56,092 nt of DNA from Methanosaeta sp. PtaB.Bin018. Its GTDB lineage: Archaea > Halobacteriota > Methanosarcinia > Methanotrichales > Methanotrichaceae. Made by a program: the position numbers and the translations under genes. Shown one piece after another: positions 1 to 56,092 of the stretch; the stretch's first letter is position 1; each line of letters begins with the position of its first letter. The stretch covers positions 1-56,092 of the forward strand of contig MVQH01000059.1 of assembly GCA_002067755.1 (NCBI GenBank). The letters are read 5' to 3'. Under the pieces are notes generated by a model that did not search any database, was not told the DNA's origin, and saw only the letters and a program-made list of their open reading frames with translations.

Positions 1-340
1 TGAACCACAGAGACACAGAGGCACAGAGGAGATATTTTATGCCCGATCTCACCCACACAATTTAGCGAAGAGCCTGAAATAGAAGTGGTTGCTATGAGAT
101 ATATGGCTGATGCACAGAGCGAAAGTTGTCAGGAGGGCTCCCACATTCGCCTCATGGCCCTCCAAATGCCTGGGACTTCTCGCTCAGCATTAGGAATCAT
201 GCCCAGAGCAGGTGCAAAATGCTTTCGGGCCTCATCAACAGGAGACCTCCCAGCGAAAGCCTTATAACGATCGCCTCAATTGTAAACCATGATATCCCAA
301 TGCGGTTTACAATCAGGAGACAGGGTAGGAGGCAGGGTTT
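1..340. other. Left-edge region without a supportable gene
   Basis: About 340 bases precede the first gene. They hold a short CACAGAG repeat at 6-29. The minus strand has an open frame from 275 down to a TGA at 129 with no start codon; it reads like the end of a protein (…RRMWEPS). Plus-strand frames here have no ribosome binding site and unnatural composition. The stretch may contain a decayed gene end, but I cannot name it. Confidence 0.5.
6..29. repeat. Three tandem 8-mers, CACAGAGR
   Basis: Three consecutive copies of CACAGAGA/CACAGAGG run from 6 to 29, preceded by TGAAC. It lies at the window edge, so more copies may lie to the left. Similar CACAGAG strings recur between genes in many prokaryotic genomes; that is recollection and was not checked here. 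Confidence 0.6.
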
Positions 341-1678
341 GTGAATCATGCTGCTGTAGTGATAGCGGCTTATTTGCTGGTGGTGCTCTCAATAGGCGCA
401 TGGGGGCCGCGTTTGAGAGGCTTGGAGGATTTCCACCTTGCTGGGCGAGCACTTAGGACGACTCTTCTTATAGGAACCTTCTGCGCCAGCATAATTGGTG
501 CCTCCTCCACTATCGGCATGGCAGGACTGGGCTTTAGCAAAGGTCTTCCTGGTGCCTGGTGGATGCTCTCCGGAACCCTGGGCTTGCTTATTTTAGCAGC
601 TCTTTTCTCCGAGAAGATAAGAGCTACTGGATGCTATACCCTTCCAGAGCTTGTGGGCTCATTTTATGGCAGCAATGCAAGGATGACTGCCTCAGCCCTC
701 ATAGTATTCTCCTGGGTGGGGGTGATAGCTGTGCAGATAGTGGCTTCAGGCAAGGTCTTGGGCGCAGTGTTCGGAGGGGATGAGGCCCTTTTCATGGTCG
801 CATGCACTGCTGTGTTCGTCATCTATACGGCACACGGTGGACAGAGCTCTGTTGTGAGAACTGATCTGGTTCAATTTATTATAATAATAATTGGAATCGT
901 CGTATTGTTTTTTAAGGCTATGAGCAAGGCGGGGCCCGGCCTTCTTCTCAGCCAGAGCTTTCCTACATCACCTCAGATGGATGGCTGGGATGTAGCATCC
1001 ATGTTGCTGGTAGTAGGCTCGGCCTATCTGGTAGGTCCTGACATGCATTCTCGCCTTCTCTCCTCCTGCAGTCCAAGAGATGCAAAAATTTCTGCTGCTA
1101 TTTCCGCAATTATTCTTATTCCCATGGCATTTCTCATCACGTCTCTAGGAATCTTCTCCAGGTCTCTTTATCCTGGCGCATCTCCTGAGCAGGCCATCCC
1201 GTCGCTCATAACCGGACTGTTGTCAAGCGGAATTGGAGGTCTGGTTGCTGCTGCTCTCCTGGCTGCATTCATGTCATCGGCAGACACAAGCCTCATGACA
1301 GCTACTTCCATTCTGACACTGGACTTATACAAAAAGGCAAGGCCTAACTGCAGCGCAGACCATTTATTGACTGCTTCAAGGGCTGCAGTTCTCATCCTTG
1401 GTGCATGTTCACTGGCCTTGGCAGTCTCCCTGCCCAGCATCATCAAGACCCTGCTCATCGCCTACACAGTATTCACCAGCGGCCTGCTGGTGCCAGTAGT
1501 TGCTGGATTTTATAGAGAAAGGCTTGGGCTCACACAAAATGGAGCTCTGGCCGCGCTGGTTGGTGGTGGGGTTACGGCCATATTACTGGGCCAGAGCTAT
1601 CCCCTGCTCGGCATGACCATTTCTGCTGTCTTATTGTTTGGCGCAAGCCAACTGGACAGACTCTTGGAAAATGGCTAA
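341..1678 (+). CDS. Sodium:solute symporter (SSS) family protein
   Basis: A 445-residue integral membrane protein with about 12-13 hydrophobic segments. The N-terminal part (GLEDFHLAGRALRTTLLIGTF, then SIIGASSTIGMAGLGFSKGLPGAWW) is the typical SSS start, with the family's LAGR and small-residue-rich first helices. The later TDLVQF and MSSADTSLMTATSILTLDLY segments match the conserved SSS regions around TM6 and TM9, where Na+ is coordinated. It should import a solute with Na+; acetate, proline or another carboxylate cannot be told apart from sequence. The start is GTG at 341, with GGAGG at 328-332 eight bases upstream. Length is slightly short of the usual 480-550. The next gene follows after 17 bases on the same strand. 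Confidence 0.85.
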   Translation: MNHAAVVIAAYLLVVLSIGAWGPRLRGLEDFHLAGRALRTTLLIGTFCASIIGASSTIGMAGLGFSKGLPGAWWMLSGTLGLLILAALFSEKIRATGCYTLPELVGSFYGSNARMTASALIVFSWVGVIAVQIVASGKVLGAVFGGDEALFMVACTAVFVIYTAHGGQSSVVRTDLVQFIIIIIGIVVLFFKAMSKAGPGLLLSQSFPTSPQMDGWDVASMLLVVGSAYLVGPDMHSRLLSSCSPRDAKISAAISAIILIPMAFLITSLGIFSRSLYPGASPEQAIPSLITGLLSSGIGGLVAAALLAAFMSSADTSLMTATSILTLDLYKKARPNCSADHLLTASRAAVLILGACSLALAVSLPSIIKTLLIAYTVFTSGLLVPVVAGFYRERLGLTQNGALAALVGGGVTAILLGQSYPLLGMTISAVLLFGASQLDRLLENG

Positions 1679-1695
1679 ATAATCCGGACTCCGAA

Positions 1696-2364
1696 GTGTC
1701 CTGGATGGACTGCAATGCTGGAGCCGATACATTTTCAGTGCAGGAGCTGATGGATCTATATGCTCCGGTAAAGGAGCTGATCAAGACCCGTTTGGCTGAG
1801 TTCAGGCTGATCTGGGCGTCGGCGAGCGAAGAAGAGCTCTTCCAAGAGCTGGTATTCTGCCTGCTCACTCCGCAGTCCAAGGCCAAGACCTGTTGGAAAG
1901 CTGTGCAGCGGCTGGCCTGCAAGTGCATGATCGCCGAAGGAGAGCCCTGCCAGGTTCAAGAGGAGCTTGTGGGAGTTAGGTTCAACAAACGAAAGGCCGA
2001 GTACATCTGTTCGGCCAGAGCTGTGTTCTGTGAAAAACCCCTGAGGTCCACGCTGGAGGAATTTTCGAGCCCCTTCGATGCGAGGGAGTGGCTTGTAAAT
2101 AACGTTGTGGGCCTGGGCTACAAGGAGGCCAGCCATTTTCTGAGGAATATCGGCCTTGGAGAGGAGCTGGCAATCCTCGACAGACATATCCTGAAGAACC
2201 TGGCGCTTTTAGGCGTGATCGACGAGGTGCAAAGTTCCCCGACGAAAAAAGCATACCTTCAGATCGAGAAGAAGATGACTGCCTTCTCCAGGCAAGTTGG
2301 AATTCCCATGGGAGAGCTTGATCTGCTGCTCTGGTACAAGGAGGCTGGAGAGGTGTTCAAATGA
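1696..2364 (+). CDS. ogg: N-glycosylase/DNA lyase, OGG2-type 8-oxoguanine DNA glycosylase
   Basis: A helix-hairpin-helix DNA glycosylase of 222 residues, as expected for archaeal Ogg2. The HhH motif VVGLGYKEASHFLRN holds the catalytic lysine (K143), and the conserved aspartate lies in LAILDRHI (D162). No 4Fe-4S cluster cysteines follow, which argues against endonuclease III or MutY. It should excise 8-oxoguanine and nick the abasic site. The start is GTG at 1696; ATG at 1705 is an alternative. It lies 17 bases after the symporter and may be co-transcribed, with no functional link visible. Confidence 0.85.
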   Translation: MSWMDCNAGADTFSVQELMDLYAPVKELIKTRLAEFRLIWASASEEELFQELVFCLLTPQSKAKTCWKAVQRLACKCMIAEGEPCQVQEELVGVRFNKRKAEYICSARAVFCEKPLRSTLEEFSSPFDAREWLVNNVVGLGYKEASHFLRNIGLGEELAILDRHILKNLALLGVIDEVQSSPTKKAYLQIEKKMTAFSRQVGIPMGELDLLLWYKEAGEVFK

Positions 2365-2547
2365 CCTCTTCGCAAGGGCATGATGGAATATCTAAAAGTG
2401 TCCTGGATAGAAGAAGTGCAAAGAGATGGAGCCTCCCCTGATCGGTGCTGTTAGCGTGGAGCGATGGAAGAATGCGCCCTTCCAGCCCAGAGCATATAAA
2501 GCCAAGACATTCGGGACTGCACACAACACAGCAGCGATGAAGAAACC

Positions 2548-2557
2548 TTAATAATAT
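2548..2557 (+). promoter_or_regulatory. TATA-like element of the arsM gene
   Basis: TTAATAATAT lies about 26-35 bases upstream of the arsM start codons at 2583/2589. This spacing places transcription start almost on the ATG, so the mRNA is probably leaderless; no ribosome binding site is visible. Confidence 0.45.
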
Positions 2558-2582
2558 CCTAAGAATAAGGGTACGGGTTGCA

Positions 2583-3428
2583 ATGACTATGAAAGAGAAA
2601 GAGATCAAGAGAGCTGTGAAGGAGGGCTATGCCCGCATTGCGAAGCAGGCTACATCCTACTATGCTTCTCGAGGATGTTGTGGTTGTTCGGATGTCTCAG
2701 AAGAGATATGCAGGAGGCTGGGTTACAGTGAAGAAGAGATTCAGGCTGCCCCCCCTGAGTCAAACCTCGGACTGGGTTGTGGGAATCCAGTCTCTCTTGC
2801 AACCATAAAAGAGGGTGAGATTGTACTCGATATGGGCTCTGGGGCCGGGTTCGACTGCTTCCTAGCATCCACAAAGGTTGGGTCATCGGGAAAGGTAATA
2901 GGCGTGGATATAACTTCGGAAATGGTAGACAAAGCCCGCGCCAATGCTCGCAAGGCTGGATATTCGAATATAGACTTCAGGCAGGGGGACCTGGAGAACA
3001 TGCCTGTGGCCGATAACTACGTGGATGTGGTGATATCCAACTGCGTCATCAATCTTGTCCCAAACAAGAAGATGGTCTTCAAGGAGGCTTTCAGGGTTCT
3101 GAAGCCTGGCGGAAGGCTGGCAGTCTCAGATGTGGTATTGCAAAGAGAGCTGCCAGATTTCGTGAAGAGATCCACAGAAGCATATATCGGATGTCTGGCA
3201 GGAGCCATTATGAAGGAAGAATATCTGGAGATCATAAAAAATGTGGGCTTCCAAGATATAAGGGTAGTAGCAGAGTCGAGCTTTCCAATCGAGTCCCTCA
3301 TCTGCGAGACTGCCGAATCGGCCAGAGTCGAGAGCCCGAAGATATCGGCAGAGCAACTTGAAGAGGTAGCCGATTCGGTTCTGAGCATCAAGATAGGTGC
3401 CGTCAAGCCAAGCGTCAAGAGAACGTAA
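2583..3428 (+). CDS. arsM: Arsenite S-adenosylmethionine methyltransferase
   Basis: A class I SAM methyltransferase of 281 residues. The SAM-binding loop is VLDMGSGAGFD (81-91), and the acidic motif VIGVDIT follows. The cysteines that mark ArsM are present: an N-terminal CC/C group (C32, C33, C35), C66 in GLGCGNP, C154 in SNCVINL and C204 in IGCLAGA, the last two being the conserved As(III)-binding pair. It should methylate arsenite to methyl- and dimethylarsenicals in the cytoplasm. No arsR or efflux gene lies beside it, so regulation is not visible. It looks monocistronic. A second ATG at 2589 is equally possible. Confidence 0.9.
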   Translation: MTMKEKEIKRAVKEGYARIAKQATSYYASRGCCGCSDVSEEICRRLGYSEEEIQAAPPESNLGLGCGNPVSLATIKEGEIVLDMGSGAGFDCFLASTKVGSSGKVIGVDITSEMVDKARANARKAGYSNIDFRQGDLENMPVADNYVDVVISNCVINLVPNKKMVFKEAFRVLKPGGRLAVSDVVLQRELPDFVKRSTEAYIGCLAGAIMKEEYLEIIKNVGFQDIRVVAESSFPIESLICETAESARVESPKISAEQLEEVADSVLSIKIGAVKPSVKRT

Positions 3429-3568
3429 AAAAATTATTAATGTTCTGCCACTGATGAATGGGAGCAGTTACGGCGCCATCTAGCAATGGGGTCTTGTATC
3501 CAAGACTGTCCAAATCGCCATTAACTGCGAATCAAGGTATAAAAAATGGATAAAATAAAAGCGTGGCG

Positions 3569-3883
3569 CTAGTCTTTGGCGACCTTCTTTCCGACGAAGT
3601 ACAACAGGCCACCGCATATTACGACGCCGATCACTGCAGAAAGTATGTAGGCAGCCGCAGCTAAGCTCATTGAATCTCCGCTGTCTGGGAAGGCATAATC
3701 GGGCAATGGAGCACTCCAGAGCCCTGAGAGCTTCTCCAATCCCTCAGGCACAAGCCCGAACTTCTCCTTGAGCTCCTCGTTGCCCCATTCTCCAAATGTC
3801 TCTCCAACTGCCAGAAGCCCCAGTGGGGCGAGGATGATCAGCAGTACCAGGCCAATGGCAAAATTTCTTATTATCTTATCCAT
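3569..3883 (-). CDS. cbiN: CbiN-like (PDGLE-domain) component of a Ni/Co ECF transporter
   Basis: A 104-residue protein with one N-terminal and one C-terminal transmembrane helix around a short extracytoplasmic loop. The loop contains EGLEKL and PDYAFPD, and the pattern fits the PDGLE/CbiN accessory subunits of CbiM-type transporters. It follows cbiM by 9 bases on the minus strand. CbiN-type proteins help load metal into CbiM. No cbiQ or cbiO follows: transcription here would run on towards the oppositely oriented arsM end. Confidence 0.8.
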   Translation of the reverse strand: MDKIIRNFAIGLVLLIILAPLGLLAVGETFGEWGNEELKEKFGLVPEGLEKLSGLWSAPLPDYAFPDSGDSMSLAAAAYILSAVIGVVICGGLLYFVGKKVAKD

Positions 3884-3892
3884 GGTCTTACC

Positions 3893-4612
3893 TCATGCTA
3901 CACTTGCGCCCTTTCTGCCCTTCTTTTGCGCGATCGACTTCTCACCATATAATATCGTAGTGTCCGTCCTCTGGATATAGGCGAAGATCAGAGCTGTGAT
4001 CAGGGCCTCGAGGATGCCAAACCCAAAGAGGTGCTCTAATGTCATGGCGGGAACCGTCACACTCAGTGGATAGGGCATGTATTGTGGAACTCCTTCCGCA
4101 GTGTGATGCAGTATGGGCTGTATCCCGAATTCAAAGCCAGTAACAGCAGCTGCCAGGGTGAGGGATACATAGCCAGCTACGGCCGAAGCAATTACCCTTC
4201 GTGACGAGGTTATCTCTGCGCTTCCGCTTATGAGCTTGTAGATATAATAGGCCACGAAGGGCATTACTACAGCCATATTGAAGCAGTTAGCTGCAATTGC
4301 CGTTATCCCTCCATCTCCGAAGACCAGTGCCTGCAATACCAGAGCCACTGTGATAGCTATCACTGCTGCCCAAGGCCCAAGGACGATGCCAATTATTGCT
4401 CCGCCCACTGCATGGCCTGTGCTGCCTCCCGGAATCGGAACGTTGAACATCATAATTACAAAAGAGAACGCTGCTGCCAGCGCCAGCAGGGGAACCTGCT
4501 TGGACCTCAGCTCTACGCTGAGCTTCTTTCCCGCATAATACCAGATGGGGATCATTATGATCCACATTGCGATATAAGTGTATGGCCCTAAATAGCCATC
4601 AGGAATATGCAT
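3893..4612 (-). CDS. cbiM: CbiM/NikM substrate-binding subunit of a Ni/Co ECF transporter (orphan copy)
   Basis: A 239-residue membrane protein beginning MHIPDGYLG. The Met-His N-terminus of CbiM/NikM supplies metal ligands, and the later PGGSTGHAVGG segment holds the conserved histidine of the family. Six to seven hydrophobic helices follow. The start ATG at 4612 has GGTGAG at 4616-4621. Only a cbiN-like gene follows, so either CbiQ/CbiO from the complete locus at 45.6-48.6 kb serve it or it works without an ATPase. Its MHIPDGY start differs from MHIMEGF in the second copy, which may reflect Ni versus Co preference (inference). Confidence 0.9.
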   Translation of the reverse strand: MHIPDGYLGPYTYIAMWIIMIPIWYYAGKKLSVELRSKQVPLLALAAAFSFVIMMFNVPIPGGSTGHAVGGAIIGIVLGPWAAVIAITVALVLQALVFGDGGITAIAANCFNMAVVMPFVAYYIYKLISGSAEITSSRRVIASAVAGYVSLTLAAAVTGFEFGIQPILHHTAEGVPQYMPYPLSVTVPAMTLEHLFGFGILEALITALIFAYIQRTDTTILYGEKSIAQKKGRKGASVA

Positions 4613-4640
4613 TGTCTCACCAGATGATAGAATCTCTTTT

Positions 4641-4712
4641 AATTATAAAAGGATATCGGACATGCATATCAAGTATGATAATTCTTTAATTTAATGCAAC
4701 CATTTGCTGCAT
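4641..4712 (-). promoter_or_regulatory. Promoter region of the orphan cbiMN pair with an inverted repeat
   Basis: The minus strand has a TATA box TTTTATAATT (4650-4641) about 30 bases before the cbiM start. Upstream of it sits ATGCA-N9-TGCAT (4694-4698 and 4708-4712), a small palindrome placed like an activator or metalloregulator site. No riboswitch fold was recognised. Confidence 0.4.
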
Positions 4713-5071
4713 GCATAAAGCTTTTCGCCACTTCGTAACATCTGATCAAACGGGTCGAATTAGCAGAGAAAAAGTCAAAAAATATTCTAAAAGATTAGAA
4801 AGAATTAGAAAGACGCCAAGGATGGGCATCCATCGGATCGCCTGCTTTGGCTTTACTTAAGAATCTAATAGAACATTTTATTATAAATTAATATCAAACA
4901 TATGATGTGAGTGCAGAGATGCTTGTTAAATTGTTCTTCCGCCTAACGTCGAGTCAAATTAGCTTCTCCGAACTCACAGCTAAAATCAAAAGCACAAATT
5001 TTTCGCAGATCAAGCGGGTTTGCATTGTAGGGTTTATTTGCTATGATTTATGTATCAATAGATATCAAATG
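4713..5071. other. Intergenic, AT-rich, no supportable gene
   Basis: Roughly 360 bases between the cbiM promoter and the hairpin at 5072. The one plus-strand open frame (4907-5098) has no ribosome binding site and an atypical composition, so I do not call it. No RNA gene is recognisable. Confidence 0.5.
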
Positions 5072-5095
5072 GGGGGCATGTGGCTGAATGCCCCC
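5072..5095 (+). promoter_or_regulatory. Perfect GC-rich stem-loop upstream of an exported-protein gene
   Basis: GGGGGCAT (5072-5079) and ATGCCCCC (5088-5095) form an 8-bp perfect stem around an 8-base loop, in otherwise AT-rich DNA. It sits about 110 bases before the proposed CTG start at 5204. It could be a leader structure, an mRNA stabiliser or a protein-binding site. Confidence 0.5.
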
Positions 5096-5203
5096 TAATT
5101 TCGATAGCACTGAATGGTTTTTCATAAGAAAGGTCGATATGTTAAAATAATAGAACATCTACTTGGTGATGGAGGATGGTTATTCCATCGAGGAGGGACA
5201 GAT

Positions 5204-6172
5204 CTGAAAGAACTAGTTGTACTGACGGCTCTCTTAGTTCTAATTGGAACAGGAACCGCAGATACAATAGGCGATTTTGTGCCATACGAAAACCCGACAA
5301 CCATCGAAGAAAAAAATCTAACCTTCAATATGGAACAAAGTGTCAGTGGAACGGGTTTCTTTTCAACCTATAGGTATTCTCAGATGCCCGATGCAACTGG
5401 TGCTGAAGGATGGTTATTCAACGGCGTCGGGGCGAAGGATACCGCTCGTGGAAGCGGCATCATAGACACAAAATCGTTGATGTATGCAGAGAGCTCATAT
5501 CTAAACAGAACCTGGGTCAACGGCGCCTATGACGAAGATGGAAACGTCATTACAGATGAGGAATCAGCGACCAGCATTGTTCAGATGAATGAAGACAGCA
5601 AAATGTCTTATAGCCCCACAACAATGTCCGTAGGCTCGCGATATTACGCATATCATCCCCTTGTCTTCAATTCCCTGCTCGGCGAGAATACCTTGGTAAA
5701 GAACCGCGACGGCTTTAATTCCCTTAACCATAGGGTTGATTATGCTCATGCTCTGGACATCCAGCTCGATACTGGGTCGGATATCGATAACACCTACATG
5801 CACTTAAACGAAGACCTGGTCAGCGGCAGAGTTCATGTAGGTGCGCTTCAGCTGTCTGGAATCCCCCGAGATGAGGCTTCTGATGATGAGTCCGAGCCAG
5901 TGGTCCTTGGCCCTGCAATGAAGGCATGGCATACTCCGATATTTGTATTGGATGAAGATTATATTGGAACATACCATATTGAAAAGAGCTTGAACCTATA
6001 CATCTCCGAGGAGGAGGAAGAGGAGGAAGAGGACTGGCTTCCCTGCTGCAGTGGCGGTTTCATGGACATGGACCCCATGGATCTCATAGAGAAACGGAGT
6101 GCTAGAGGGATATTTGATTGCACATGCTACTCGCCTCCAAAAGAGGCACAATTTCCGAGAGTTACGAGATGA
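5204..6172 (+). CDS. Exported protein of unknown function with a glutamate tract
   Basis: The frame is open from ATG 5114, but a perfect AGGAGG at 5191-5196 sits seven bases before an in-frame CTG at 5204. That start gives a compact signal peptide (KELVVLTALLVLIGTGTADT), whereas ATG 5114 adds 30 hydrophilic residues and has no ribosome binding site. The mature protein (about 300 residues) is hydrophilic and polar, rich in Ser/Thr/Asp/Asn, with sequence that looks like extracellular beta-structure. Near the C-terminus lies a run of acidic residues (SEEEEEEEED) followed by CC and CTC cysteines. No family was recognised. It is followed by another exported protein on the same strand after about 95 bases. 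Confidence 0.7.
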   Translation: MKELVVLTALLVLIGTGTADTIGDFVPYENPTTIEEKNLTFNMEQSVSGTGFFSTYRYSQMPDATGAEGWLFNGVGAKDTARGSGIIDTKSLMYAESSYLNRTWVNGAYDEDGNVITDEESATSIVQMNEDSKMSYSPTTMSVGSRYYAYHPLVFNSLLGENTLVKNRDGFNSLNHRVDYAHALDIQLDTGSDIDNTYMHLNEDLVSGRVHVGALQLSGIPRDEASDDESEPVVLGPAMKAWHTPIFVLDEDYIGTYHIEKSLNLYISEEEEEEEEDWLPCCSGGFMDMDPMDLIEKRSARGIFDCTCYSPPKEAQFPRVTR

Positions 6173-6266
6173 AGTTGATGCTCTTTTTCATCCTTTTATA
6201 GACTTGCGTCTTCTAGCACTATCTATATAAAGGCCTGATTTAATTTCTCTGTCTCAGGGTGATCAT

Positions 6267-6887
6267 TTGAAGGCGATCTTTATAGCGGTACTATGTTTAG
6301 CCGTGTTATCTTTGACAGGCATATCTTTGGCCGCAGACGCAAAAGGAACTCAAAATAATTTGATCAACTCTTTTGAAGGAAACCTATCGCAAAAAGAGCT
6401 CGCACAAATCGATATGCTATCACTATTGGGCCGGACAGGCTTCTTTGTTGCAGAAGCTGTCAAGTTCAAGGCCCCAAAGCAAAACTGGAAGCTTGATTCT
6501 GTTCAATTAATTGGATGGGATGGATATAATGGGACTGTTGAGTCGATCCCACAAGAACGAGTAATTGCCCTTGAAGTACGCGACAAAGACCTCAACCTTC
6601 TGTACAGATTTGCTGACTCACAACTTCCTTACACAAATTATGCCTTTAATTCTACTTCGTTATATCCATTGACCATCCGACTTCCACAGGTTACTGTTAG
6701 CGACGATTTCTATATCTGTTTCTACGACAGAGGGGCAGTAGCAGTTGCATGCGAGCGGCTCAATGAGACAAGTAAAAACTCATTCATATATCTGGGGCCA
6801 GGAAATCAGATGCTTCCAGCGAACTTGCCGGGCGAGAATAACGAAACTATACCGGTTAACTGGATTATGACTGTTAGTGGAAGCTAA
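6267..6887 (+). CDS. Exported protein of unknown function
   Basis: A 206-residue protein with a clear signal peptide (MKAIFIAVLCLAVLSLTGISLA, cleavage after ALA-like LAA near residue 22-24) and a mature domain that looks all-beta, with a CFYDRGAVAVACERL segment holding two cysteines. The start is TTG at 6267 with GGTGATC at 6258-6264, a common arrangement in this window. I do not recognise the family. Its neighbour upstream is also exported, so the pair may act at the cell surface. Confidence 0.75.
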   Translation: MKAIFIAVLCLAVLSLTGISLAADAKGTQNNLINSFEGNLSQKELAQIDMLSLLGRTGFFVAEAVKFKAPKQNWKLDSVQLIGWDGYNGTVESIPQERVIALEVRDKDLNLLYRFADSQLPYTNYAFNSTSLYPLTIRLPQVTVSDDFYICFYDRGAVAVACERLNETSKNSFIYLGPGNQMLPANLPGENNETIPVNWIMTVSGS

Positions 6888-7090
6888 GAAGATCCGTCAT
6901 GGGATAGACAAGTTTGGTTGGAGGGTGCAGAAAAATGCTCCTGTACGTCCCAACCTTCATTCGATTTTTTGCTCCAAGGCTCAAATATCATCCTGAACTC
7001 CGCACCAGATCAACTGCGATATCGGACTCCGTCCAACACCTTTAAACTCAGGAATGTTCACAGTCGTTGTTAAGAACAGGAGGCTCATGT

Positions 7091-7666
7091 ATGCTGGAGC
7101 GGCTCAAGAAATCACTGTTGGAAGCACCCGTGTTCAAGCGAGGCAGCTACAATTACTTCATACATCCCATCACAGATGGCGTGCCCGAGATCAGGCCGGA
7201 CCTGATCAGAGAGGTTGTGAGCCATATCGTGCGCATAGCAGACCTTGAAGTGGACAAGATTGTGACAGTAGAAGCGATGGGCATTCCCATAGGCATTGCT
7301 CTTTCCATGATCTGCGACATACCGCTGGTTATAATTCGCAAGCGCAAATACGGGCTGCCTGGGGAGATTGAGGTTAGCCAGGTGACTGGCTACTCTAAAT
7401 CGCAGCTCTTCCTCAATGGAATCGATAGAGGAGATAGGGTAATCGTGGTTGACGACGTGATCAGCACAGGAGGAACGCTTCTCGCTACACTGGAATCCCT
7501 GAAGGTTGCTGGAGCCAGCGTATCGGACATTGTGGTAGTTATCAAACGCGGTGACGGCTCTGATAAGCTCAAAGCCAAGGGATACAAAGTCAAAACCATG
7601 GTCGAGGTGGATGTGGACGAGAGAAGGGTGACAGACGTAAGAGAATGCAACAACGAGAGACATTAG
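7091..7666 (+). CDS. hpt: Hypoxanthine phosphoribosyltransferase (archaeal type)
   Basis: A type I phosphoribosyltransferase of 191 residues. The PRPP-binding signature is [13 protein letters not shown] (117-129). The N-terminal [18 protein letters not shown] and the [10 protein letters not shown] loop match archaeal hypoxanthine/guanine PRTases. It salvages hypoxanthine (and probably guanine) with PRPP to make IMP/GMP. The start is ATG 7091, with AGGAGG at 7078-7083; an in-frame upstream codon at 7067 lacks this. The DUF357 gene follows after 6 bases, so the two are probably co-transcribed. Confidence 0.9.
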
Positions 7667-7672
7667 GATGCC

Positions 7673-7909
7673 ATGAGCCTTAAGGAGGAACTCGAAGCGG
7701 AGACGCAAAAATGGCTGGAGAAAGCTGAAGATCTCTTCGAAAACATCTCAGGAGATGAGGATTTTCTGGAGAATATATCCGCTTACATCGATGACTCTCA
7801 TTATTTTCTGGATAATGGTGACCTGATCCTAGCCTTTGAGTGCGTGGTTTGGGCCTGGGCCTGGATGGAGATCGGTTTGCAGAGAAATATCCTTGCAAAG
7901 AGAGATTAG
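7673..7909 (+). CDS. DUF357 family protein
   Basis: A 78-residue, mostly alpha-helical acidic protein. Its HYFLDNGDLILAFECVVWAWAWMEIGL segment is typical of the archaeal DUF357 family, a short two-helix domain often encoded near nucleotide or RNA-metabolism genes. The function is unknown. It lies 6 bases after hpt, and the coupling suggests co-expression. It converges on the minus-strand membrane protein that ends at 7916. Confidence 0.8.
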   Translation: MSLKEELEAETQKWLEKAEDLFENISGDEDFLENISAYIDDSHYFLDNGDLILAFECVVWAWAWMEIGLQRNILAKRD

Positions 7910-7915
7910 CAATCA

Positions 7916-8233
7916 TCATCCGAATATGGTCAGCCCGATCAGCAGCGAGGCCAGGTTGGCAAGGAAAGATACGAGCATGGCCTCTCGATAGCCGACCTCC
8001 AGCAGATGCTTGATCAAGAAGCATTCGACCAACGCCACTGCACTCTCCAATAAGTAAAGGTTGTGCAACTCGTAGTTGTAGATGTAGTTGAAGAGTGGAT
8101 TTGTGAACGAGTTGATTAGAGCCGAATACAAGAATAGCCTTGGAGGATCTTGACGAATTGTCGCGAAGAAGATCGCGAACTCGATCAGGATGGTGAGGAT
8201 CAGCGCAAAAACCAGGGACTGGAGGAATGTCAT
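7916..8233 (-). CDS. Small membrane protein of unknown function
   Basis: A 105-residue hydrophobic protein with three or four predicted transmembrane helices, around residues 3-25, 35-60 and 75-103. The ATG at 8233 has AGGTGG just upstream, so I prefer it to the GTG at 8239, which lies inside that ribosome binding site. Its frame is free of stops and the composition is convincing. No family was recognised. Confidence 0.65.
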   Translation of the reverse strand: MTFLQSLVFALILTILIEFAIFFATIRQDPPRLFLYSALINSFTNPLFNYIYNYELHNLYLLESAVALVECFLIKHLLEVGYREAMLVSFLANLASLLIGLTIFG

Positions 8234-8381
8234 TGCCACCTGCTCTTTCGTCTAAGGATGAATCTTCTTAATATTCTTCTTAATATTATTATTGATATTA
8301 TCAGCAAGGAGATCGCAGGCAGGCCAAAGAACAGGAAGCAGTATTGTTGTTGATAAGCAAAAAAATAGGTGAGATTCATAT

Positions 8382-8942
8382 CTATTCTGGAGCCATCTCC
8401 TGGACAGTTCCATTAGAATAATAGTATACCATCCTGGTCTTGGAGATGTTCAAGGCTTGGCTCGTGATGTTGTTCACTTTCAGGTAAATTTCGATCTTCT
8501 GCAGAGGAATAATCTCTTGAACTGATGCGGCCTTTGGAAGCGTCAGGTTTGATGAGACGATCAAAGCATTATTCTGGCAGTAGTCAGTGCAGTTGACCGC
8601 CTGCTGGTCGCTCGCATTTTCTTGGCCAGAGAATTCCTGCCAGTCGAAGTCAGAGGCTTTGACTGCATGGACTATGAAGCTATCAAGCTTGTAGCCTCCA
8701 CCAAAGTGGCCCGTGCTGTTGATGACCGATGCATATTCCCAGCCCCAGATCGCGCTACTGGTAAGGAATACATAATCAGGGAAGTCGTTTATATTTGAGA
8801 TAACATAATCGTAGCTTTGTTCTCTCCACCCTTCTACCTTCACATCTGCAGACGCGCAAGGCAAAAGTAGCAGGATCACCAATATCGCGGCAGCGCGCAT
8901 CGTCAATGAGTCCGCCCTGTGGCACATACATAGACGTGTCAT
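8382..8942 (-). CDS. Exported protein of unknown function
   Basis: A 186-residue protein with an N-terminal signal peptide (MRAAAILVILLLLPCASA, residues 15-32) preceded by a 14-residue hydrophilic stretch. The ATG at 8942 is used because AGGAG lies eight bases upstream; ATG 8900, directly at the hydrophobic core, has no such site. The mature part carries N-glycosylation-like NxS/T sequons (NSTG, NCTD, NLT, NIT, NGT) and a CTDYC pair. It ends with a beta-rich domain resembling cell-surface adornments of methanogens. No family was recognised. Confidence 0.7.
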   Translation of the reverse strand: MTRLCMCHRADSLTMRAAAILVILLLLPCASADVKVEGWREQSYDYVISNINDFPDYVFLTSSAIWGWEYASVINSTGHFGGGYKLDSFIVHAVKASDFDWQEFSGQENASDQQAVNCTDYCQNNALIVSSNLTLPKAASVQEIIPLQKIEIYLKVNNITSQALNISKTRMVYYYSNGTVQEMAPE

Positions 8943-9008
8943 GTCATCATCTCCTTGTAGTGGGCGTTCTGCAAAGTATTAGCCTTTTTGCCAATCATGA
9001 GTAACCTT

Positions 9009-9041
9009 AAGTTAGTATTATATACTTAGGACAACTAACTT
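9009..9041 (+). promoter_or_regulatory. Promoter with an inverted repeat bracketing the TATA box
   Basis: TATTATATAC (9016-9025) is a good archaeal TATA box for the gene starting at 9051, which would be nearly leaderless. AAGTTAG (9009-9015) and CTAACTT (9035-9041) form an inverted repeat around it. A dimeric repressor binding there would block TBP and RNA polymerase. Confidence 0.45.
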
Positions 9042-9050
9042 GCATCGCAA

Positions 9051-9551
9051 ATGAGGATCGACTATAAAGCCAAACTGGATGAAGCCAGGTCGTTGCCTGA
9101 CATATTCGAGGTTGTCAAATCGGTGGTATTGAGCAGCGTTGGCCGGAGCAGAGGCGGCCTGATGCTCGGCATGGCAAACCTAGGAAACCATCCACAGGGC
9201 TTCTTCGGTGGCTTCTTTACGACTGGCTCAAATGTCATAGTACTGAACAAGATTCCGCTTCAACGGATCAAGGAGACGCGCCCAGAGCTCTACAAGCCTT
9301 ATGTATTTCATGTCCTGCTGCATGAGTATGTTCACTCCCTGGGATATCTGGATGAGAGTGCAGTCAGGTCAAAGGTATATGAGATGACCAGGGAAGCTCT
9401 TGGTGAGGGGCATCTGGCCACGCAATTGGCTGCGAATACAGGGCGTTTCATGAAACATCTTGTTTATCCCGATGCAGCTTGGAAGCCAGATGATGTAGGA
9501 CTTGAGCTTGTACGGGACTTTGACAGATCCAGCGTATCTTATATCTCTTAG
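9051..9551 (+). CDS. Putative zinc metalloprotease-like protein with HExxH motif
   Basis: A 166-residue soluble protein with HVLLHEYVHSLGYLDE near residues 86-101. HEYVH is the HExxH zinc-binding, general-base motif of zincins, and the following Glu/Asp residues could supply the third ligand. No signal peptide is present, so it should be cytoplasmic. Similar short HExxH proteins occur in methanogens without assigned substrate. The promoter at 9009-9041 carries an inverted repeat, hinting at specific regulation. Confidence 0.65.
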   Translation: MRIDYKAKLDEARSLPDIFEVVKSVVLSSVGRSRGGLMLGMANLGNHPQGFFGGFFTTGSNVIVLNKIPLQRIKETRPELYKPYVFHVLLHEYVHSLGYLDESAVRSKVYEMTREALGEGHLATQLAANTGRFMKHLVYPDAAWKPDDVGLELVRDFDRSSVSYIS

Positions 9552-9632
9552 GGGGAAAGTCAACACTCCTGTGAGGAGAGGTAGCGACAAAGGTTAAATT
9601 TGGGAAATGCCTTGAGGAGGCTGGAGTAGCCT

Positions 9633-10430
9633 ATGGAGATCTCAGTCATCGTGCCAACTCTAAATGAGGAGAATTACTTAGAAGATTGCTTGAAGTCGAT
9701 CTTACGGCAGACTTTTCCACGTAATGAATATGAAATAATAGTGTCTGACGGATCCAGTGAGGATCGGACGGTCGAGATTGCAAATAAATATGCCGACCGC
9801 GTCGTCGTCTCCAAGAAGAGAGGCATTTGGTGGGGTAGGAACTATGGAGCTAAATTCGCTCGCGGCAGATTTCTGGTCTTTATCGACGCTGATACGAAGA
9901 TAAAGGAGGACTATCTCGAGACCGTCTATAATTATATGATGCGGGGTGTTGTAGGGCTAACTACAGGATTTGAGCTCGACGGCGTCGGCCCTAAAATCAA
10001 GCTGATCGAATACATGAGCGACGGCTATTGGTGGCTTAACTCAAAAATCGGAAATGGTAGCCTCATCGGAATCAACCTCTGCGTGCCGAAGGACATTTTC
10101 TTGAAGGTCGGCGGATTTAAGGAATATGCTCTAGAGGATGCAGCCTTCGACAGAGAGCTGAGAAACGAAGGGGAAACGCTCTTCTTGAGGCAGAGAAAGG
10201 TGATAACATCTCCAAGACGGCTTGAGGCATGCGGGATGATAGGCCTGTGCAGATACTATTTTGAACTTGGACTGATTGATGGTGAGAAGATAAGAAATCC
10301 GCATATAATTAGCCTCATAAAATATAAAAATTATACTCCAATACGCATATCTAAGAAAAAAAATAAAATTAGATACGACGGCATTGATGCTCTATCCAAG
10401 CTCATCTACAAATGGAGACGGTGGGGCTGA
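9633..10430 (+). CDS. Family 2 glycosyltransferase (GT-A fold)
   Basis: A 265-residue GT2 enzyme. The start ISVIVPTLNEENYLEDCLKSI and the nucleotide-sugar pocket IIVSDGSSEDRTVEIA are diagnostic. FIDADTKI supplies the metal-binding DxD. ALEDAAFDREL sits where the catalytic ED motif is expected. There is no membrane anchor, so it is cytoplasmic. The donor and acceptor cannot be read from sequence. The last 40 residues are Lys/Arg-rich and AT-rich in codon use, unlike the core. It stands alone rather than in a polysaccharide cluster. Confidence 0.85.
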   Translation: MEISVIVPTLNEENYLEDCLKSILRQTFPRNEYEIIVSDGSSEDRTVEIANKYADRVVVSKKRGIWWGRNYGAKFARGRFLVFIDADTKIKEDYLETVYNYMMRGVVGLTTGFELDGVGPKIKLIEYMSDGYWWLNSKIGNGSLIGINLCVPKDIFLKVGGFKEYALEDAAFDRELRNEGETLFLRQRKVITSPRRLEACGMIGLCRYYFELGLIDGEKIRNPHIISLIKYKNYTPIRISKKKNKIRYDGIDALSKLIYKWRRWG

Positions 10431-10460
10431 AGTGATGTGAGGCCCTGGGATTGGAGGAGG

Positions 10461-10868
10461 TCAAACAGTAATCTTGGTCTTGGCGATGTACTTGATCAAA
10501 TTCGGGCCAAGCCTACCCTTCGCTTGGATCTGAGCTGTCACATCTTCAATTCTGACGCCTTTTGCCGTCAAATCGCGGATCTCCGCTAAAATGCTGTCGT
10601 CTACGATGAAATACTCATCAAGATCCTTTCTGTGGCCCCAGACGTCGCCTTCAATCAACTCAATATCCTGCATATTTAGGAAAGCCAGAGTAGAATTGGA
10701 TATGGTCCTGCGATAGGAGGGTGGAAGCTGTATCATTCTCAGCCTGGGGCATTTTTGAATCAAGTTTATGAAATCGACGTTTGATGCCCTAAAGGCCAGG
10801 TGGATCATCTTCTCATTCTGGTTTAGTTTAGGAATGTCTGTCTTTGAGCTGATGACTCTAATTCTCAT
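10461..10868 (-). CDS. DUF1699 family protein
   Basis: A 135-residue protein whose MRIRVISSKTDIPKLNQNEK start, central LPPSYRRTISNST and ELIEGDVWGHRKDLDEY segments match the DUF1699 family of methanogens. The function is unknown. A C-terminal helical part (DLTAKGVRIEDVTAQIQAKGRLG) could bind nucleic acid or protein; that is inference. It converges with the glycosyltransferase gene and is preceded by about 220 bases of AT-rich DNA. Confidence 0.8.
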   Translation of the reverse strand: MRIRVISSKTDIPKLNQNEKMIHLAFRASNVDFINLIQKCPRLRMIQLPPSYRRTISNSTLAFLNMQDIELIEGDVWGHRKDLDEYFIVDDSILAEIRDLTAKGVRIEDVTAQIQAKGRLGPNLIKYIAKTKITV

Positions 10869-11087
10869 GTATATTCACCCAGATAACTTCACCCAAATAA
10901 CCTCGAAGCTCCCACGAACATCATTACTTGATTTAAATGAATCCCCAATACGAATTTTAGATAATTTTGGTTTTAATTTTGCCTTTTTGATATCATTTTC
11001 ACATTACGTTAGCCTGTAATAATTTAAAGGCATGCGAACAACAATTAAGTAATTTAAAAACTGATGTTGCTGCTTGATCCTAAACTT

Positions 11088-11867
11088 TCAGGATTTGAGA
11101 TGATCAACCAACTGAGCTAAGGATTCAAGCACCAGGTCAGGAGCAACGCCCGAGTTTGCCACCACATCTTCCCTATACTTTCCCGTCTTCACCAGAATTC
11201 CTGGAATCCCAATCTTCTGAGCTCCTTGCACATCTGTGAAAACATCGTCTCCTATCATGGCAACTTGCTTTGCGCCCTTGCCCATGTCGTCCATAGCCAT
11301 CTTGAAGAATTTCCAAGAGGGCTTTCCCATGAGTTCCGCCTTCTTTCCAGTCGCAAACTCCAGTGCTGCCACGAAAGGACCTGCGGACAGGACGATGCCG
11401 TCGGATTCCATCCAGTATCTGTCTCTCTCAAGGGCGAGGATCTCTGCCCCGTCAAGTATCAGCCGCAGAGCCAAATTTAGGCGCTCGAAGGTAAAGTCAT
11501 TCCCTGCATCGCCTATGACCACGAAATCAACATCTTTTTCTGCAATCGTAATTCCGGCGCTCTCAAAATCCAAATGCACATCACCAGCCGTGAGCAAGAA
11601 GCATCTCTCCTTTCTCAATCGCTTCATGTGCTCGATCGCAGCCATCGGCGGAGTGAATATGTATTCAGCAGGCACATCATATCCAAGCCTCTTCAGGCGC
11701 TCAGCAACTGAGTCCCGGCACCTTCGCGTTGAGTTGGATACAAACCTGTAGATGTATCCGCGATCCTGCATAAAATTCAGGCATTCTTTAACACCAGGAA
11801 TGGGGCTCTGTCCCACGTAAAGTACCCCATCCAGATCGATAAGAAATGCCTCTATCCCCGATTTCAT
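11088..11867 (-). CDS. HAD superfamily hydrolase, subfamily IIA (NagD-like phosphatase)
   Basis: A 259-residue HAD phosphatase. Motif I is FLIDLDGVLYVG (nucleophile D11, acid/base D13), motif II is SNSTRR (44-49), motif III uses the lysine in GKPSWKFF, and motif IV is MIGDDVFTDVQGAQ. The C2a cap between motifs II and III gives the NagD/pNPPase subfamily. Substrates of this group include sugar phosphates, nucleotides and phosphoglycolate; which applies is unknown. It overlaps nothing and lies 6 bases after the DJ-1 gene stop, so the two probably form a short operon. Confidence 0.85.
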   Translation of the reverse strand: MKSGIEAFLIDLDGVLYVGQSPIPGVKECLNFMQDRGYIYRFVSNSTRRCRDSVAERLKRLGYDVPAEYIFTPPMAAIEHMKRLRKERCFLLTAGDVHLDFESAGITIAEKDVDFVVIGDAGNDFTFERLNLALRLILDGAEILALERDRYWMESDGIVLSAGPFVAALEFATGKKAELMGKPSWKFFKMAMDDMGKGAKQVAMIGDDVFTDVQGAQKIGIPGILVKTGKYREDVVANSGVAPDLVLESLAQLVDHLKS

Positions 11868-11873
11868 AGCAAT

Positions 11874-12422
11874 TCACAAAATTGCAAGCGTCTGGGCTTT
11901 TATCTGCAGCATCTTCTCCCTTCCCACAAGGACCTCCACCAGCTTAAGGGCGAATTCCAGGGCTGTGCCTGGAGATCTGCTGGTTATCAGGTTCTTGTCA
12001 ACGACGACCCGATCTTCACAGAACTCTGCGCAGGCTGCAACCTGGGCTTGGCCCGTGGGGCTGACAGTGGCTCTGCGTCCCTGCAGAACGCCGGCTTTGA
12101 TTAGCACCGAGGGGGCGGCGCATATCGCCGCGACATACTTTCCTGCGCGATCCATCTCCCGTGCCATATTCAAGATGCGCTCATCGTTTCCCAGGTTCAC
12201 AAAGCCGGGAGAGCCGCCCGGCAATACCAGGCCATCGAAGTCCCTAAAATCAATTTTATTCAGGCTGGTGTCGGGCAAAACCAAAATATTATGAGATCCT
12301 CGGACAGGTCCATCCTGAAGTCCAGCCGTCACAACCTCGATGTCCGCGCGCCTCAAAATGTCGATTACGCTGACAGCTTCAATCTCCTCGAAACCCTCTG
12401 CCATGGGTACCAGAATTCTCAT
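11874..12422 (-). CDS. DJ-1/PfpI family protein (YajL-like)
   Basis: The core starts MRILVPMAEGFEEIEAV and contains the nucleophile elbow YVAAICAAPSVLIKAG with C101 and the conserved glutamate E15. This is the DJ-1/YajL arrangement (AAICA), so a chaperone, deglycase or glyoxalase-III-like role is likelier than the PfpI protease role. ATG 12422 is preceded by GAGGAGAT; longer in-frame starts up to 12533 add an unnatural N-terminus. It is followed by the HAD gene after 6 bases. Confidence 0.8.
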   Translation of the reverse strand: MRILVPMAEGFEEIEAVSVIDILRRADIEVVTAGLQDGPVRGSHNILVLPDTSLNKIDFRDFDGLVLPGGSPGFVNLGNDERILNMAREMDRAGKYVAAICAAPSVLIKAGVLQGRRATVSPTGQAQVAACAEFCEDRVVVDKNLITSRSPGTALEFALKLVEVLVGREKMLQIKAQTLAIL

Positions 12423-12603
12423 ATCTCCTCGGCAAATAATTAACATCGATATCTTAAATCTATTGCCATTATCGTCTGCATTTATTACTGTTTTCCTTTT
12501 CTCAATTTCACAATTTGTATGAATAATGAACAAATATCCTTATATAATTCCTTTGAGGGCTTTCTCATATCAACGCATATTCCAAAGATTAACCTTCGGG
12601 CAG

Positions 12604-12801
12604 ATGTTTGCAATGGACATAAGAGATTCAAGCAACCTGTATATGATGTTGATGTACGTTTACATGAAAGCATATCGCGAAGCCCTTGAGGACTTTGAGT
12701 ATGCCGTTAAGGACTCCAGCTATGTGGACCTGGCATTATTGTCCGTCAAGCAGAAGTATTGCGAAAAAATTGACAAGATAGCCAAAGAGATGTTGATATA
12801 G
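12604..12801 (+). CDS. Small protein of unknown function
   Basis: A 65-residue (ATG 12604) or 62-residue (ATG 12613) mostly helical protein with MKAYREALEDFEYAVKDSSYVDLALLSVKQKYCEKIDK. The heptad-like pattern and charged residues look like a real protein rather than a shadow frame. No clear ribosome binding site is visible. It precedes the YkgJ-like gene by 22 bases and may be co-transcribed with it. Family not recognised. Confidence 0.5.
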   Translation: MFAMDIRDSSNLYMMLMYVYMKAYREALEDFEYAVKDSSYVDLALLSVKQKYCEKIDKIAKEMLI

Positions 12802-12823
12802 CAATGAAACATCATCTACTGTC

Positions 12824-13105
12824 ATGATCTGTCAAAGATGCGGCAACTGCTGCATTCACCTGGATATCTATATAATCAACCCAACGTCCGTACTGCCGGA
12901 CGGGACCATCGACACTGGAGACCCCAGTGCCATGATCCACAAACCAGCCGGTGAGCGCTGCCCGCATCTTGCCTGGGAGAACAATCAAGCAGCCTGCGTC
13001 ATTCATCACCTGCCTTGCTATCAGGGAACACCCTGCCAGCTGTTCGAACAGGTAGGCTCAGAGGATGCAGTGTGCATCATGAGCAGCTACTTTAAAGGCA
13101 ACTGA
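12824..13105 (+). CDS. YkgJ-like cysteine-cluster protein
   Basis: A 93-residue protein beginning MICQRCGNCCIHLDI. The CxxCxxCC motif plus later cysteines (RCPHLAW, ACVIHHLPCYQGTPCQLF, AVCIM) match the Zn/Fe-chelating YkgJ/UPF0153-type family. The role is unknown; some members assist flagellar or redox protein methylation, others are unstudied. Its 3' end overlaps the 3' end of the minus-strand protease gene by 19 bases. Confidence 0.75.
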   Translation: MICQRCGNCCIHLDIYIINPTSVLPDGTIDTGDPSAMIHKPAGERCPHLAWENNQAACVIHHLPCYQGTPCQLFEQVGSEDAVCIMSSYFKGN

Positions 13106-15060
13106 CTGATCTCCACGACCAGATCGTTGTAATCACGATCCTTGAGCCCATAAAGGTCTTCCCAGCGCAGCTGGCATCTATTGGAGCCTAAAGGCAGCTT
13201 TATGACATGTGCCTTCAAATCCGGGTTGAGGTTGCTGTCTGTGTAATACACATTTCCATCCTCTGCCTTGAGTGCAAAGACGAGCCTTGTCCCTGCCTCG
13301 AAGTTGCCCACCTCGAAGCTCTTGCCCAAATTCTCCTTTGTGGCATCGAATAGCTTTTCTCTAGAGGGCTGGCAGATCCAGAACTGGTTGTTGTTCTGCG
13401 TATTCTTGCCGACGAACCTGGCCACTACCCGGCAGTCCCTGGTCAGCACGATGTCCTCATTGCTGACTGGCACAACCTCGACATTGACGATGAGATCCTT
13501 GTAGTCCTTGTTCTTCAGACCCATAGAGTCCTCCCAGCGCAGCTCCCATTTGTTGTAGGCGGTTGGAAGCTTGCGAACGTGGCTCAAAGAGTCGGGGTTT
13601 TTTGCCTGGTCTGTGCAATAAACATGGCCTTCAGGAGTCTTTATCGAGAAGGTGAGCTTATCTTTAGCCCGGAATAAGCCCAGGTCAGTCGTCTTTCCAA
13701 GTGGGTCGTCCGCCTTGAAGATCAACTGCTCGCGTGGATAGCTTAGACTGAGTTCATCCTCTCTCTGTCTGCTCTTTAAAGTCACCAGGACTCGTCCATC
13801 TTTTGAGATGACCAGGTCGTCGGTATAGGGGCTGAACACCTCGAGCTCCATGACGACATCATTGTAATCCTGCTCTCCCAGACCATAAAGGTCTTCCCAA
13901 CGCAGCTCCCACTTGTAGGTTCCTGTCTGGACCTTCTTGACGTGGTCACAAGCATCATCATTTTGAGATTGATCTGTGTAATATGTGTGGACAGTGTATC
14001 CATCAGAGGCCACAAGCGCCAGGGTGAGCCTGGTCCCAGATGAGAATGTTCCTACCTCGAAGGATTTTCCAAGTTCTGACTCCTTGGCTGCAAAGATGAT
14101 TCTCCTCTCGGGATAGCTCAGCCAGATCTCGTCTTTTAGCGCTGTGTTCATCTCCTTGAAGCGAACTATGACCCGTCCTCTCATAGGCATTATCAGGTCG
14201 TCATCCGCAGTGAATTGCACTGAATAAAAGGCAAAGCTGTTGCCAATACCACATTCACCGTAACCGATCTTGAACCAGCCGTTCTCTCCCCATCCCGGAC
14301 CCCAGCTATTCTTGCAGATCCAATATCCACCAGCATCATCATATCCGACGATGCAGATCGCATGATCCCCGACGTAGCCACCGTAGGCGCTCTTGTAAAT
14401 TCCACCTGTATAGTAGTAAAAGTCCTCAAAGACATTCATCCCGGACATTATGGGGCCTTTGCGAGAGATCCACTCTTTAGCCTGTGCTGAGCCTGATAGA
14501 GTTCTCCAGCTATCGATTTTTTTGATCCTCTGATCTCTATCTGCACATGAATGGGTCTGATCGCTGTTGTATGGCCAGCAGCCTTCATCTGGTATGCCGC
14601 TGTTCCTGGCATAATTCAATGCAGGTGCAAAGTTCCAACCTCTCGAGCAGCAATTGCCGCAACCGCGAAAGAAGAGGTCTGCCTCAGATAGATCTGGATT
14701 GAGGTTCGGGTTGCGCAAGAATATCTCCAGGTTTGACTCTATCATGGCCACAGTTGCAAAAGCAACACACGAGCCGCAAGCACCCTGGTCCTTGATGGGC
14801 GTGGTCCAGTTCTTATCGGATACCCGCCTCCAGTCCCAGCTCGAAGGATAGACGAATACGATCCCCCGTTCTGCTGCGAGGGCATTCTCATGGATCATCA
14901 ACTCCTGGGCCCTCTTTTTTTCCTCATCAGGCACAACGAGCCCAAGGTAGTTCTTCCAGGCCTCTTTGGGCAGGTTGGACAGAGAGGTAGTGCCTGCAGA
15001 CCATGAGAGGTTCTTTTCGCGTATCTTGCTCTGTATGGCTTTTATTTCATCTATCGCCAA
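13087..15060 (-). CDS. Papain-like (C1A) cysteine protease with three C-terminal DUF4114-like repeats
   Basis: A 657-residue protein. Residues about 70-285 are a C1A peptidase: oxyanion Gln Q92 and nucleophile C98 in IKDQGACGSC, His H233 in VGDHAICIVGYDD, and Asn N251 in CKNSWGPGWGENGW. An N-terminal 70-residue segment (EAWKNYLGL) could act as a short propeptide. Residues about 285-410, 411-532 and 533-655 are three copies of a beta-rich domain, each ending in a variant of KWELRWEDLYGLGEQDYND, as in DUF4114 modules that often bind Ca2+ in surface proteins. There is no signal peptide or transmembrane segment from the TTG start at 15060 (GGGGATC upstream), which is unusual for a surface-type architecture. 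Confidence 0.85.
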   Translation of the reverse strand: MAIDEIKAIQSKIREKNLSWSAGTTSLSNLPKEAWKNYLGLVVPDEEKKRAQELMIHENALAAERGIVFVYPSSWDWRRVSDKNWTTPIKDQGACGSCVAFATVAMIESNLEIFLRNPNLNPDLSEADLFFRGCGNCCSRGWNFAPALNYARNSGIPDEGCWPYNSDQTHSCADRDQRIKKIDSWRTLSGSAQAKEWISRKGPIMSGMNVFEDFYYYTGGIYKSAYGGYVGDHAICIVGYDDAGGYWICKNSWGPGWGENGWFKIGYGECGIGNSFAFYSVQFTADDDLIMPMRGRVIVRFKEMNTALKDEIWLSYPERRIIFAAKESELGKSFEVGTFSSGTRLTLALVASDGYTVHTYYTDQSQNDDACDHVKKVQTGTYKWELRWEDLYGLGEQDYNDVVMELEVFSPYTDDLVISKDGRVLVTLKSRQREDELSLSYPREQLIFKADDPLGKTTDLGLFRAKDKLTFSIKTPEGHVYCTDQAKNPDSLSHVRKLPTAYNKWELRWEDSMGLKNKDYKDLIVNVEVVPVSNEDIVLTRDCRVVARFVGKNTQNNNQFWICQPSREKLFDATKENLGKSFEVGNFEAGTRLVFALKAEDGNVYYTDSNLNPDLKAHVIKLPLGSNRCQLRWEDLYGLKDRDYNDLVVEISQLPLK

Positions 15061-15090
15061 GCCGAGATCCCCGTTCTTTTTTGGGGCGGA

Positions 15091-15105
15091 GGATATATAA
15101 ATATC
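15091..15105 (-). promoter_or_regulatory. TATA box of the papain-like protease gene
   Basis: On the minus strand GATATTTATATATCC lies about 30-45 bases upstream of the TTG at 15060, giving a very short leader. It is back-to-back with the divergent YgjP promoter 50 bases away. Confidence 0.5.
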
Positions 15106-15158
15106 TTGCGTTATTTTCTTAAGATGATAATCTTTGGCTACCCGTCGGCCAAGTGAAG

Positions 15159-15166
15159 TTTATAAA
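15159..15166 (+). promoter_or_regulatory. TATA box of the YgjP-type metallopeptidase gene
   Basis: TTTATAAA lies 36-43 bases upstream of ATG 15202, with GGGAG at 15191-15195 as ribosome binding site. The spacing is typical of archaeal promoters with a short leader. Confidence 0.5.
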
Positions 15167-15201
15167 GCCGTTCGAGCAAACAGAAAACTTGGGAGTTGGT
15201 C

Positions 15202-15690
15202 ATGGAGGTTATAATCAAGAGGTCCAATAAGCGCAAGAAGACCATCCAGGCCCGGATGGTCGGTGGGCGAATGGAGGTTCTTGCGCCATCTTATATCTCC
15301 GATGCCGCATTGCAAGATCACATCGCTCGCCTCCAGGCGAGGCTTGTGAAGAGCGATGCCCCAAGGAATGATGATCATCTACAAGCCAGGGCAAGCCATT
15401 TGAATAAAAAGTATTTTCATGGGACTCTGACCTGGAACTCCATCACATACTCTGCACGCCAGGAGCACAGGCGCGGATCTTGCAACTATACCACCAAGAC
15501 CATTCGCATCAGCAATAGGCTGGTCGGGCTGCCCCAGTGGGTCGAGGATTATGTGATCGTGCACGAGCTGGCCCATCTAATCGAGCCCAACCACGGCAAG
15601 AGGTTCAAGGCACTTGTGCGCAAATACCCGCTAGCGGAGAGGGCAATTGGTTATTTGATGGCCTCCGAGGCCATGAAGCCAAGCACGTGA
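15202..15690 (+). CDS. YgjP-like (M48 superfamily, DUF45) metallopeptidase
   Basis: A 162-residue protein. VHELAHLIEPNHGKRFKALV has the HExxH zinc site with a third His at the spacing of YgjP/SprT-like gluzincins. The N-terminal IKRSNKRKKTIQARMVGGRMEVLAP is typical of the family. No signal peptide is present, so it should act in the cytoplasm, substrates unknown. ATG 15202 with GGGAG six bases upstream is preferred over TTG 15196. It is divergent from the papain-like protease gene, so two predicted proteases share one regulatory region. Confidence 0.85.
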   Translation: MEVIIKRSNKRKKTIQARMVGGRMEVLAPSYISDAALQDHIARLQARLVKSDAPRNDDHLQARASHLNKKYFHGTLTWNSITYSARQEHRRGSCNYTTKTIRISNRLVGLPQWVEDYVIVHELAHLIEPNHGKRFKALVRKYPLAERAIGYLMASEAMKPST

Positions 15691-15743
15691 AAAAGCAAAT
15701 AGAGAAACGAAGGATTTAAAAAAAATGATCGCTCCTCTGACAA

Positions 15744-15860
15744 TCACTCACAGGTATCGAGCAGCCTCTTCTTGCTGACTCTCTTATCTCCGGGCTTAAT
15801 GGGCTCTACCTTAGCTTCTGTCTTTTCTTTCTTCTCCTTCTTCTCTTCGTGGTGTGTCAT
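15744..15860 (-). CDS. 38-residue Lys/Glu-rich peptide
   Basis: A short frame from ATG 15860 to TGA 15744. It begins MTHHEEKKEKKEKTEAK and ends VSKKRLLDTCE, with a single cysteine as the penultimate residue. The body is a charged, disordered K/E stretch and then a basic stretch. It has its own TATA element (15891-15901) and a GGGGGCTGAGA leader directly before the ATG, so it is probably expressed. It lies 67 bases after the radical SAM gene on the same strand. A role as a modified-peptide precursor is only a possibility; it could as well be a small ribosome- or membrane-associated protein. Confidence 0.6.
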   Translation of the reverse strand: MTHHEEKKEKKEKTEAKVEPIKPGDKRVSKKRLLDTCE

Positions 15861-15885
15861 TCTCAGCCCCCATCTGTTATTCTAA

Positions 15886-15903
15886 CTAATATTAATTATA
15901 AGT
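15886..15903 (-). promoter_or_regulatory. TATA element of the 38-residue peptide gene
   Basis: The minus strand reads ACTTATAATTAATATTAG, with core TTATAATTAAT about 31-41 bases before the ATG at 15860. It overlaps the gap after the radical SAM gene, so the peptide gene can be transcribed independently of the haem operon. Confidence 0.45.
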
Positions 15904-15927
15904 TTTGGTGGATAGCACTTCTGCATA

Positions 15928-17088
15928 TCATTGGTCGATAGGCTTGAGTATGCAGGTAGGGTCCTCGCCGAGCAGGTCGCCGTGATAGTAGTAGGCCTTC
16001 TGACGGCATCCTCCGCAAAGCTCTTTGTAGCAGCACTCTCCGCAAGCATCTTTGAGGCAGGACTTGACAATACGCAGGCCCTCCAGCTCCTGGGATGGAT
16101 GGTCAATCCAAATGTCACGAAATGGCCGCTCACGAACATTTCCGACGACGATATGGGGCATGAAATGACAGGGATGGACATCCCCCCTGTGGTTGATATT
16201 TGCCACCTTGACGCCTGCAGAGCAACCACCAGCATTTGTCAGGAGCCTTTTCACATACTCATGCCTTGGGTCATCCTTTAAGAGCTCCAGAAGGTAGGCA
16301 CCATCCATGGGCGAATCAGTTGTCAGGATCTCGATATTTCTGTCCTTCAGCTCCACTGCGGCCTCAGCCAGCAGCTTGATCACGCTCCTGCGCTGCTCTG
16401 GAGTGACGTCCCTTTCTGCAATCCCTGCACCCCGGCCCGTTGGCACCAGATGGTAGAGACAGAACCGGGGAATCTCCTCATCCAGAGCAAGGTTCAAGAG
16501 AGCCGGTATATCCTGCCAATTGTCGCGAGTCAAGGTTATGCGAAGGCCTGTCCTGAGCCCTGCATCTCGCGCGTTTCGCAATCCTTGCAGTGCCTTCTCC
16601 CATGCTCCTTGAACGCCCCGGAAGGCATCATGGCGCTGTGGCGAAGAAGAGTCAATGCTCACGCCCACATACCTGATCTTCGCCTCTGCCAGCAATCTCG
16701 CCACCTGGGGAGAGATCAATGTCCCATTCGTCGAGATGACGGTGCGAAGGCCGATCTCACGAGCATGGAAGGCATAGGCGAAAAAGTTGCGGCTCAAGAG
16801 AGGTTCGCCTCCTGTGAATATGAGGATGGGGATCTTGAGGGCTGACAGATCATCCTCCAGGCGTATGCCCTCTTCCAGGGACATCTCCTCCCGAGACTCG
16901 CTCTTGGCGTCCATGTAACAATGGCTGCAGGCCAGGTTGCAGTGCCGCGTTATGTTCCACATCACCACAGGCCGTGACATTGCAGAGAACCTGACGAGAT
17001 CAGGCGGCAGGCTCTGACAGGTCTCGGATGCTCGCAAGGTCTCCCAGACAGTGGCCTGATCGGCCAGTGCTTTTGAAAATATGATCAT
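15928..17088 (-). CDS. ahbD: Radical SAM/SPASM protein of the Ahb haem pathway (AhbD-like)
   Basis: A 386-residue radical SAM enzyme with the 4Fe-4S motif CNLACSHC (C50, C54, C57) and FTGGEPLLS. The SPASM region has cysteines at 344, 349, 352, 353, 358, 361 and 379 (CGECCYKELCGGC). The N-terminal FSAMSRPVVMWNITRHCN and C-terminal VVGNVRERPFRDIW resemble AhbC/AhbD/NirJ proteins, and the CGGC ending favours AhbD, which oxidatively decarboxylates two propionates of Fe-coproporphyrin III to make haem b. AhbC cannot be excluded. Its start overlaps the hemD stop by ATGA, placing it at the end of a tetrapyrrole operon. Confidence 0.75.
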   Translation of the reverse strand: MIIFSKALADQATVWETLRASETCQSLPPDLVRFSAMSRPVVMWNITRHCNLACSHCYMDAKSESREEMSLEEGIRLEDDLSALKIPILIFTGGEPLLSRNFFAYAFHAREIGLRTVISTNGTLISPQVARLLAEAKIRYVGVSIDSSSPQRHDAFRGVQGAWEKALQGLRNARDAGLRTGLRITLTRDNWQDIPALLNLALDEEIPRFCLYHLVPTGRGAGIAERDVTPEQRRSVIKLLAEAAVELKDRNIEILTTDSPMDGAYLLELLKDDPRHEYVKRLLTNAGGCSAGVKVANINHRGDVHPCHFMPHIVVGNVRERPFRDIWIDHPSQELEGLRIVKSCLKDACGECCYKELCGGCRQKAYYYHGDLLGEDPTCILKPIDQ

Positions 17089-18548
17089 TTCACAAACTCC
17101 GCCACCAGGGCCTGGAGCATTGCCTCGAATGTGAAAATCCTTGGCATTATGTCCACCTTCAGGCCCAGCCGTTCAAGCTCGTTGGCTGTAGGCTTTCCAA
17201 TCGCTGCCACAGTGGCACAGCCCAGTGCCTCTCTGAGCTCCTTCTCCAGTCCCAGCTCTTGCGCTCGCTCTAACAGATTTCTAGCTGTGGAAGAGCTGGT
17301 GAAGGCAAATATGTCAACGCTTCTGGCCATTTTTATCAGCTCGTCGAGCCTTGGGTCGCATGATGCCACAACTTCGTAAAGAGGGATGTCATCCACGAGG
17401 AGCCCGGATGACCTCAGTTCCTCGGAGAGGTACTGACTGCCCTGGGCGCTCCTGAGGAAGAGGATGTGCTTGCATTTGCCTCTCAGCATCCTCATGAGGC
17501 CTTCGGAGCTGTACTCGTCAGGCACCTTTGGCCGCAGGCCGTACCTGATCAGCGCCTGTTCTGTCTTAGGGCCGATGGCAACTATTGCCTTCTCCGCAAG
17601 GCTGGAGCAGATCGCCTCGTTTTTCAGGGCCAAAGCTACGCCGTTTGCACTTGTGAAGGCCACGCACTCCGCAGCCCTGATCCTTTCCAGCAGATCGGGC
17701 GGCAGTGGCCTTTCTGCAAGAGCTATGGCCGGTGCCAAGACCGGCAAGAAGCCATAAGCTTCTGCCAGCTTCCTGGACTCCTCCTGCTGGGCAGCAGGCC
17801 TCAGAATTGCGATCTTCTTTTTGGAGAGCCGCCCCGAAAGGCCTACAACATCGCCTACTACAAGTATGGCAGGCGACTCGATCTTCGCAATCCTGGCAGA
17901 CTCTGCGATATTTGCAAGAGTGCCAGAGACCATCCTCTGATCGGGCCAGCCGCCCCTCTCCACGATTGCAGCAGGCGTCTGTGGAGATTTACCACCATTG
18001 ATCAGCGCTGCAATGTTCTTCTCCAAACGCGAGACGCCCATCAAGACCACCAGCGTCCCACCGAGGCGCGCGATGGCGTTCCAGTCCAGAGGCCCGTCTT
18101 TCCCAGGCTCCTCGTGGCCGGTGACGATGGTCAGCGATGAGGCTACGCCCCGGTGGGTTACTGGAATTCCAGCCAGCTCCGGGGCAGCGATCGCCGATGT
18201 GACTCCTGGCACGACCTCCACATAAATGCCCCTCTCAAGCAATGCCAGGGCTTCTTCTCCGCCCCGGCCGAAGAGATAAGGATCTCCGCCTTTGAGACGA
18301 ACAACAACATTGCCCGCCTCTGCTTTCTCGATGAGGAGCCTGTTGATTCCATCCTGAGAGAGCTTATGCCGTCCTGCCGTCTTGCCCACGTCGATCAATT
18401 CCGCCTTCGCTCCGTCCAGCATCCTCGGATCCAGCAGCCGGTCATATAAAATCACATCGGCCTCCGATACAAGCCGCTTTGCCTTCAAAGTCATGAGTTC
18501 AGGATCGCCAGGACCTGCACCCACAAGATAGACCTTACCTCGCGCCAA
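17085..18548 (-). CDS. cobA-hemD: Fused uroporphyrinogen-III C-methyltransferase / uroporphyrinogen-III synthase
   Basis: A 487-residue bifunctional protein. Residues 1-245 are SUMT/CobA: VYLVGAGPGDPELMTLKA, RLKGGDPYLFGRGGEE and PGVTSAIAAPELAGIPVTHR. Residues about 246-487 are HemD: IAILRPAAQQEESRKLAE, VAFTSANGVALAL and DIFAFTSSSTARNLLE. HemD cyclises hydroxymethylbilane to uroporphyrinogen III, and CobA methylates it twice to precorrin-2, the branch to sirohaem, corrinoids, F430 and Ahb haem. The start TTG at 18548 overlaps the hemC stop by 14 bases. The fusion is common in bacteria and some methanogens. Confidence 0.9.
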   Translation of the reverse strand: MARGKVYLVGAGPGDPELMTLKAKRLVSEADVILYDRLLDPRMLDGAKAELIDVGKTAGRHKLSQDGINRLLIEKAEAGNVVVRLKGGDPYLFGRGGEEALALLERGIYVEVVPGVTSAIAAPELAGIPVTHRGVASSLTIVTGHEEPGKDGPLDWNAIARLGGTLVVLMGVSRLEKNIAALINGGKSPQTPAAIVERGGWPDQRMVSGTLANIAESARIAKIESPAILVVGDVVGLSGRLSKKKIAILRPAAQQEESRKLAEAYGFLPVLAPAIALAERPLPPDLLERIRAAECVAFTSANGVALALKNEAICSSLAEKAIVAIGPKTEQALIRYGLRPKVPDEYSSEGLMRMLRGKCKHILFLRSAQGSQYLSEELRSSGLLVDDIPLYEVVASCDPRLDELIKMARSVDIFAFTSSSTARNLLERAQELGLEKELREALGCATVAAIGKPTANELERLGLKVDIMPRIFTFEAMLQALVAEFVK

Positions 18549-19452
18549 ACGCCTTCACCGCCTCTAGTACAAGCTCTCGTCCGCCCATCTCCATCAGCCT
18601 GCGTCCAATATCTTCAGCCTGGTCCAGGTAACCATCCTCTAAAGAGATCTTCTCGTCCAATCTCACAAACCTCTTTCCATCCATGGAGAGGACCTCAGCC
18701 AGGACTCGAGCAGCGCCATCGATCACATCCGCATGAATAGCAATAGGCACTATGCACCCCCCGCCAACGGTCTCCAGGATTTTGCGCTCGATCATGGTCT
18801 CAGTTCTGGTTGGCACATCATCAATGGATTTAGAATGCATTTCAGCCTTCGTTCCTATCTTGGATACTACTACTATCGTTCCTTGGTTGGCAGATGGAAC
18901 GAACGATTCCTTGTCAAGCCTTGCATAATCCAGCTTCAGGCCCATGCGCTGCAGACCAGCCTCTGCCAGAACGATGGCATCGTAGTCGCCCTGGCTCAGC
19001 TTTCGGAGCCTCGTCTGCAGGTTTCCGCGCAGGCTAGACACTTGCAGATCGGGCCTTGAGCGGCGCAGTTGTGCAGTGCGGCGCATGCTTGATGTGCCAA
19101 CGATCGCGCCCTCCCTCAACTCATCCAGAGAGAGGCCATCCCTGCTCACCAGAACATCGGCGGGAGAGTCACGCCTCAAGACGGCAGAAACAGTCAGCTC
19201 TACTGGCCTTTTGGTAGGAAGATCCTTCATGCTGTGTACTGCCAGGTCGATCTTGCCAGAGAGCATATGCTCGTCGATCTCAGCGACGAACACGCCCACG
19301 CCTGAAAGCTGGTGCAAGGGTTTGTCCAGAAAGACATCGCCGCTGGTCTTTACCAGAACAACCTCAGTCTCAACTCCAAGAGGTCTAAGCCTCTCCCTGA
19401 CGATCTCAGTCTGGCGCAGTGCCAGAGGGCTGCCACGGCTTCCGATGATCAG
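18535..19452 (-). CDS. hemC: Hydroxymethylbilane synthase (porphobilinogen deaminase), apparent CTG start
   Basis: HemC of 305 residues. The conserved N-terminus [19 protein letters not shown] is encoded upstream of the first ATG/GTG/TTG-type start in the frame (GTG-like position 19317), which would lose the first 45 residues. The only reasonable start is CTG at 19452-19450. It overlaps the hemL stop as CTGA, the same geometry as the ATGA overlaps elsewhere in this window. Other family regions: [15 protein letters not shown], the [16 protein letters not shown] arginines and [12 protein letters not shown] with the dipyrromethane cysteine. It polymerises four porphobilinogens. Confidence 0.9.
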
Positions 19453-20735
19453 TTTTTCAGACAGGTTCTGAACGCCTCCAATGTGGCTTCGATGACCTCT
19501 GTGGAATGGGCCGCAGAGATGAAATCCGTCTCATACTGGCTGGGCGTGAGAAATACGCCCTTCTCTAGCATCCTGTGGAAGAATGCCAGATAGCCTGCTT
19601 TATCGCACTTCAGGGCATCCATGTAATTGCGAGGCTCAGGACCGAAGAAGACCTTGAACATGCTGGCAATTCCAGAGACGCTGTAATTCAGCTTCAAGTC
19701 CTCCAAGATCTCCTGCAGCCTTTTTCGCATCATATCTCCCGTGGCGTTCAGCCTCTCCAGAACGTTCTCTCTCTCCATGACATCCAGCGTGGCCATTCCT
19801 GCAGCCAGGGAGATTGGACTGCCATTGAAGGTTCCTGCCTGGTAGATGCCGCCGCCAGGAGCTACCTGTGAGATCAAGTCACGTCTGCCGCCAAAGGCTC
19901 CAATCGGAAAACCGCCGCCAATGATCTTGCCGAGTGTGGTCAGATCCGGCACAACCCCGAAGTATTCCTGCGCGCCTCCAAGAGCTAGCCGGAAGCCTGT
20001 TATGACCTCATCGAAGATAAGAAGAACGTCGTTGTCTCTTGTGATCTCCCGGACCGATTGAAGGTAACCGTCTACTGGCAGAACGGGGCCGATATTTCCC
20101 AAAACTGGCTCCATGATCAGACATGCAACCTCGCCCGCGAACTTCCTCAGCACCTTCTCCAAAGCCAAGGGATCATTGTAGGGCAGTTGCAGGGTGTTCT
20201 TGGCGCTGTCCGCAGGGACTCCCAGGGAGTCTGGAGTTCCAAAAGTAGTGGCTCCCGAACCTGCCTTGATCAGGACGCTGTCGTGTGCACCATGAAAGCC
20301 GCCCTCGATCTTGATGATCTTATTTCTGCCCGTCGCTCCGCGTGCCACGCGAATTGCAGCCATGGTGGCTTCAGTGCCAGTGCTTACGAAGCGGAGCATC
20401 TCCATGCTGGGGTAGAGCCTGGAGATCCTCTGCGCCATTTGGACCTCCAGCTCCGATGGAGTTCCGTAGAGCCAGCCCTTCTGCAGCTGAGAGACCACAG
20501 CATTCATTACAGCCGGATGGCGGTGGCCCAGAACCATGGGGCCGTAAGCCAAGCAGTGATCGATGAATCTATTTCCATCTACATCCCAGATGTAGGGGCC
20601 ATCGGCCCTTGCTGCATAAAAGGGATAGGGCGAGATGGCGCGCACAGGGCTGGAGACGCCGCCTGGCATCAGCCTCTTGCCGCTCTCATAGAGCTTGATC
20701 GATGAGTCAAAACGCATTAGAGGAGCACCAATCAT
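19449..20735 (-). CDS. hemL: Glutamate-1-semialdehyde 2,1-aminomutase
   Basis: A 428-residue class III aminotransferase. PLP-lysine lies in [18 protein letters not shown]; the cofactor aspartate is in [29 protein letters not shown] binds the phosphate. It turns glutamate-1-semialdehyde into 5-aminolevulinate, the first tetrapyrrole precursor. It leads the hemL-hemC-cobA/hemD-ahbD operon; hemA and hemB are not in the window. Its start is ATG 20735 (MRFDSS at 20717 is also possible). Confidence 0.92.
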
Positions 20736-20775
20736 TCAATCCAGTAAAGATTAATCAAACTTGCGATGGCGCAAC

Positions 20776-21990
20776 TCATAGACAAGCTGCCCGCCAACCA
20801 TCTTCTTCCACTTTCTTCATGACCACGCGCAAAGGCAATCCTGTCTCGTCTGCAATTCTCTTGCACTCCTCGTACTCAGGCTTGACGTTCAGCAATTCTC
20901 CTTTCATCCTGCTAATTTTGACAGCGACCGGAAATGTGCGATTGCAGATCTCCACATTTACTGTCCCGGCCTCGCGCTCAGCCAGATAGCGGTGCAGGCT
21001 TAAAAAGACGCGAACTCCGAGGGATCCTGTCTCCCTGATCATGATCTTTGCCAGTCTATCCATCTCCTCATGCCTGGCGATGACCCGAATCACATTTCCG
21101 CTGCGGCCCTTCTTCATCAATGCAGGCAGGACGGATACATCCAGTGCTCCAGCGTCCATGAGCAGCTCCATCAGACGGCCCAGCACCTCTCCAGTCACAT
21201 CATCGACATTGGTCTCCAATTGCACAACGCGATCGCCGTGCTGCTCATGCTCCGCATCTCCAGCCGCCATCTGTTGCCAGTGAGGGATCTTCGCGACGAT
21301 GCCTCGAAGGACATTTGGCAGGGGTAGCTCTTTTCTGCCCGCGCCATAGCCTGTCTTCTCGGGCAGAATCAGAGGGAACTCTGGCAGGAATTCGTCGACC
21401 AGCGCAGCCAGGAGGGCGGCGCCCGTTGGCGTGAGAAGCTCTGCGTCCACTGGCCCGCCCCTCCAGGGAATTTCATAGGACCTCAAGATCTCTAAGGATG
21501 CGGGGCCTGGAACTGGCAGAAGGCCGTGGGCTGATTTTACATAGCCTCCTCCGACTGAGATCGACCGGCACAAGACGCGCTGCACATTCAGGCTCTGCAG
21601 CGCAGCGCAGCTTCCAGCAATGTCCGCGAGCGCATCAAGCGCACCGATCTCATGAAACCTGGCCTCGACTTTGGGCGCACCATGCACCTTGCTCTCAGCA
21701 GCGGCAAGTATATCCAGAGCCTGAAGTGCTTTTCGGAGTGCATCCCCCTGGAGGCTAGAGCTCTTTAAGATGGAGACTGCCTCGTCCAATGATTGGTATC
21801 TCCTGTCTGAGATCACATCAACCCTGGCCGCCATGATATGGCTGCGCTCCTGGCGCGAGATCTCCAGATTGCAGCCTACAGACTCGACCGCCTCGCGGAC
21901 TGTATTTTCATCTGCACCCAGATCCAAAAGGCAGCCCATTATCATGTCGCCTGAGGCTCCAGCGCTGGGGTCGAAGAGAAGGGCCTTCAT
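20776..21990 (-). CDS. larC: Nickel pincer cofactor biosynthesis protein LarC
   Basis: A 404-residue protein starting MKALLFDPSAGASGDMIMGCLLDLGA, the LarC (TIGR00299, formerly DUF111) signature. LARC1/LARC2 region motifs include FHEIGALDALADIAGSC, VNVDDVTGE-like TNVDDVTGEVLGRLME and VKPEYEECKRIADETGLPLR near the end. LarC inserts Ni into the pyridinium bisthiocarboxylate to form the LarA cofactor. It sits 40 bases before hemL on the same strand; larB and larE are not in view. Whether it feeds a LarA-like racemase or another enzyme here is unknown. Confidence 0.9.
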   Translation of the reverse strand: MKALLFDPSAGASGDMIMGCLLDLGADENTVREAVESVGCNLEISRQERSHIMAARVDVISDRRYQSLDEAVSILKSSSLQGDALRKALQALDILAAAESKVHGAPKVEARFHEIGALDALADIAGSCAALQSLNVQRVLCRSISVGGGYVKSAHGLLPVPGPASLEILRSYEIPWRGGPVDAELLTPTGAALLAALVDEFLPEFPLILPEKTGYGAGRKELPLPNVLRGIVAKIPHWQQMAAGDAEHEQHGDRVVQLETNVDDVTGEVLGRLMELLMDAGALDVSVLPALMKKGRSGNVIRVIARHEEMDRLAKIMIRETGSLGVRVFLSLHRYLAEREAGTVNVEICNRTFPVAVKISRMKGELLNVKPEYEECKRIADETGLPLRVVMKKVEEDGWRAACL

Positions 21991-22126
21991 AATTCAAATT
22001 AATTGTTTATGCGGTTAAATACAAATTGGTCTTTGGGGGAAGAGAGGCTCATGAAGGGCAATCGAGAATGTGGCGTTGGTCCCTTGACTCTCCAGATTCC
22101 ATTCTCTTTGGTGTCTGGTAAATTTA

Positions 22127-22223
22127 CGCCGAGGGTGAGATTCGAACTCACGAGACCCTTGCGAGTCACCAGCTATCCAGGAGATCTCTCCAGGCTGGCG
22201 CCCTACCGCTAGACGACCTCGGC
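22127..22223 (-). tRNA. tRNA-Ser(GGA) with a probable 13-base intron
   Basis: On the minus strand: acceptor GCCGAGG/CCTCGGC, D-stem GTCT/GGGC with loop AGCGGTA, anticodon stem CCAGC/GCTGG, a class II variable arm GACTC-GCAA-GGGTC, and T-arm GTGAG-TTCGAAT-CTCAC. G73 (complement of 22127) fits serine. Between the anticodon stem arms lie 20 bases rather than 7, which gives CTGGAG + 13 extra bases + A, i.e. anticodon GGA with an intron near 22175-22187. No CCA is encoded. It lies 7 bases after cbf5. Confidence 0.85.
22175..22187 (-). other. Probable intron of tRNA-Ser(GGA), 13 bases
   Basis: Removing AGATCTCCTGGAT (minus strand) after loop position 37 restores a 7-base loop CTGGAGA. The intron pairs with the exon as GGAG/CTCC, a 4-bp helix as in archaeal bulge-helix-bulge or relaxed bulge-helix-loop substrates. 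The exact splice sites are not proven: the duplicated CTGGA makes more than one register possible. Confidence 0.6.
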
Positions 22224-22230
22224 ACTAGCT

Positions 22231-23334
22231 TTATCTTTTTGCAGCTTTTTCGGCCGGAGCGAAAGCTTGCCTCTCTGCCAGCTTCCACGCCTTCGGATAG
22301 GTGCCCGGCTCCATTATTACCCTTTCGGTCGTGGCCACTATCCCTGCATTGGATGAGAGCATCTCCTGGCTCGCCATCTGGGCCCGGGCCACGGCCACAG
22401 CCTCGCCCTTCAGCGTGAACAGGGCAACATCGTCGCCCTTGTTGATCTCTGTCTCAAGGCTGAGCAGGCCTGGAGCCGCGAGGGGCGCTCCATGGCAGAT
22501 TGCGTCCACTGCATTGTCGGCAATTGTGAGATGTGGCAGGTGCCGCAGCGCCGCCTCTACTGGCAGAATCACGCGACGCAGCGCTGCCTCGTCCCCCGTC
22601 TCCTTCCATTCTTCATAGGCATCCTTGAGCTGGTGTAGCGTCACAAGCGTCTCATCCTCCCTGAAGGGACCAGCCTTTGTGCGGCGCAGCTCCTCCATAT
22701 TCGCGCCGACGCCCAGGGCGAGCCCGATATCGAAGCAGAGCTTGCGAATGTAGGTCCCAGCCTCACAGCCCACGCGCATGAGCACATGCTGCTCCTCGAC
22801 CTCCAGGACATCCAGATAATAGATCGTCCTTGTGCGAAGCTGCTTGACCACAGAGGACTTAAGTGGTGGCTTCTGATAGATCGTGCCCACAAACTCACCG
22901 CAGACCTCCAAAATATGCTTTCGAGGCAGAGGGTGGTGAATGTGCATGAGGCAGATGTACTCTTTGCCTGCCAAAAGGAGTGTGTCCATCACCCTGGTGG
23001 CATCTCCCAGAAGAACTGGCAGGATCCCAGTGACCTTAGGGTCGAGCGTACCACTGTGGCCCGCCTTCTCTACATTTAAAATCCTCTTCACCCAGGCGGT
23101 CACCTCGTGACTCGTGGGCCCGGAAGTCTTGTCCAGATTGATGGCCCCAAGGCGCATATGCATCTTCAGGCTGCGCTGCATGGGTGGGACCCCAAAGGCG
23201 GGATCTGTCCTGCCCGCTCTCTTTACCAGGACTGACCTGATAGCGTCGGATGGCAGCGAGGAAAGATTCTTAGCATCCTTTGGAGCTGAAGCGCCTTGGC
23301 CTTTTTTTCCAGCACGATGGATGTTCACTGACAT
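22231..23334 (-). CDS. cbf5: Cbf5 pseudouridine synthase (TruB/dyskerin family)
   Basis: A 367-residue Cbf5. Catalytic aspartate D98 in GHSGTLDPKVTG; RLGAINLDKTSGPTSHEV and the PUA domain near residues 250-350. It is the catalytic subunit of H/ACA ribonucleoproteins, guiding rRNA pseudouridylation, and can make Psi55 in tRNA. The first 45 residues (MSVNIHRAGKKGQGASAPK…) are a lysine/alanine-rich extension. It overlaps cmk by 10 bases and lies 7 bases from tRNA-Ser. It is the last protein gene of the ribosomal super-operon. Confidence 0.93.
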   Translation of the reverse strand: MSVNIHRAGKKGQGASAPKDAKNLSSLPSDAIRSVLVKRAGRTDPAFGVPPMQRSLKMHMRLGAINLDKTSGPTSHEVTAWVKRILNVEKAGHSGTLDPKVTGILPVLLGDATRVMDTLLLAGKEYICLMHIHHPLPRKHILEVCGEFVGTIYQKPPLKSSVVKQLRTRTIYYLDVLEVEEQHVLMRVGCEAGTYIRKLCFDIGLALGVGANMEELRRTKAGPFREDETLVTLHQLKDAYEEWKETGDEAALRRVILPVEAALRHLPHLTIADNAVDAICHGAPLAAPGLLSLETEINKGDDVALFTLKGEAVAVARAQMASQEMLSSNAGIVATTERVIMEPGTYPKAWKLAERQAFAPAEKAAKR

Positions 23335-23843
23335 GCCCTCACAGCTGCCAGAACAACTGCAAGCGTCCCTGCCTCATTGAACCTGCCCGTGTCCACCACA
23401 AGGTCATAGCCAGAATAGTCGTTTATGTCGATGTTGTAGTACATCTTATACCGTCTGGCCTCGCTCTCTTCTCGAATCCTCGTCTCCTGCATGGCATCCT
23501 CCAGAAGCTTGGACTCACGCTTGGATATGCGCTCGGCCCTGGTTCGCAGGTCTGTCTTTAAAAGCACCTTGAGGTCTGCGCTCAGAAGGTGGCCTGACAG
23601 CCTCCCCTCGAATATCCCTGAGCCATCTTTTGCAAGCGTCTTCTGGGCATCATCTATCAGGTAATCGATCTCAGGACCCTTCTCCGCCAGACGGTTCATA
23701 TCTTTTACCGATATGTTCTTCTCGCTTGCGATCTTTCTGAAGAGATCCCCGGAATTAACCCACCGCAGTCCGAGCTCCGCCGCCAGGCTGCGCGCCAGGG
23801 TAGATGTGCCGGTGCCCGGTGCGCCGCTTATGGTTATTATCAT
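23325..23843 (-). CDS. cmk: Cytidylate kinase (archaeal type)
   Basis: A 172-residue P-loop kinase, ITISGAPGTGTSTLARSLA (P-loop 7-15), with VNSGDLFRKIA and FEGRLSGHL binding and lid arginines in RISKRESK and REESEARRYKMYY. It phosphorylates CMP/dCMP. It starts 1 base after the insertase gene and overlaps cbf5. Cmk next to cbf5 is a conserved euryarchaeal arrangement. eL14 and eL34, which sit here in some archaea, are absent. Confidence 0.92.
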   Translation of the reverse strand: MIITISGAPGTGTSTLARSLAAELGLRWVNSGDLFRKIASEKNISVKDMNRLAEKGPEIDYLIDDAQKTLAKDGSGIFEGRLSGHLLSADLKVLLKTDLRTRAERISKRESKLLEDAMQETRIREESEARRYKMYYNIDINDYSGYDLVVDTGRFNEAGTLAVVLAAVRACQ

Positions 23844-23844
23844 C

Positions 23845-24453
23845 TCAGCTCATGCTCCCGATATCCAGAGCCTTGCGTATGATCTGCGATACAGGAAGGG
23901 AACAGACGAAGTACCAGTAGTACCAGAAAAGGAAAGGTCCAATGACTGTAGCATTGATAGGATGCGTCCCCCAGAAGGGAAATGTCATTGTCATGCCGGG
24001 ATTTTGTTCTATGTAGAGATACGCCCACATGAAGAGCGGTATGGAGATGAGGCCGATGTAAAGCATTGGCTTGAACTGCATCTGCATCATCTTGCCCTGC
24101 TCCGAGACCATCTTCATCTGCTCTGTTTGCAGTTGCTGCTGGCGGGCCTGATCTCCTGATAGCTGTGCCTCTCTCATATCTCTTTGCAGCCGCCTCATCT
24201 TCTCCTGCTGAGCTCTTAAGAAATCCCAGTCCATGGTGTACTTCTGAATAAGGCTAGCGTACAGGCCCGTTATGGCAGCCAGGACGAAGAGCACGAGATG
24301 GAAGGGCAGGATGGAAGGCATCCATCCTATGAGATAGCCAACGGCCACGCCCAAACTGTGCCTCAGGTCGCCGCTGACCATGATCCCGAAAAAGAGGACA
24401 AAGCCTACAGCGAGGGCCGCATTATCCAGGGACTTGGTCAGCTTCTGATTCAT
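23845..24453 (-). CDS. EMC3/TMCO1-like membrane insertase (DUF106)
   Basis: A 202-residue protein with three hydrophobic segments (about 10-30, 50-70, 135-160 and 175-195 with a helical hairpin) and a long charged coiled-coil between them (AQQEKMRRLQRDMREAQLSGDQ). This is the archaeal Oxa1-superfamily DUF106/Ylp1 family, homologous to EMC3, which inserts tail-anchored or short membrane proteins. It overlaps the secY stop by ATGA, so the translocon and insertase are co-translated. Confidence 0.85.
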   Translation of the reverse strand: MNQKLTKSLDNAALAVGFVLFFGIMVSGDLRHSLGVAVGYLIGWMPSILPFHLVLFVLAAITGLYASLIQKYTMDWDFLRAQQEKMRRLQRDMREAQLSGDQARQQQLQTEQMKMVSEQGKMMQMQFKPMLYIGLISIPLFMWAYLYIEQNPGMTMTFPFWGTHPINATVIGPFLFWYYWYFVCSLPVSQIIRKALDIGSMS

Positions 24454-26063
24454 GTCGATGCTCCGAAGAACTTCTGCATCATTGGGTACATCTCTTGAAT
24501 CTGCTCGCTGGCTATCTGCTCATAGAGCCTATAGACAATGCTCACCGCCAGGAGCAGACCTGTGCCGCCCGCGCTGCCAAGGGTTCCAAGCAGCGTAGCA
24601 ACCAAGGTTAGCAGGCCAATGATCGCACCACCGATCACCGTCACCTTGGGGATGTATCTTTCCATAAGTCTCTCGATAGAGGCCGGGTTACGCCGATAGC
24701 CTGGAACCTGCAAACCGGAGTTGTGGATCTTGGTTGCAACGCTCTTGGGTCCCATGCCAGTGGTCTCGATCCAGAAGATAGCAAAGATAATTCCACCTAC
24801 GATCAGGAATGTTGAATCCACGAGCACATGCAAAAATATCTGCCAGTTCGCCAGAGGTGCGAATCCAAGCTCAGTTAATCCCGCTACATTTTGGTTTACC
24901 ATGCTGGGTATCCAGCTCTCAGGCCCCCTCAGGGCAGAGAGATAATACATCATCCCTGAAACAGGCTGTGGAGACGAAGCACCCATGGCTGCTCCCGTTG
25001 CGGAATTGTATTTTGCATAGGATATGAAGTTCCCAAGGATGCTCGAGTATCCTGTGTACACTGTAGTCACGCCTTGACCTGTAACCGATGCCGTGGTAAC
25101 CGCTCCGATCTTGGCCGCAAGAAGCGCCCCTAGCATCTCAATATTGGCCTGGATGGCCCTCACTAGGATCATGGGCAGAACCGATGCATAAACCAGCTTT
25201 ACAGGGAACCTGCCTCTAGCACCCCGCACACGGCTGTGTGCCAGAGGGATCTCAATCCTGGTGGACTCAACAAGAACTACCAGCAGGATGATAAGTATTG
25301 TAGATACCAGCGCCAGGATTCCACCTGTGACAAGTATGAACTTCATCCCTTCTGAGGTGAAGATGGTGTCAAAGCTTATGAGCTGCAACCGGATGATGTC
25401 AATCCATTTAGGTATGATGCCAACGGGCAGTCCGGCATCTCCGGTAGCTGGGTTGATGATGCCCGTGACCAACTGCTGGCTTATCCCTGCCACGATGAAC
25501 AGCCCTACGCCTGAGCCCACGCCCCATTTGGAGACGACTTCGTCCATATAGACGATGAGAGAACCACCTACAAATACCTGCAGAAATATCAATAAAGATA
25601 TTATGCCCAGGGGAACGCCAAGAGCACTGGCCAGATCGGCATTGGGCAGCAAATAACCTCCCATGACCTGCGGCAGTGCCTCCACTGCTACCATCACAAA
25701 TACCAGAGCCTTCTGGGTGCCTTGATATATGGCCTGGTCGCGTGGATCGCTCAGGTCGAGCTTGATTATCTCAGCGCCCACCAGGAGCTGCAGCACGATG
25801 GATGCAGTGACTATTGGCCCAATGCCAAGGAGCATCATGGATCCAAAACTGCCAGCAAAGAAAGCACGGTAAGCGCTGAAGATATCAGTGGACGCTGCAG
25901 AGAGGCCAAAGAGCGGTATGTTGCCCAGTATGAAATAGAGCAGCAATATGGCCAGAGTCCAGCTTAGCTTTCTCTTAAAATGGACGTGCCCCGTGGGCCG
26001 CTCCACCGACGGGAGCCGGCGCACAAAGGGCTCTATCGCATAAAAGAAACTATGCTGGTTCAT
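24450..26063 (-). CDS. secY: Protein translocase subunit SecY (Sec61 alpha)
   Basis: A 537-residue ten-helix channel protein. The plug/TM2a region is LFGLSAASTDIFSAYRAFFAGSFGSMMLLGIGPIVTASIVLQLLVGA; RVRGARGRFPVKLVYASVLPMILVRAIQANI is the TM6-7 loop and the ribosome docking region; YRRNPASIERLMERYIPKVTVIGG is TM9-10. It forms the membrane pore for secretory and membrane proteins. It follows uL15 with an ATGA overlap. Adenylate kinase, which often follows secY in euryarchaea, is absent. Confidence 0.95.
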   Translation of the reverse strand: MNQHSFFYAIEPFVRRLPSVERPTGHVHFKRKLSWTLAILLLYFILGNIPLFGLSAASTDIFSAYRAFFAGSFGSMMLLGIGPIVTASIVLQLLVGAEIIKLDLSDPRDQAIYQGTQKALVFVMVAVEALPQVMGGYLLPNADLASALGVPLGIISLLIFLQVFVGGSLIVYMDEVVSKWGVGSGVGLFIVAGISQQLVTGIINPATGDAGLPVGIIPKWIDIIRLQLISFDTIFTSEGMKFILVTGGILALVSTILIILLVVLVESTRIEIPLAHSRVRGARGRFPVKLVYASVLPMILVRAIQANIEMLGALLAAKIGAVTTASVTGQGVTTVYTGYSSILGNFISYAKYNSATGAAMGASSPQPVSGMMYYLSALRGPESWIPSMVNQNVAGLTELGFAPLANWQIFLHVLVDSTFLIVGGIIFAIFWIETTGMGPKSVATKIHNSGLQVPGYRRNPASIERLMERYIPKVTVIGGAIIGLLTLVATLLGTLGSAGGTGLLLAVSIVYRLYEQIASEQIQEMYPMMQKFFGAST

Positions 26064-26437
26064 ACTACTACTGCTTGACCACCAGCAGCCTCAATCTTCT
26101 CCTTGGCCGTAGCTGAGAAACCAGCAGCACTCACAGTCAGCTTTCTGGTTACCTTGCCGCGACCAAGGACTTTCATCTCTCCGAGCTCAACCTTACCATC
26201 CTGCCCAGCCAGCTGATCCAGCATGTCTACATTGACCACTTCTGGTTTTTGGGACAGCGGCAAACGGACAAATCCATGCCTGCCCATCTGGGTGCCGAGA
26301 AGAATGGACCGCATGAAGTGATGCTTGCACTTGCCTACGTCTCCACGACCGCCTCGTGAGCCGCCCCCTCGCGCGTTCTTGTGTTTGCCGTGGTACGTCC
26401 TATGGCCTCTGCGTTCCTTCGTCTTTGGTCTAACCAT
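26060..26437 (-). CDS. rpl15: Ribosomal protein uL15
   Basis: A 125-residue large-subunit protein: RGHRTYHGKHKNARGGGSRGGRG is the glycine/arginine-rich N-terminal extension that threads into 23S rRNA, and the C-terminal VTRKLTVSAAGFSATAKEKIEAAGG the globular end. It is short for the family (usually about 140-150). It lies 6 bases after uL30 and overlaps secY. Confidence 0.93.
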   Translation of the reverse strand: MVRPKTKERRGHRTYHGKHKNARGGGSRGGRGDVGKCKHHFMRSILLGTQMGRHGFVRLPLSQKPEVVNVDMLDQLAGQDGKVELGEMKVLGRGKVTRKLTVSAAGFSATAKEKIEAAGGQAVVV

Positions 26438-26443
26438 CGCCTT

Positions 26444-26899
26444 CTACCTCATCCTCTTGATAAGATCTGCCAGGTCCTCGCGAAAACCTACATCTCCGCC
26501 CTGCCCTGCAGTCTTCTTGGTGGTCTTCAAGCCCCCTCTCGCCGGATGTAGTCTGAAGATGGGCTTTATTCCATAGTCCGTCAGGCTGGCCGAGCCAGAG
26601 TTCACAGCCGAAGCAAATTCCCTAAAAGAGCGATAGGGTGTGTTCTCTTTCAAGAACTGCTCTGTAAGACGCCGGTTGCCGCTCAGCCGCCCACGCTTCT
26701 CAAGGAGCATGGCCAAAGTGTCATCGTCTATCTTGCCCCAGGCGACGTAATCCTTCACCTTCTGGATCATTCCACGATAGTGGTGGTTCTCCCCAACCAC
26801 AGCACAGTGGTTGACCCTGTGAATGCGCAGCATTGCCAGGGTATCCTTAACCTCGGGCCTGAGATTAACCTCGCCTCTCAATCTCACTACGGCAAACAT
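26444..26899 (-). CDS. rpl30: Ribosomal protein uL30
   Basis: A 151-residue archaeal-length uL30. It starts MFAVVRLRGEVNLRPEVKDTL, with LRIHRVNHCAVV and the long archaeal extension through GGLKTTKKTAGQGGDVGFREDL. It lies 2 bases after uS5 and 6 before uL15. It is part of the large subunit near 5S rRNA. Confidence 0.95.
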   Translation of the reverse strand: MFAVVRLRGEVNLRPEVKDTLAMLRIHRVNHCAVVGENHHYRGMIQKVKDYVAWGKIDDDTLAMLLEKRGRLSGNRRLTEQFLKENTPYRSFREFASAVNSGSASLTDYGIKPIFRLHPARGGLKTTKKTAGQGGDVGFREDLADLIKRMR

Positions 26900-26901
26900 C
26901 T

Positions 26902-27525
26902 TCAGGCCCTCACGGTTATGGTATTGATCAATGCATTGTAGGTGGCTTTGGCAAAGTTGAGGGTGGTCCTGGTCGAACCGGCAGTCCTCGTCCAGACATC
27001 CTTGATGCCTGCCATATCCATGACCTTCTTGGAGGTGTCACCAGCAGCTATCCCAAGGCCCCGAGGAGCAGGGATGAGCACCACTCTGACGCTTCCAGAC
27101 TCGCCCACGACTTCATAGGGCACAGTATGTGGCAAACCACAGCCGCATTCCCAGCTACCACATCCACGCTTGACCTTCATGATATTCAGTTTGGCGTTGT
27201 CGATACCTTTTTTGATTGCACGGCCCACCTGAACATCCTTGCCTTCACCAAGGCCGATATAACCATCTCTGTTGCCTACTATCACAGTGGTTCTGAATTT
27301 GACCCTCCTTCCGGAGTCGGTCATCCTCTGAACCATGTTGATGTCCAAAACCTCGTCCTCAAGACCGGGAATAAGCACATCGATCAGGCCTGCCTCCTTA
27401 ATTGGCAGCCCCGACGCAATAGCCTCATCGAAGGTAGTTACCTGGCCCTCGAAAACTAGCCTGCCCAGCCTGGTCCTGGGGACCCACTCTTCTTGGTAAA
27501 AATCGCGTTTCTTTTTCTGATCCAC
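26902..27525 (-). CDS. rps5: Ribosomal protein uS5
   Basis: A 207-residue small-subunit protein involved in decoding accuracy. [29 protein letters not shown] is the dsRNA-binding fold and [36 protein letters not shown] the C-terminal domain. The GTG at 27525 follows GGGGTGA, four bases upstream, immediately after the uL18 stop, and is preferred over a longer frame start at 27561 inside uL18. Confidence 0.95.
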
Positions 27526-27529
27526 AGTC

Positions 27530-28039
27530 TCACCCCAGTATCTTCTCACGGGCCTGCTCAAATTGGGCCACGACGTCCGCTCCGGTGTGCTCCTTTATGT
27601 GCTCGCCGCGAATCCTCTCATCCTCTGGGAAGACCTCAGGGCTGTGAGGCACCTGGACGCCTGCGTCAACGACGCCTTTTATTGCAGCATAGATTCTGTT
27701 GCCGCGAGTGGATGCATGCAGGCCAATGTCTGCTATGCCCTCGCTCACACCCAGGGCCAGCATCTTCTTTCCAAAGAGGAGCCCTGTAAGGTATGCTGCT
27801 GGCAAATTGCCCTTCCCAAGAGTATACCCGAAGCCTTCCAATTCCCTGGAATTGACCGTCAGCAGCGTCCTGTCGCCTTTTTGCTCCGCTACAACCAGCT
27901 GTATTGTGGTGCTTGCATTGCTCTTTCTGACCACAACCCTCGGTTTCTTCGATAGTATTAGTTTATATCTGACGTGATAGTTGGTCTTGCCCTCTCTCCG
28001 CCTGCGGAAGGGCACCTTGTATCTTGGTCCTGTAGCCAA
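27530..28039 (-). CDS. rpl18: Ribosomal protein uL18
   Basis: A 169-residue 5S-rRNA-binding protein starting from TTG as [21 protein letters not shown], the usual archaeal N-terminus. GGGGTG lies upstream, overlapping the eL19 stop; the longer frame to 28081 lies within eL19. It carries YRLIL-type [16 protein letters not shown] and [17 protein letters not shown]. Confidence 0.93.
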
Positions 28040-28040
28040 G

Positions 28041-28502
28041 TCACTCACCCCTGGAAAGGCTCTTGGCCTTGATGTAGGCATTGAGATGCGAAATGCTTCT
28101 GTACTCTCCGCCCTTGGATTTGCGGTAGAGCAACCTGTAGGTATGCCGGTCTATCTGATCGTCATCCCGAAGCTGTCTCAATCTCCTCCTCAGAGCGCGG
28201 ATCTTCGTCATCCACTGCTCCTTATGAGGCGTTCTAGCTCCCTGGGCTCCTTTTCTGCGCCCTGCTCCCTTGCAGTGGCCGTAGGCCCGCTTGGCTGCCC
28301 TGGCCCTGAATCTGGCCCGGCTGTTTCCCTTTTTGGGCTTGGCCTTGATATTTCCCAGGTTAATTTGGGAACGGATATCCTCTCGGGTTATGGCATCCGC
28401 CAGATCGCCTGCAACCTCAGGATCGGGATTGATCCAGACGCGGCTTTCGCCCACTGCGAGCTCAGCCGCCGCCAGCCTGCGCTGTGTCGTAAAATCGGGC
28501 AT
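28041..28502 (-). CDS. rpl19e: Ribosomal protein eL19
   Basis: A 153-residue archaeal/eukaryotic-specific protein. [23 protein letters not shown] starts it, and the long basic helix [37 protein letters not shown] is the signature that spans the subunit interface. It lies one base after eL32. Confidence 0.95.
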
Positions 28503-28503
28503 C

Positions 28504-28878
28504 TCAGGCCCCTCCTCTGGAGTTAAGCACCTTCAGGCCCATCTCCTTAGCCTTGGCCTGAATCTCTTGGCGTTTCTTCAATCCCACTGCTGAAGCTATG
28601 CGCACAGCATAGCCCTTTGCCCTCTCAAGATCTGAAACGTTATTCACCAGCATCTCAGGCAGGCCGCACGGATGAAATCCTCGTACCTCTCTGGGGCTTC
28701 CAAACCCAGGCCTAACCAGCTTGCCCTTGGCAGCTATCTGCTGCCTGAGCTTGTTGTGCAGGCCGCGAGGCTTTCGCCAGCTTGTGGGCAGCCTCTTCTT
28801 TTTATGTGAATCGTGAAAGTTAAACTCAGGCTTCTTGGCCTTCTGCCTGGCCCTCACTCTCAGTAATCTCTGTGCCAT
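28504..28878 (-). CDS. rpl32e: Ribosomal protein eL32
   Basis: A 124-residue protein with [15 protein letters not shown] and [24 protein letters not shown]. The ATG at 28878 has GAGGTGA five bases upstream, so it is preferred to the GTG overlapping the uL6 stop. It belongs to the archaeal spc-like part of the operon. Confidence 0.94.
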
Positions 28879-28883
28879 CCTCG

Positions 28884-29414
28884 TCACCTCTTGTCCACCA
28901 GGTATATCCCATCTTGGAATATCCTGATATCGAATCCTCGCACCCGCGTGGCCTGCTCAATGTTGGCCATGGTCTGGCCAACGTGCTCCTTGTCGATGCC
29001 TGTGATCACTACCTCGTCCTTTCCTAAATTCACCTTGGTTCCGGGCAAGATTTTAGCGGATCGAGGCTTCCTCTCGCCGAGGAAGTTATTGATGATAAGC
29101 TCGTCTGCAGCCGCCTTGAGCTGGATTGGAAAGTGAGAGTACACGACCTTCATCTTGTACTCATACCCTTCTGTTACGCCTTTAATCATATTGCGTATGT
29201 GCGCCGCCAGGGTTCCAACCATGGCCCTCTGACGCTTGCGATCGAGCCTGGAATTCACGACCAGATGAGAATCCTCTTTCCTGATCTCAATCTCAGGATA
29301 GGAAAGCTGCCTGGAGATCTCGCCCTTGGGGCCTTTGACCGTGACGGTATTTCCATCCACAGTAACGGCAACTCCTTCAGGAATCTCTACCTGTCGTGCA
29401 ATCTCTTTGACCAT
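28884..29414 (-). CDS. rpl6: Ribosomal protein uL6
   Basis: A 176-residue protein, KEIARQVEIPEGVAVTVDGNTVTVKGPKGE, with the second domain LPGTKVNLGKDEVVITGIDKEHVGQTMANIEQATRVRGFD. It binds the sarcin-ricin region of 23S rRNA. ATG 29414 has GGTGG six bases upstream. Confidence 0.95.
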   Translation of the reverse strand: MVKEIARQVEIPEGVAVTVDGNTVTVKGPKGEISRQLSYPEIEIRKEDSHLVVNSRLDRKRQRAMVGTLAAHIRNMIKGVTEGYEYKMKVVYSHFPIQLKAAADELIINNFLGERKPRSAKILPGTKVNLGKDEVVITGIDKEHVGQTMANIEQATRVRGFDIRIFQDGIYLVDKR

Positions 29415-29423
29415 TGCGACCAC

Positions 29424-29813
29424 CTAATATACATAGGCCAGGAGCTGTCCACCCAGTGATTGGGCCCTGGCATCGCTGTGAGCCATGACCCCCTTGCTCG
29501 TGCTGAGGATCAGCACTCCGAAGTTCCTGGCTGGGAGGAATCGCTTCTCCCATTTCTCAAGCTCCGAGACTTTGGTTGCAAACCGGGGCTTGATGACGCC
29601 GCAGCGGTTTATTCTTCCCAGGAGCTTTACTCTAAACATTCCTGACTTTCCGTCGTCAACGAACTCGAACTCACCGATGTATCCTCTGTCCGCCATCACC
29701 TTGAGCGCTCGACCTATGAGCTTGGAGGCGGGATGGATCATACACTCGGGTTTGCCAACGCTCTCCGCATTCTTGATAATGGACAGTGCATCGGCCAGTG
29801 GATCTAACAACAC
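29424..29813 (-). CDS. rps8: Ribosomal protein uS8
   Basis: A 129-residue primary 16S-binding protein, starting from GTG as [17 protein letters not shown], with [30 protein letters not shown] at the end. GGTGG lies upstream after the uS14 stop. The frame extension to 29858 lies in uS14 and is not coding. Confidence 0.95.
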
Positions 29814-29823
29814 GTGTGACCAC

Positions 29824-29976
29824 CTACGAATATTTTTCAAAGCCCATCTCAGGGGCAATCTCTCGGAAGCACTGCCTGCACAGGTATATTCCGTACTTTC
29901 TCACCAGGCCGTTCTTGTTACCACAGCGCTTGCAGGTGTTCGCACCTCTTCCGAAGACCTTCTTGCCTTTCTTCAT
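29824..29976 (-). CDS. rps14: Ribosomal protein uS14 (zinc-binding)
   Basis: A 50-residue protein with one zinc finger: [27 protein letters not shown], CxxC…CxxC. It starts [13 protein letters not shown] at ATG 29976, overlapping the uL5 stop as ATGA. The short zinc form is usual in archaea. Confidence 0.94.
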
Positions 29977-30488
29977 GCTGCCTCCAAGATCACTACGCCG
30001 AACCTCTTTTGGACGAACTCCACTGTATCGTCCTTGCTCAGCCTCTGCCTGGCAGGGAGCCTCTTTTGGCATATGCGCCTTCGGGCAATCCTGTAACCGG
30101 CTCTCTTCATCGCCACTGAGACATCCATTCCGAAGATGCCGATCTCGGGGTCATACCTCATGCCTGGGAAGTCGGTGTGCTCTTCAATGCCAAATGAGAA
30201 GTTGCCCTGCTCATCGAACTGGCTCTTCTTCAGGCTGCTTCCTGCTGCTTTCAAAGCTACTGCCAGAAAATCCTCAGCCGCCTTACCCCTCAAGGTAAGC
30301 TTTGCTCCTATGGGCTCTTTCTTCTTGATGCCGAAGTTTGGCAGAGTCTTCTTGGCGATCGACCGAACCGGCGCTTGATGAGTGATGGCTTTCAGGATGG
30401 TCTCAGCATTGACCAGCCGCTGGCCACTCTCCCCCACGCCCACGTGCACGACGACTTTGTCGATGCGGGGCTCAAGCATTACATTCAT
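29973..30488 (-). CDS. rpl5: Ribosomal protein uL5
   Basis: A 171-residue 5S-rRNA-contacting protein. [23 protein letters not shown] starts it, with [17 protein letters not shown] and [33 protein letters not shown]. It has ATGA overlaps with both neighbours. Confidence 0.95.
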
Positions 30489-31189
30489 CTAATTGCCCCC
30501 AGTTTGATGACCGGCTGATCTTCTCCGATCATATAGACGTAATCTTCTATGGTCTCGAACTCCTCGTCTCCGGAGATTATCACCCTGTTAGGCTGGGAGC
30601 TCTTCACGGTTATGATCTCCTTGATCTTTCCAGTCTGTCCGGCGTGCTTTCCACCTACGACCATGGCCAGGTTGCCGACCTTGAACTCGATCCTATCCTC
30701 GATGTTCTTCTCGGGGATTGAGAGAACAAGAGAATCGCCCACTTTGAACTCTCCTTCATCGAGCTTATTCGATCCATCTGAGAGATTGAGCTGCTGCCTC
30801 TTGCCCTTGAGGATGGTCTTGTTCTCAATTCTGGCCAGCTTTCTCACGGTTCCTGGCTCAAGGAGGCTTAAGTAGAACATTCCTCTGGCATCCTTCAGCA
30901 TTCTGTACTGCTGATCGAGGAGCGGAATGGATATTACATCAAATATGCCAACCGGCAGCTTGTAATCCTTCTGGACCTTTCCGTCCACCAGCACCTTGCC
31001 CTCGTAGAGGACCCTCTTCGCTTCGCGAGCGTTATCCACGAGCTTGAGCATATCCCGAATTACAGTTACAAGAGGTATGCTCTCCTGCGATGAATGGGGT
31101 CCTGGGCTGGTCTTGGCCACCCACTTTTTGGTCTTTCTGGCAATGGGCCAGCTCACGGGAATGGTTACCCTCTTTTGGTGTCTGCTCAC
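30485..31189 (-). CDS. rps4e: Ribosomal protein eS4
   Basis: A 234-residue archaeal/eukaryotic eS4: [21 protein letters not shown]4 RNA-binding domain [34 protein letters not shown], and a KOW motif near [19 protein letters not shown]. It starts with GTG overlapping the uL24 stop. Confidence 0.95.
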
Positions 31190-31545
31190 TCTGATCGCCT
31201 CGCGAAGATCTTCTCCCTCTCTGCGTCCTCAAGCTCGAGCTTTACGATCATGACGTTGGAGGGATGAAGGGTTCTGGGCACCTCTGTTCCGTCCGCGCGA
31301 AAGTTGCTCACGCCTGCTACTTTTATTGTGCACCTCTTGAGATCCACATCCTCGACCAGCCCTTCGGTGCCTGCGTGATCTCCACGCATCACCTTAACCG
31401 TATCGCCCTTGCGAAGCTCTGCACTGCGCTTCTTCAGCTCTTCGCGCAGAGCCTTGCTCAAGGGTGCGTGCATGTACTTTTGACGCCTGTGCAGCGGTGC
31501 AGTATACCTCTCCTTCCGCTGCTTCCTTGGCTGAATGCTCTTCAT
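31186..31545 (-). CDS. rpl24: Ribosomal protein uL24
   Basis: A 119-residue protein, [22 protein letters not shown], with the KOW motif [23 protein letters not shown]. Starts at 31554 (GTG), 31551 and 31545 (ATG) are all in frame; ATG 31545 gives the usual N-terminus and follows GTGATGATT. It acts early in large-subunit assembly. Confidence 0.93.
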
Positions 31546-31550
31546 AATCA

Positions 31551-31949
31551 TCACACAATCATAGATGCCGCTGAGGCTATCTTGCCGAATCTCTCGGCAA
31601 CCTCGCGGGCCACGGGTCCCTTGACCTCAGAGCCCTTGGGAACGCCCTCGTCGTCTACGATGACGGCAGCATTATCCTCGAAGCTCACCCTGAGGCCATC
31701 GGGCCTGCGGAACTCCTTTCTCTGGCGAATGATGACTGCCTTGAAGATCTGCTTGCGCATCTCTGGAGTTCCCTTCTTTACAGATACTATTACCATATCC
31801 CCGATTCCTGCGCAGGGCTGCCGGTTTTTCGCGCCTCGGTATTTCTTTACCGAAATGACGTGTAGCGTCCGCGCACCTGTATTGTCCACGCAATCCAGGT
31901 ATGCGCCAGTGTTGATCGCCCTTGGGATCTTGGCCTTATGTCCTCTCAT
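31551..31949 (-). CDS. rpl14: Ribosomal protein uL14
   Basis: A 132-residue protein of the subunit interface: [53 protein letters not shown] and [13 protein letters not shown]-type [13 protein letters not shown]. It has ATGA overlap with uS17. Confidence 0.96.
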
Positions 31950-32266
31950 CTCAAGACCTCCACTACCACGTAAGACTTGGTCTTGGAGAGGGGCCTACAC
32001 TCCGCTATCCTGACACGATCCCCTTCTTTTGCATCAATGCAAGGGGGATTGTGCGCATGAATCTTGGACTGTCTCTTCTCAAATCGTTCGTATTTCGTTG
32101 CCTTCTTCTCGAACTTGCGCAAAACTACCACGGTATTTTCCATCTTGTCGCTAACCACAGTACAATCGAAGACCTGGCCGCGCACAGGCAGGGTACCATG
32201 GAAGGGACACTTCGGATCGTTGCACTCCTTCTGCGGCGCGCTAACGTCCAGTCCGATATCCCTCAT
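31946..32266 (-). CDS. rps17: Ribosomal protein uS17
   Basis: A 106-residue archaeal uS17, [24 protein letters not shown], with the OB-fold [46 protein letters not shown] 32266 has GAGGTG six bases upstream and overlaps the rnp1 stop. Confidence 0.95.
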
Positions 32267-32556
32267 AACTTCCACCTCGTCCTTTGCATTCTCTTTTGTA
32301 TTCTGTTCTCGGGCTGCGAGATCAAGACAGAGCCTGAGACCAAAACCCTATTCCCCTCGGGCAGGGCGAAGATCAGGCTCGTGTTCGACTTGGAGATGCG
32401 CAAGACTTTGCGCCCCGTCTCCAAAAGGAACGTGTTCCTGGTCTCGTCCACAATCCGACCACTGATTCCAACCTGACTTGGATTGGTGCTCGCCTCAACC
32501 AAAACGTCAAGGCCGATCAGTTCGTGCCTTGTCAGGTTCTCAGGGGTCAGATTCAC
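32263..32556 (-). CDS. rnp1: RNase P protein component 1 (Rpp29/Pop4)
   Basis: A 97-residue Sm-like protein: [61 protein letters not shown]. It is a subunit of archaeal RNase P, which trims tRNA 5' ends, and it is conserved between uL29 and uS17 in archaea. It overlaps both neighbours by 4 bases. Confidence 0.92.
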
Positions 32557-32753
32557 TGCTTTCGCTCCCTCTGGACTGTCTTGATCCTGGCGATCGTCCT
32601 GCGGATGTCTCTGATCCTCCCGGGTTTCTCGGGAGCGCCACCGGCAGTCACGATGCCTCTCTCGCGAATGAGCTCGCTCTCGAGCTTTCGCAGCTCCTCT
32701 GCAATCTCCTCCTCGTTCATGTTTCGGATCTCATCAATATTGAAGATCGCCAT
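32553..32753 (-). CDS. rpl29: Ribosomal protein uL29
   Basis: A 66-residue two-helix protein near the exit tunnel: [32 protein letters not shown] and [20 protein letters not shown]. It follows uS3 by 6 bases. Confidence 0.93.
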
Positions 32754-32759
32754 TAGGGG

Positions 32760-33566
32760 TCACTCCTCCTTGGCCCGAGGTTCAGCACCGGGCCTCGCCT
32801 CAGCATGAAGAGCGTCCTCTGCCACGCCCTCGTCTGGTGAGGCTGCTGGCGAGTCGTCTGGGGATTTGGGCTCCACTGCCTGAGCTGGCTCCAGGAGCTG
32901 ATCCAGTTCGCTCTTCTTCTCGGCAGCCTGCTGTGCAGGCGCTGCGACTGGCGCTGCGGCCGGCTCCGCCTGTGCTTGTTCGATCTGGAAGTCATCGGGC
33001 AGCCTCACATCTGGTGGAATGATCCGAACCTGACAGCCGATTACGCCCAGCTTCTTCACGGCCACCGAGTATCCCATGTCAACAAGCTCAACAGCTGGCT
33101 TGCCTGAATGCTTGATGTATCCCGAGATGAACTTCTCAGTTCTGGATCGGGGGCCGGTCAGCTTGCCGCTTATGACTATCTCGCAGCCGAGAGCTCCAGC
33201 GTCCATCACCCTGCGCATCATCGACTGGCCTGCCTTGCGGAAGTACCAGCCGCGCTCCAAAGATGATGCCAGGCGGTTGGCTACAACCCTGCCGTTCAGG
33301 TCGCCACGGCCCACATCCTGCACGTCTATCTGAGGATTGTCCAGATGGAATCTACGATCAAGGTCGCGGGTGATCTTGCGGATAAGTTTGCCTCCCTTGC
33401 CGATGACCATGCCAGGCTTCTCCGCGTAAACAGTGATCTGAGTGCCCATGGGCGTGCGGTTCATTGTCATGCCGCCATATCCTGCCCGCTCCAGCTCTAC
33501 AGCCAGATACTCATCTACGAGAGCTTTGGTGATGCCCTCTTGAACGAACTTCTTCTCTACAGACAT
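32760..33566 (-). CDS. rps3: Ribosomal protein uS3 with a long Ala/Pro/Glu-rich tail
   Basis: A 268-residue protein. [22 protein letters not shown] and the KH domain [21 protein letters not shown] (GxxG is GKGG) form the core, ending near DDFQIEQ (residue about 190). After this a 75-residue disordered tail of Ala/Pro/Glu ([20 protein letters not shown]…) extends the protein. Such tails vary between methanogens. The start at 33566 overlaps the uL22 stop (TGATG). Confidence 0.95.
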
Positions 33567-34027
33567 CAGCTCTTCACCTCGGTCAGGATCATCTCGACTG
33601 AGACCGTCTCCGTATTCTTGGGAGTCGCCCGGCCCATGGCTCTGGGCATCCATCCTCGAATGGTTCTGCCCTTCAAAGTGCCTGCGTGGTAGATCCTCAA
33701 CTTGTCGGATTCCATTCCCTTGTACTCAGCATTGGCCAGTGCATTCTCCAGGACGGCCAGCACAGCCCTTGCCGCCTTTTCCGGATATCTGCCGGCATCT
33801 GCGCCCACCAGGCCATGCCTGTGAGCCACATTCCTCCTGTAGCGCTTGAAGGGGACCGGCCTCTTCAAGGCCACTACATCCTCCAAATAGGCTTTTGCGC
33901 TATTGGCTCGCATGCCTCTCAGAGTCCTGCATATCTCGCGGGCATGCTTCGGTGAGATGTGAAGCTCCAATCCCATAGCCCTTGATGAGCGTCCTGCAGG
34001 CGTAAGCGAATAATTCAATCTGCCCAA
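33566..34027 (-). CDS. rpl22: Ribosomal protein uL22
   Basis: A 153-residue exit-tunnel protein, [38 protein letters not shown], with the tunnel loop [35 protein letters not shown]. The TTG at 34027 follows GAGGTG by about 8 bases; earlier in-frame codons overlap that site. Confidence 0.94.
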
Positions 34028-34038
34028 ATACACACACC

Positions 34039-34449
34039 TCACTTCAGCGGCACATACTTGCTCGATCTGGTAGCACCCACACCTGCGGCGCCGTGCTGCA
34101 CACGAGCGCGCGTCAGAGCGAACTCGCCGAAATAGTGACCTACCATCTCAGGCATGACCTCGACCTTCTCGAAGGACTTGCCGTTGTAGATCTCCAGGCT
34201 CTTGCCCACCATATCCGGGAGAACTATCATGTTCCTGATATGGGTTCGAACCGAAGTCTTGTTCTTCAGGCCAGCGAGAAGTTTCTTGTTCTCCTTCATC
34301 AGGCCTCTTTTGATTGATCTGCGCTGCCGCGCTGGAAGCAGCTCGGCAAGCTCCTCTATGCTCAACTTGGCGAGGTCGGAGATCCTCCGTCCCCGGTACA
34401 AGAACTCTTCCTTCCTCTTGGGAAGCTTGGATCCTGCTTTTTTTGCCAA
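34039..34449 (-). CDS. rps19: Ribosomal protein uS19
   Basis: A 136-residue protein, [20 protein letters not shown], as in other methanogens, then [21 protein letters not shown] and the A-site region [31 protein letters not shown] 34449 is preferred to earlier GTG/ATG codons because AGGTGAT lies directly before it. Confidence 0.94.
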
Positions 34450-34458
34450 AATCATCAC

Positions 34459-35172
34459 CTAGCGCTTACCGGTCTTCCTTGCAGCAATCGAGCCAACCTT
34501 CCGGCCAGGAGGCGTGTTTCTGCTGACTGTCTTTGGCCTGCCCGGATGCTGACGGCCACCTCCGCCGAATGGATGGTCTATGGCGTTCATTGCAACGCCC
34601 CTGACAATGGGCCACTTCTTGGCCCGTGACTGGAACTTGTAGAAGCTCTTGCCGGCCTTGACGAGAGGCTTGTCTAGCCTTCCGCCCCCGGCAACCACGC
34701 CTATCGTCGCCATGCACTTGGGGTTGAGCCACTTCATCTCTCCACTTGGGAGCTGAACCACTGTAGCTCCAACGTCGTGAGCCACCAGAATTGCACAGAC
34801 CCCTGAGGATCTTGCAAACTGACCGCCGTGTCCGGGTTGCGATTCTACATTGCAGATTGGTATGCCTTCGGGTATCTCTGCTAAAGGCAGGGTGTTGCCA
34901 GGCTCGATGGGTGCAGAGATGCCGCAGGCCACTTCCTGGCCCACAAACATGCCCTCTGGAACCAGGATGTATCTCATCTCACCATTGCTCAAGGCCACGA
35001 GCGCTACAGGGGCGCTCCTGGCAGGATCGCGCATGATCTCCTGGACCACGCCTTTGATCGTCTCCTCCTGGTCGACTTTGATATGCTTGATGTCTGCCCT
35101 GTACCTGTGAGAGGGTGCCCTGTACGTAGGAGATCCTTTTCCTCTGTTCTGAGATATGATTCGCTTTCCCAT
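34459..35172 (-). CDS. rpl2: Ribosomal protein uL2
   Basis: A 237-residue protein essential for peptidyl-transferase and subunit association. GKRIISQNRGKGSPTYRAPSHRYRADIKHI, and the C-terminal AMNAIDHPFGGGGRQHPGRPKTVSRNTPPGRKVG with the conserved histidine. ATG 35172 has GGTGG six bases upstream. Confidence 0.96.
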   Translation of the reverse strand: MGKRIISQNRGKGSPTYRAPSHRYRADIKHIKVDQEETIKGVVQEIMRDPARSAPVALVALSNGEMRYILVPEGMFVGQEVACGISAPIEPGNTLPLAEIPEGIPICNVESQPGHGGQFARSSGVCAILVAHDVGATVVQLPSGEMKWLNPKCMATIGVVAGGGRLDKPLVKAGKSFYKFQSRAKKWPIVRGVAMNAIDHPFGGGGRQHPGRPKTVSRNTPPGRKVGSIAARKTGKR

Positions 35173-35182
35173 AATCATCCAC

Positions 35183-35431
35183 CTACAGCAGTCCTAGCCT
35201 CGTTGCCAGTTCATTCGCGCTGCCCTCTCCGGCCAGCTTCACGATTGCCTTCTTCTCTCCCCGGGGGGTTATCATGGTCCTTACCGCCAGGACTTCTACA
35301 TCATAAAGCTCCTCCAGGGCTTTCTTTATCTCCGGCTTGGTGGACTGCATGCTCACCAGGAACTCCAAGGTGTTGTCGGAGTCGATCATGCCGGTGACCT
35401 TCTCTGTGACGTATGGACTCTTGATTATCAT
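35183..35431 (-). CDS. rpl23: Ribosomal protein uL23
   Basis: An 82-residue exit-tunnel protein that docks SRP and the translocon: [64 protein letters not shown]. It overlaps uL4 by 4 bases. Confidence 0.95.
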
Positions 35432-36201
35432 TGCAAAGCCTCCTGGGAGCTCTTTGAACTGAGCTTTTGCAGGGAGGACTCTGTCCAGACGGTCAATCTC
35501 CCAGCATGGGTTCCAGGTGCAAGCAGCTCAGCATTCAGCCTATCCACAGTGACGAAGTCCACGCCTGGCAGGTTCCTCGCTGCCTTTCCCAGGCCGCTAT
35601 CAGCGCCCGCAACGATGAGCAGGCTCTTCCGTCCCTTGTATTTCCTTCCCCGCAGCTTGCCTTTGCCTGCCCTGATATTCCTTCCCAGCTTCGCCCTGAG
35701 AACATCATCCCAGAGGCCTGCTGCCACAAGGAACTTTTTGACGTCTGCGGTCTTGTTCAGGGATTCAAGGGCATCCTGGACAACTACTGGCAGCTCCCTT
35801 GAGAACTTGTGACCTCTGGCCGCTACAAGCTCAGTGCAGGCCGTAGCGGCTATTGCCGAGCGGATTGCCTTTCGCCGCTCCTTGATGTTGACCTTCTCTG
35901 TTAAATCTGCGTTTGGCTGAGGCGCATGCGACCGGCGTCCGCCCACAGCCATGGGTATGCCCGCGGCCTTTCGGCCGTTCTTCAACCTTGGAACCCTCGA
36001 GACGCCATGCCCAGGGCCCCAGGACTGAGCCGAGGTGTTCATGCCAGCATAAAAGTGCGGCCCGTAAGCCTGAAGCCTGTTCGCTTGTGCCGCAAGCACA
36101 GCCCTCTTTATCAGATCCGGCCTGTACTCCTCCTCGAAGACTGAAGGGAGCTCAACCTCCCCGCTTGGATTTCCTGATAGATCAATGACATTAGCCTTCA
36201 T
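35428..36201 (-). CDS. rpl4: Ribosomal protein uL4
   Basis: A 257-residue archaeal-length uL4. [27 protein letters not shown] and the tunnel loop [38 protein letters not shown], then a globular domain. It lies 3 bases after uL3. Confidence 0.95.
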
Positions 36202-36204
36202 CGC

Positions 36205-37209
36205 CTAGACCCCCTGCTTGGATTCTCTGCTCACATAGAGGAACTCAGGCGCCTTCACGAAGTTCATTCCAGGCCTTATGGCATGCCTAATCCTGACCAG
36301 CCTCTTGACCGGCCCTGGCACGCTGCCCTTGATCAATACATACTGGTTGCGCACTATGCCATATCCTGGGAATCCGCCTTCGGGCGTTATCTCCGAACCA
36401 TCGTTCCCGATGAACATAAGCCTCTTATTGTACTCAGTCCTCTGATGGTAGCCCATCTGACCCAGTTGTGGAACACGCCAGCTAATGTGCGAAGGATGCC
36501 ATGGTCCCAAGTTTCCAACGTGACGCACCTTGCCTGTGCGAGCGTGCTTTCTCTTCGCGATGGCAATTCCCCAGCGTCTGACTGGACCCTGAGTGCCTTT
36601 GCCTTTGGTCACTGCAGATGCATCCAGCAGATCGCCCTGCTCAAAGACGCTTGAAACAGGCACCTGTTGGCCCAAAAGCGTCTGAGCATAGCTGAGCCTG
36701 TCAATCATTGCCCCGCCGCCAACTGGTATCTCCATGAGCTCCGGCACCTTCTTGGGAACTCCCGTGATGAGGATTGGATTGGTGTGCGCCAGAACTCGTA
36801 CATCTGCGATATCATCTTCCAGGGCCGCGATATCTCCGGGCAGTGTTTCGCGGGCCTTCTTTGGCACTGTTATGGCCCTTGCAAGGCTTGGGTCCAGGTT
36901 CTCTGCCCAGGCCTCGCCTGCAGGCCTCAGGCCTCCGTTATAGTTCTCGTAGGCTCGCACCGCCACAACATTCATGGGCGGCATCTCCAGGACCGTAACG
37001 GGCACTGAGATCTCCATGCCTTCGGTAAGGCTCCTGGGTCGATCGTCTATCATCATGACGTGGGTCATGCCTGCCTTGTAACCTGCAAAGCCTGCCATCC
37101 TGGCTTTATCCTCTTCCAGCCAGCTTCTGATTCTGGGGACCTCGCTCTTCGCCCTCTTTCTCGGGCTGTAGGCCAGCGAACCTCTTCTTGGTCGGTGTAT
37201 CTTTGCCAT
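36205..37209 (-). CDS. rpl3: Ribosomal protein uL3
   Basis: A 334-residue protein, AKIHRPRRGSLAYSPRKRAKSEVPRIRSW, with KGKGTQGPVRRWGIAIAKRKHARTGKVRHVGNLGPWHPSHISWRVPQLGQMGYHQRTEYNKR, which reaches the peptidyl-transferase centre. Its ATG directly follows the stop codon of the SPOUT gene. Confidence 0.96.
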   Translation of the reverse strand: MAKIHRPRRGSLAYSPRKRAKSEVPRIRSWLEEDKARMAGFAGYKAGMTHVMMIDDRPRSLTEGMEISVPVTVLEMPPMNVVAVRAYENYNGGLRPAGEAWAENLDPSLARAITVPKKARETLPGDIAALEDDIADVRVLAHTNPILITGVPKKVPELMEIPVGGGAMIDRLSYAQTLLGQQVPVSSVFEQGDLLDASAVTKGKGTQGPVRRWGIAIAKRKHARTGKVRHVGNLGPWHPSHISWRVPQLGQMGYHQRTEYNKRLMFIGNDGSEITPEGGFPGYGIVRNQYVLIKGSVPGPVKRLVRIRHAIRPGMNFVKAPEFLYVSRESKQGV

Positions 37210-38049
37210 TTAGTCCTCCAAACGCACCAGGCCAAGCAAAGCCAATGTGGCGAAGACTGCCTCTTCCACTCGAACAGTCTCCGTTCCCTGATGCGGAATG
37301 GTGTTGATCATGTCGTACCTGTTCATTGCTTCACAACTCAAGAACGCATCTACGCCTCGTGCGGGTGAGCCGAATACCACCGCAAGATCGCGCTTCTGGC
37401 CCAATCGACCTATCTTCTGGAGGGTTTCTGGCGTTATGGCCTCTCCTTTTCTGGAGGTGAGAAGCACAAAGGCGTCGTCCTTCGACGCCAGGTAGCCTTC
37501 AAGGCTATCGACTACTTCTATCTCATACCCCCAGTAGTGAGGGATCTCCTTTCGGTCTACTGGCTCAGCGGCGAGCGGTTTTCGCGAAAAGATTCTGACA
37601 TTTAGGCGTTGCCCCACCGAGTACCTACCCGCGGTGCGGAGGGGAATTGGGCGATCGATTCCGATTTCCACCCAGACGCCGCCATCAGATCCGACGCTTT
37701 CAACGACTGCTCCGACGCGAAACTCGCCAATCTTGAGCGATTCTGATTTTGAGTTTGTTGGATGATGAGGGGTGCGCAAGGGCGGCAGCATTCCAACATA
37801 GCGAAGCTCCTCCCTGCGTGGGATGAGCCTCTTTCGCAGGTACTGCGGCGTGTCCATATAGCGCAGAACCATGGCTATGAACCTGGAATCATCGTGCTCC
37901 GGATCTTTGTAGATCACGATGCGGTTCATGCGAAAGACTGCTGCTGCGCGGGCGATCAAGCCAACCTTCATCGTATTTACGCGCCCATCTCTGCTCTCCA
38001 TGGTGAGAGAGGACGGGATCACGATGGCCCTCTCGCGGCATCCTGTCAT
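37210..38049 (-). CDS. Putative SPOUT-class RNA methyltransferase (MTH1-type)
   Basis: A 279-residue protein starting MTGCRERAIVIPSSLTMESRD. Rossmann-like SPOUT parts with IVIYKDPEHDD and VFGSPARGVDAF near the C-terminus, with an OB-like insertion (GEFRVGAVVESVGSDGGVWVEIG). This is the archaeal/eukaryotic C9orf114-SPOUT1 family (PF02598), which modifies rRNA (uridine). It is always found before uL3 in methanogens. The start was taken at ATG 38049; a longer frame to 38136 crosses the promoter. Confidence 0.85.
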   Translation of the reverse strand: MTGCRERAIVIPSSLTMESRDGRVNTMKVGLIARAAAVFRMNRIVIYKDPEHDDSRFIAMVLRYMDTPQYLRKRLIPRREELRYVGMLPPLRTPHHPTNSKSESLKIGEFRVGAVVESVGSDGGVWVEIGIDRPIPLRTAGRYSVGQRLNVRIFSRKPLAAEPVDRKEIPHYWGYEIEVVDSLEGYLASKDDAFVLLTSRKGEAITPETLQKIGRLGQKRDLAVVFGSPARGVDAFLSCEAMNRYDMINTIPHQGTETVRVEEAVFATLALLGLVRLED

Positions 38050-38076
38050 CAGATTTCCATCTTCCAAAGATGGTAG

Positions 38077-38086
38077 ATATATAAAA
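38077..38086 (-). promoter_or_regulatory. TATA box of the ribosomal super-operon
   Basis: On the minus strand TTTTTATATATC lies about 28-37 bases before ATG 38049, so the transcript of 28 protein genes plus perhaps the tRNA has a very short leader. No other strong promoter was seen within the operon. Confidence 0.5.
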
Positions 38087-38145
38087 AGGTTTGGAACGGA
38101 ACTGCACAAACAGGAGGCAAGCCCCAGGAGATTCAAAGGAGTCGA

Positions 38146-38706
38146 TCAGGTCACAGGTGCAAAAGTCCTCGGGTCAAGATAGACCTTATTCTGGCAGTAG
38201 CTGCAGACGGTCTCCAGGTTTGAACCCTTCAGCAAGGCAGAGTCTACCTCAAACTGCGGTGTAAGGTATTGTGTCATCTCCTCCCCGCATCTGGGACAGG
38301 TCACCTTCAACCACTCCAACCTGCTCAGCTCACGGATGGTCCTTATCAAAAGGCCGATGCAATCGGCATATTTTTCCCTGGTGAATGTTATGGGCTGCAG
38401 GTGCTCGATGAGGAATGGCAGCTTTGTGCCCTCTTCCAGAAGAGGAACGACCAGAAGATCAAGGCCTCGCGCCATGCCGATCTCCTGACATACCATCGCG
38501 GATCTAGAACCATTCTTTGTCAGCAAGGCCACCACACACTCTGAGTTGCGTATGCAGTAAGATACACGCTCGGCGAGAGAGATGGTAGGAGACAGATTAT
38601 AAATGGCCGCATAGCTCTCCAGGCCCACTCTCCAGAGTGCGCAAGAGAGCAGCAAGGCCATATCTTCATCCTCGCGACTGTGAGATATATAAATTCTTGA
38701 GATCAT
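38146..38706 (-). CDS. TIR-domain protein with C-terminal zinc ribbon
   Basis: A 186-residue protein. Residues 1-120 are a TIR-like fold: SRIYISHSREDEDMALLLSCALWRVGLESY, LAERVSYCIRNSECVVALLTKNGSRSAMVCQEIGMARG. E75 in SAMVCQEIG sits where the catalytic glutamate of TIR NAD-consuming enzymes is found. Residues 137-171 carry CPRC and CSYC, a zinc ribbon. TIR proteins in prokaryotes are often defence NADases, but single TIR proteins occur throughout methanogens. It is the gene before the ribosomal operon, with 96 bases between. No partner (SIR2-like, Thoeris ThsA, CBASS) is beside it. Confidence 0.8.
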   Translation of the reverse strand: MISRIYISHSREDEDMALLLSCALWRVGLESYAAIYNLSPTISLAERVSYCIRNSECVVALLTKNGSRSAMVCQEIGMARGLDLLVVPLLEEGTKLPFLIEHLQPITFTREKYADCIGLLIRTIRELSRLEWLKVTCPRCGEEMTQYLTPQFEVDSALLKGSNLETVCSYCQNKVYLDPRTFAPVT

Positions 38707-39077
38707 CCTTCAGATTCCAGTAGGGCTGATGTGACTGCTAGCATGATTGAAGTCATGAGCATTTGAAGCCTTTGGCCGTGTACTTATTCGACTGAATAGG
38801 TTCCAAATATTGAGGATAGACCGGGTGGCTGAATAGTTGCAATTAGGAATCCTCATGGCATTCCTTCGCCACAGAGCCTTTGCTTCAAGCTTGAATATGC
38901 TCTTTTGTGGACCATTGGTCATGAAGATCATATCATTGCTTCGGACCAATCTTTTTATACTCCAAGGCCTGTATTGAAATAGAAATTGTAGCAAGAATAG
39001 AAATTGTAGCAAGAAGGGTGATACAAAATCCATAGGATGGTAGCAGCTGATGACATGCCTTAGTGGTGAATATTTTG
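38707..39077. other. Intergenic region with a short tandem repeat, no supportable gene
   Basis: About 370 bases before herA. The minus-strand frame at 38710-39033 has no ribosome binding site, odd composition and crosses the herA TATA region, so I do not call it. A TATA-like CTTTTTATAC (38950-38959) lies upstream of herA, and an exact 18-base duplication follows it. Confidence 0.5.
38978..39013. repeat. Exact 18-bp tandem duplication in the herA leader
   Basis: ATAGAAATTGTAGCAAGA occurs twice in direct contact (38978-38995 and 38996-39013), between the TATA-like element and the herA start. It could be an operator array or a recent slippage duplication. Confidence 0.7.
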
Positions 39078-40658
39078 ATGTCCATGGTTAAAGGATCGGT
39101 CGGGACCATTGTGGGAGAGACCAATCCTTTGGCGTTCAAGTTTCTCATCAATAAACAGGTCGGGCGGGGCACGTACATCAAAGCCAAGGCTGAAGGAAAG
39201 GACTGGATACTGGCCCAGGTTGAGGACGTGAAGCGGTCCAACTCTGCTTACAGTGTGAATCAGCTGAGCGACGGTGCTAGAAGTTATGATAGCAGAGAGA
39301 TGATGATCGCCGAGGCCAGGGTTATTGGTGTTGGCAGCAATGGCAAACTGCATCTTCCCACAAGTCCTGCAAGGCCTGGGGAGTCCGTATTCATAGCAGA
39401 TGAAAAGCTGATCAAAGCAACTTTAGGCCTGGCCAAAGGAGATATGTACATTGGCTTGCTGCGTGGCTACGACATCCGCGTTGAGCTGGATGCCAATACT
39501 TTGGTCCAGAAGCATTGCAGCGTTTTAGCCAAGACGGGATCTGGAAAATCCTATACTGCAGCGGTGATTTTGGAGGAGCTTTTAGATCGGAAGGTTGCCC
39601 TCCTCATCATCGATCCTCACGGCGAGTACGCTTCTATGAAGGAGCCAAACAAGGAAGGCGACTTTTCCAGGTACAAAGTGAAGCCCAGAGGCTACGAGGT
39701 AGTAGTCTACACCCCTGGCGAGATGGCCATGAACCCGAAAGCAGATCGACCTTTTCGGTTCAATGGGCTGAACCTGTCAGCACGTGAGGTGGCGAAGATG
39801 ATTCCACACGAGAGCAGCAGCAGCGGTCAGTTGGGATTGCTCTACGAGGCAATCAGCGCACTGCGCTCGGAGACAGATGCCTACACCTTGGAGGATATAA
39901 TCGACCAGGTGGTGAGAAGCAACTCCAAGGTTAAGTGGAACTTGGTTGGCCAGTTGGAGGCCCTGATGGAGCTGGGCCTGTTCTCTGGAATGGCGACGCC
40001 TGTAGATGAGCTGCTCCGTCCTGGCAGGGCGGCGGTCATTGACATGACTGGGATCGCGCCTGAGCTACAGGCAATGATAGTCGCTCGACTCCTGACGGAG
40101 ATCTTCGAGGCCAGGAAGCGTAGGCTCATCTCACCTGGCATGGTGGTTGTGGAGGAGGCGCACAACTACATTCCCGAGCGTGGCACAGGAAACGCAGCCA
40201 GCACCAACATAGTGAGGACAATTGCTGCAGAAGGCAGAAAGTTCGGCCTGGGACTGATGGTCATCAGCCAGAGGCCTGCCCGTGTGGACAAGAATGTCAT
40301 CTCTCAGTGTAATACCCAGATCATTATGCGGGTCACAAATCCCAATGATCTGAAGGCTCTCTCCAAAGGCCTGGAGGGCATGACCTCGGAGCTCGAAGAG
40401 GAGATCAAGAGGTTGCCACCTGGAGTTGCCATGCTGGTGAGCAACGAGATCGAGAGGCCCATCACTGTGAACATCCGTCCCAGAAAGTCCAGGCATGGAG
40501 GCGTGAGCACCCAGATCGTCGCCAGAGAGAGGGCAGGCGCTCCGCGAGGATCGAGGGGGCCGGAGTCCAGGCCTGTTGCATCGGCAAGAAAGAGTGGATC
40601 CGAGAAGAAATCTGGCAAAGGGCTGCTCAAGAGGGTCTTCGGAGCCAGAATAGCCTGA
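39078..40658 (+). CDS. herA: HerA-type DNA translocase/helicase
   Basis: A 526-residue hexameric ATPase. The N-terminal HAS-barrel is followed by the FtsK/HerA fold: Walker A LAKTGSGKSYTAAVILEELL, Walker B MVVVEEAHNYIPERG, and the arginine finger region RTIAAEGRKFGLGLMVISQRPARVDKNVISQCNTQII. It works in double-strand break end-resection with NurA, Rad50 and Mre11; none of these is adjacent. The tail after residue 470 is basic. ATG 39078 follows GGTGA by 9 bases; GTG 39063 is less likely. Confidence 0.92.
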   Translation: MSMVKGSVGTIVGETNPLAFKFLINKQVGRGTYIKAKAEGKDWILAQVEDVKRSNSAYSVNQLSDGARSYDSREMMIAEARVIGVGSNGKLHLPTSPARPGESVFIADEKLIKATLGLAKGDMYIGLLRGYDIRVELDANTLVQKHCSVLAKTGSGKSYTAAVILEELLDRKVALLIIDPHGEYASMKEPNKEGDFSRYKVKPRGYEVVVYTPGEMAMNPKADRPFRFNGLNLSAREVAKMIPHESSSSGQLGLLYEAISALRSETDAYTLEDIIDQVVRSNSKVKWNLVGQLEALMELGLFSGMATPVDELLRPGRAAVIDMTGIAPELQAMIVARLLTEIFEARKRRLISPGMVVVEEAHNYIPERGTGNAASTNIVRTIAAEGRKFGLGLMVISQRPARVDKNVISQCNTQIIMRVTNPNDLKALSKGLEGMTSELEEEIKRLPPGVAMLVSNEIERPITVNIRPRKSRHGGVSTQIVARERAGAPRGSRGPESRPVASARKSGSEKKSGKGLLKRVFGARIA

Positions 40659-40695
40659 AGTGCAGAGAGATCGTCGATCATGACCAAAGCTTTCT

Positions 40696-41313
40696 CTACA
40701 ACCACCATTGCCAGACGAATGGCTTGTTCCTGAGCATTAGGATGGTATTTTTTTTATAGCTGATGACGAATGTCTTCCTCACACCGCTATCCTGCTGGGC
40801 ACTCCAATTCGCCTCCGGGTCCAGGAACTCGGTGGGCTTGGGACGTAGGTCGATATCAAGTGGCGCAAAGCTGGTAGGATCTGCACCCGCTTCAGCGTTG
40901 ATAACCTCCCCGCCCGTGGTCAGATGGATTGCTCTGAACCTGCCCTGCCAGAATCCACCTTCGGAGGATGATGCTGTGAAGCTCCCCTGAAGCTCTCCTT
41001 CAGTACAAGAGCCGATCAGCCGTATGAATATGGTCGGACTGTGACGAAATGTGATGGCAGCTCTCATGCCATTGCTTTCGCAACACCCAATCAGGAAGCC
41101 ATCGTCACGAGGGCCAAGGGTTACCCTACCTTGCAGAGTGGAATCCTTTTGGTTCAAAGAAGCCACGCTGCCCTGGGTCAGGTCGTCAGAGTCGCCACTC
41201 TCAACTTCGTAGCGGATCTTCCAGCGACCTGAAAGATCATCAGAAGCTGTCGCTGTTACGGCTACTAACAATGCAATCAAAGCTGCAAGCAGACCTTGAC
41301 CTTTTGTCGCCAA
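40696..41313 (-). CDS. Exported protein of unknown function
   Basis: A 205-residue protein with a signal peptide MATKGQGLLAALIALLVAVTATA. The mature domain is a beta-barrel-like WKIRYEVESGDSDDLTQGSVASLNQKDSTLQGRVTL … GELQGSFTASSSEGGFWQGRFRA, reminiscent of lipocalin-like or lipid-binding beta sheets. It starts at TTG 41313. It is the last gene of a four-gene minus-strand operon of exported proteins. Family not recognised. Confidence 0.7.
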   Translation of the reverse strand: MATKGQGLLAALIALLVAVTATASDDLSGRWKIRYEVESGDSDDLTQGSVASLNQKDSTLQGRVTLGPRDDGFLIGCCESNGMRAAITFRHSPTIFIRLIGSCTEGELQGSFTASSSEGGFWQGRFRAIHLTTGGEVINAEAGADPTSFAPLDIDLRPKPTEFLDPEANWSAQQDSGVRKTFVISYKKNTILMLRNKPFVWQWWL

Positions 41314-41361
41314 TCCAAGAACCCCTGATCTTATTCTTTCCCAGGATGCTGCATCATCCGA

Positions 41362-42660
41362 TCAGATCTCTGATTTTCTCAGCCCGTTGGCCTCGGCGTA
41401 GGCGGCATCCGCCTCAGATTCACGCCCGAGGGCATGGAGCGCAGGGGCTCTGTTGTGCCAGAACTCTCCATCAAGTGGATAAGGATCGAAGGTGAAGGAG
41501 ACTGCCCTATCTAGCGGCGTGGCATTGTTGAAGGCAGAGATGGCCCTGTTCGAAGCCTCGACGGCTGCACTGTAGGCTGCAAGCGCCTCATCGCGTTTTC
41601 CTAGTTTTGTGAGAGAATCTCCCCTGCCCTTCTGGGCACGGGCAATCACTGCGTCTGCGTGCTCCGGGAAAAGCTCCAAGGCTTTATCGTAAGCTTTGAC
41701 CGACTCGTCGTATCTACCGGCATCTCTGAGGGCATCGCCCTTTCCAGTCCAGGCGTAGGCGGCATTTTCTGCAGTTAGTTCAATGGCCTTGTCAAAGGCT
41801 TGCAGCGATTCGTTATAATCCCGCAGCTTTGCCAGAGCATTGCCCCTGCCGCGCCAGGCATTGGCCAGGCGACGATTTGCGCCCTCGCCTGTGAGGTTCA
41901 GGCCGATTATTTTTTGGTAGGTCAGATCGGCCTCCTCATATCGGCCCAGCTGCATGAGGACATAGCCTTCAGCTGCCCAGGGAAGTGACTTGATCTCGGG
42001 CTGGGAGCTGGCTGCTTCAGTGGCTGCAGCTCCCTCGAAAGCCTGGAGTGATTCGTTATATCTTCCCAAGTATGCGAGAAGCTCTCCCTTGAAGGCCCAG
42101 GCATCATAGTTTCCGGCAGGGTCTATCTGCACGGCCTTATCGACAGCCTCCAGAGATTCGTTGTATCTCATCAGCTGCCAGAGGGAGATGGATTTAGAGG
42201 TCCAGATAAACGATAAAAACTCGGTCTGATTCGCATGAATATCTTGCCTGTAGCTGCTTATGTTCTCTATGGCCTTGTCGTAGGCCTCCAGGGACTCGTT
42301 GTATCTCTTCGTCTGGTAGTAAAGCATTGAGCCTTTCTGCTCCCAGGCTATGGGATTTTTGGGGTCTATCTCCAGCGCCTTGTCAATGGCCTTTAGGGAT
42401 TCGTTGCGCATACTCTGATTGTTGGTGGTGAAGGCCAGCATGTTGAGGTTGGGCACAATGGCCGTATAGAATGTGGCATTGTTGGGTTCAAGCTCAATAG
42501 CTCTATTGTATGCGAAAACAGCCTCCTCATAAGATCCGTTTCTACCCAGATCTCGCCCTTTTTTATACCAATCTTCTGCAGTCTCATTCTGAGCTGCAGC
42601 ACAGATGCACAGCGCGGCCAGCAGACCAATTGAAAATAAAATAAGATAACCTTGTTTCAT
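41362..42660 (-). CDS. Exported TPR repeat protein
   Basis: A 432-residue protein with a signal peptide (MKQGYLILFSIGLLAALCICAAAQ) followed by about 10 TPR units of the NESLxAYDKAIE type (e.g. YNESLEAYDKAIENIS, YNESLQAFDKAIELTAENAAYAWTGKGDALRD). NES repeats (N-glycosylation sequons) are unusually frequent. TPR arrays mediate protein-protein contacts, here outside the cell membrane. Methanothrix surfaces carry many TPR proteins (inference). It is separated from the neighbours by 21 and 48 bases, so likely one operon. Confidence 0.85.
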   Translation of the reverse strand: MKQGYLILFSIGLLAALCICAAAQNETAEDWYKKGRDLGRNGSYEEAVFAYNRAIELEPNNATFYTAIVPNLNMLAFTTNNQSMRNESLKAIDKALEIDPKNPIAWEQKGSMLYYQTKRYNESLEAYDKAIENISSYRQDIHANQTEFLSFIWTSKSISLWQLMRYNESLEAVDKAVQIDPAGNYDAWAFKGELLAYLGRYNESLQAFEGAAATEAASSQPEIKSLPWAAEGYVLMQLGRYEEADLTYQKIIGLNLTGEGANRRLANAWRGRGNALAKLRDYNESLQAFDKAIELTAENAAYAWTGKGDALRDAGRYDESVKAYDKALELFPEHADAVIARAQKGRGDSLTKLGKRDEALAAYSAAVEASNRAISAFNNATPLDRAVSFTFDPYPLDGEFWHNRAPALHALGRESEADAAYAEANGLRKSEI

Positions 42661-42681
42661 CTTTTCATCTCCTTCTGGAGG

Positions 42682-43554
42682 CTAATTATCCTCTAGGCTG
42701 GCTTGCACCAGGACGAACCTCTGGTTCTCGCTGCCGGGAAGGTCCAGAGCGATCAGGAAGCCGTTCCAGACCAGGCCGTTCTCGTCCTCGGTGCTCCAGG
42801 CGCTCCAGGATGACGGACCGCTCTGCCCTTCACCCGTCCGTGTCCAGTTGGCAGCATTGAGCTGGTCTGCATAATGGTCTTCCAGAGTGGAGCTGTTAAT
42901 CTCCGTCTCCAAAGTAGCGGAGACTGCAGCTCTGTTGCCGCCGCCGGTCATCATCTCATTGAACTGCCTGGACCCTTCGGGTGCGGATAGCTTTGGAATG
43001 GGTCTCAGCCAGTCATCGAAGCTTGCCTGTGAGCAGGGCGAATAATCAGGATCACTGCTGATGCCTATGTGCAGGTCTGTGCTGTTCTCCTGGGGATGGG
43101 CAGTGACTGTCAATGAGGGGTTCTTCATGCCTTTGCAGAAAGTTATTCTGGGGTCTCCCTGCACAAATCCCCGGTCCATGCCTGGAATATCTGTTTCCGT
43201 CCAGTTTTGAGAAGGCAAAGCTTTGCGATAAAAGTCAAGCGCCTGATCCGGCATCAGGGGTACATCCAGGACTATGTAGATGCCCTTGCCCTCCTGAATC
43301 TCGCTTCCTATGATCCTGGCTCCATCAGGAATAGGCAGGTCTACAGGCATATCATCTGGAAGCTTTCCTGCAAGCAGCGGCACCTCATTTAGCTCTGCGC
43401 TGCCCGGATATGTGGCCTGCAAAAGCCTGGTTGCAAGCTCCTCGACGGATGGCTCTGCCATTCCTGAAGGTTTGCCATTCACCTCCTCGCTTGCTGCCAG
43501 CCCAATCAGGGCACACATTACTAATGCTGCTGCGAACTTTGAGTTCATTTTCAT
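42682..43554 (-). CDS. Exported protein with two similar half-domains
   Basis: A 290-residue protein with a signal peptide (MKMNSKFAAALVMCALIGLAAS). Two halves resemble each other: residues about 85-155 (IPDGARIIGSEIQEGKGIYIVLDVPLMPDQALDFYRKALPSQNWTET) and about 210-285 (AVSATLETEINSSTLEDHYADQLNAANWTRTG…GFLIALDLPGSENQRFVLVQAS). The FYRKALPSQNW/HYADQLNAANW pattern matches small exported domains known from many bacteria (YREALAAAGW-type). It lies between two TPR genes of the same operon. Confidence 0.75.
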   Translation of the reverse strand: MKMNSKFAAALVMCALIGLAASEEVNGKPSGMAEPSVEELATRLLQATYPGSAELNEVPLLAGKLPDDMPVDLPIPDGARIIGSEIQEGKGIYIVLDVPLMPDQALDFYRKALPSQNWTETDIPGMDRGFVQGDPRITFCKGMKNPSLTVTAHPQENSTDLHIGISSDPDYSPCSQASFDDWLRPIPKLSAPEGSRQFNEMMTGGGNRAAVSATLETEINSSTLEDHYADQLNAANWTRTGEGQSGPSSWSAWSTEDENGLVWNGFLIALDLPGSENQRFVLVQASLEDN

Positions 43555-43595
43555 TCACCGCGCTCTCCTATTGATATTAAAAATTTAGACAGGGG

Positions 43596-44903
43596 TTACC
43601 TCTGATACCCCAGCTTCTCTGCCACCTCGAAGGCCATGTCAGCCTTGGTGCGCTTGCCCATGGCCTGGAAGGCCTCTCCTTTGCCGTGCCATGCATCGTA
43701 ATCAAGCGGATACAGCTCGATCGCCTGCCAGAAGGCTTCCAGGGCCTCCTCATCTCTGCCAGTCCTGAGGTAGACCTCGCCCTTGCCGAACCATGCCTGC
43801 TGCACGCCCATCGACTCCGGAGAGAGCCTGATCGCATTGTCGTAGGCCTCGATGGCCTCCTCATACCTGCCCATCCTGTAAAGGATCCGGCCCTTGTCTA
43901 GCCAGGCGATGTAGCTCTCAGGGTTCTCCTGCAGCTCCCTGTCCTCGATCTCCAGAGCCCGGGTGTAGGCGGCCATGGCATCCCCTCGCCTGCCAGTCTC
44001 ATTCAGGATATCGCCCTTGCCCATCCAGGCCCTGGCCTCCTCCATGAACTGGGGCTGAAGCTCCAGGACCTTGTCATAGGCCTGCATCGATTGGTTGTAT
44101 CTGCGCTGGTCTTTGAGAAGCGCTGCCAGTCGCCACCATGCTACTGCATTCTCTGGCTGTAGCTCTGTGATCCTCTCGTAGGCCTGCTGGGCCTCATCTC
44201 GCCTTCCGGCATCCTCGAGTGACATGGCCTTGATCTCCCAGACGAAGGCCTGTTCTCTGGCATCGCTTGCTGGAATGGACTGCAGGGCTTGGTCAAAGGC
44301 CTCTATGGACTCGTTGTGCCTTCCCTGCTCCTCCAGAAGATAGCCAGCGGCAAGCCATGCATCTGCCCTCTTGGATCCGTTCAGCTCGGCAGACTTCCTG
44401 TAAGCGAGGACGGCCTCATCTTCTCGGTAGAGGCTCACCAGTACCTCGGCCATCTTGAACCAGGTCTCAGAGTCCTGCGGGTTTTCAGAGAGCGTCCTGT
44501 TGTAGATCTCCACAGCCTTCTCGCGGGCCGCTGTGGCCTCGGCCTGCCTCTGCAGGGCGTCCAGGGCCACGCCTTTGCTCCATAAGGCGTCGGCATCCTG
44601 TGGATCAACCTTCAGATCCTCATCGACGATCTCCAGGGCCTTTGAGTAGCCTCCCAAAGATTCGTCTCCTTTGCACAACAGTTCAAGTACCAGGGCCTTG
44701 CTCAGCCAGATGCTGACGTTTCTTGGGTCCAGCTGCAGGGCCCTGTCAAGAGCATAGTCTGCCTCTTTGAGGGAGCGGTTGTCTAAAAACTCGCCGCTCT
44801 TCCTAAACCAGTAATTAGCTGTCTCTTCCTGCCCAACCACAGAGGTGCACAGAATTGCCAGCGACGCCAAGCAAAAAATGAGCTTGAAGCTGGCATGAGG
44901 CAT
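43596..44903 (-). CDS. Exported TPR repeat protein (paralogue)
   Basis: A second TPR protein, 435 residues from ATG 44903, with a signal peptide MPHASFKLIFCLASLAILCTSVVGQEE. About 12 TPR units follow, such as LKEADYALDRALQLDPRNVSIW and YEEAIEAYDNAIRLSPESMGVQQAWFGKGEVYLR. The frame is open to 44963, but that adds 20 charged residues before the signal peptide. It is the first gene of the four-gene operon, whose promoter lies near 45100. It is a distant paralogue of the gene at 41362. Confidence 0.85.
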   Translation of the reverse strand: MPHASFKLIFCLASLAILCTSVVGQEETANYWFRKSGEFLDNRSLKEADYALDRALQLDPRNVSIWLSKALVLELLCKGDESLGGYSKALEIVDEDLKVDPQDADALWSKGVALDALQRQAEATAAREKAVEIYNRTLSENPQDSETWFKMAEVLVSLYREDEAVLAYRKSAELNGSKRADAWLAAGYLLEEQGRHNESIEAFDQALQSIPASDAREQAFVWEIKAMSLEDAGRRDEAQQAYERITELQPENAVAWWRLAALLKDQRRYNQSMQAYDKVLELQPQFMEEARAWMGKGDILNETGRRGDAMAAYTRALEIEDRELQENPESYIAWLDKGRILYRMGRYEEAIEAYDNAIRLSPESMGVQQAWFGKGEVYLRTGRDEEALEAFWQAIELYPLDYDAWHGKGEAFQAMGKRTKADMAFEVAEKLGYQR

Positions 44904-45064
44904 TTCAGGCAGTCGACGATCAACTCTTCTTCGCTCCGCTAATTCGCCTAGATCTACCATCAAACCGCGCCCCTTATGGATCCGTTTCTACCGATGAAAG
45001 GGATCTAATCGCGACAATGCCGCAGGTTATTCGGCTACCCCCAACCCAAAATTGCCGAACTCTC

Positions 45065-45106
45065 TTACGGCATTTGCCTGATTACGGCATTTAACGAATA
45101 TAAATT
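45065..45106 (-). promoter_or_regulatory. Promoter with direct repeats for the exported TPR operon
   Basis: On the minus strand a TATA element CAAAATTTATATTCG (45110-45096) is followed by two copies of AAATGCCGTAA (45092-45082 and 45075-45065), spaced by 17 bases start to start. This is just where transcription starts, as expected for a repressor. Confidence 0.45.
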
Positions 45107-45182
45107 TTGTGGCAGGTCATCCCAGTCCAGAGTCTTCCAAAAAACCTTCGACAGGTCTCGAGAATTGCCTCCGTACAGTTAA

Positions 45183-45542
45183 TCAACGGCTCAGATCGCC
45201 ATCTTGCACTGTGACCTCTATCACCCGAAGGGGTATCGATCCCAGGGCCTTGCCGATTATGGACTTGGCTATGCGGCCTGCATGCTCCTCGCTTTCTGCA
45301 TTGAATATTTTTATCTCGAAGAGGAGAGCCACAATTGCTGTGCTGGCTACGAGAAAAACGCCTGCTAGTGGCTCGCAGCATTTCGGGCAGTCCCACTGAC
45401 CCACTTCTACCTCAACGAAATCCATCTTTCTTTGATTCAATCGCTTGCCCGCCTCAGAGATGGCGACGCCTATTGCATCATCCTCCGTCTTGACATCTCT
45501 GACCAGCCAGGCACCCTCCAGCAGGACATTGAAATTTGGCAT
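45183..45542 (-). CDS. UPF0212 (DUF555) family protein
   Basis: A 119-residue archaeal protein, NFNVLLEGAWLVRDVKTEDDAIGVAISEAGKRLNQRKMDFVEVEVGQWDCPKCCEPLAGVF, matching UPF0212. The C-terminal FNAESEEHAGRIAKSIIGKALGSIPLRVIEV is conserved too. CPKC with C-C suggests metal binding. The function is unknown. It is on the same strand as cbiMNQO, about 100 bases after cbiO. Confidence 0.88.
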   Translation of the reverse strand: MPNFNVLLEGAWLVRDVKTEDDAIGVAISEAGKRLNQRKMDFVEVEVGQWDCPKCCEPLAGVFLVASTAIVALLFEIKIFNAESEEHAGRIAKSIIGKALGSIPLRVIEVTVQDGDLSR

Positions 45543-45640
45543 CGAGGGATCGTTTATTTGAATGGTATATTTGTCTTTTCGGTGAATTCAATTAATTTAC
45601 ACGCATTATCATATTCTGTGAAATTCCTTTGGCTCAATAT

Positions 45641-46834
45641 CTACCGCCGGTCCGGGTTCACATCGGGTCCTTCAAGAGAAGAGAGCTTGACCACTTCTAT
45701 CTTGGCTCCAGATTCTTCGCAGTAGGTTTGAATCCTTTTTACTGAGCGATCCACCATTCCGCCTGAGGTCATTATCAGTGAATCTTTGCCGCTCAGAGAC
45801 TTGAGAATGCACTTGTCTATGACGCCGTAGGTGAAGTCGAGTATTATTCCGGCTCGCTCAGCCAGAGCCTTGGCGTTCGTCCCCATGGCGCCTGCATAAC
45901 TTATGTGTGCCCCTTCAAGAATGCTATTGATCTCGTCCGGCCCTACCTTATCTACATCAGCGATGTGAATTTTGCCTGTGGTCCCTCTGGATATCGTCCC
46001 CCTGTTTCTTGACTCAACAAGATCGGTAAGCTCAAGGACGTTTCTCGGTGGATTGGAATCGCTCAACAAACCTCGGCTGACCAGTTCTCTGTAGATGTCT
46101 ACCACGATTGGCAGCTTTAGCCTGGCTTTATTGATCAGCCCTGGATCTCCAAAGACCTCCTGACCTGTGCCTCGTTTTAGGATCCTGCCACCCTCCATCA
46201 AGATGACCTCATCCGCCCAGCGATAGGCCAGTTCTACATCATGCGTGGAGATGATTATGGTCTTTCCTCCACATTTAAGCTCGTCCAGCATATCCATAAT
46301 CTCTTCAGAGCTGGCTGGGTCAAGGTTGGATGTTGGTTCGTCAAGCACGATCACCTCAGGCTCCATGGCAAGAATGCCAGCAATGGCTACCCTCTTCTTC
46401 TCGCCACCACTGAGGTGGTGAGGCGGACGGCGCTCATAGCCGCAGAGGCCAACGTAGGCCAGAGCATATCCCACATATCTTTTCACTTTCTCTTCAGGAA
46501 ATCCGAGGTTCACCGGACCGAAGGCGACATCCTGGTATACTGTAGGGGCGAAGATCTGGTCGTCCGAGTTCTGGAAGACCATGCCAACTTTGCGCCTTAA
46601 TTCTCTTAATGAGGCAGGATCATACCGCAAAGATTGCCCATGAAAGAGAACTTCTCCAGAGGTCGGCCTCAGGATGCCGTTGAACATGAGCATGAGTGTG
46701 GATTTGCCTGCTCCATTGGGCCCAACCAGAGCGATTTTGCGGCCCTCTTCAAGCGATATGCTCACACCTCTCATGGCTTCCATTCCATCTCCATATGAAT
46801 AGCTGACATTTCTGGTTTCGATGATGAATGTCAT
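45641..46834 (-). CDS. cbiO: CbiO-type ATPase of the Ni/Co ECF transporter with a C-terminal extension
   Basis: A 397-residue ATPase. Walker A GPNGAGKST (38-46), Q-loop FQNSDDQIFAPTVYQDVAFGP, signature LSGGEKKRVAIAGIL, Walker B VIVLDEPTSNLDP, H-loop STHD. After residue about 280 an extra 115-residue domain (RGTTGKIHIADVDKVGPDEINSILEGAHISYAGAMG … GVIDKCILKSLSGKDSLIMTSGGMVDRSVKRI) follows. It resembles extensions in some methanogen CbiO proteins and may act in regulation or a corrinoid/cobalt-linked function. It is last in the cbiMNQO operon, 6 bases after cbiQ. Confidence 0.92.
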   Translation of the reverse strand: MTFIIETRNVSYSYGDGMEAMRGVSISLEEGRKIALVGPNGAGKSTLMLMFNGILRPTSGEVLFHGQSLRYDPASLRELRRKVGMVFQNSDDQIFAPTVYQDVAFGPVNLGFPEEKVKRYVGYALAYVGLCGYERRPPHHLSGGEKKRVAIAGILAMEPEVIVLDEPTSNLDPASSEEIMDMLDELKCGGKTIIISTHDVELAYRWADEVILMEGGRILKRGTGQEVFGDPGLINKARLKLPIVVDIYRELVSRGLLSDSNPPRNVLELTDLVESRNRGTISRGTTGKIHIADVDKVGPDEINSILEGAHISYAGAMGTNAKALAERAGIILDFTYGVIDKCILKSLSGKDSLIMTSGGMVDRSVKRIQTYCEESGAKIEVVKLSSLEGPDVNPDRR

Positions 46835-46840
46835 GTACTC

Positions 46841-47623
46841 TCACAGCAGTTGGATGTCTTTGGTCAGAAAAACGATAGCTTCAACCACAACTAGGTATCC
46901 CACTACGGCAAAGATCGCTCTTGGCTTTGCCTTAGCTCCCTGTTCCATGAGGACTAGTTTGCCATCATAGCAACGGGCATCCATGGCCACTATGAGCCTC
47001 TCACCTTGTTCCCATGCCCTCAAAAATAGAACGCCTGAAAGCATGGCGTGAGAGTTCAAAGTGTTTTTAATTCCTGCATCCCCCAGCCGCATCACCTGAG
47101 CATTGTGGATCAAATGAGCTTGGTCGATAAAGACGAAAATGTACCTGTACATCAGCATGGAAAGATCGACCAAGAAATCCGGGAGGCCCAAGGACTTCAG
47201 CACTGAGAATATCTCCATCATCGGCGTGGTCAAGGATATGAAAAATAGGGAGCACATGCCTCCAAAGGTCCTGGCGATCAAGAGCAGTGCCAGGTTTGCC
47301 CCATCATCTCTTATCTCAAACATAAAGCCGAATAGATTCATGGCAAATAATTGACTGCCTCCTCCGTGCATGAAGGCCACGACACCAGAGCTTAATAGAG
47401 CGAAGGACAAGGGTATTAGCAGCAGAGTGCAGTAAAAGCGCCCCGGAATTTTGGCTATCCCTACAGTTATGAGGCTCATGGTAATTGCTATGAATAAGGG
47501 CGCAATTGGCGTGGCTGAGGAGATGCAAATGAGCATGGCTCCAAGTCCTAAGAGTAGCTTCAGCCTAGGACTCGTGTTTATCAGAGCATTGGAATGTGTG
47601 TAATCATCCAGAAGGTCGTGCAT
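46841..47623 (-). CDS. cbiQ: CbiQ transmembrane subunit of the Ni/Co ECF transporter
   Basis: A 260-residue T-component with about 5-6 helices. NTSPRLKLLLGLGAMLICISSATPI starts it. MRLGDAGIKNTLNSHAMLSGVLFLRAWEQGERLIVAMDARCYDGK carries the two Ala-Arg-Gly-like motifs (MDARCYD region) that couple to the ATPase. It sits between the CbiN-like gene (10 bases upstream) and cbiO. Confidence 0.92.
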   Translation of the reverse strand: MHDLLDDYTHSNALINTSPRLKLLLGLGAMLICISSATPIAPLFIAITMSLITVGIAKIPGRFYCTLLLIPLSFALLSSGVVAFMHGGGSQLFAMNLFGFMFEIRDDGANLALLLIARTFGGMCSLFFISLTTPMMEIFSVLKSLGLPDFLVDLSMLMYRYIFVFIDQAHLIHNAQVMRLGDAGIKNTLNSHAMLSGVLFLRAWEQGERLIVAMDARCYDGKLVLMEQGAKAKPRAIFAVVGYLVVVEAIVFLTKDIQLL

Positions 47624-47633
47624 TCAAATTTCC

Positions 47634-47942
47634 TTATTGTCTTTCCTCTGGATGTGCTGAAGCTTCAGCCTTCGCCAAACCTCTGTAGTATCCCAGAAAA
47701 TAGCCGATAATGATAGCACCGAAGGCTGCCTGCAAAGCGAAGAGCAGGCTCTCTATCTCGCCGCTAGGTGGCTCCCATACACTATTGGCCCAAGGCTGAT
47801 ATGTTCCTCCTGTCAATTTGTCTATTGCGTTTCCGGCCTGATCGTCAGCCCCGCCCCATTCATGGTTTCCCATCGAGCTGACATAAGCAAAGGCTGCTAT
47901 GAATATCAGAATAATTGCAAGAGTTATGTACTCCAGCTTCAT
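47634..47942 (-). CDS. cbiN: CbiN-like (PDGLE) component of the complete Ni/Co ECF transporter
   Basis: A 102-residue protein with a helix at each end (IILIFIAAFAYVSS; GAIIIGYFLGYYRGL) and GADDQAGNAIDKLTG and YQPWANSVWEPPSGEIESLLFALQAAFG between, as CbiN. It overlaps cbiM by 4 bases. Unlike the first copy, its loop starts GGADDQA, similar to real CbiN. Confidence 0.85.
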   Translation of the reverse strand: MKLEYITLAIILIFIAAFAYVSSMGNHEWGGADDQAGNAIDKLTGGTYQPWANSVWEPPSGEIESLLFALQAAFGAIIIGYFLGYYRGLAKAEASAHPEERQ

Positions 47943-48634
47943 GTGGATGCCTCCTGTAGTCTCTTAATGGTGTCTGGGGATGCCACATTGAGCTTTAAAA
48001 GGACGTCGCCCCTGAGCTGGACGATATACTTGAACAAGAGCGCACTCACAGCTCCCTCAACAATGGCCAGTGGGATCTGTGTTAATGCAAAGACCCCCAT
48101 GAAAGCCTCTAAAGATGCAAGCAACCCCCCAGAGGCTGCTGGAAAAGCTAAAGCAAGCTCGATAGATGTGACAATATATGTGAACCAGTCTGCGAACAAT
48201 GCTGCTAGAAAAACGGTGAGATACAAATTAACATTCTGTTTCATACATGTCTTAAAGACCAGATAGCCTACGATTGGTCCTACTATTCCCATGGAGAATG
48301 TATTGGCGCCCAAGGTAGTCAGACCACCATGTGCGAGAAAGACGGCCTGAAAGATCAGGACTATTGTTGACAGTACCGAAGTAATCCATGGACCGAAGAG
48401 TATTGCACCAATGCCGGTGCCCGTTGGATGGGAGCAGCTACCGGTGACCGAAGGCATCTTCAATGATGACAGGACGAAGATGAAAGCTCCGGAGACTGCG
48501 AGCAAGGGCAGAATTTCGCGATTCTCTTTGATCATTATGTTCATTTTATATGCCCCATATGCGACAATTGGCAGTGATATTGCGTACCATAAAACGCACC
48601 AGTAGAGAGGCAAGAATCCCTCCATTATATGCAT
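47939..48634 (-). CDS. cbiM: CbiM substrate-binding subunit of the complete Ni/Co ECF transporter
   Basis: A 231-residue CbiM starting MHIMEGFLPLYWCVLWYA, with SVTGSCSHPTGTGIGAILFGPW, the conserved His loop, and AHGGLTTLGANTFSMGIVGP. MHIMEGFLP is the classic cobalt-type CbiM start. ATG 48634 follows GGTGATC. It heads the cbiMNQO operon, whose products import Co2+ for corrinoids (or Ni2+). Confidence 0.92.
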   Translation of the reverse strand: MHIMEGFLPLYWCVLWYAISLPIVAYGAYKMNIMIKENREILPLLAVSGAFIFVLSSLKMPSVTGSCSHPTGTGIGAILFGPWITSVLSTIVLIFQAVFLAHGGLTTLGANTFSMGIVGPIVGYLVFKTCMKQNVNLYLTVFLAALFADWFTYIVTSIELALAFPAASGGLLASLEAFMGVFALTQIPLAIVEGAVSALLFKYIVQLRGDVLLKLNVASPDTIKRLQEAST

Positions 48635-48664
48635 CCGATCACCATTGAGTGATTCTAGTCTTAA

Positions 48665-48673
48665 CATATAAAG
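48665..48673 (-). promoter_or_regulatory. TATA box of the cbiMNQO operon
   Basis: CTTTATATG on the minus strand lies about 31-39 bases before the ATG at 48634. A T-rich run lies upstream. No inverted repeat like that in front of the orphan cbiMN was seen. Confidence 0.45.
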
Positions 48674-48846
48674 ATTGCTTGACCAAAGAAAATTTTTTTT
48701 GTCTTATTGTATGAGATTCTCTGAAGAGCAAACGGAGTGCCTGCATGACATTTCTACAAGCCAATTTCTTCAAGGAGCCATTTTTTTTTGGATCTTATTC
48801 ATCTTTTTTATTCATCTTTTCAAGATCGAATGAATTAAATGCTCTG

Positions 48847-49629
48847 ATGTCCCAAGTCCCGTGCGTGAAAATAATATACTGTAAAGGGTACGAAGAGAGG
48901 TATCCTGCAAACCCAGTAGAAAATCCGGACAGGGTCAGATTGTCGATGGAAGAATTGAGAAAGGAAGGCTACGATTTCGTAGAACCCATTTATGCATGTC
49001 TGGATGACATATCAAGGGTGCATGGCAAAGAGCACATTGACAGAGTGCGTCGCAGCAGCCACTTCGCTATTGCGAGCCTCGCTGCCAGTGGGGCCATCAC
49101 CGCGGCTGAATTGGCTTTGCAGGGCGAGCCTGCATTCGCTTTGATCCGGCCTCCTGGACATCATGCTTCTGCAAATAGAGCATGGGGGATGTGCTACTTC
49201 AATAATATGGCAATTGCAGTGCAGAAGATAAGGCCGAAGGCGAAGCGAGTGTTGATCATCGATATTGACCTTCATTTCGGCGATGGTACAGTCAGCATCT
49301 TTCGTGGGGACCATCGCGTAAGAGTCGTAAATCCTGGATCAATTGATATCAACTTCGATTATCTGAGCATGGATGTAAGTGGCTACTTGGCGCAGATAAA
49401 ATCAGCGTTCAAGGATGATGACTACGACATCGTCGGAGTGTCTGCAGGCTTTGATACCTACATAAAAGACTGGGGAGGGCTTCTAGAGACAAAGGATTAC
49501 GAGACGATTGGAGAGATGATCTCTGAAGGCTCACAAAAATGCCATGGAAGGCGCTTTGCGATTTTAGAGGGCGGATATCATCCTGATCTTCCATTAAATA
49601 TAGTAAGTTTTATTAAAGGATTTGACTAA
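48847..49629 (+). CDS. Histone-deacetylase-fold (acetylpolyamine/AcuC-like) deacetylase
   Basis: A 260-residue arginase/deacetylase protein. PPGHHASANRAWGMCYFNN (H105/H106), zinc ligands D141, H143 in IDIDLHFGDGT and D203 in SAGFDTYIKDWGG, and Y244 in EGGYHPD complete the active site. This family deacetylates lysines of proteins or acetylpolyamines; substrate is not evident. The ATG 48847 is preferred: the frame is open from 48745 but the first 34 residues are a hydrophobic, non-homologous stretch. It is followed by a long AT-rich gap. Confidence 0.85.
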   Translation: MSQVPCVKIIYCKGYEERYPANPVENPDRVRLSMEELRKEGYDFVEPIYACLDDISRVHGKEHIDRVRRSSHFAIASLAASGAITAAELALQGEPAFALIRPPGHHASANRAWGMCYFNNMAIAVQKIRPKAKRVLIIDIDLHFGDGTVSIFRGDHRVRVVNPGSIDINFDYLSMDVSGYLAQIKSAFKDDDYDIVGVSAGFDTYIKDWGGLLETKDYETIGEMISEGSQKCHGRRFAILEGGYHPDLPLNIVSFIKGFD

Positions 49630-50689
49630 AAATTTGTATGTACTCTCACTTTTTACTTGAGGATATGATCTAAATTAGTAAAATCAAAAACACTGTATAA
49701 TATGTATATTATATTAAATTTAGGTTTTGATAATATTAATAAAAATATTTTAATAAAATAATTATTATTAATTATACTATCTTACATGTACAAAAAATTA
49801 TTAAATTTTAATTATGTAAAATTATGCTGTTGTAAAAATTAATATTAAGATAGTGAAACGTTATTTTAAATTATTAATTATATGTTATATTCAATAAATT
49901 TGTTTCTCGATGTCGTGTTGATCTCTCGGTGGTACAAGGGATTATTCTAAGAATATCGGCTGATCTTATAGTCTATGTGTACAAAATCAATCTCTGCAGC
50001 GTAACATGGATTTTGTTAGGAGGATTATTCCAAACACTATGTGAATTTTATCTCCTTAGCGCATACACCCATCCTTCTCGACTTGATAATTCTCTCAAAA
50101 GAGGCCAATTCTTTTGAAGCCCAATTGATTCACATAAGATATAAGAATTTAAGATCTGAAGGTTAATTATATCAATCAATTTTATAGATACCATATGCAC
50201 ATGAGACTTCTATACTTTGTAAGTAACAAATATATCTATAAAAAATCTATTATTAATTTTATTAAGTTTTCAAAGAATTGCTAAATAAAATTATAAATTA
50301 TAATTTTCATCTATTGAACGTTATTTCTCCATAAAATTTGGTTACAAAAATGATATTGTTAAATTAGTTATGTTTTGTTAGAATCATAAAAAATTAGTTA
50401 AAAATTTTAATTTTTTTAATAATATAAATAATAATATGATTAATAAAATTATGTTTAATCAAAAAATTTAAATATTTTTAATTTTTTTAAATGTTTTTAA
50501 TTTTATTGTCATTGTATTCTACATTATCTTCAAAAAAGTTAGAGTTCGGAGGTTCCCAAATTAAATATATTATTAAAACCTTAAATTATATTCTATTCAT
50601 ATTCTGCAGACGAAAATGCTTCCCCCGAGTTGAACATGAACAGCGCTCAATTGTGAAGAAACACCCATGACCCGAGGTCGCCCATGTGG

Positions 50690-50722
50690 ATGAAAATGGA
50701 TCTTTGCGAGAACCATTTTCAT
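50690..50722. repeat. Inverted repeat ATGAAAATGG/CCATTTTCAT
   Basis: ATGAAAATGG (50690-50699) is a perfect reverse complement of CCATTTTCAT (50713-50722), separated by 13 bases. The second arm is the first unit of the minisatellite, so the RNA could form a hairpin and compete with the repeat units. Confidence 0.7.
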
Positions 50723-50768
50723 ACCACCATTTTCATACTACCATTTTCATACCACCATTTTCATATCA
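50713..50768. repeat. Four tandem copies of a 14-bp unit CCATTTTCATACCA
   Basis: Units at 50713-50726, 50727-50740, 50741-50754 and 50755-50768 differ by one base or so (ACCA, ACTA, ACCA, ATCA ends). There are no spacers, so this is a minisatellite, not a CRISPR. It lies about 225 bases upstream of the propeller-like gene and may be an operator array. Confidence 0.85.
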
Positions 50769-50992
50769 CATGACTGAGGCGAAGCTTATGTGAGAATGTG
50801 TTGGTTGATATCAATTAAAAGTAACTGTGCCAATATTCAAGTAGTAATAGCGCGCATATATCTTATCGATTATCTTGTAGATTGTTTGGAAATGTCTTGG
50901 GCGTTCCTTTGAGTTGAAACCCAGACGTTCGACAGATCGACTGAGCACAATTCGCTTAAAAAAAACGATATCTGTAAAGAGGGAATTGCCAG

Positions 50993-52120
50993 ATGCAAGG
51001 AAAAGGTCGAAAAAAAACAAATAAGCAGAAGGAGCCATCCTCAACCTCCGTTACAGGCAAAAGAAAACCGAAAAAGGAAAGAAAACCTGCAAAATCAGAA
51101 GTAACTCCGAGCAAGCCCGAAAATCTGCGAACTGATAGAGAAACCACCCTCATGGGTCCTGTTTCAGGAAATCCCTCATTGCTTCAGAGGATTGATGGCA
51201 ATAAAGGCAACTTCGAGCTGGTTGTTCCAATGCCCGAAAGCGGCATTGCCTATTACTGGCGCAATAATGACGACGAGATGCTGCCTTGGAATGGACCTGT
51301 CAAGTTCGGTGCAGACGCCGGTCGGGTCGAGGGGGTGTCTCTCATCCAGGGAGATTTCGGTGAGAATGGCAACCTCGAACTGATAGCAACAGACCTTGGA
51401 GGCCGTCATTTGATGCATTTTTGGCACGATCCAGCCACACCTTTGGGCTGGTATGGACCAAATCAGATCTCCAAGAGATCCCTCGTTCCGGTCTTCTCAG
51501 GAAACCCAGCCATGATCTGGAGCAATTTTGGGCACAGAGGAAACTTCGACCTGGTGGTGCCGTTGGTGGCAGGCGGATTTTCTCATTACTGGCGTGATAA
51601 CGACGATCCGACATTGCCCTGGCGCGGTCCTTTTAACTTCGCCACTGATTCCGGAATATTCGACGCTGTAACGATGATTCAAAGCAACTTCGGAAGCCCT
51701 GGGAACCTTGAGATTGTTGCACGCTCAGGAGACCGGCTGGTATTCTTCTGGGGCGAGCCCGGCGAGGAGGAGATGAAATGGCACAGACCAGAGGTCATCG
51801 CAACAGGCGTTTGTGGAACGCCCTCTTTGATTCAGAGCACCTTCGGCAATAAAGGGAACTTCGAATTGGTTGTTCCTCTGTCATCAGGCGGCTTAGGTTA
51901 TTACTGGCGTGACAATGACGATGACCATCTGCACTGGTATGGACCCTTTATGTTCGGCATGAGCATGGGCCGAGTGGAAGGCGTCTCGCTCATCCAAAGC
52001 AACTTTGGAGATCCAGGACACCTGGAGCTGGTGGCTCAGGTAGGAGGCCATCTTGCATTCTTCTGGCGAGATTCCGGGCCTGACTTCAAGTGGAATGGGC
52101 CCCAGTATCTCACGATGTGA
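50993..52120 (+). CDS. Six-repeat beta-propeller-like protein with a basic N-terminal tail
   Basis: A 375-residue protein without a signal peptide. Residues 1-50 are a Lys/Arg-rich disordered tail (GKGRKKTNKQKEPSSTS…). Residues about 55-375 hold six repeats of about 52 residues in three A/B pairs: type A NPSLLQ…FGNKGNFELVVPL…GYYWRDNDD…LPWxGP, type B VEGVSLIQSNFGxxGxLELVA…FWxDS. Six repeats suggest a six-bladed propeller (inference). Similar repeats exist in many bacteria and some eukaryotes without known function; a ligand- or glycan-binding role is possible. The tail implies a nucleic-acid or ribosome contact. GAGGG lies about 8 bases upstream. Confidence 0.75.
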   Translation: MQGKGRKKTNKQKEPSSTSVTGKRKPKKERKPAKSEVTPSKPENLRTDRETTLMGPVSGNPSLLQRIDGNKGNFELVVPMPESGIAYYWRNNDDEMLPWNGPVKFGADAGRVEGVSLIQGDFGENGNLELIATDLGGRHLMHFWHDPATPLGWYGPNQISKRSLVPVFSGNPAMIWSNFGHRGNFDLVVPLVAGGFSHYWRDNDDPTLPWRGPFNFATDSGIFDAVTMIQSNFGSPGNLEIVARSGDRLVFFWGEPGEEEMKWHRPEVIATGVCGTPSLIQSTFGNKGNFELVVPLSSGGLGYYWRDNDDDHLHWYGPFMFGMSMGRVEGVSLIQSNFGDPGHLELVAQVGGHLAFFWRDSGPDFKWNGPQYLTM

Positions 52121-52195
52121 AACAATGGTCTGCGCATAATCTGGCTCTCGCATGTGGTGACAAATTTGTGGCTGACTTAAGGTCAGCCACCCATT

Positions 52196-53431
52196 TCATG
52201 TGAACATCCTCAAGTTCTCCTCCGAGCCCTGAACCTCGTCCCCGAGAACCTTGTTTATTGCACTATAAAAGTCGGATCTATTTACGCTTGATGCGTTCCT
52301 GCGCAGCGCATTCATGCCAGCCTCCACCACTATGGCCTTGAGGTCTGCGCCACTCGCCTCTCCAGTTACCTTGGCGATCTCCATCAGGTCTACATCTGGA
52401 TCTTTTCTCATCTTGCCCGCATGGATCTGCAGGATCTTGAGCCTCCCTTCGGCAGATGGCATGGGTATCTCGATGATTCTGTCAAAGCGTCCTGGCCGCA
52501 GCAGAGCGGGATCGAGGATGTCTATCCTGTTGGTCGCGGCTATGATCTTGATGTCGCCACGCGTCCTGAAACCGTCCATCTCAGCCAGAAGTTGCATCAT
52601 CGTCCTGTTGACCTCGGCGCTCCCAGTAGTACCATCGTGGGTCCTGATGCTGCCCACGGCGTCGATCTCATCGATGAATATGATGCTTGGGGCCTTCTCG
52701 CGAGCCATCTGGAAGATGTCGCGAACGAGCTGCGCTCCTTCGCCTATGAACTTGTGGACCAGCTCTGAGCCGGACATGTGAATGAATGTAGCCTTGGATT
52801 CATGGGCTACTGCCTTGGCCAGCATTGTCTTGCCAGTCCCCGGCAAACCGTAGAGCAAAACGCCCCTTGGCGGCTCAATGCCGATATCTTCGAATATCTT
52901 TGGGTTGGTCAGTGGCAACTCCACAGTCTCCCTGATCTCTTGAATCTGGCTTTCAAGGCCGCCAACCTGTTCATAGGATACATCAGGTGCCTCGACCAGC
53001 TCCATGACTTTTGCCCTGGCATCCAATGAGTGATCCAGAACGCGAACGATGGTCAGTGAGTTGTTTATAGCCACGCGAGCATTGACCTCTAGCTTCTCCA
53101 TCAGCTCAGCAGGAGCAGTGGTGATGAACTCCTGGTTGTTTCCGTGCTGCCTCAGCAGGACATAGTCGTTTCCAATCTCCACCACTGTGGCAAGGAATAA
53201 CGGCATCCTCTTCAAGAGGAGGTTCTCTTTTTTTAGCCGCTCCAGCTCACGCAGATATTTCTTATTTGCGATGAGGGATTCAAAGAGCTTGGCTCTTACC
53301 TCCTCTCTCTCCACTTTGGTGGTCTCAAGCTCTTCGGAGAGGCTCCTGTTCTCTGATTCAAGAGCTGTTATCCTTTTCGCAAACGACTCCTGAATGGTGT
53401 CTTGACCGGAAATGGCCGATGATTCACTCAT
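52196..53431 (-). CDS. pan: Proteasome-activating nucleotidase
   Basis: A 411-residue AAA ATPase. The N-terminal coiled coil (RITALESENRSLSEELETTKVEREEV, 20-45) and OB domain (LFLATVVEIGNDYVLLRQHGNN) precede the AAA domain: Walker A GLPGTGKT (195-202), pore loop HKFIGEG, Walker B IIFIDEID (250-257) and GSGADLKAIVVEAGM-type sensor 2 (ASGADLKAIV). It unfolds substrates and opens the 20S gate. The C-terminus is …RMFT, a hydrophobic-Phe-X variant of the HbYX tail. Confidence 0.95.
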   Translation of the reverse strand: MSESSAISGQDTIQESFAKRITALESENRSLSEELETTKVEREEVRAKLFESLIANKKYLRELERLKKENLLLKRMPLFLATVVEIGNDYVLLRQHGNNQEFITTAPAELMEKLEVNARVAINNSLTIVRVLDHSLDARAKVMELVEAPDVSYEQVGGLESQIQEIRETVELPLTNPKIFEDIGIEPPRGVLLYGLPGTGKTMLAKAVAHESKATFIHMSGSELVHKFIGEGAQLVRDIFQMAREKAPSIIFIDEIDAVGSIRTHDGTTGSAEVNRTMMQLLAEMDGFRTRGDIKIIAATNRIDILDPALLRPGRFDRIIEIPMPSAEGRLKILQIHAGKMRKDPDVDLMEIAKVTGEASGADLKAIVVEAGMNALRRNASSVNRSDFYSAINKVLGDEVQGSEENLRMFT

Positions 53432-53456
53432 ACAGATTGAACTTCAGCATTTCATG

Positions 53457-53466
53457 CTTATAAATT
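53457..53466 (-). promoter_or_regulatory. TATA box of the PAN gene
   Basis: AATTTATAAG on the minus strand lies about 26-35 bases before ATG 53431, so the mRNA is nearly leaderless. Confidence 0.45.
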
Positions 53467-53571
53467 CATTCCCGCGGAGTTATGTGAATACAAGGTTTTC
53501 CTTGCCGCATTCATCTTTTTGAGGCGAGAGGGATATTAATCATGACTTGTCCAACTATAATTTGTGATTTA

Positions 53572-54669
53572 ATGATAACTCTACAAAAGCACATCATCCC
53601 TCCCATTGAGGTTGTGGAGCGAAAAGGCATCGGCCACCCTGACACACTTGCAGACGGGATCTCCGAAAGCATCTCGCGCTCATTATCTCAGTTCTATCTT
53701 GACGAGTTCGGCCAGATATTGCACCATAATGTTGACAAGGTTCTGATCATCGCAGGAAAAAGCGTGCCTGAGTTCGGAGGAGGCTCGATCCTAAAGCCGC
53801 CAAGCGTTATCGTGGGTGGCAGAGCAACGAAGCCATCAGGAAAGCCGGTTTTTGAGATAATCGAGGACTCTGTCACCTCCTTCTTTAGAAAGACTGTAAA
53901 GAACCTGGAGCAGTTCAGGGTCGAGCCCCGCGTCGAGGAAGGTGCTCCTGAGCTGCGAAGCCTCATTGGCAGGGGAGCAAATGACACATCTATCGGCGTT
54001 GGCTATGCACCCCTGAGCTACACTGAAGAGCTGGTGCTCGGCATGGAGAAAGAGGTGCGAAGTGTGCGTGGCGTTGGCGAGGACACCAAACTCATGGCCG
54101 TGCGAATAGGCGATGAGCTGACCGTGGTAGTGGCAGCAGCCATGGTCTCCAAGTTCATAGCCTCCCGCGAAGAATATGAGGATGCAAAGGCCAGGGTATT
54201 GGAGGCGGCCACAAGGAAGGCCGACGCAGATGTCTGCGTGAACTGCGCAGATGCAGGCGACAACATTTACCTCACAGTGACAGGCACATCGATCGAGATG
54301 GGAGACGACGGGGCGACCGGCAGGGGAAATCGTGGAAACGGCTTGATAACGCCCATGAGGCCTATGACCATGGAAGCCATTGCAGGAAAGAATCCAGTCA
54401 GCCATGTGGGCAAGATCTACAATGTGCTGGCTCAGCGGGCAGCGTGCGAGATCGCAGAGCTGGATGGTGTGAAGGAGGCGAACGTCACCTTTGTCAGCAA
54501 GATTGGGTCGCCCATCAGCCAGCCGCTCCTGCGTGGCGTGAGGATATCCGGCGACCTTCAGCTTACACCATCGCTGGAGGCTCAAGTCGACTCAATCCTA
54601 GATTACATGCTGGAGAGCACTGACCAGTTGGTGGAGGAGTTCGTGAAGGGAAAGCTGAGCATTTATTGA
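53572..54669 (+). CDS. mat: S-adenosylmethionine synthetase (archaeal type)
   Basis: A 365-residue archaeal MAT (PF01941): [103 protein letters not shown]. It makes SAM from methionine and ATP. It is shorter at the N-terminus than many (about 400). A TATA-like GATATTAATC (53530-53539) makes the ATG at 53572 (with GTGATTTA before it) likelier than that at 53542, which would lie upstream of the start of transcription. Confidence 0.9.
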
Positions 54670-54680
54670 ATCACTGACCC

Positions 54681-54998
54681 TCAGTCCTCGCCTCCCTTCG
54701 AGACCTCTTTTTTTGCCATCTGCAGCCTTTGTTTGGCTGTGTAGCCAGTAGCGCCCTCCAGAAAATCTCTGTAGCGTTTGTTGGTCTCCAATACAACATC
54801 ATCAGAGACGTCTGTGGCCGATTCAGTGACGACGAATAGCCTCTTGTTCTCTATCCAGACTGCAACGCTCTTCATTGCTCCGTAGCTGAATAGCAGCCTG
54901 CTGTTCTCCTGTTTTATCTCGCAAGGAAACATCTCCTCAAGAACATCCCGAATCCGATCTATGTTGGGCTTGAATCCTCTCTTAAATGGGTAGTCCAT
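54681..54998 (-). CDS. DUF5611 family protein
   Basis: A 105-residue protein, MDYPFKRGFKPNIDRIRDVLEEMFPCEIKQENSRLLFSYGAMKSVAVWIENKRLFVVTES-type, a small archaeal alpha/beta family of unknown function. ATG 54998 fits the family; the frame is open to 55124 but the extra part is not conserved. It converges with the AdoMet synthetase gene. The C-terminus is Lys/Glu-rich. Confidence 0.75.
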   Translation of the reverse strand: MDYPFKRGFKPNIDRIRDVLEEMFPCEIKQENSRLLFSYGAMKSVAVWIENKRLFVVTESATDVSDDVVLETNKRYRDFLEGATGYTAKQRLQMAKKEVSKGGED

Positions 54999-55101
54999 GA
55001 TGGCATGCTCGTCGCTGATCAAGTATAGATGTTTCGAGTAGGTTCTTTGCAGTAATCCATTTGAGGATCTTAACGATATCGGGCAGAGAATGGCACAACC
55101 C

Positions 55102-55109
55102 TTAAATAT
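55102..55109 (+). promoter_or_regulatory. TATA element of the ADH synthase gene
   Basis: TTAAATAT lies 48-55 bases before the TTG start at 55157, leaving a leader of about 25 bases. Confidence 0.4.
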
Positions 55110-55156
55110 GATATGTGCTACCATGAATCATGTTAGCATTTGTGGGATGGTAAAAT

Positions 55157-55957
55157 TTGAGCGAAATAGGCAAAAGAGTGAGAATTGAGAGGATAATCGA
55201 CAGAGATAGCGGAAACACAGTCATAATCCCCCTTGACCACGGCATATCTGTGGGGCCGATCAAGGGGCTTGTAAACCTGCCTGAGATGGTGAACAAGGTC
55301 GCCAAGGGCGGGGCAAATGCAGTCCTGCAGCAGAAGGGAATGGTCAGGCACGGCCACCGCGGCTACGGAAGGGACGTCGGACTCATCATCCATATGAGCG
55401 CCTCCACATCGCTCGGACCCGATCCCAACAACAAGGTTCAGGTCTGCCAGGTGGAAGAATGCCTGAAGATGGGGGCCGACGCAGTATCAGTTCACATCAA
55501 CATCGGCTCTGAGACTGAGTCGGATCAGCTCAACATCCTCGGCAGCGTCAGCGAAAGATGTGACTTCTGGGGCATGCCGCTCGTGGCAATGATGTATCCC
55601 CGAGGCAAAGGAATCGCAAATCCAAATGATGTGGAGGTTGTGGCACATGCTGCCCGCGCTGGAGCGGAGCTTGGGGCTGACATCATCAAGACCAACTATA
55701 CGGGTGATCCTGAATCATTCAGGCGTGTGGTAGAGGGCTGTCCAGTGCCGGTGGTCATCGCTGGAGGGCCAAAGACTGAGACCGACATAGAGTTTCTGCA
55801 GATGATCGAAGGTGCCATGCAGGCAGGAGCTCGCGGAGTGGCAATAGGCAGGAATGTCTTCCAGCATGAAGACCCTGTGAAGATGACCATGGCGATTGCT
55901 GCCATAGTCAACAAAGGCAAAAAGGCAAAGGAGGCCGCAGAAGTCCTGAAAGGGTGA
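55157..55957 (+). CDS. aroA': 2-amino-3,7-dideoxy-D-threo-hept-6-ulosonate synthase (class I aldolase fold)
   Basis: A 266-residue class I FBP aldolase-like protein. [17 protein letters not shown] starts the barrel; DIIKTNYTG holds the Schiff-base lysine K178; [17 protein letters not shown] and [17 protein letters not shown] bind phosphate. It joins 6-deoxy-5-ketofructose 1-phosphate with aspartate semialdehyde in the archaeal shikimate route. It starts at TTG 55157. The 3-dehydroquinate synthase II gene, often next to it, would lie beyond the inserted transposon end if present. Confidence 0.9.
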
Positions 55958-55996
55958 CTTCAATTCAATGCAGGGAAAAAGACGTTTGGGAGATGT

Positions 55997-56092
55997 GTGA
56001 ATGCTCCCTGGCCTAAAGGCCAGGGCTTCTATCGATCATGCGAAGAGATTGCATTCCCAATCTCAGAATGTTTATCGCTGCGTTCCAATCCC
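55997..56092 (-). mobile_element. 3' (right) end of an IS200/IS605-group (IS1341-type) element
   Basis: The end contains the tnpB 3' terminus and a perfect hairpin CCCTGGCC-TAAA-GGCCAGGG (56006-56025), a typical subterminal imperfect-palindrome end. On the minus strand GGGAGCATTCAC follows the hairpin, and IS605-type ends often stop in such TTCAC/TTAAC strings, so I place the boundary near 55997. The rest lies outside the window. The tnpB 3' end and RE would also encode the omega (guide) RNA. Confidence 0.65.
56013..56092 (-). CDS. tnpB: TnpB (IS1341/IS605 OrfB), C-terminal end, cut by the window edge
   Basis: The minus strand reads DWNAAINILRLGMQSLRMI… up to a TAG at 56013-56015 inside the terminal hairpin. 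(R)DWNAAINILRLG is the conserved C-terminal RuvC-III motif of TnpB, with its catalytic Asp. Only 25 codons are in view. TnpB is an RNA-guided DNA nuclease and Cas12 ancestor. Whether the rest of the gene is intact cannot be told. Confidence 0.8.
   Translation of the reverse strand, partial: DWNAAINILRLGMQSLRMIDRSPGL

Follow-up and report, generated by a model that had tools for sequence, protein, structure and literature searches.

The window analysed here, a stretch of 56,092 nucleotides from contig MVQH01000059.1 of Methanosaeta sp. PtaB.Bin018 (assembly GCA_002067755.1, 2.2 Mb, 95.9% complete), carries a gene for a lectin-like protein without a leader, in which a basic tail precedes six repeats (Table 1). 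On its 5' side, a long AT-rich spacer separates it from a gene with a histone-deacetylase domain (48745-49629), and on its 3' side it converges with an AAA ATPase gene on the opposite strand. Between the two convergent genes lies a 15-nt inverted repeat (52162-52196; 87%, 5-nt loop) that is possibly their shared terminator; it is absent from the list produced by a terminator scan.

Table 1. Features of the locus, with positions in the window and the basis of each assignment.
Feature	Residues	Position	Strand	Basis
AT-rich intergenic spacer, 1363 bp, 26.6% GC, no function found		49630..50992		composition, Rfam, spacer comparison
Minisatellite, 14 bp x 4.1 copies		50712..50769	+	only occurrence in assembled genome
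GAGGG, likely ribosome-binding site		50979..50983	+	9 nt 5' of ATG
Lectin-like propeller gene, leaderless, basic N-terminal tail	375 aa	50993..52120	+	ATG start; ORF
Basic disordered tail	1-54	50993..51154	+	pLDDT<50 at residues 1-53; composition; start-codon tests
Blade 1, type A	59-112	51167..51328	+	model, repeat scores, blade tree
Blade 2, type B	113-169	51329..51499	+	model, repeat scores, blade tree
Blade 3, type A	170-223	51500..51661	+	model, repeat scores, blade tree
Blade 4, type B	224-274	51662..51814	+	model, repeat scores, blade tree
Blade 5, type A	275-328	51815..51976	+	model, repeat scores, blade tree
Blade 6, type B	329-375	51977..52117	+	model, repeat scores, blade tree

The spacer is the longest and most AT-rich of the eight gaps of at least 250 bp among those listed between open reading frames of at least 100 amino acids, and its size, composition and minisatellite agree with a preliminary description of the locus. 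At up to three mismatches, the 25-nt double unit of the minisatellite has no other site in the assembled genome. The same description had read the region as a hint of special control, a suggestion that found no support: Rfam gave no match at E≤1 within 49500-52300, comparison with the spacer of the orthologue G021 revealed low-complexity AT-rich similarity and nothing else, and sigma-70-like sites numbered 13 as compared to 8.9 ± 3.1 expected under a bacterial model that is weak for an archaeon.

The strict alternation of three A/B repeat pairs that had been noticed in the translation is evident from blade scores, identities and the blade tree alike. Pairwise blade scores average 95.0, as compared to 1.9 ± 2.4 when these residues are shuffled (300 rounds, highest value 9.6), and mean identities amount to 55% for A-A, 45% for B-B and 35% for A-B comparisons, with same-type pairs exceeding A-B pairs in each of the seven orthologues (window protein included). 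In a tree of 52 blades, A and B form two groups, one blade of the L018 protein (eCIS_6B) standing apart at the root; the set comprises 42 blades from the seven orthologues, two from PA14_L023, two of the six from a Paenibacillus fusion and six from L018, and leaves aside those from Rhodobacter, Burkholderia, Streptomyces and G018. A further alignment (A2) holds 30 blades, namely six each from the window protein, L003, L004 and L005, two from L019 and four from L006. The ring is under purifying constraint, with pN/pS values of 0.17-0.32 versus 0.60-0.87 for the tail, synonymous sites being near saturation.

An AlphaFold2 model based on a seven-row alignment of the orthologues (A1) contains 24 strands in six groups of four (pTM 0.79, mean pLDDT 80.7), and the earlier guess of a six-bladed propeller is thus borne out by prediction. 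The alternative of another fold fails, as AlphaFold2, Foldseek and VIA-align all return a propeller. In a Foldseek search of the PDB, ranks 1-19 are taken exclusively by PLL-type lectins (PLL, PLL2, PLL3, PLL4, PHL, and BP39L) with E values of 1.9e-11 to 1.9e-10 (3.6e-11 for 6gxr). VIA-align, which re-scores the Foldseek list, places six-bladed AAL-type lectins (Z up to 28.3) and sialidases (Z up to 27.6) at the top; its best 50 rows lack a PLL chain although Foldseek puts these lectins first, which is no argument against kinship. Since sialidases and six-bladed lectins receive similar Z scores, the ring fold alone does not give the function. Both sets of results fit a PLL-like sequence in what is predicted to be a six-bladed ring.

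Sequence profiles point to the same relatives. The window protein matches the NCBIfam model BP39L_fam_lectin (E 4.3e-10; 39 bits, curated cut-off 400), while the six other orthologues match beta_propeller_lectin (best E 5.8e-18), and the best orthologue reaches 65 bits against NF052348 (curated cut-off 200). At E≤0.001, all NCBIfam matches of the orthologues are to lectin models (BP39L, CV39L, and the generic beta-propeller lectin), each well below its curated cut-off. A blade profile searched against the PDB ranks PLL2 first with five blades in register, a weak match at E 0.2. No match to the window protein was obtained from Pfam above cut-off (nor from its fungal-lectin family at E≤1), from phrogs, or from phage records, where the Paenibacillus module was likewise without a match; among PDB sequences, phmmer with the whole protein gave no relevant match and a whole-protein profile none at E≤1. 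The statement that the repeats lack known function was nevertheless too strong, as the blades are related to the sugar-binding PLL, BP39L, and CV39L lectins. There is good support both for the fold and for a relationship with PLL-type lectins, and since the members of that group have seven blades, the protein, with its modelled ring of six, is a relative of these known bacterial lectins and not a strict member.

How far the sugar sites persist was judged against PHL, for which the structural paper describes a hydrophobic (fucose) site with the stacking residue Trp199 and a polar (galactose) site formed by Arg186, Glu188, Trp202, Gln251, and Trp259 (PMC5584973). At the fucose-stacking position PLL2 shows W/W/Y/Y/W, whereas window-type blades have no such residue. 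A motif search, its pattern admitting nothing but E/D at one site and a limited choice of residues at the Trp and Gln positions, matched 49 of the 52 blades; in none of these 49 is the stacking position occupied by Trp or Tyr, small or aliphatic residues being found instead apart from one Phe, and the three unmatched blades, left out of all counts, show T, V, and A by eye. Going by these residues, the stacking Trp is lost in window-type blades. By contrast, the strand-C Trp equivalent to Trp202 is kept in 47 of 49 blades and is followed by Arg at the Gln251 position in 42, both being lenient tests owing to the restricted Trp and Gln positions of the pattern; the Arg186 position has changed to Asn (38/49) or His (7/49). 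A galactose-type pocket looks to be kept in altered form, and because the strand-C Trp persists while the fucose aromatic is replaced, the ring probably retains polar pockets, at most six, whose chemistry has changed. Sugar binding appears likely, although the pockets could, given the lost fucose Trp and two differing polar-site residues, have switched role, for example, to protein binding.

The basic tail of about 50 residues noted earlier is real and comprises 54 residues, its placing being corrected to the N-terminus. With 17 K/R and six D/E it has a net charge of +11 and a pI of 10.6, as compared to -16 and 4.9 for the propeller. In all seven orthologues, the ring (net -11 to -22) follows an N-terminal tail of 53-102 residues that is rich in K/R (net +5 to +11); the sequence of this tail drifts while its positive charge persists, falling to +7 and +5 in L004 and L005, the two most divergent. 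An artefact of start-codon choice is excluded, since the tails of three orthologues (L008, L003, and L004) contain no ATG, GTG, or TTG beyond their first four codons, so that translation must take in the tail, and the GAGGG box is also kept in G021. A hydrophobic export segment is absent, the maximum 11-residue Kyte-Doolittle mean within the first 60 residues being -0.15 as compared to 3.06 in the exported PA14_L023; the lack of an export signal stated previously thus holds by a hydropathy test, as distinct from a trained signal-peptide predictor. The PLL lectins of Photorhabdus are described with variable N-terminal tails of about 30 residues, for the most part not visible in crystals, whose function is unclear and which are not identified as signal peptides, and PLL2 and PLL3 were detected extracellularly though leaderless (PMC12203525); in PLL3, the N-terminal peptide fills a putative sugar pocket (PMC6943638). 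A leaderless, tailed lectin therefore has precedent, and what sets the present one apart is how strongly basic its tail is.

Counting partial matches, the gene is represented in 10 of 50 Methanotrichaceae genomes and in five of 11 genera. The matches consist of seven full-length genes (that of the window among them), a PA14-A/B protein (G031), a diverged protein of 356 residues (G018), and a fragment (G003). A phylum-wide sample of 294 genomes yielded two matches, both in Methanotrichaceae. Species genomes of Bacteria and Archaea, scanned with the window protein as single query, gave at least six loci: four of the seven orthologues, that of G018, and one in Rhodobacter whose product combines six repeats with DUF7689. 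Plasmid records contributed a Paenibacillus matrixin fusion with 47% identity over 316 residues, besides weaker matches in Burkholderia, Streptomyces, Rhodococcus, and Streptomycetaceae. In G003, a 99% complete genome, a fragment of the last blade is all that is left of the lectin (C7:46517-46663, L024), with M6 and SurE genes together elsewhere, and is a probable relic of gene loss. The preliminary description had also hinted at horizontal gain, which the identity to the Paenibacillus plasmid protein makes plausible for the module. For the window gene itself it is unsupported, given the spread over five genera of one archaeal family, a GC content (0.516) equal to that of the window (0.513), and the loss suggested by the G003 relic.

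Elsewhere, the A/B module is found on larger proteins. In the Paenibacillus sonchi matrixin (M10; L019), three A/B pairs are fused to the protease and are nearly identical to each other, which marks them, at the sequence level, as recently amplified. An astacin-like M12 protease (L092:4308-5939, plus strand) is likewise fused to three pairs; its viral contig carries a terminase large subunit, so that this fusion is possibly prophage-borne, and its single-sequence model (mean pLDDT 33.9) was left out of the evidence. The viral contig L018 (30,486 bases, of which 13,005 were covered) encodes two phage-sheath matches, an AAA ATPase, and a 906-residue protein ending in three A/B pairs, and resembles the locus of an extracellular contractile injection system or a similar particle. 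Lastly, a protein with a hydrophobic N-terminus and a PA14 domain (L023:8010-8900, minus strand; G031) has a single blade pair, and as a closed ring takes more than two blades, a trimer is suspected. Phage-sheath genes were moreover seen in 13 of 50 Methanotrichaceae genomes, which points to the presence of contractile particles or proviruses.

Gene neighbourhoods are shared in part. SurE lies near the lectin in three of the seven loci (L003, L025, and L026, representing three other genera), and in two of them the gene in between encodes a metalloprotease of the M6 type that lacks an evident signal peptide (L003:6218-7657 and L026:6607-8175); at the other four, including the window, neighbours differ as far as the contigs extend. 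SurE is present in 47 of 50 family genomes. Close-type M6 relatives (E≤1e-169) occur in four, in two of which they adjoin the lectin gene; a search of the window's genome returned no M6 homologue. Together with the two metzincin fusions, the M6 neighbours hint at lectin-protease teamwork, though the count is small, and a lectin-guided M6 protease partnership would be plausible in the two related genera with an adjacent M6 gene.

The conserved pattern of repeats, the fold prediction and the kinship with the lectin family are all computed results, to which our preferred reading adds a localisation and a role for the tail, both of which we infer. This reading holds the protein to be a leaderless, multivalent, six-bladed lectin of the PLL lineage (three A/B pairs in pseudo-threefold arrangement) with a polycationic anchor, and we give it a probability of roughly 0.6. 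In each inter-blade groove, a sugar would stack against the strand-C Trp, a conserved residue, and would have the conserved GNFE Glu and the WRDN Arg as putative hydrogen-bond partners, so that one ring might offer up to six weak sites and bind dense glycans by avidity. The protein may be released or displayed via a non-classical route or lysis, for which PLL2 and PLL3 of Photorhabdus would be the precedent, whereupon the flexible tail could tether it to anionic polymers (nucleic acid or those of the cell envelope or extracellular matrix), leaving the acidic ring to contact glycans on the same cell or on adjacent ones. The presence of related modules on exported or targeting-type proteins (the PA14, matrixin M10, astacin-like M12, and 906-residue L018 proteins) was counted in favour of a lectin.

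The missing export segment, the disorder of the tail in the model and its net charge of +5 to +11 in all seven orthologues despite an unconserved sequence would also suit an intracellular scaffold, in which the tail sits on DNA, RNA, or another polyanion and the partners of the propeller are proteins or glycosylated intermediates instead of glycans outside the cell. We consider this improbable, as the nearest relatives by sequence and Foldseek are lectins, PLL lectins also lack signal peptides and yet two were found outside cells (PMC12203525), and the tail charge declines in L004 and L005. Slightly less probable again is a propeller that is no lectin at all, such as a sialidase-like protein that has degenerated or a module with a purely structural role in protein-protein contacts; the high sialidase Z scores and the lost fucose site speak for it, whereas the Asp-box is absent, PLL lectins come first in Foldseek, and NCBIfam returned lectin models only. 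Injection-system cargo can carry disordered N-terminal signals, and the tail might accordingly be a loading signal, given that the module occurs on the L018 contig with its sheath genes and that such genes are found in some Methanotrichaceae. This cargo reading is disfavoured and very unlikely: the genome of the window has no sheath gene, sheath genes are present in three of seven genomes with a full-length lectin versus 10 of 43 without (Fisher p=0.36), and in those three they lie on contigs other than that of the lectin.

A broader proposal, which we regard as a tentative one with the odds against it, is that the A/B pair is a portable two-blade lectin unit from which rings were built more than once, the leaderless methanogen form using its tail as an electrostatic anchor and, in some genera, an M6 partner. 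Rings would arise by triplication within the chain in Methanotrichaceae, the Paenibacillus metzincins, and the contractile-tail locus, and perhaps by trimerisation of the single exported PA14-A/B chain. Evidence for repeated triplication is partial: the near-identical Paenibacillus pairs favour it, but in the pair tree, rooted at the midpoint, the archaeal pairs fail to group as a single clade, and support is low or middling at many nodes.

Several known propellers can be set beside the favoured six-bladed lectin. Sialidases differ by the Asp-box SxDxGxTW, which the window protein lacks when read by eye, and VCBS/FG-GAP propellers by the DxDxDG cation motif, in place of which it has acidic DNDD loops (both motifs as quoted in PMC9218822). 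The six-bladed fucose lectins AAL, FleA, and AOL, along with RSL, share the ring (VIA-align Z 26-28 over 265-300 residues), but differ in sequence (8-14% identity) and sugar-site chemistry, the PHL paper setting the hydrogen-bond site of AAL against the Trp site of PLL (PMC5584973). The two-blade unit as building block also recalls RSL and BambL. These are trimers of two-blade chains, and the present protein would be a natural case of such a unit reused for rings. Metzincin fusions have the same three A/B pairs, but are joined to a protease and have no comparable basic tail. BP39L and CV39L (NF052349, NF052350; PDB 6gxr, 6gxs), the lectins behind the NCBIfam and Foldseek matches, have seven blades and PDB chains of about 360 residues, and the orthologues score about one tenth of the curated cut-offs. 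The open-access literature, the scope of our search as distinct from subscription journals, yielded no paper on an archaeal six-bladed PLL-type protein. Acetate-consuming methanogens build anaerobic granules, and the protein would be a candidate adhesion factor in such organisms. Closest overall is the PLL family of Photorhabdus (PLL, PLL2, PLL3, PLL4, and PHL), which shares four-stranded blades, the core G-x-[FL]-E...L-x-x-x-W in register over five PLL2 blades, and, in the published parts considered, leaderless chains with variable N-terminal tails unseen in crystals. It differs by its seventh blade and its fucose-stacking Trp/Tyr, and in those parts by shorter tails without the strongly basic character and by the absence of any described A/B alternation. 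As the PLL-type lectins in the literature surveyed in part here are bacterial and seven-bladed, a six-bladed, threefold version in acetate-consuming methanogens would extend this lineage to Archaea.
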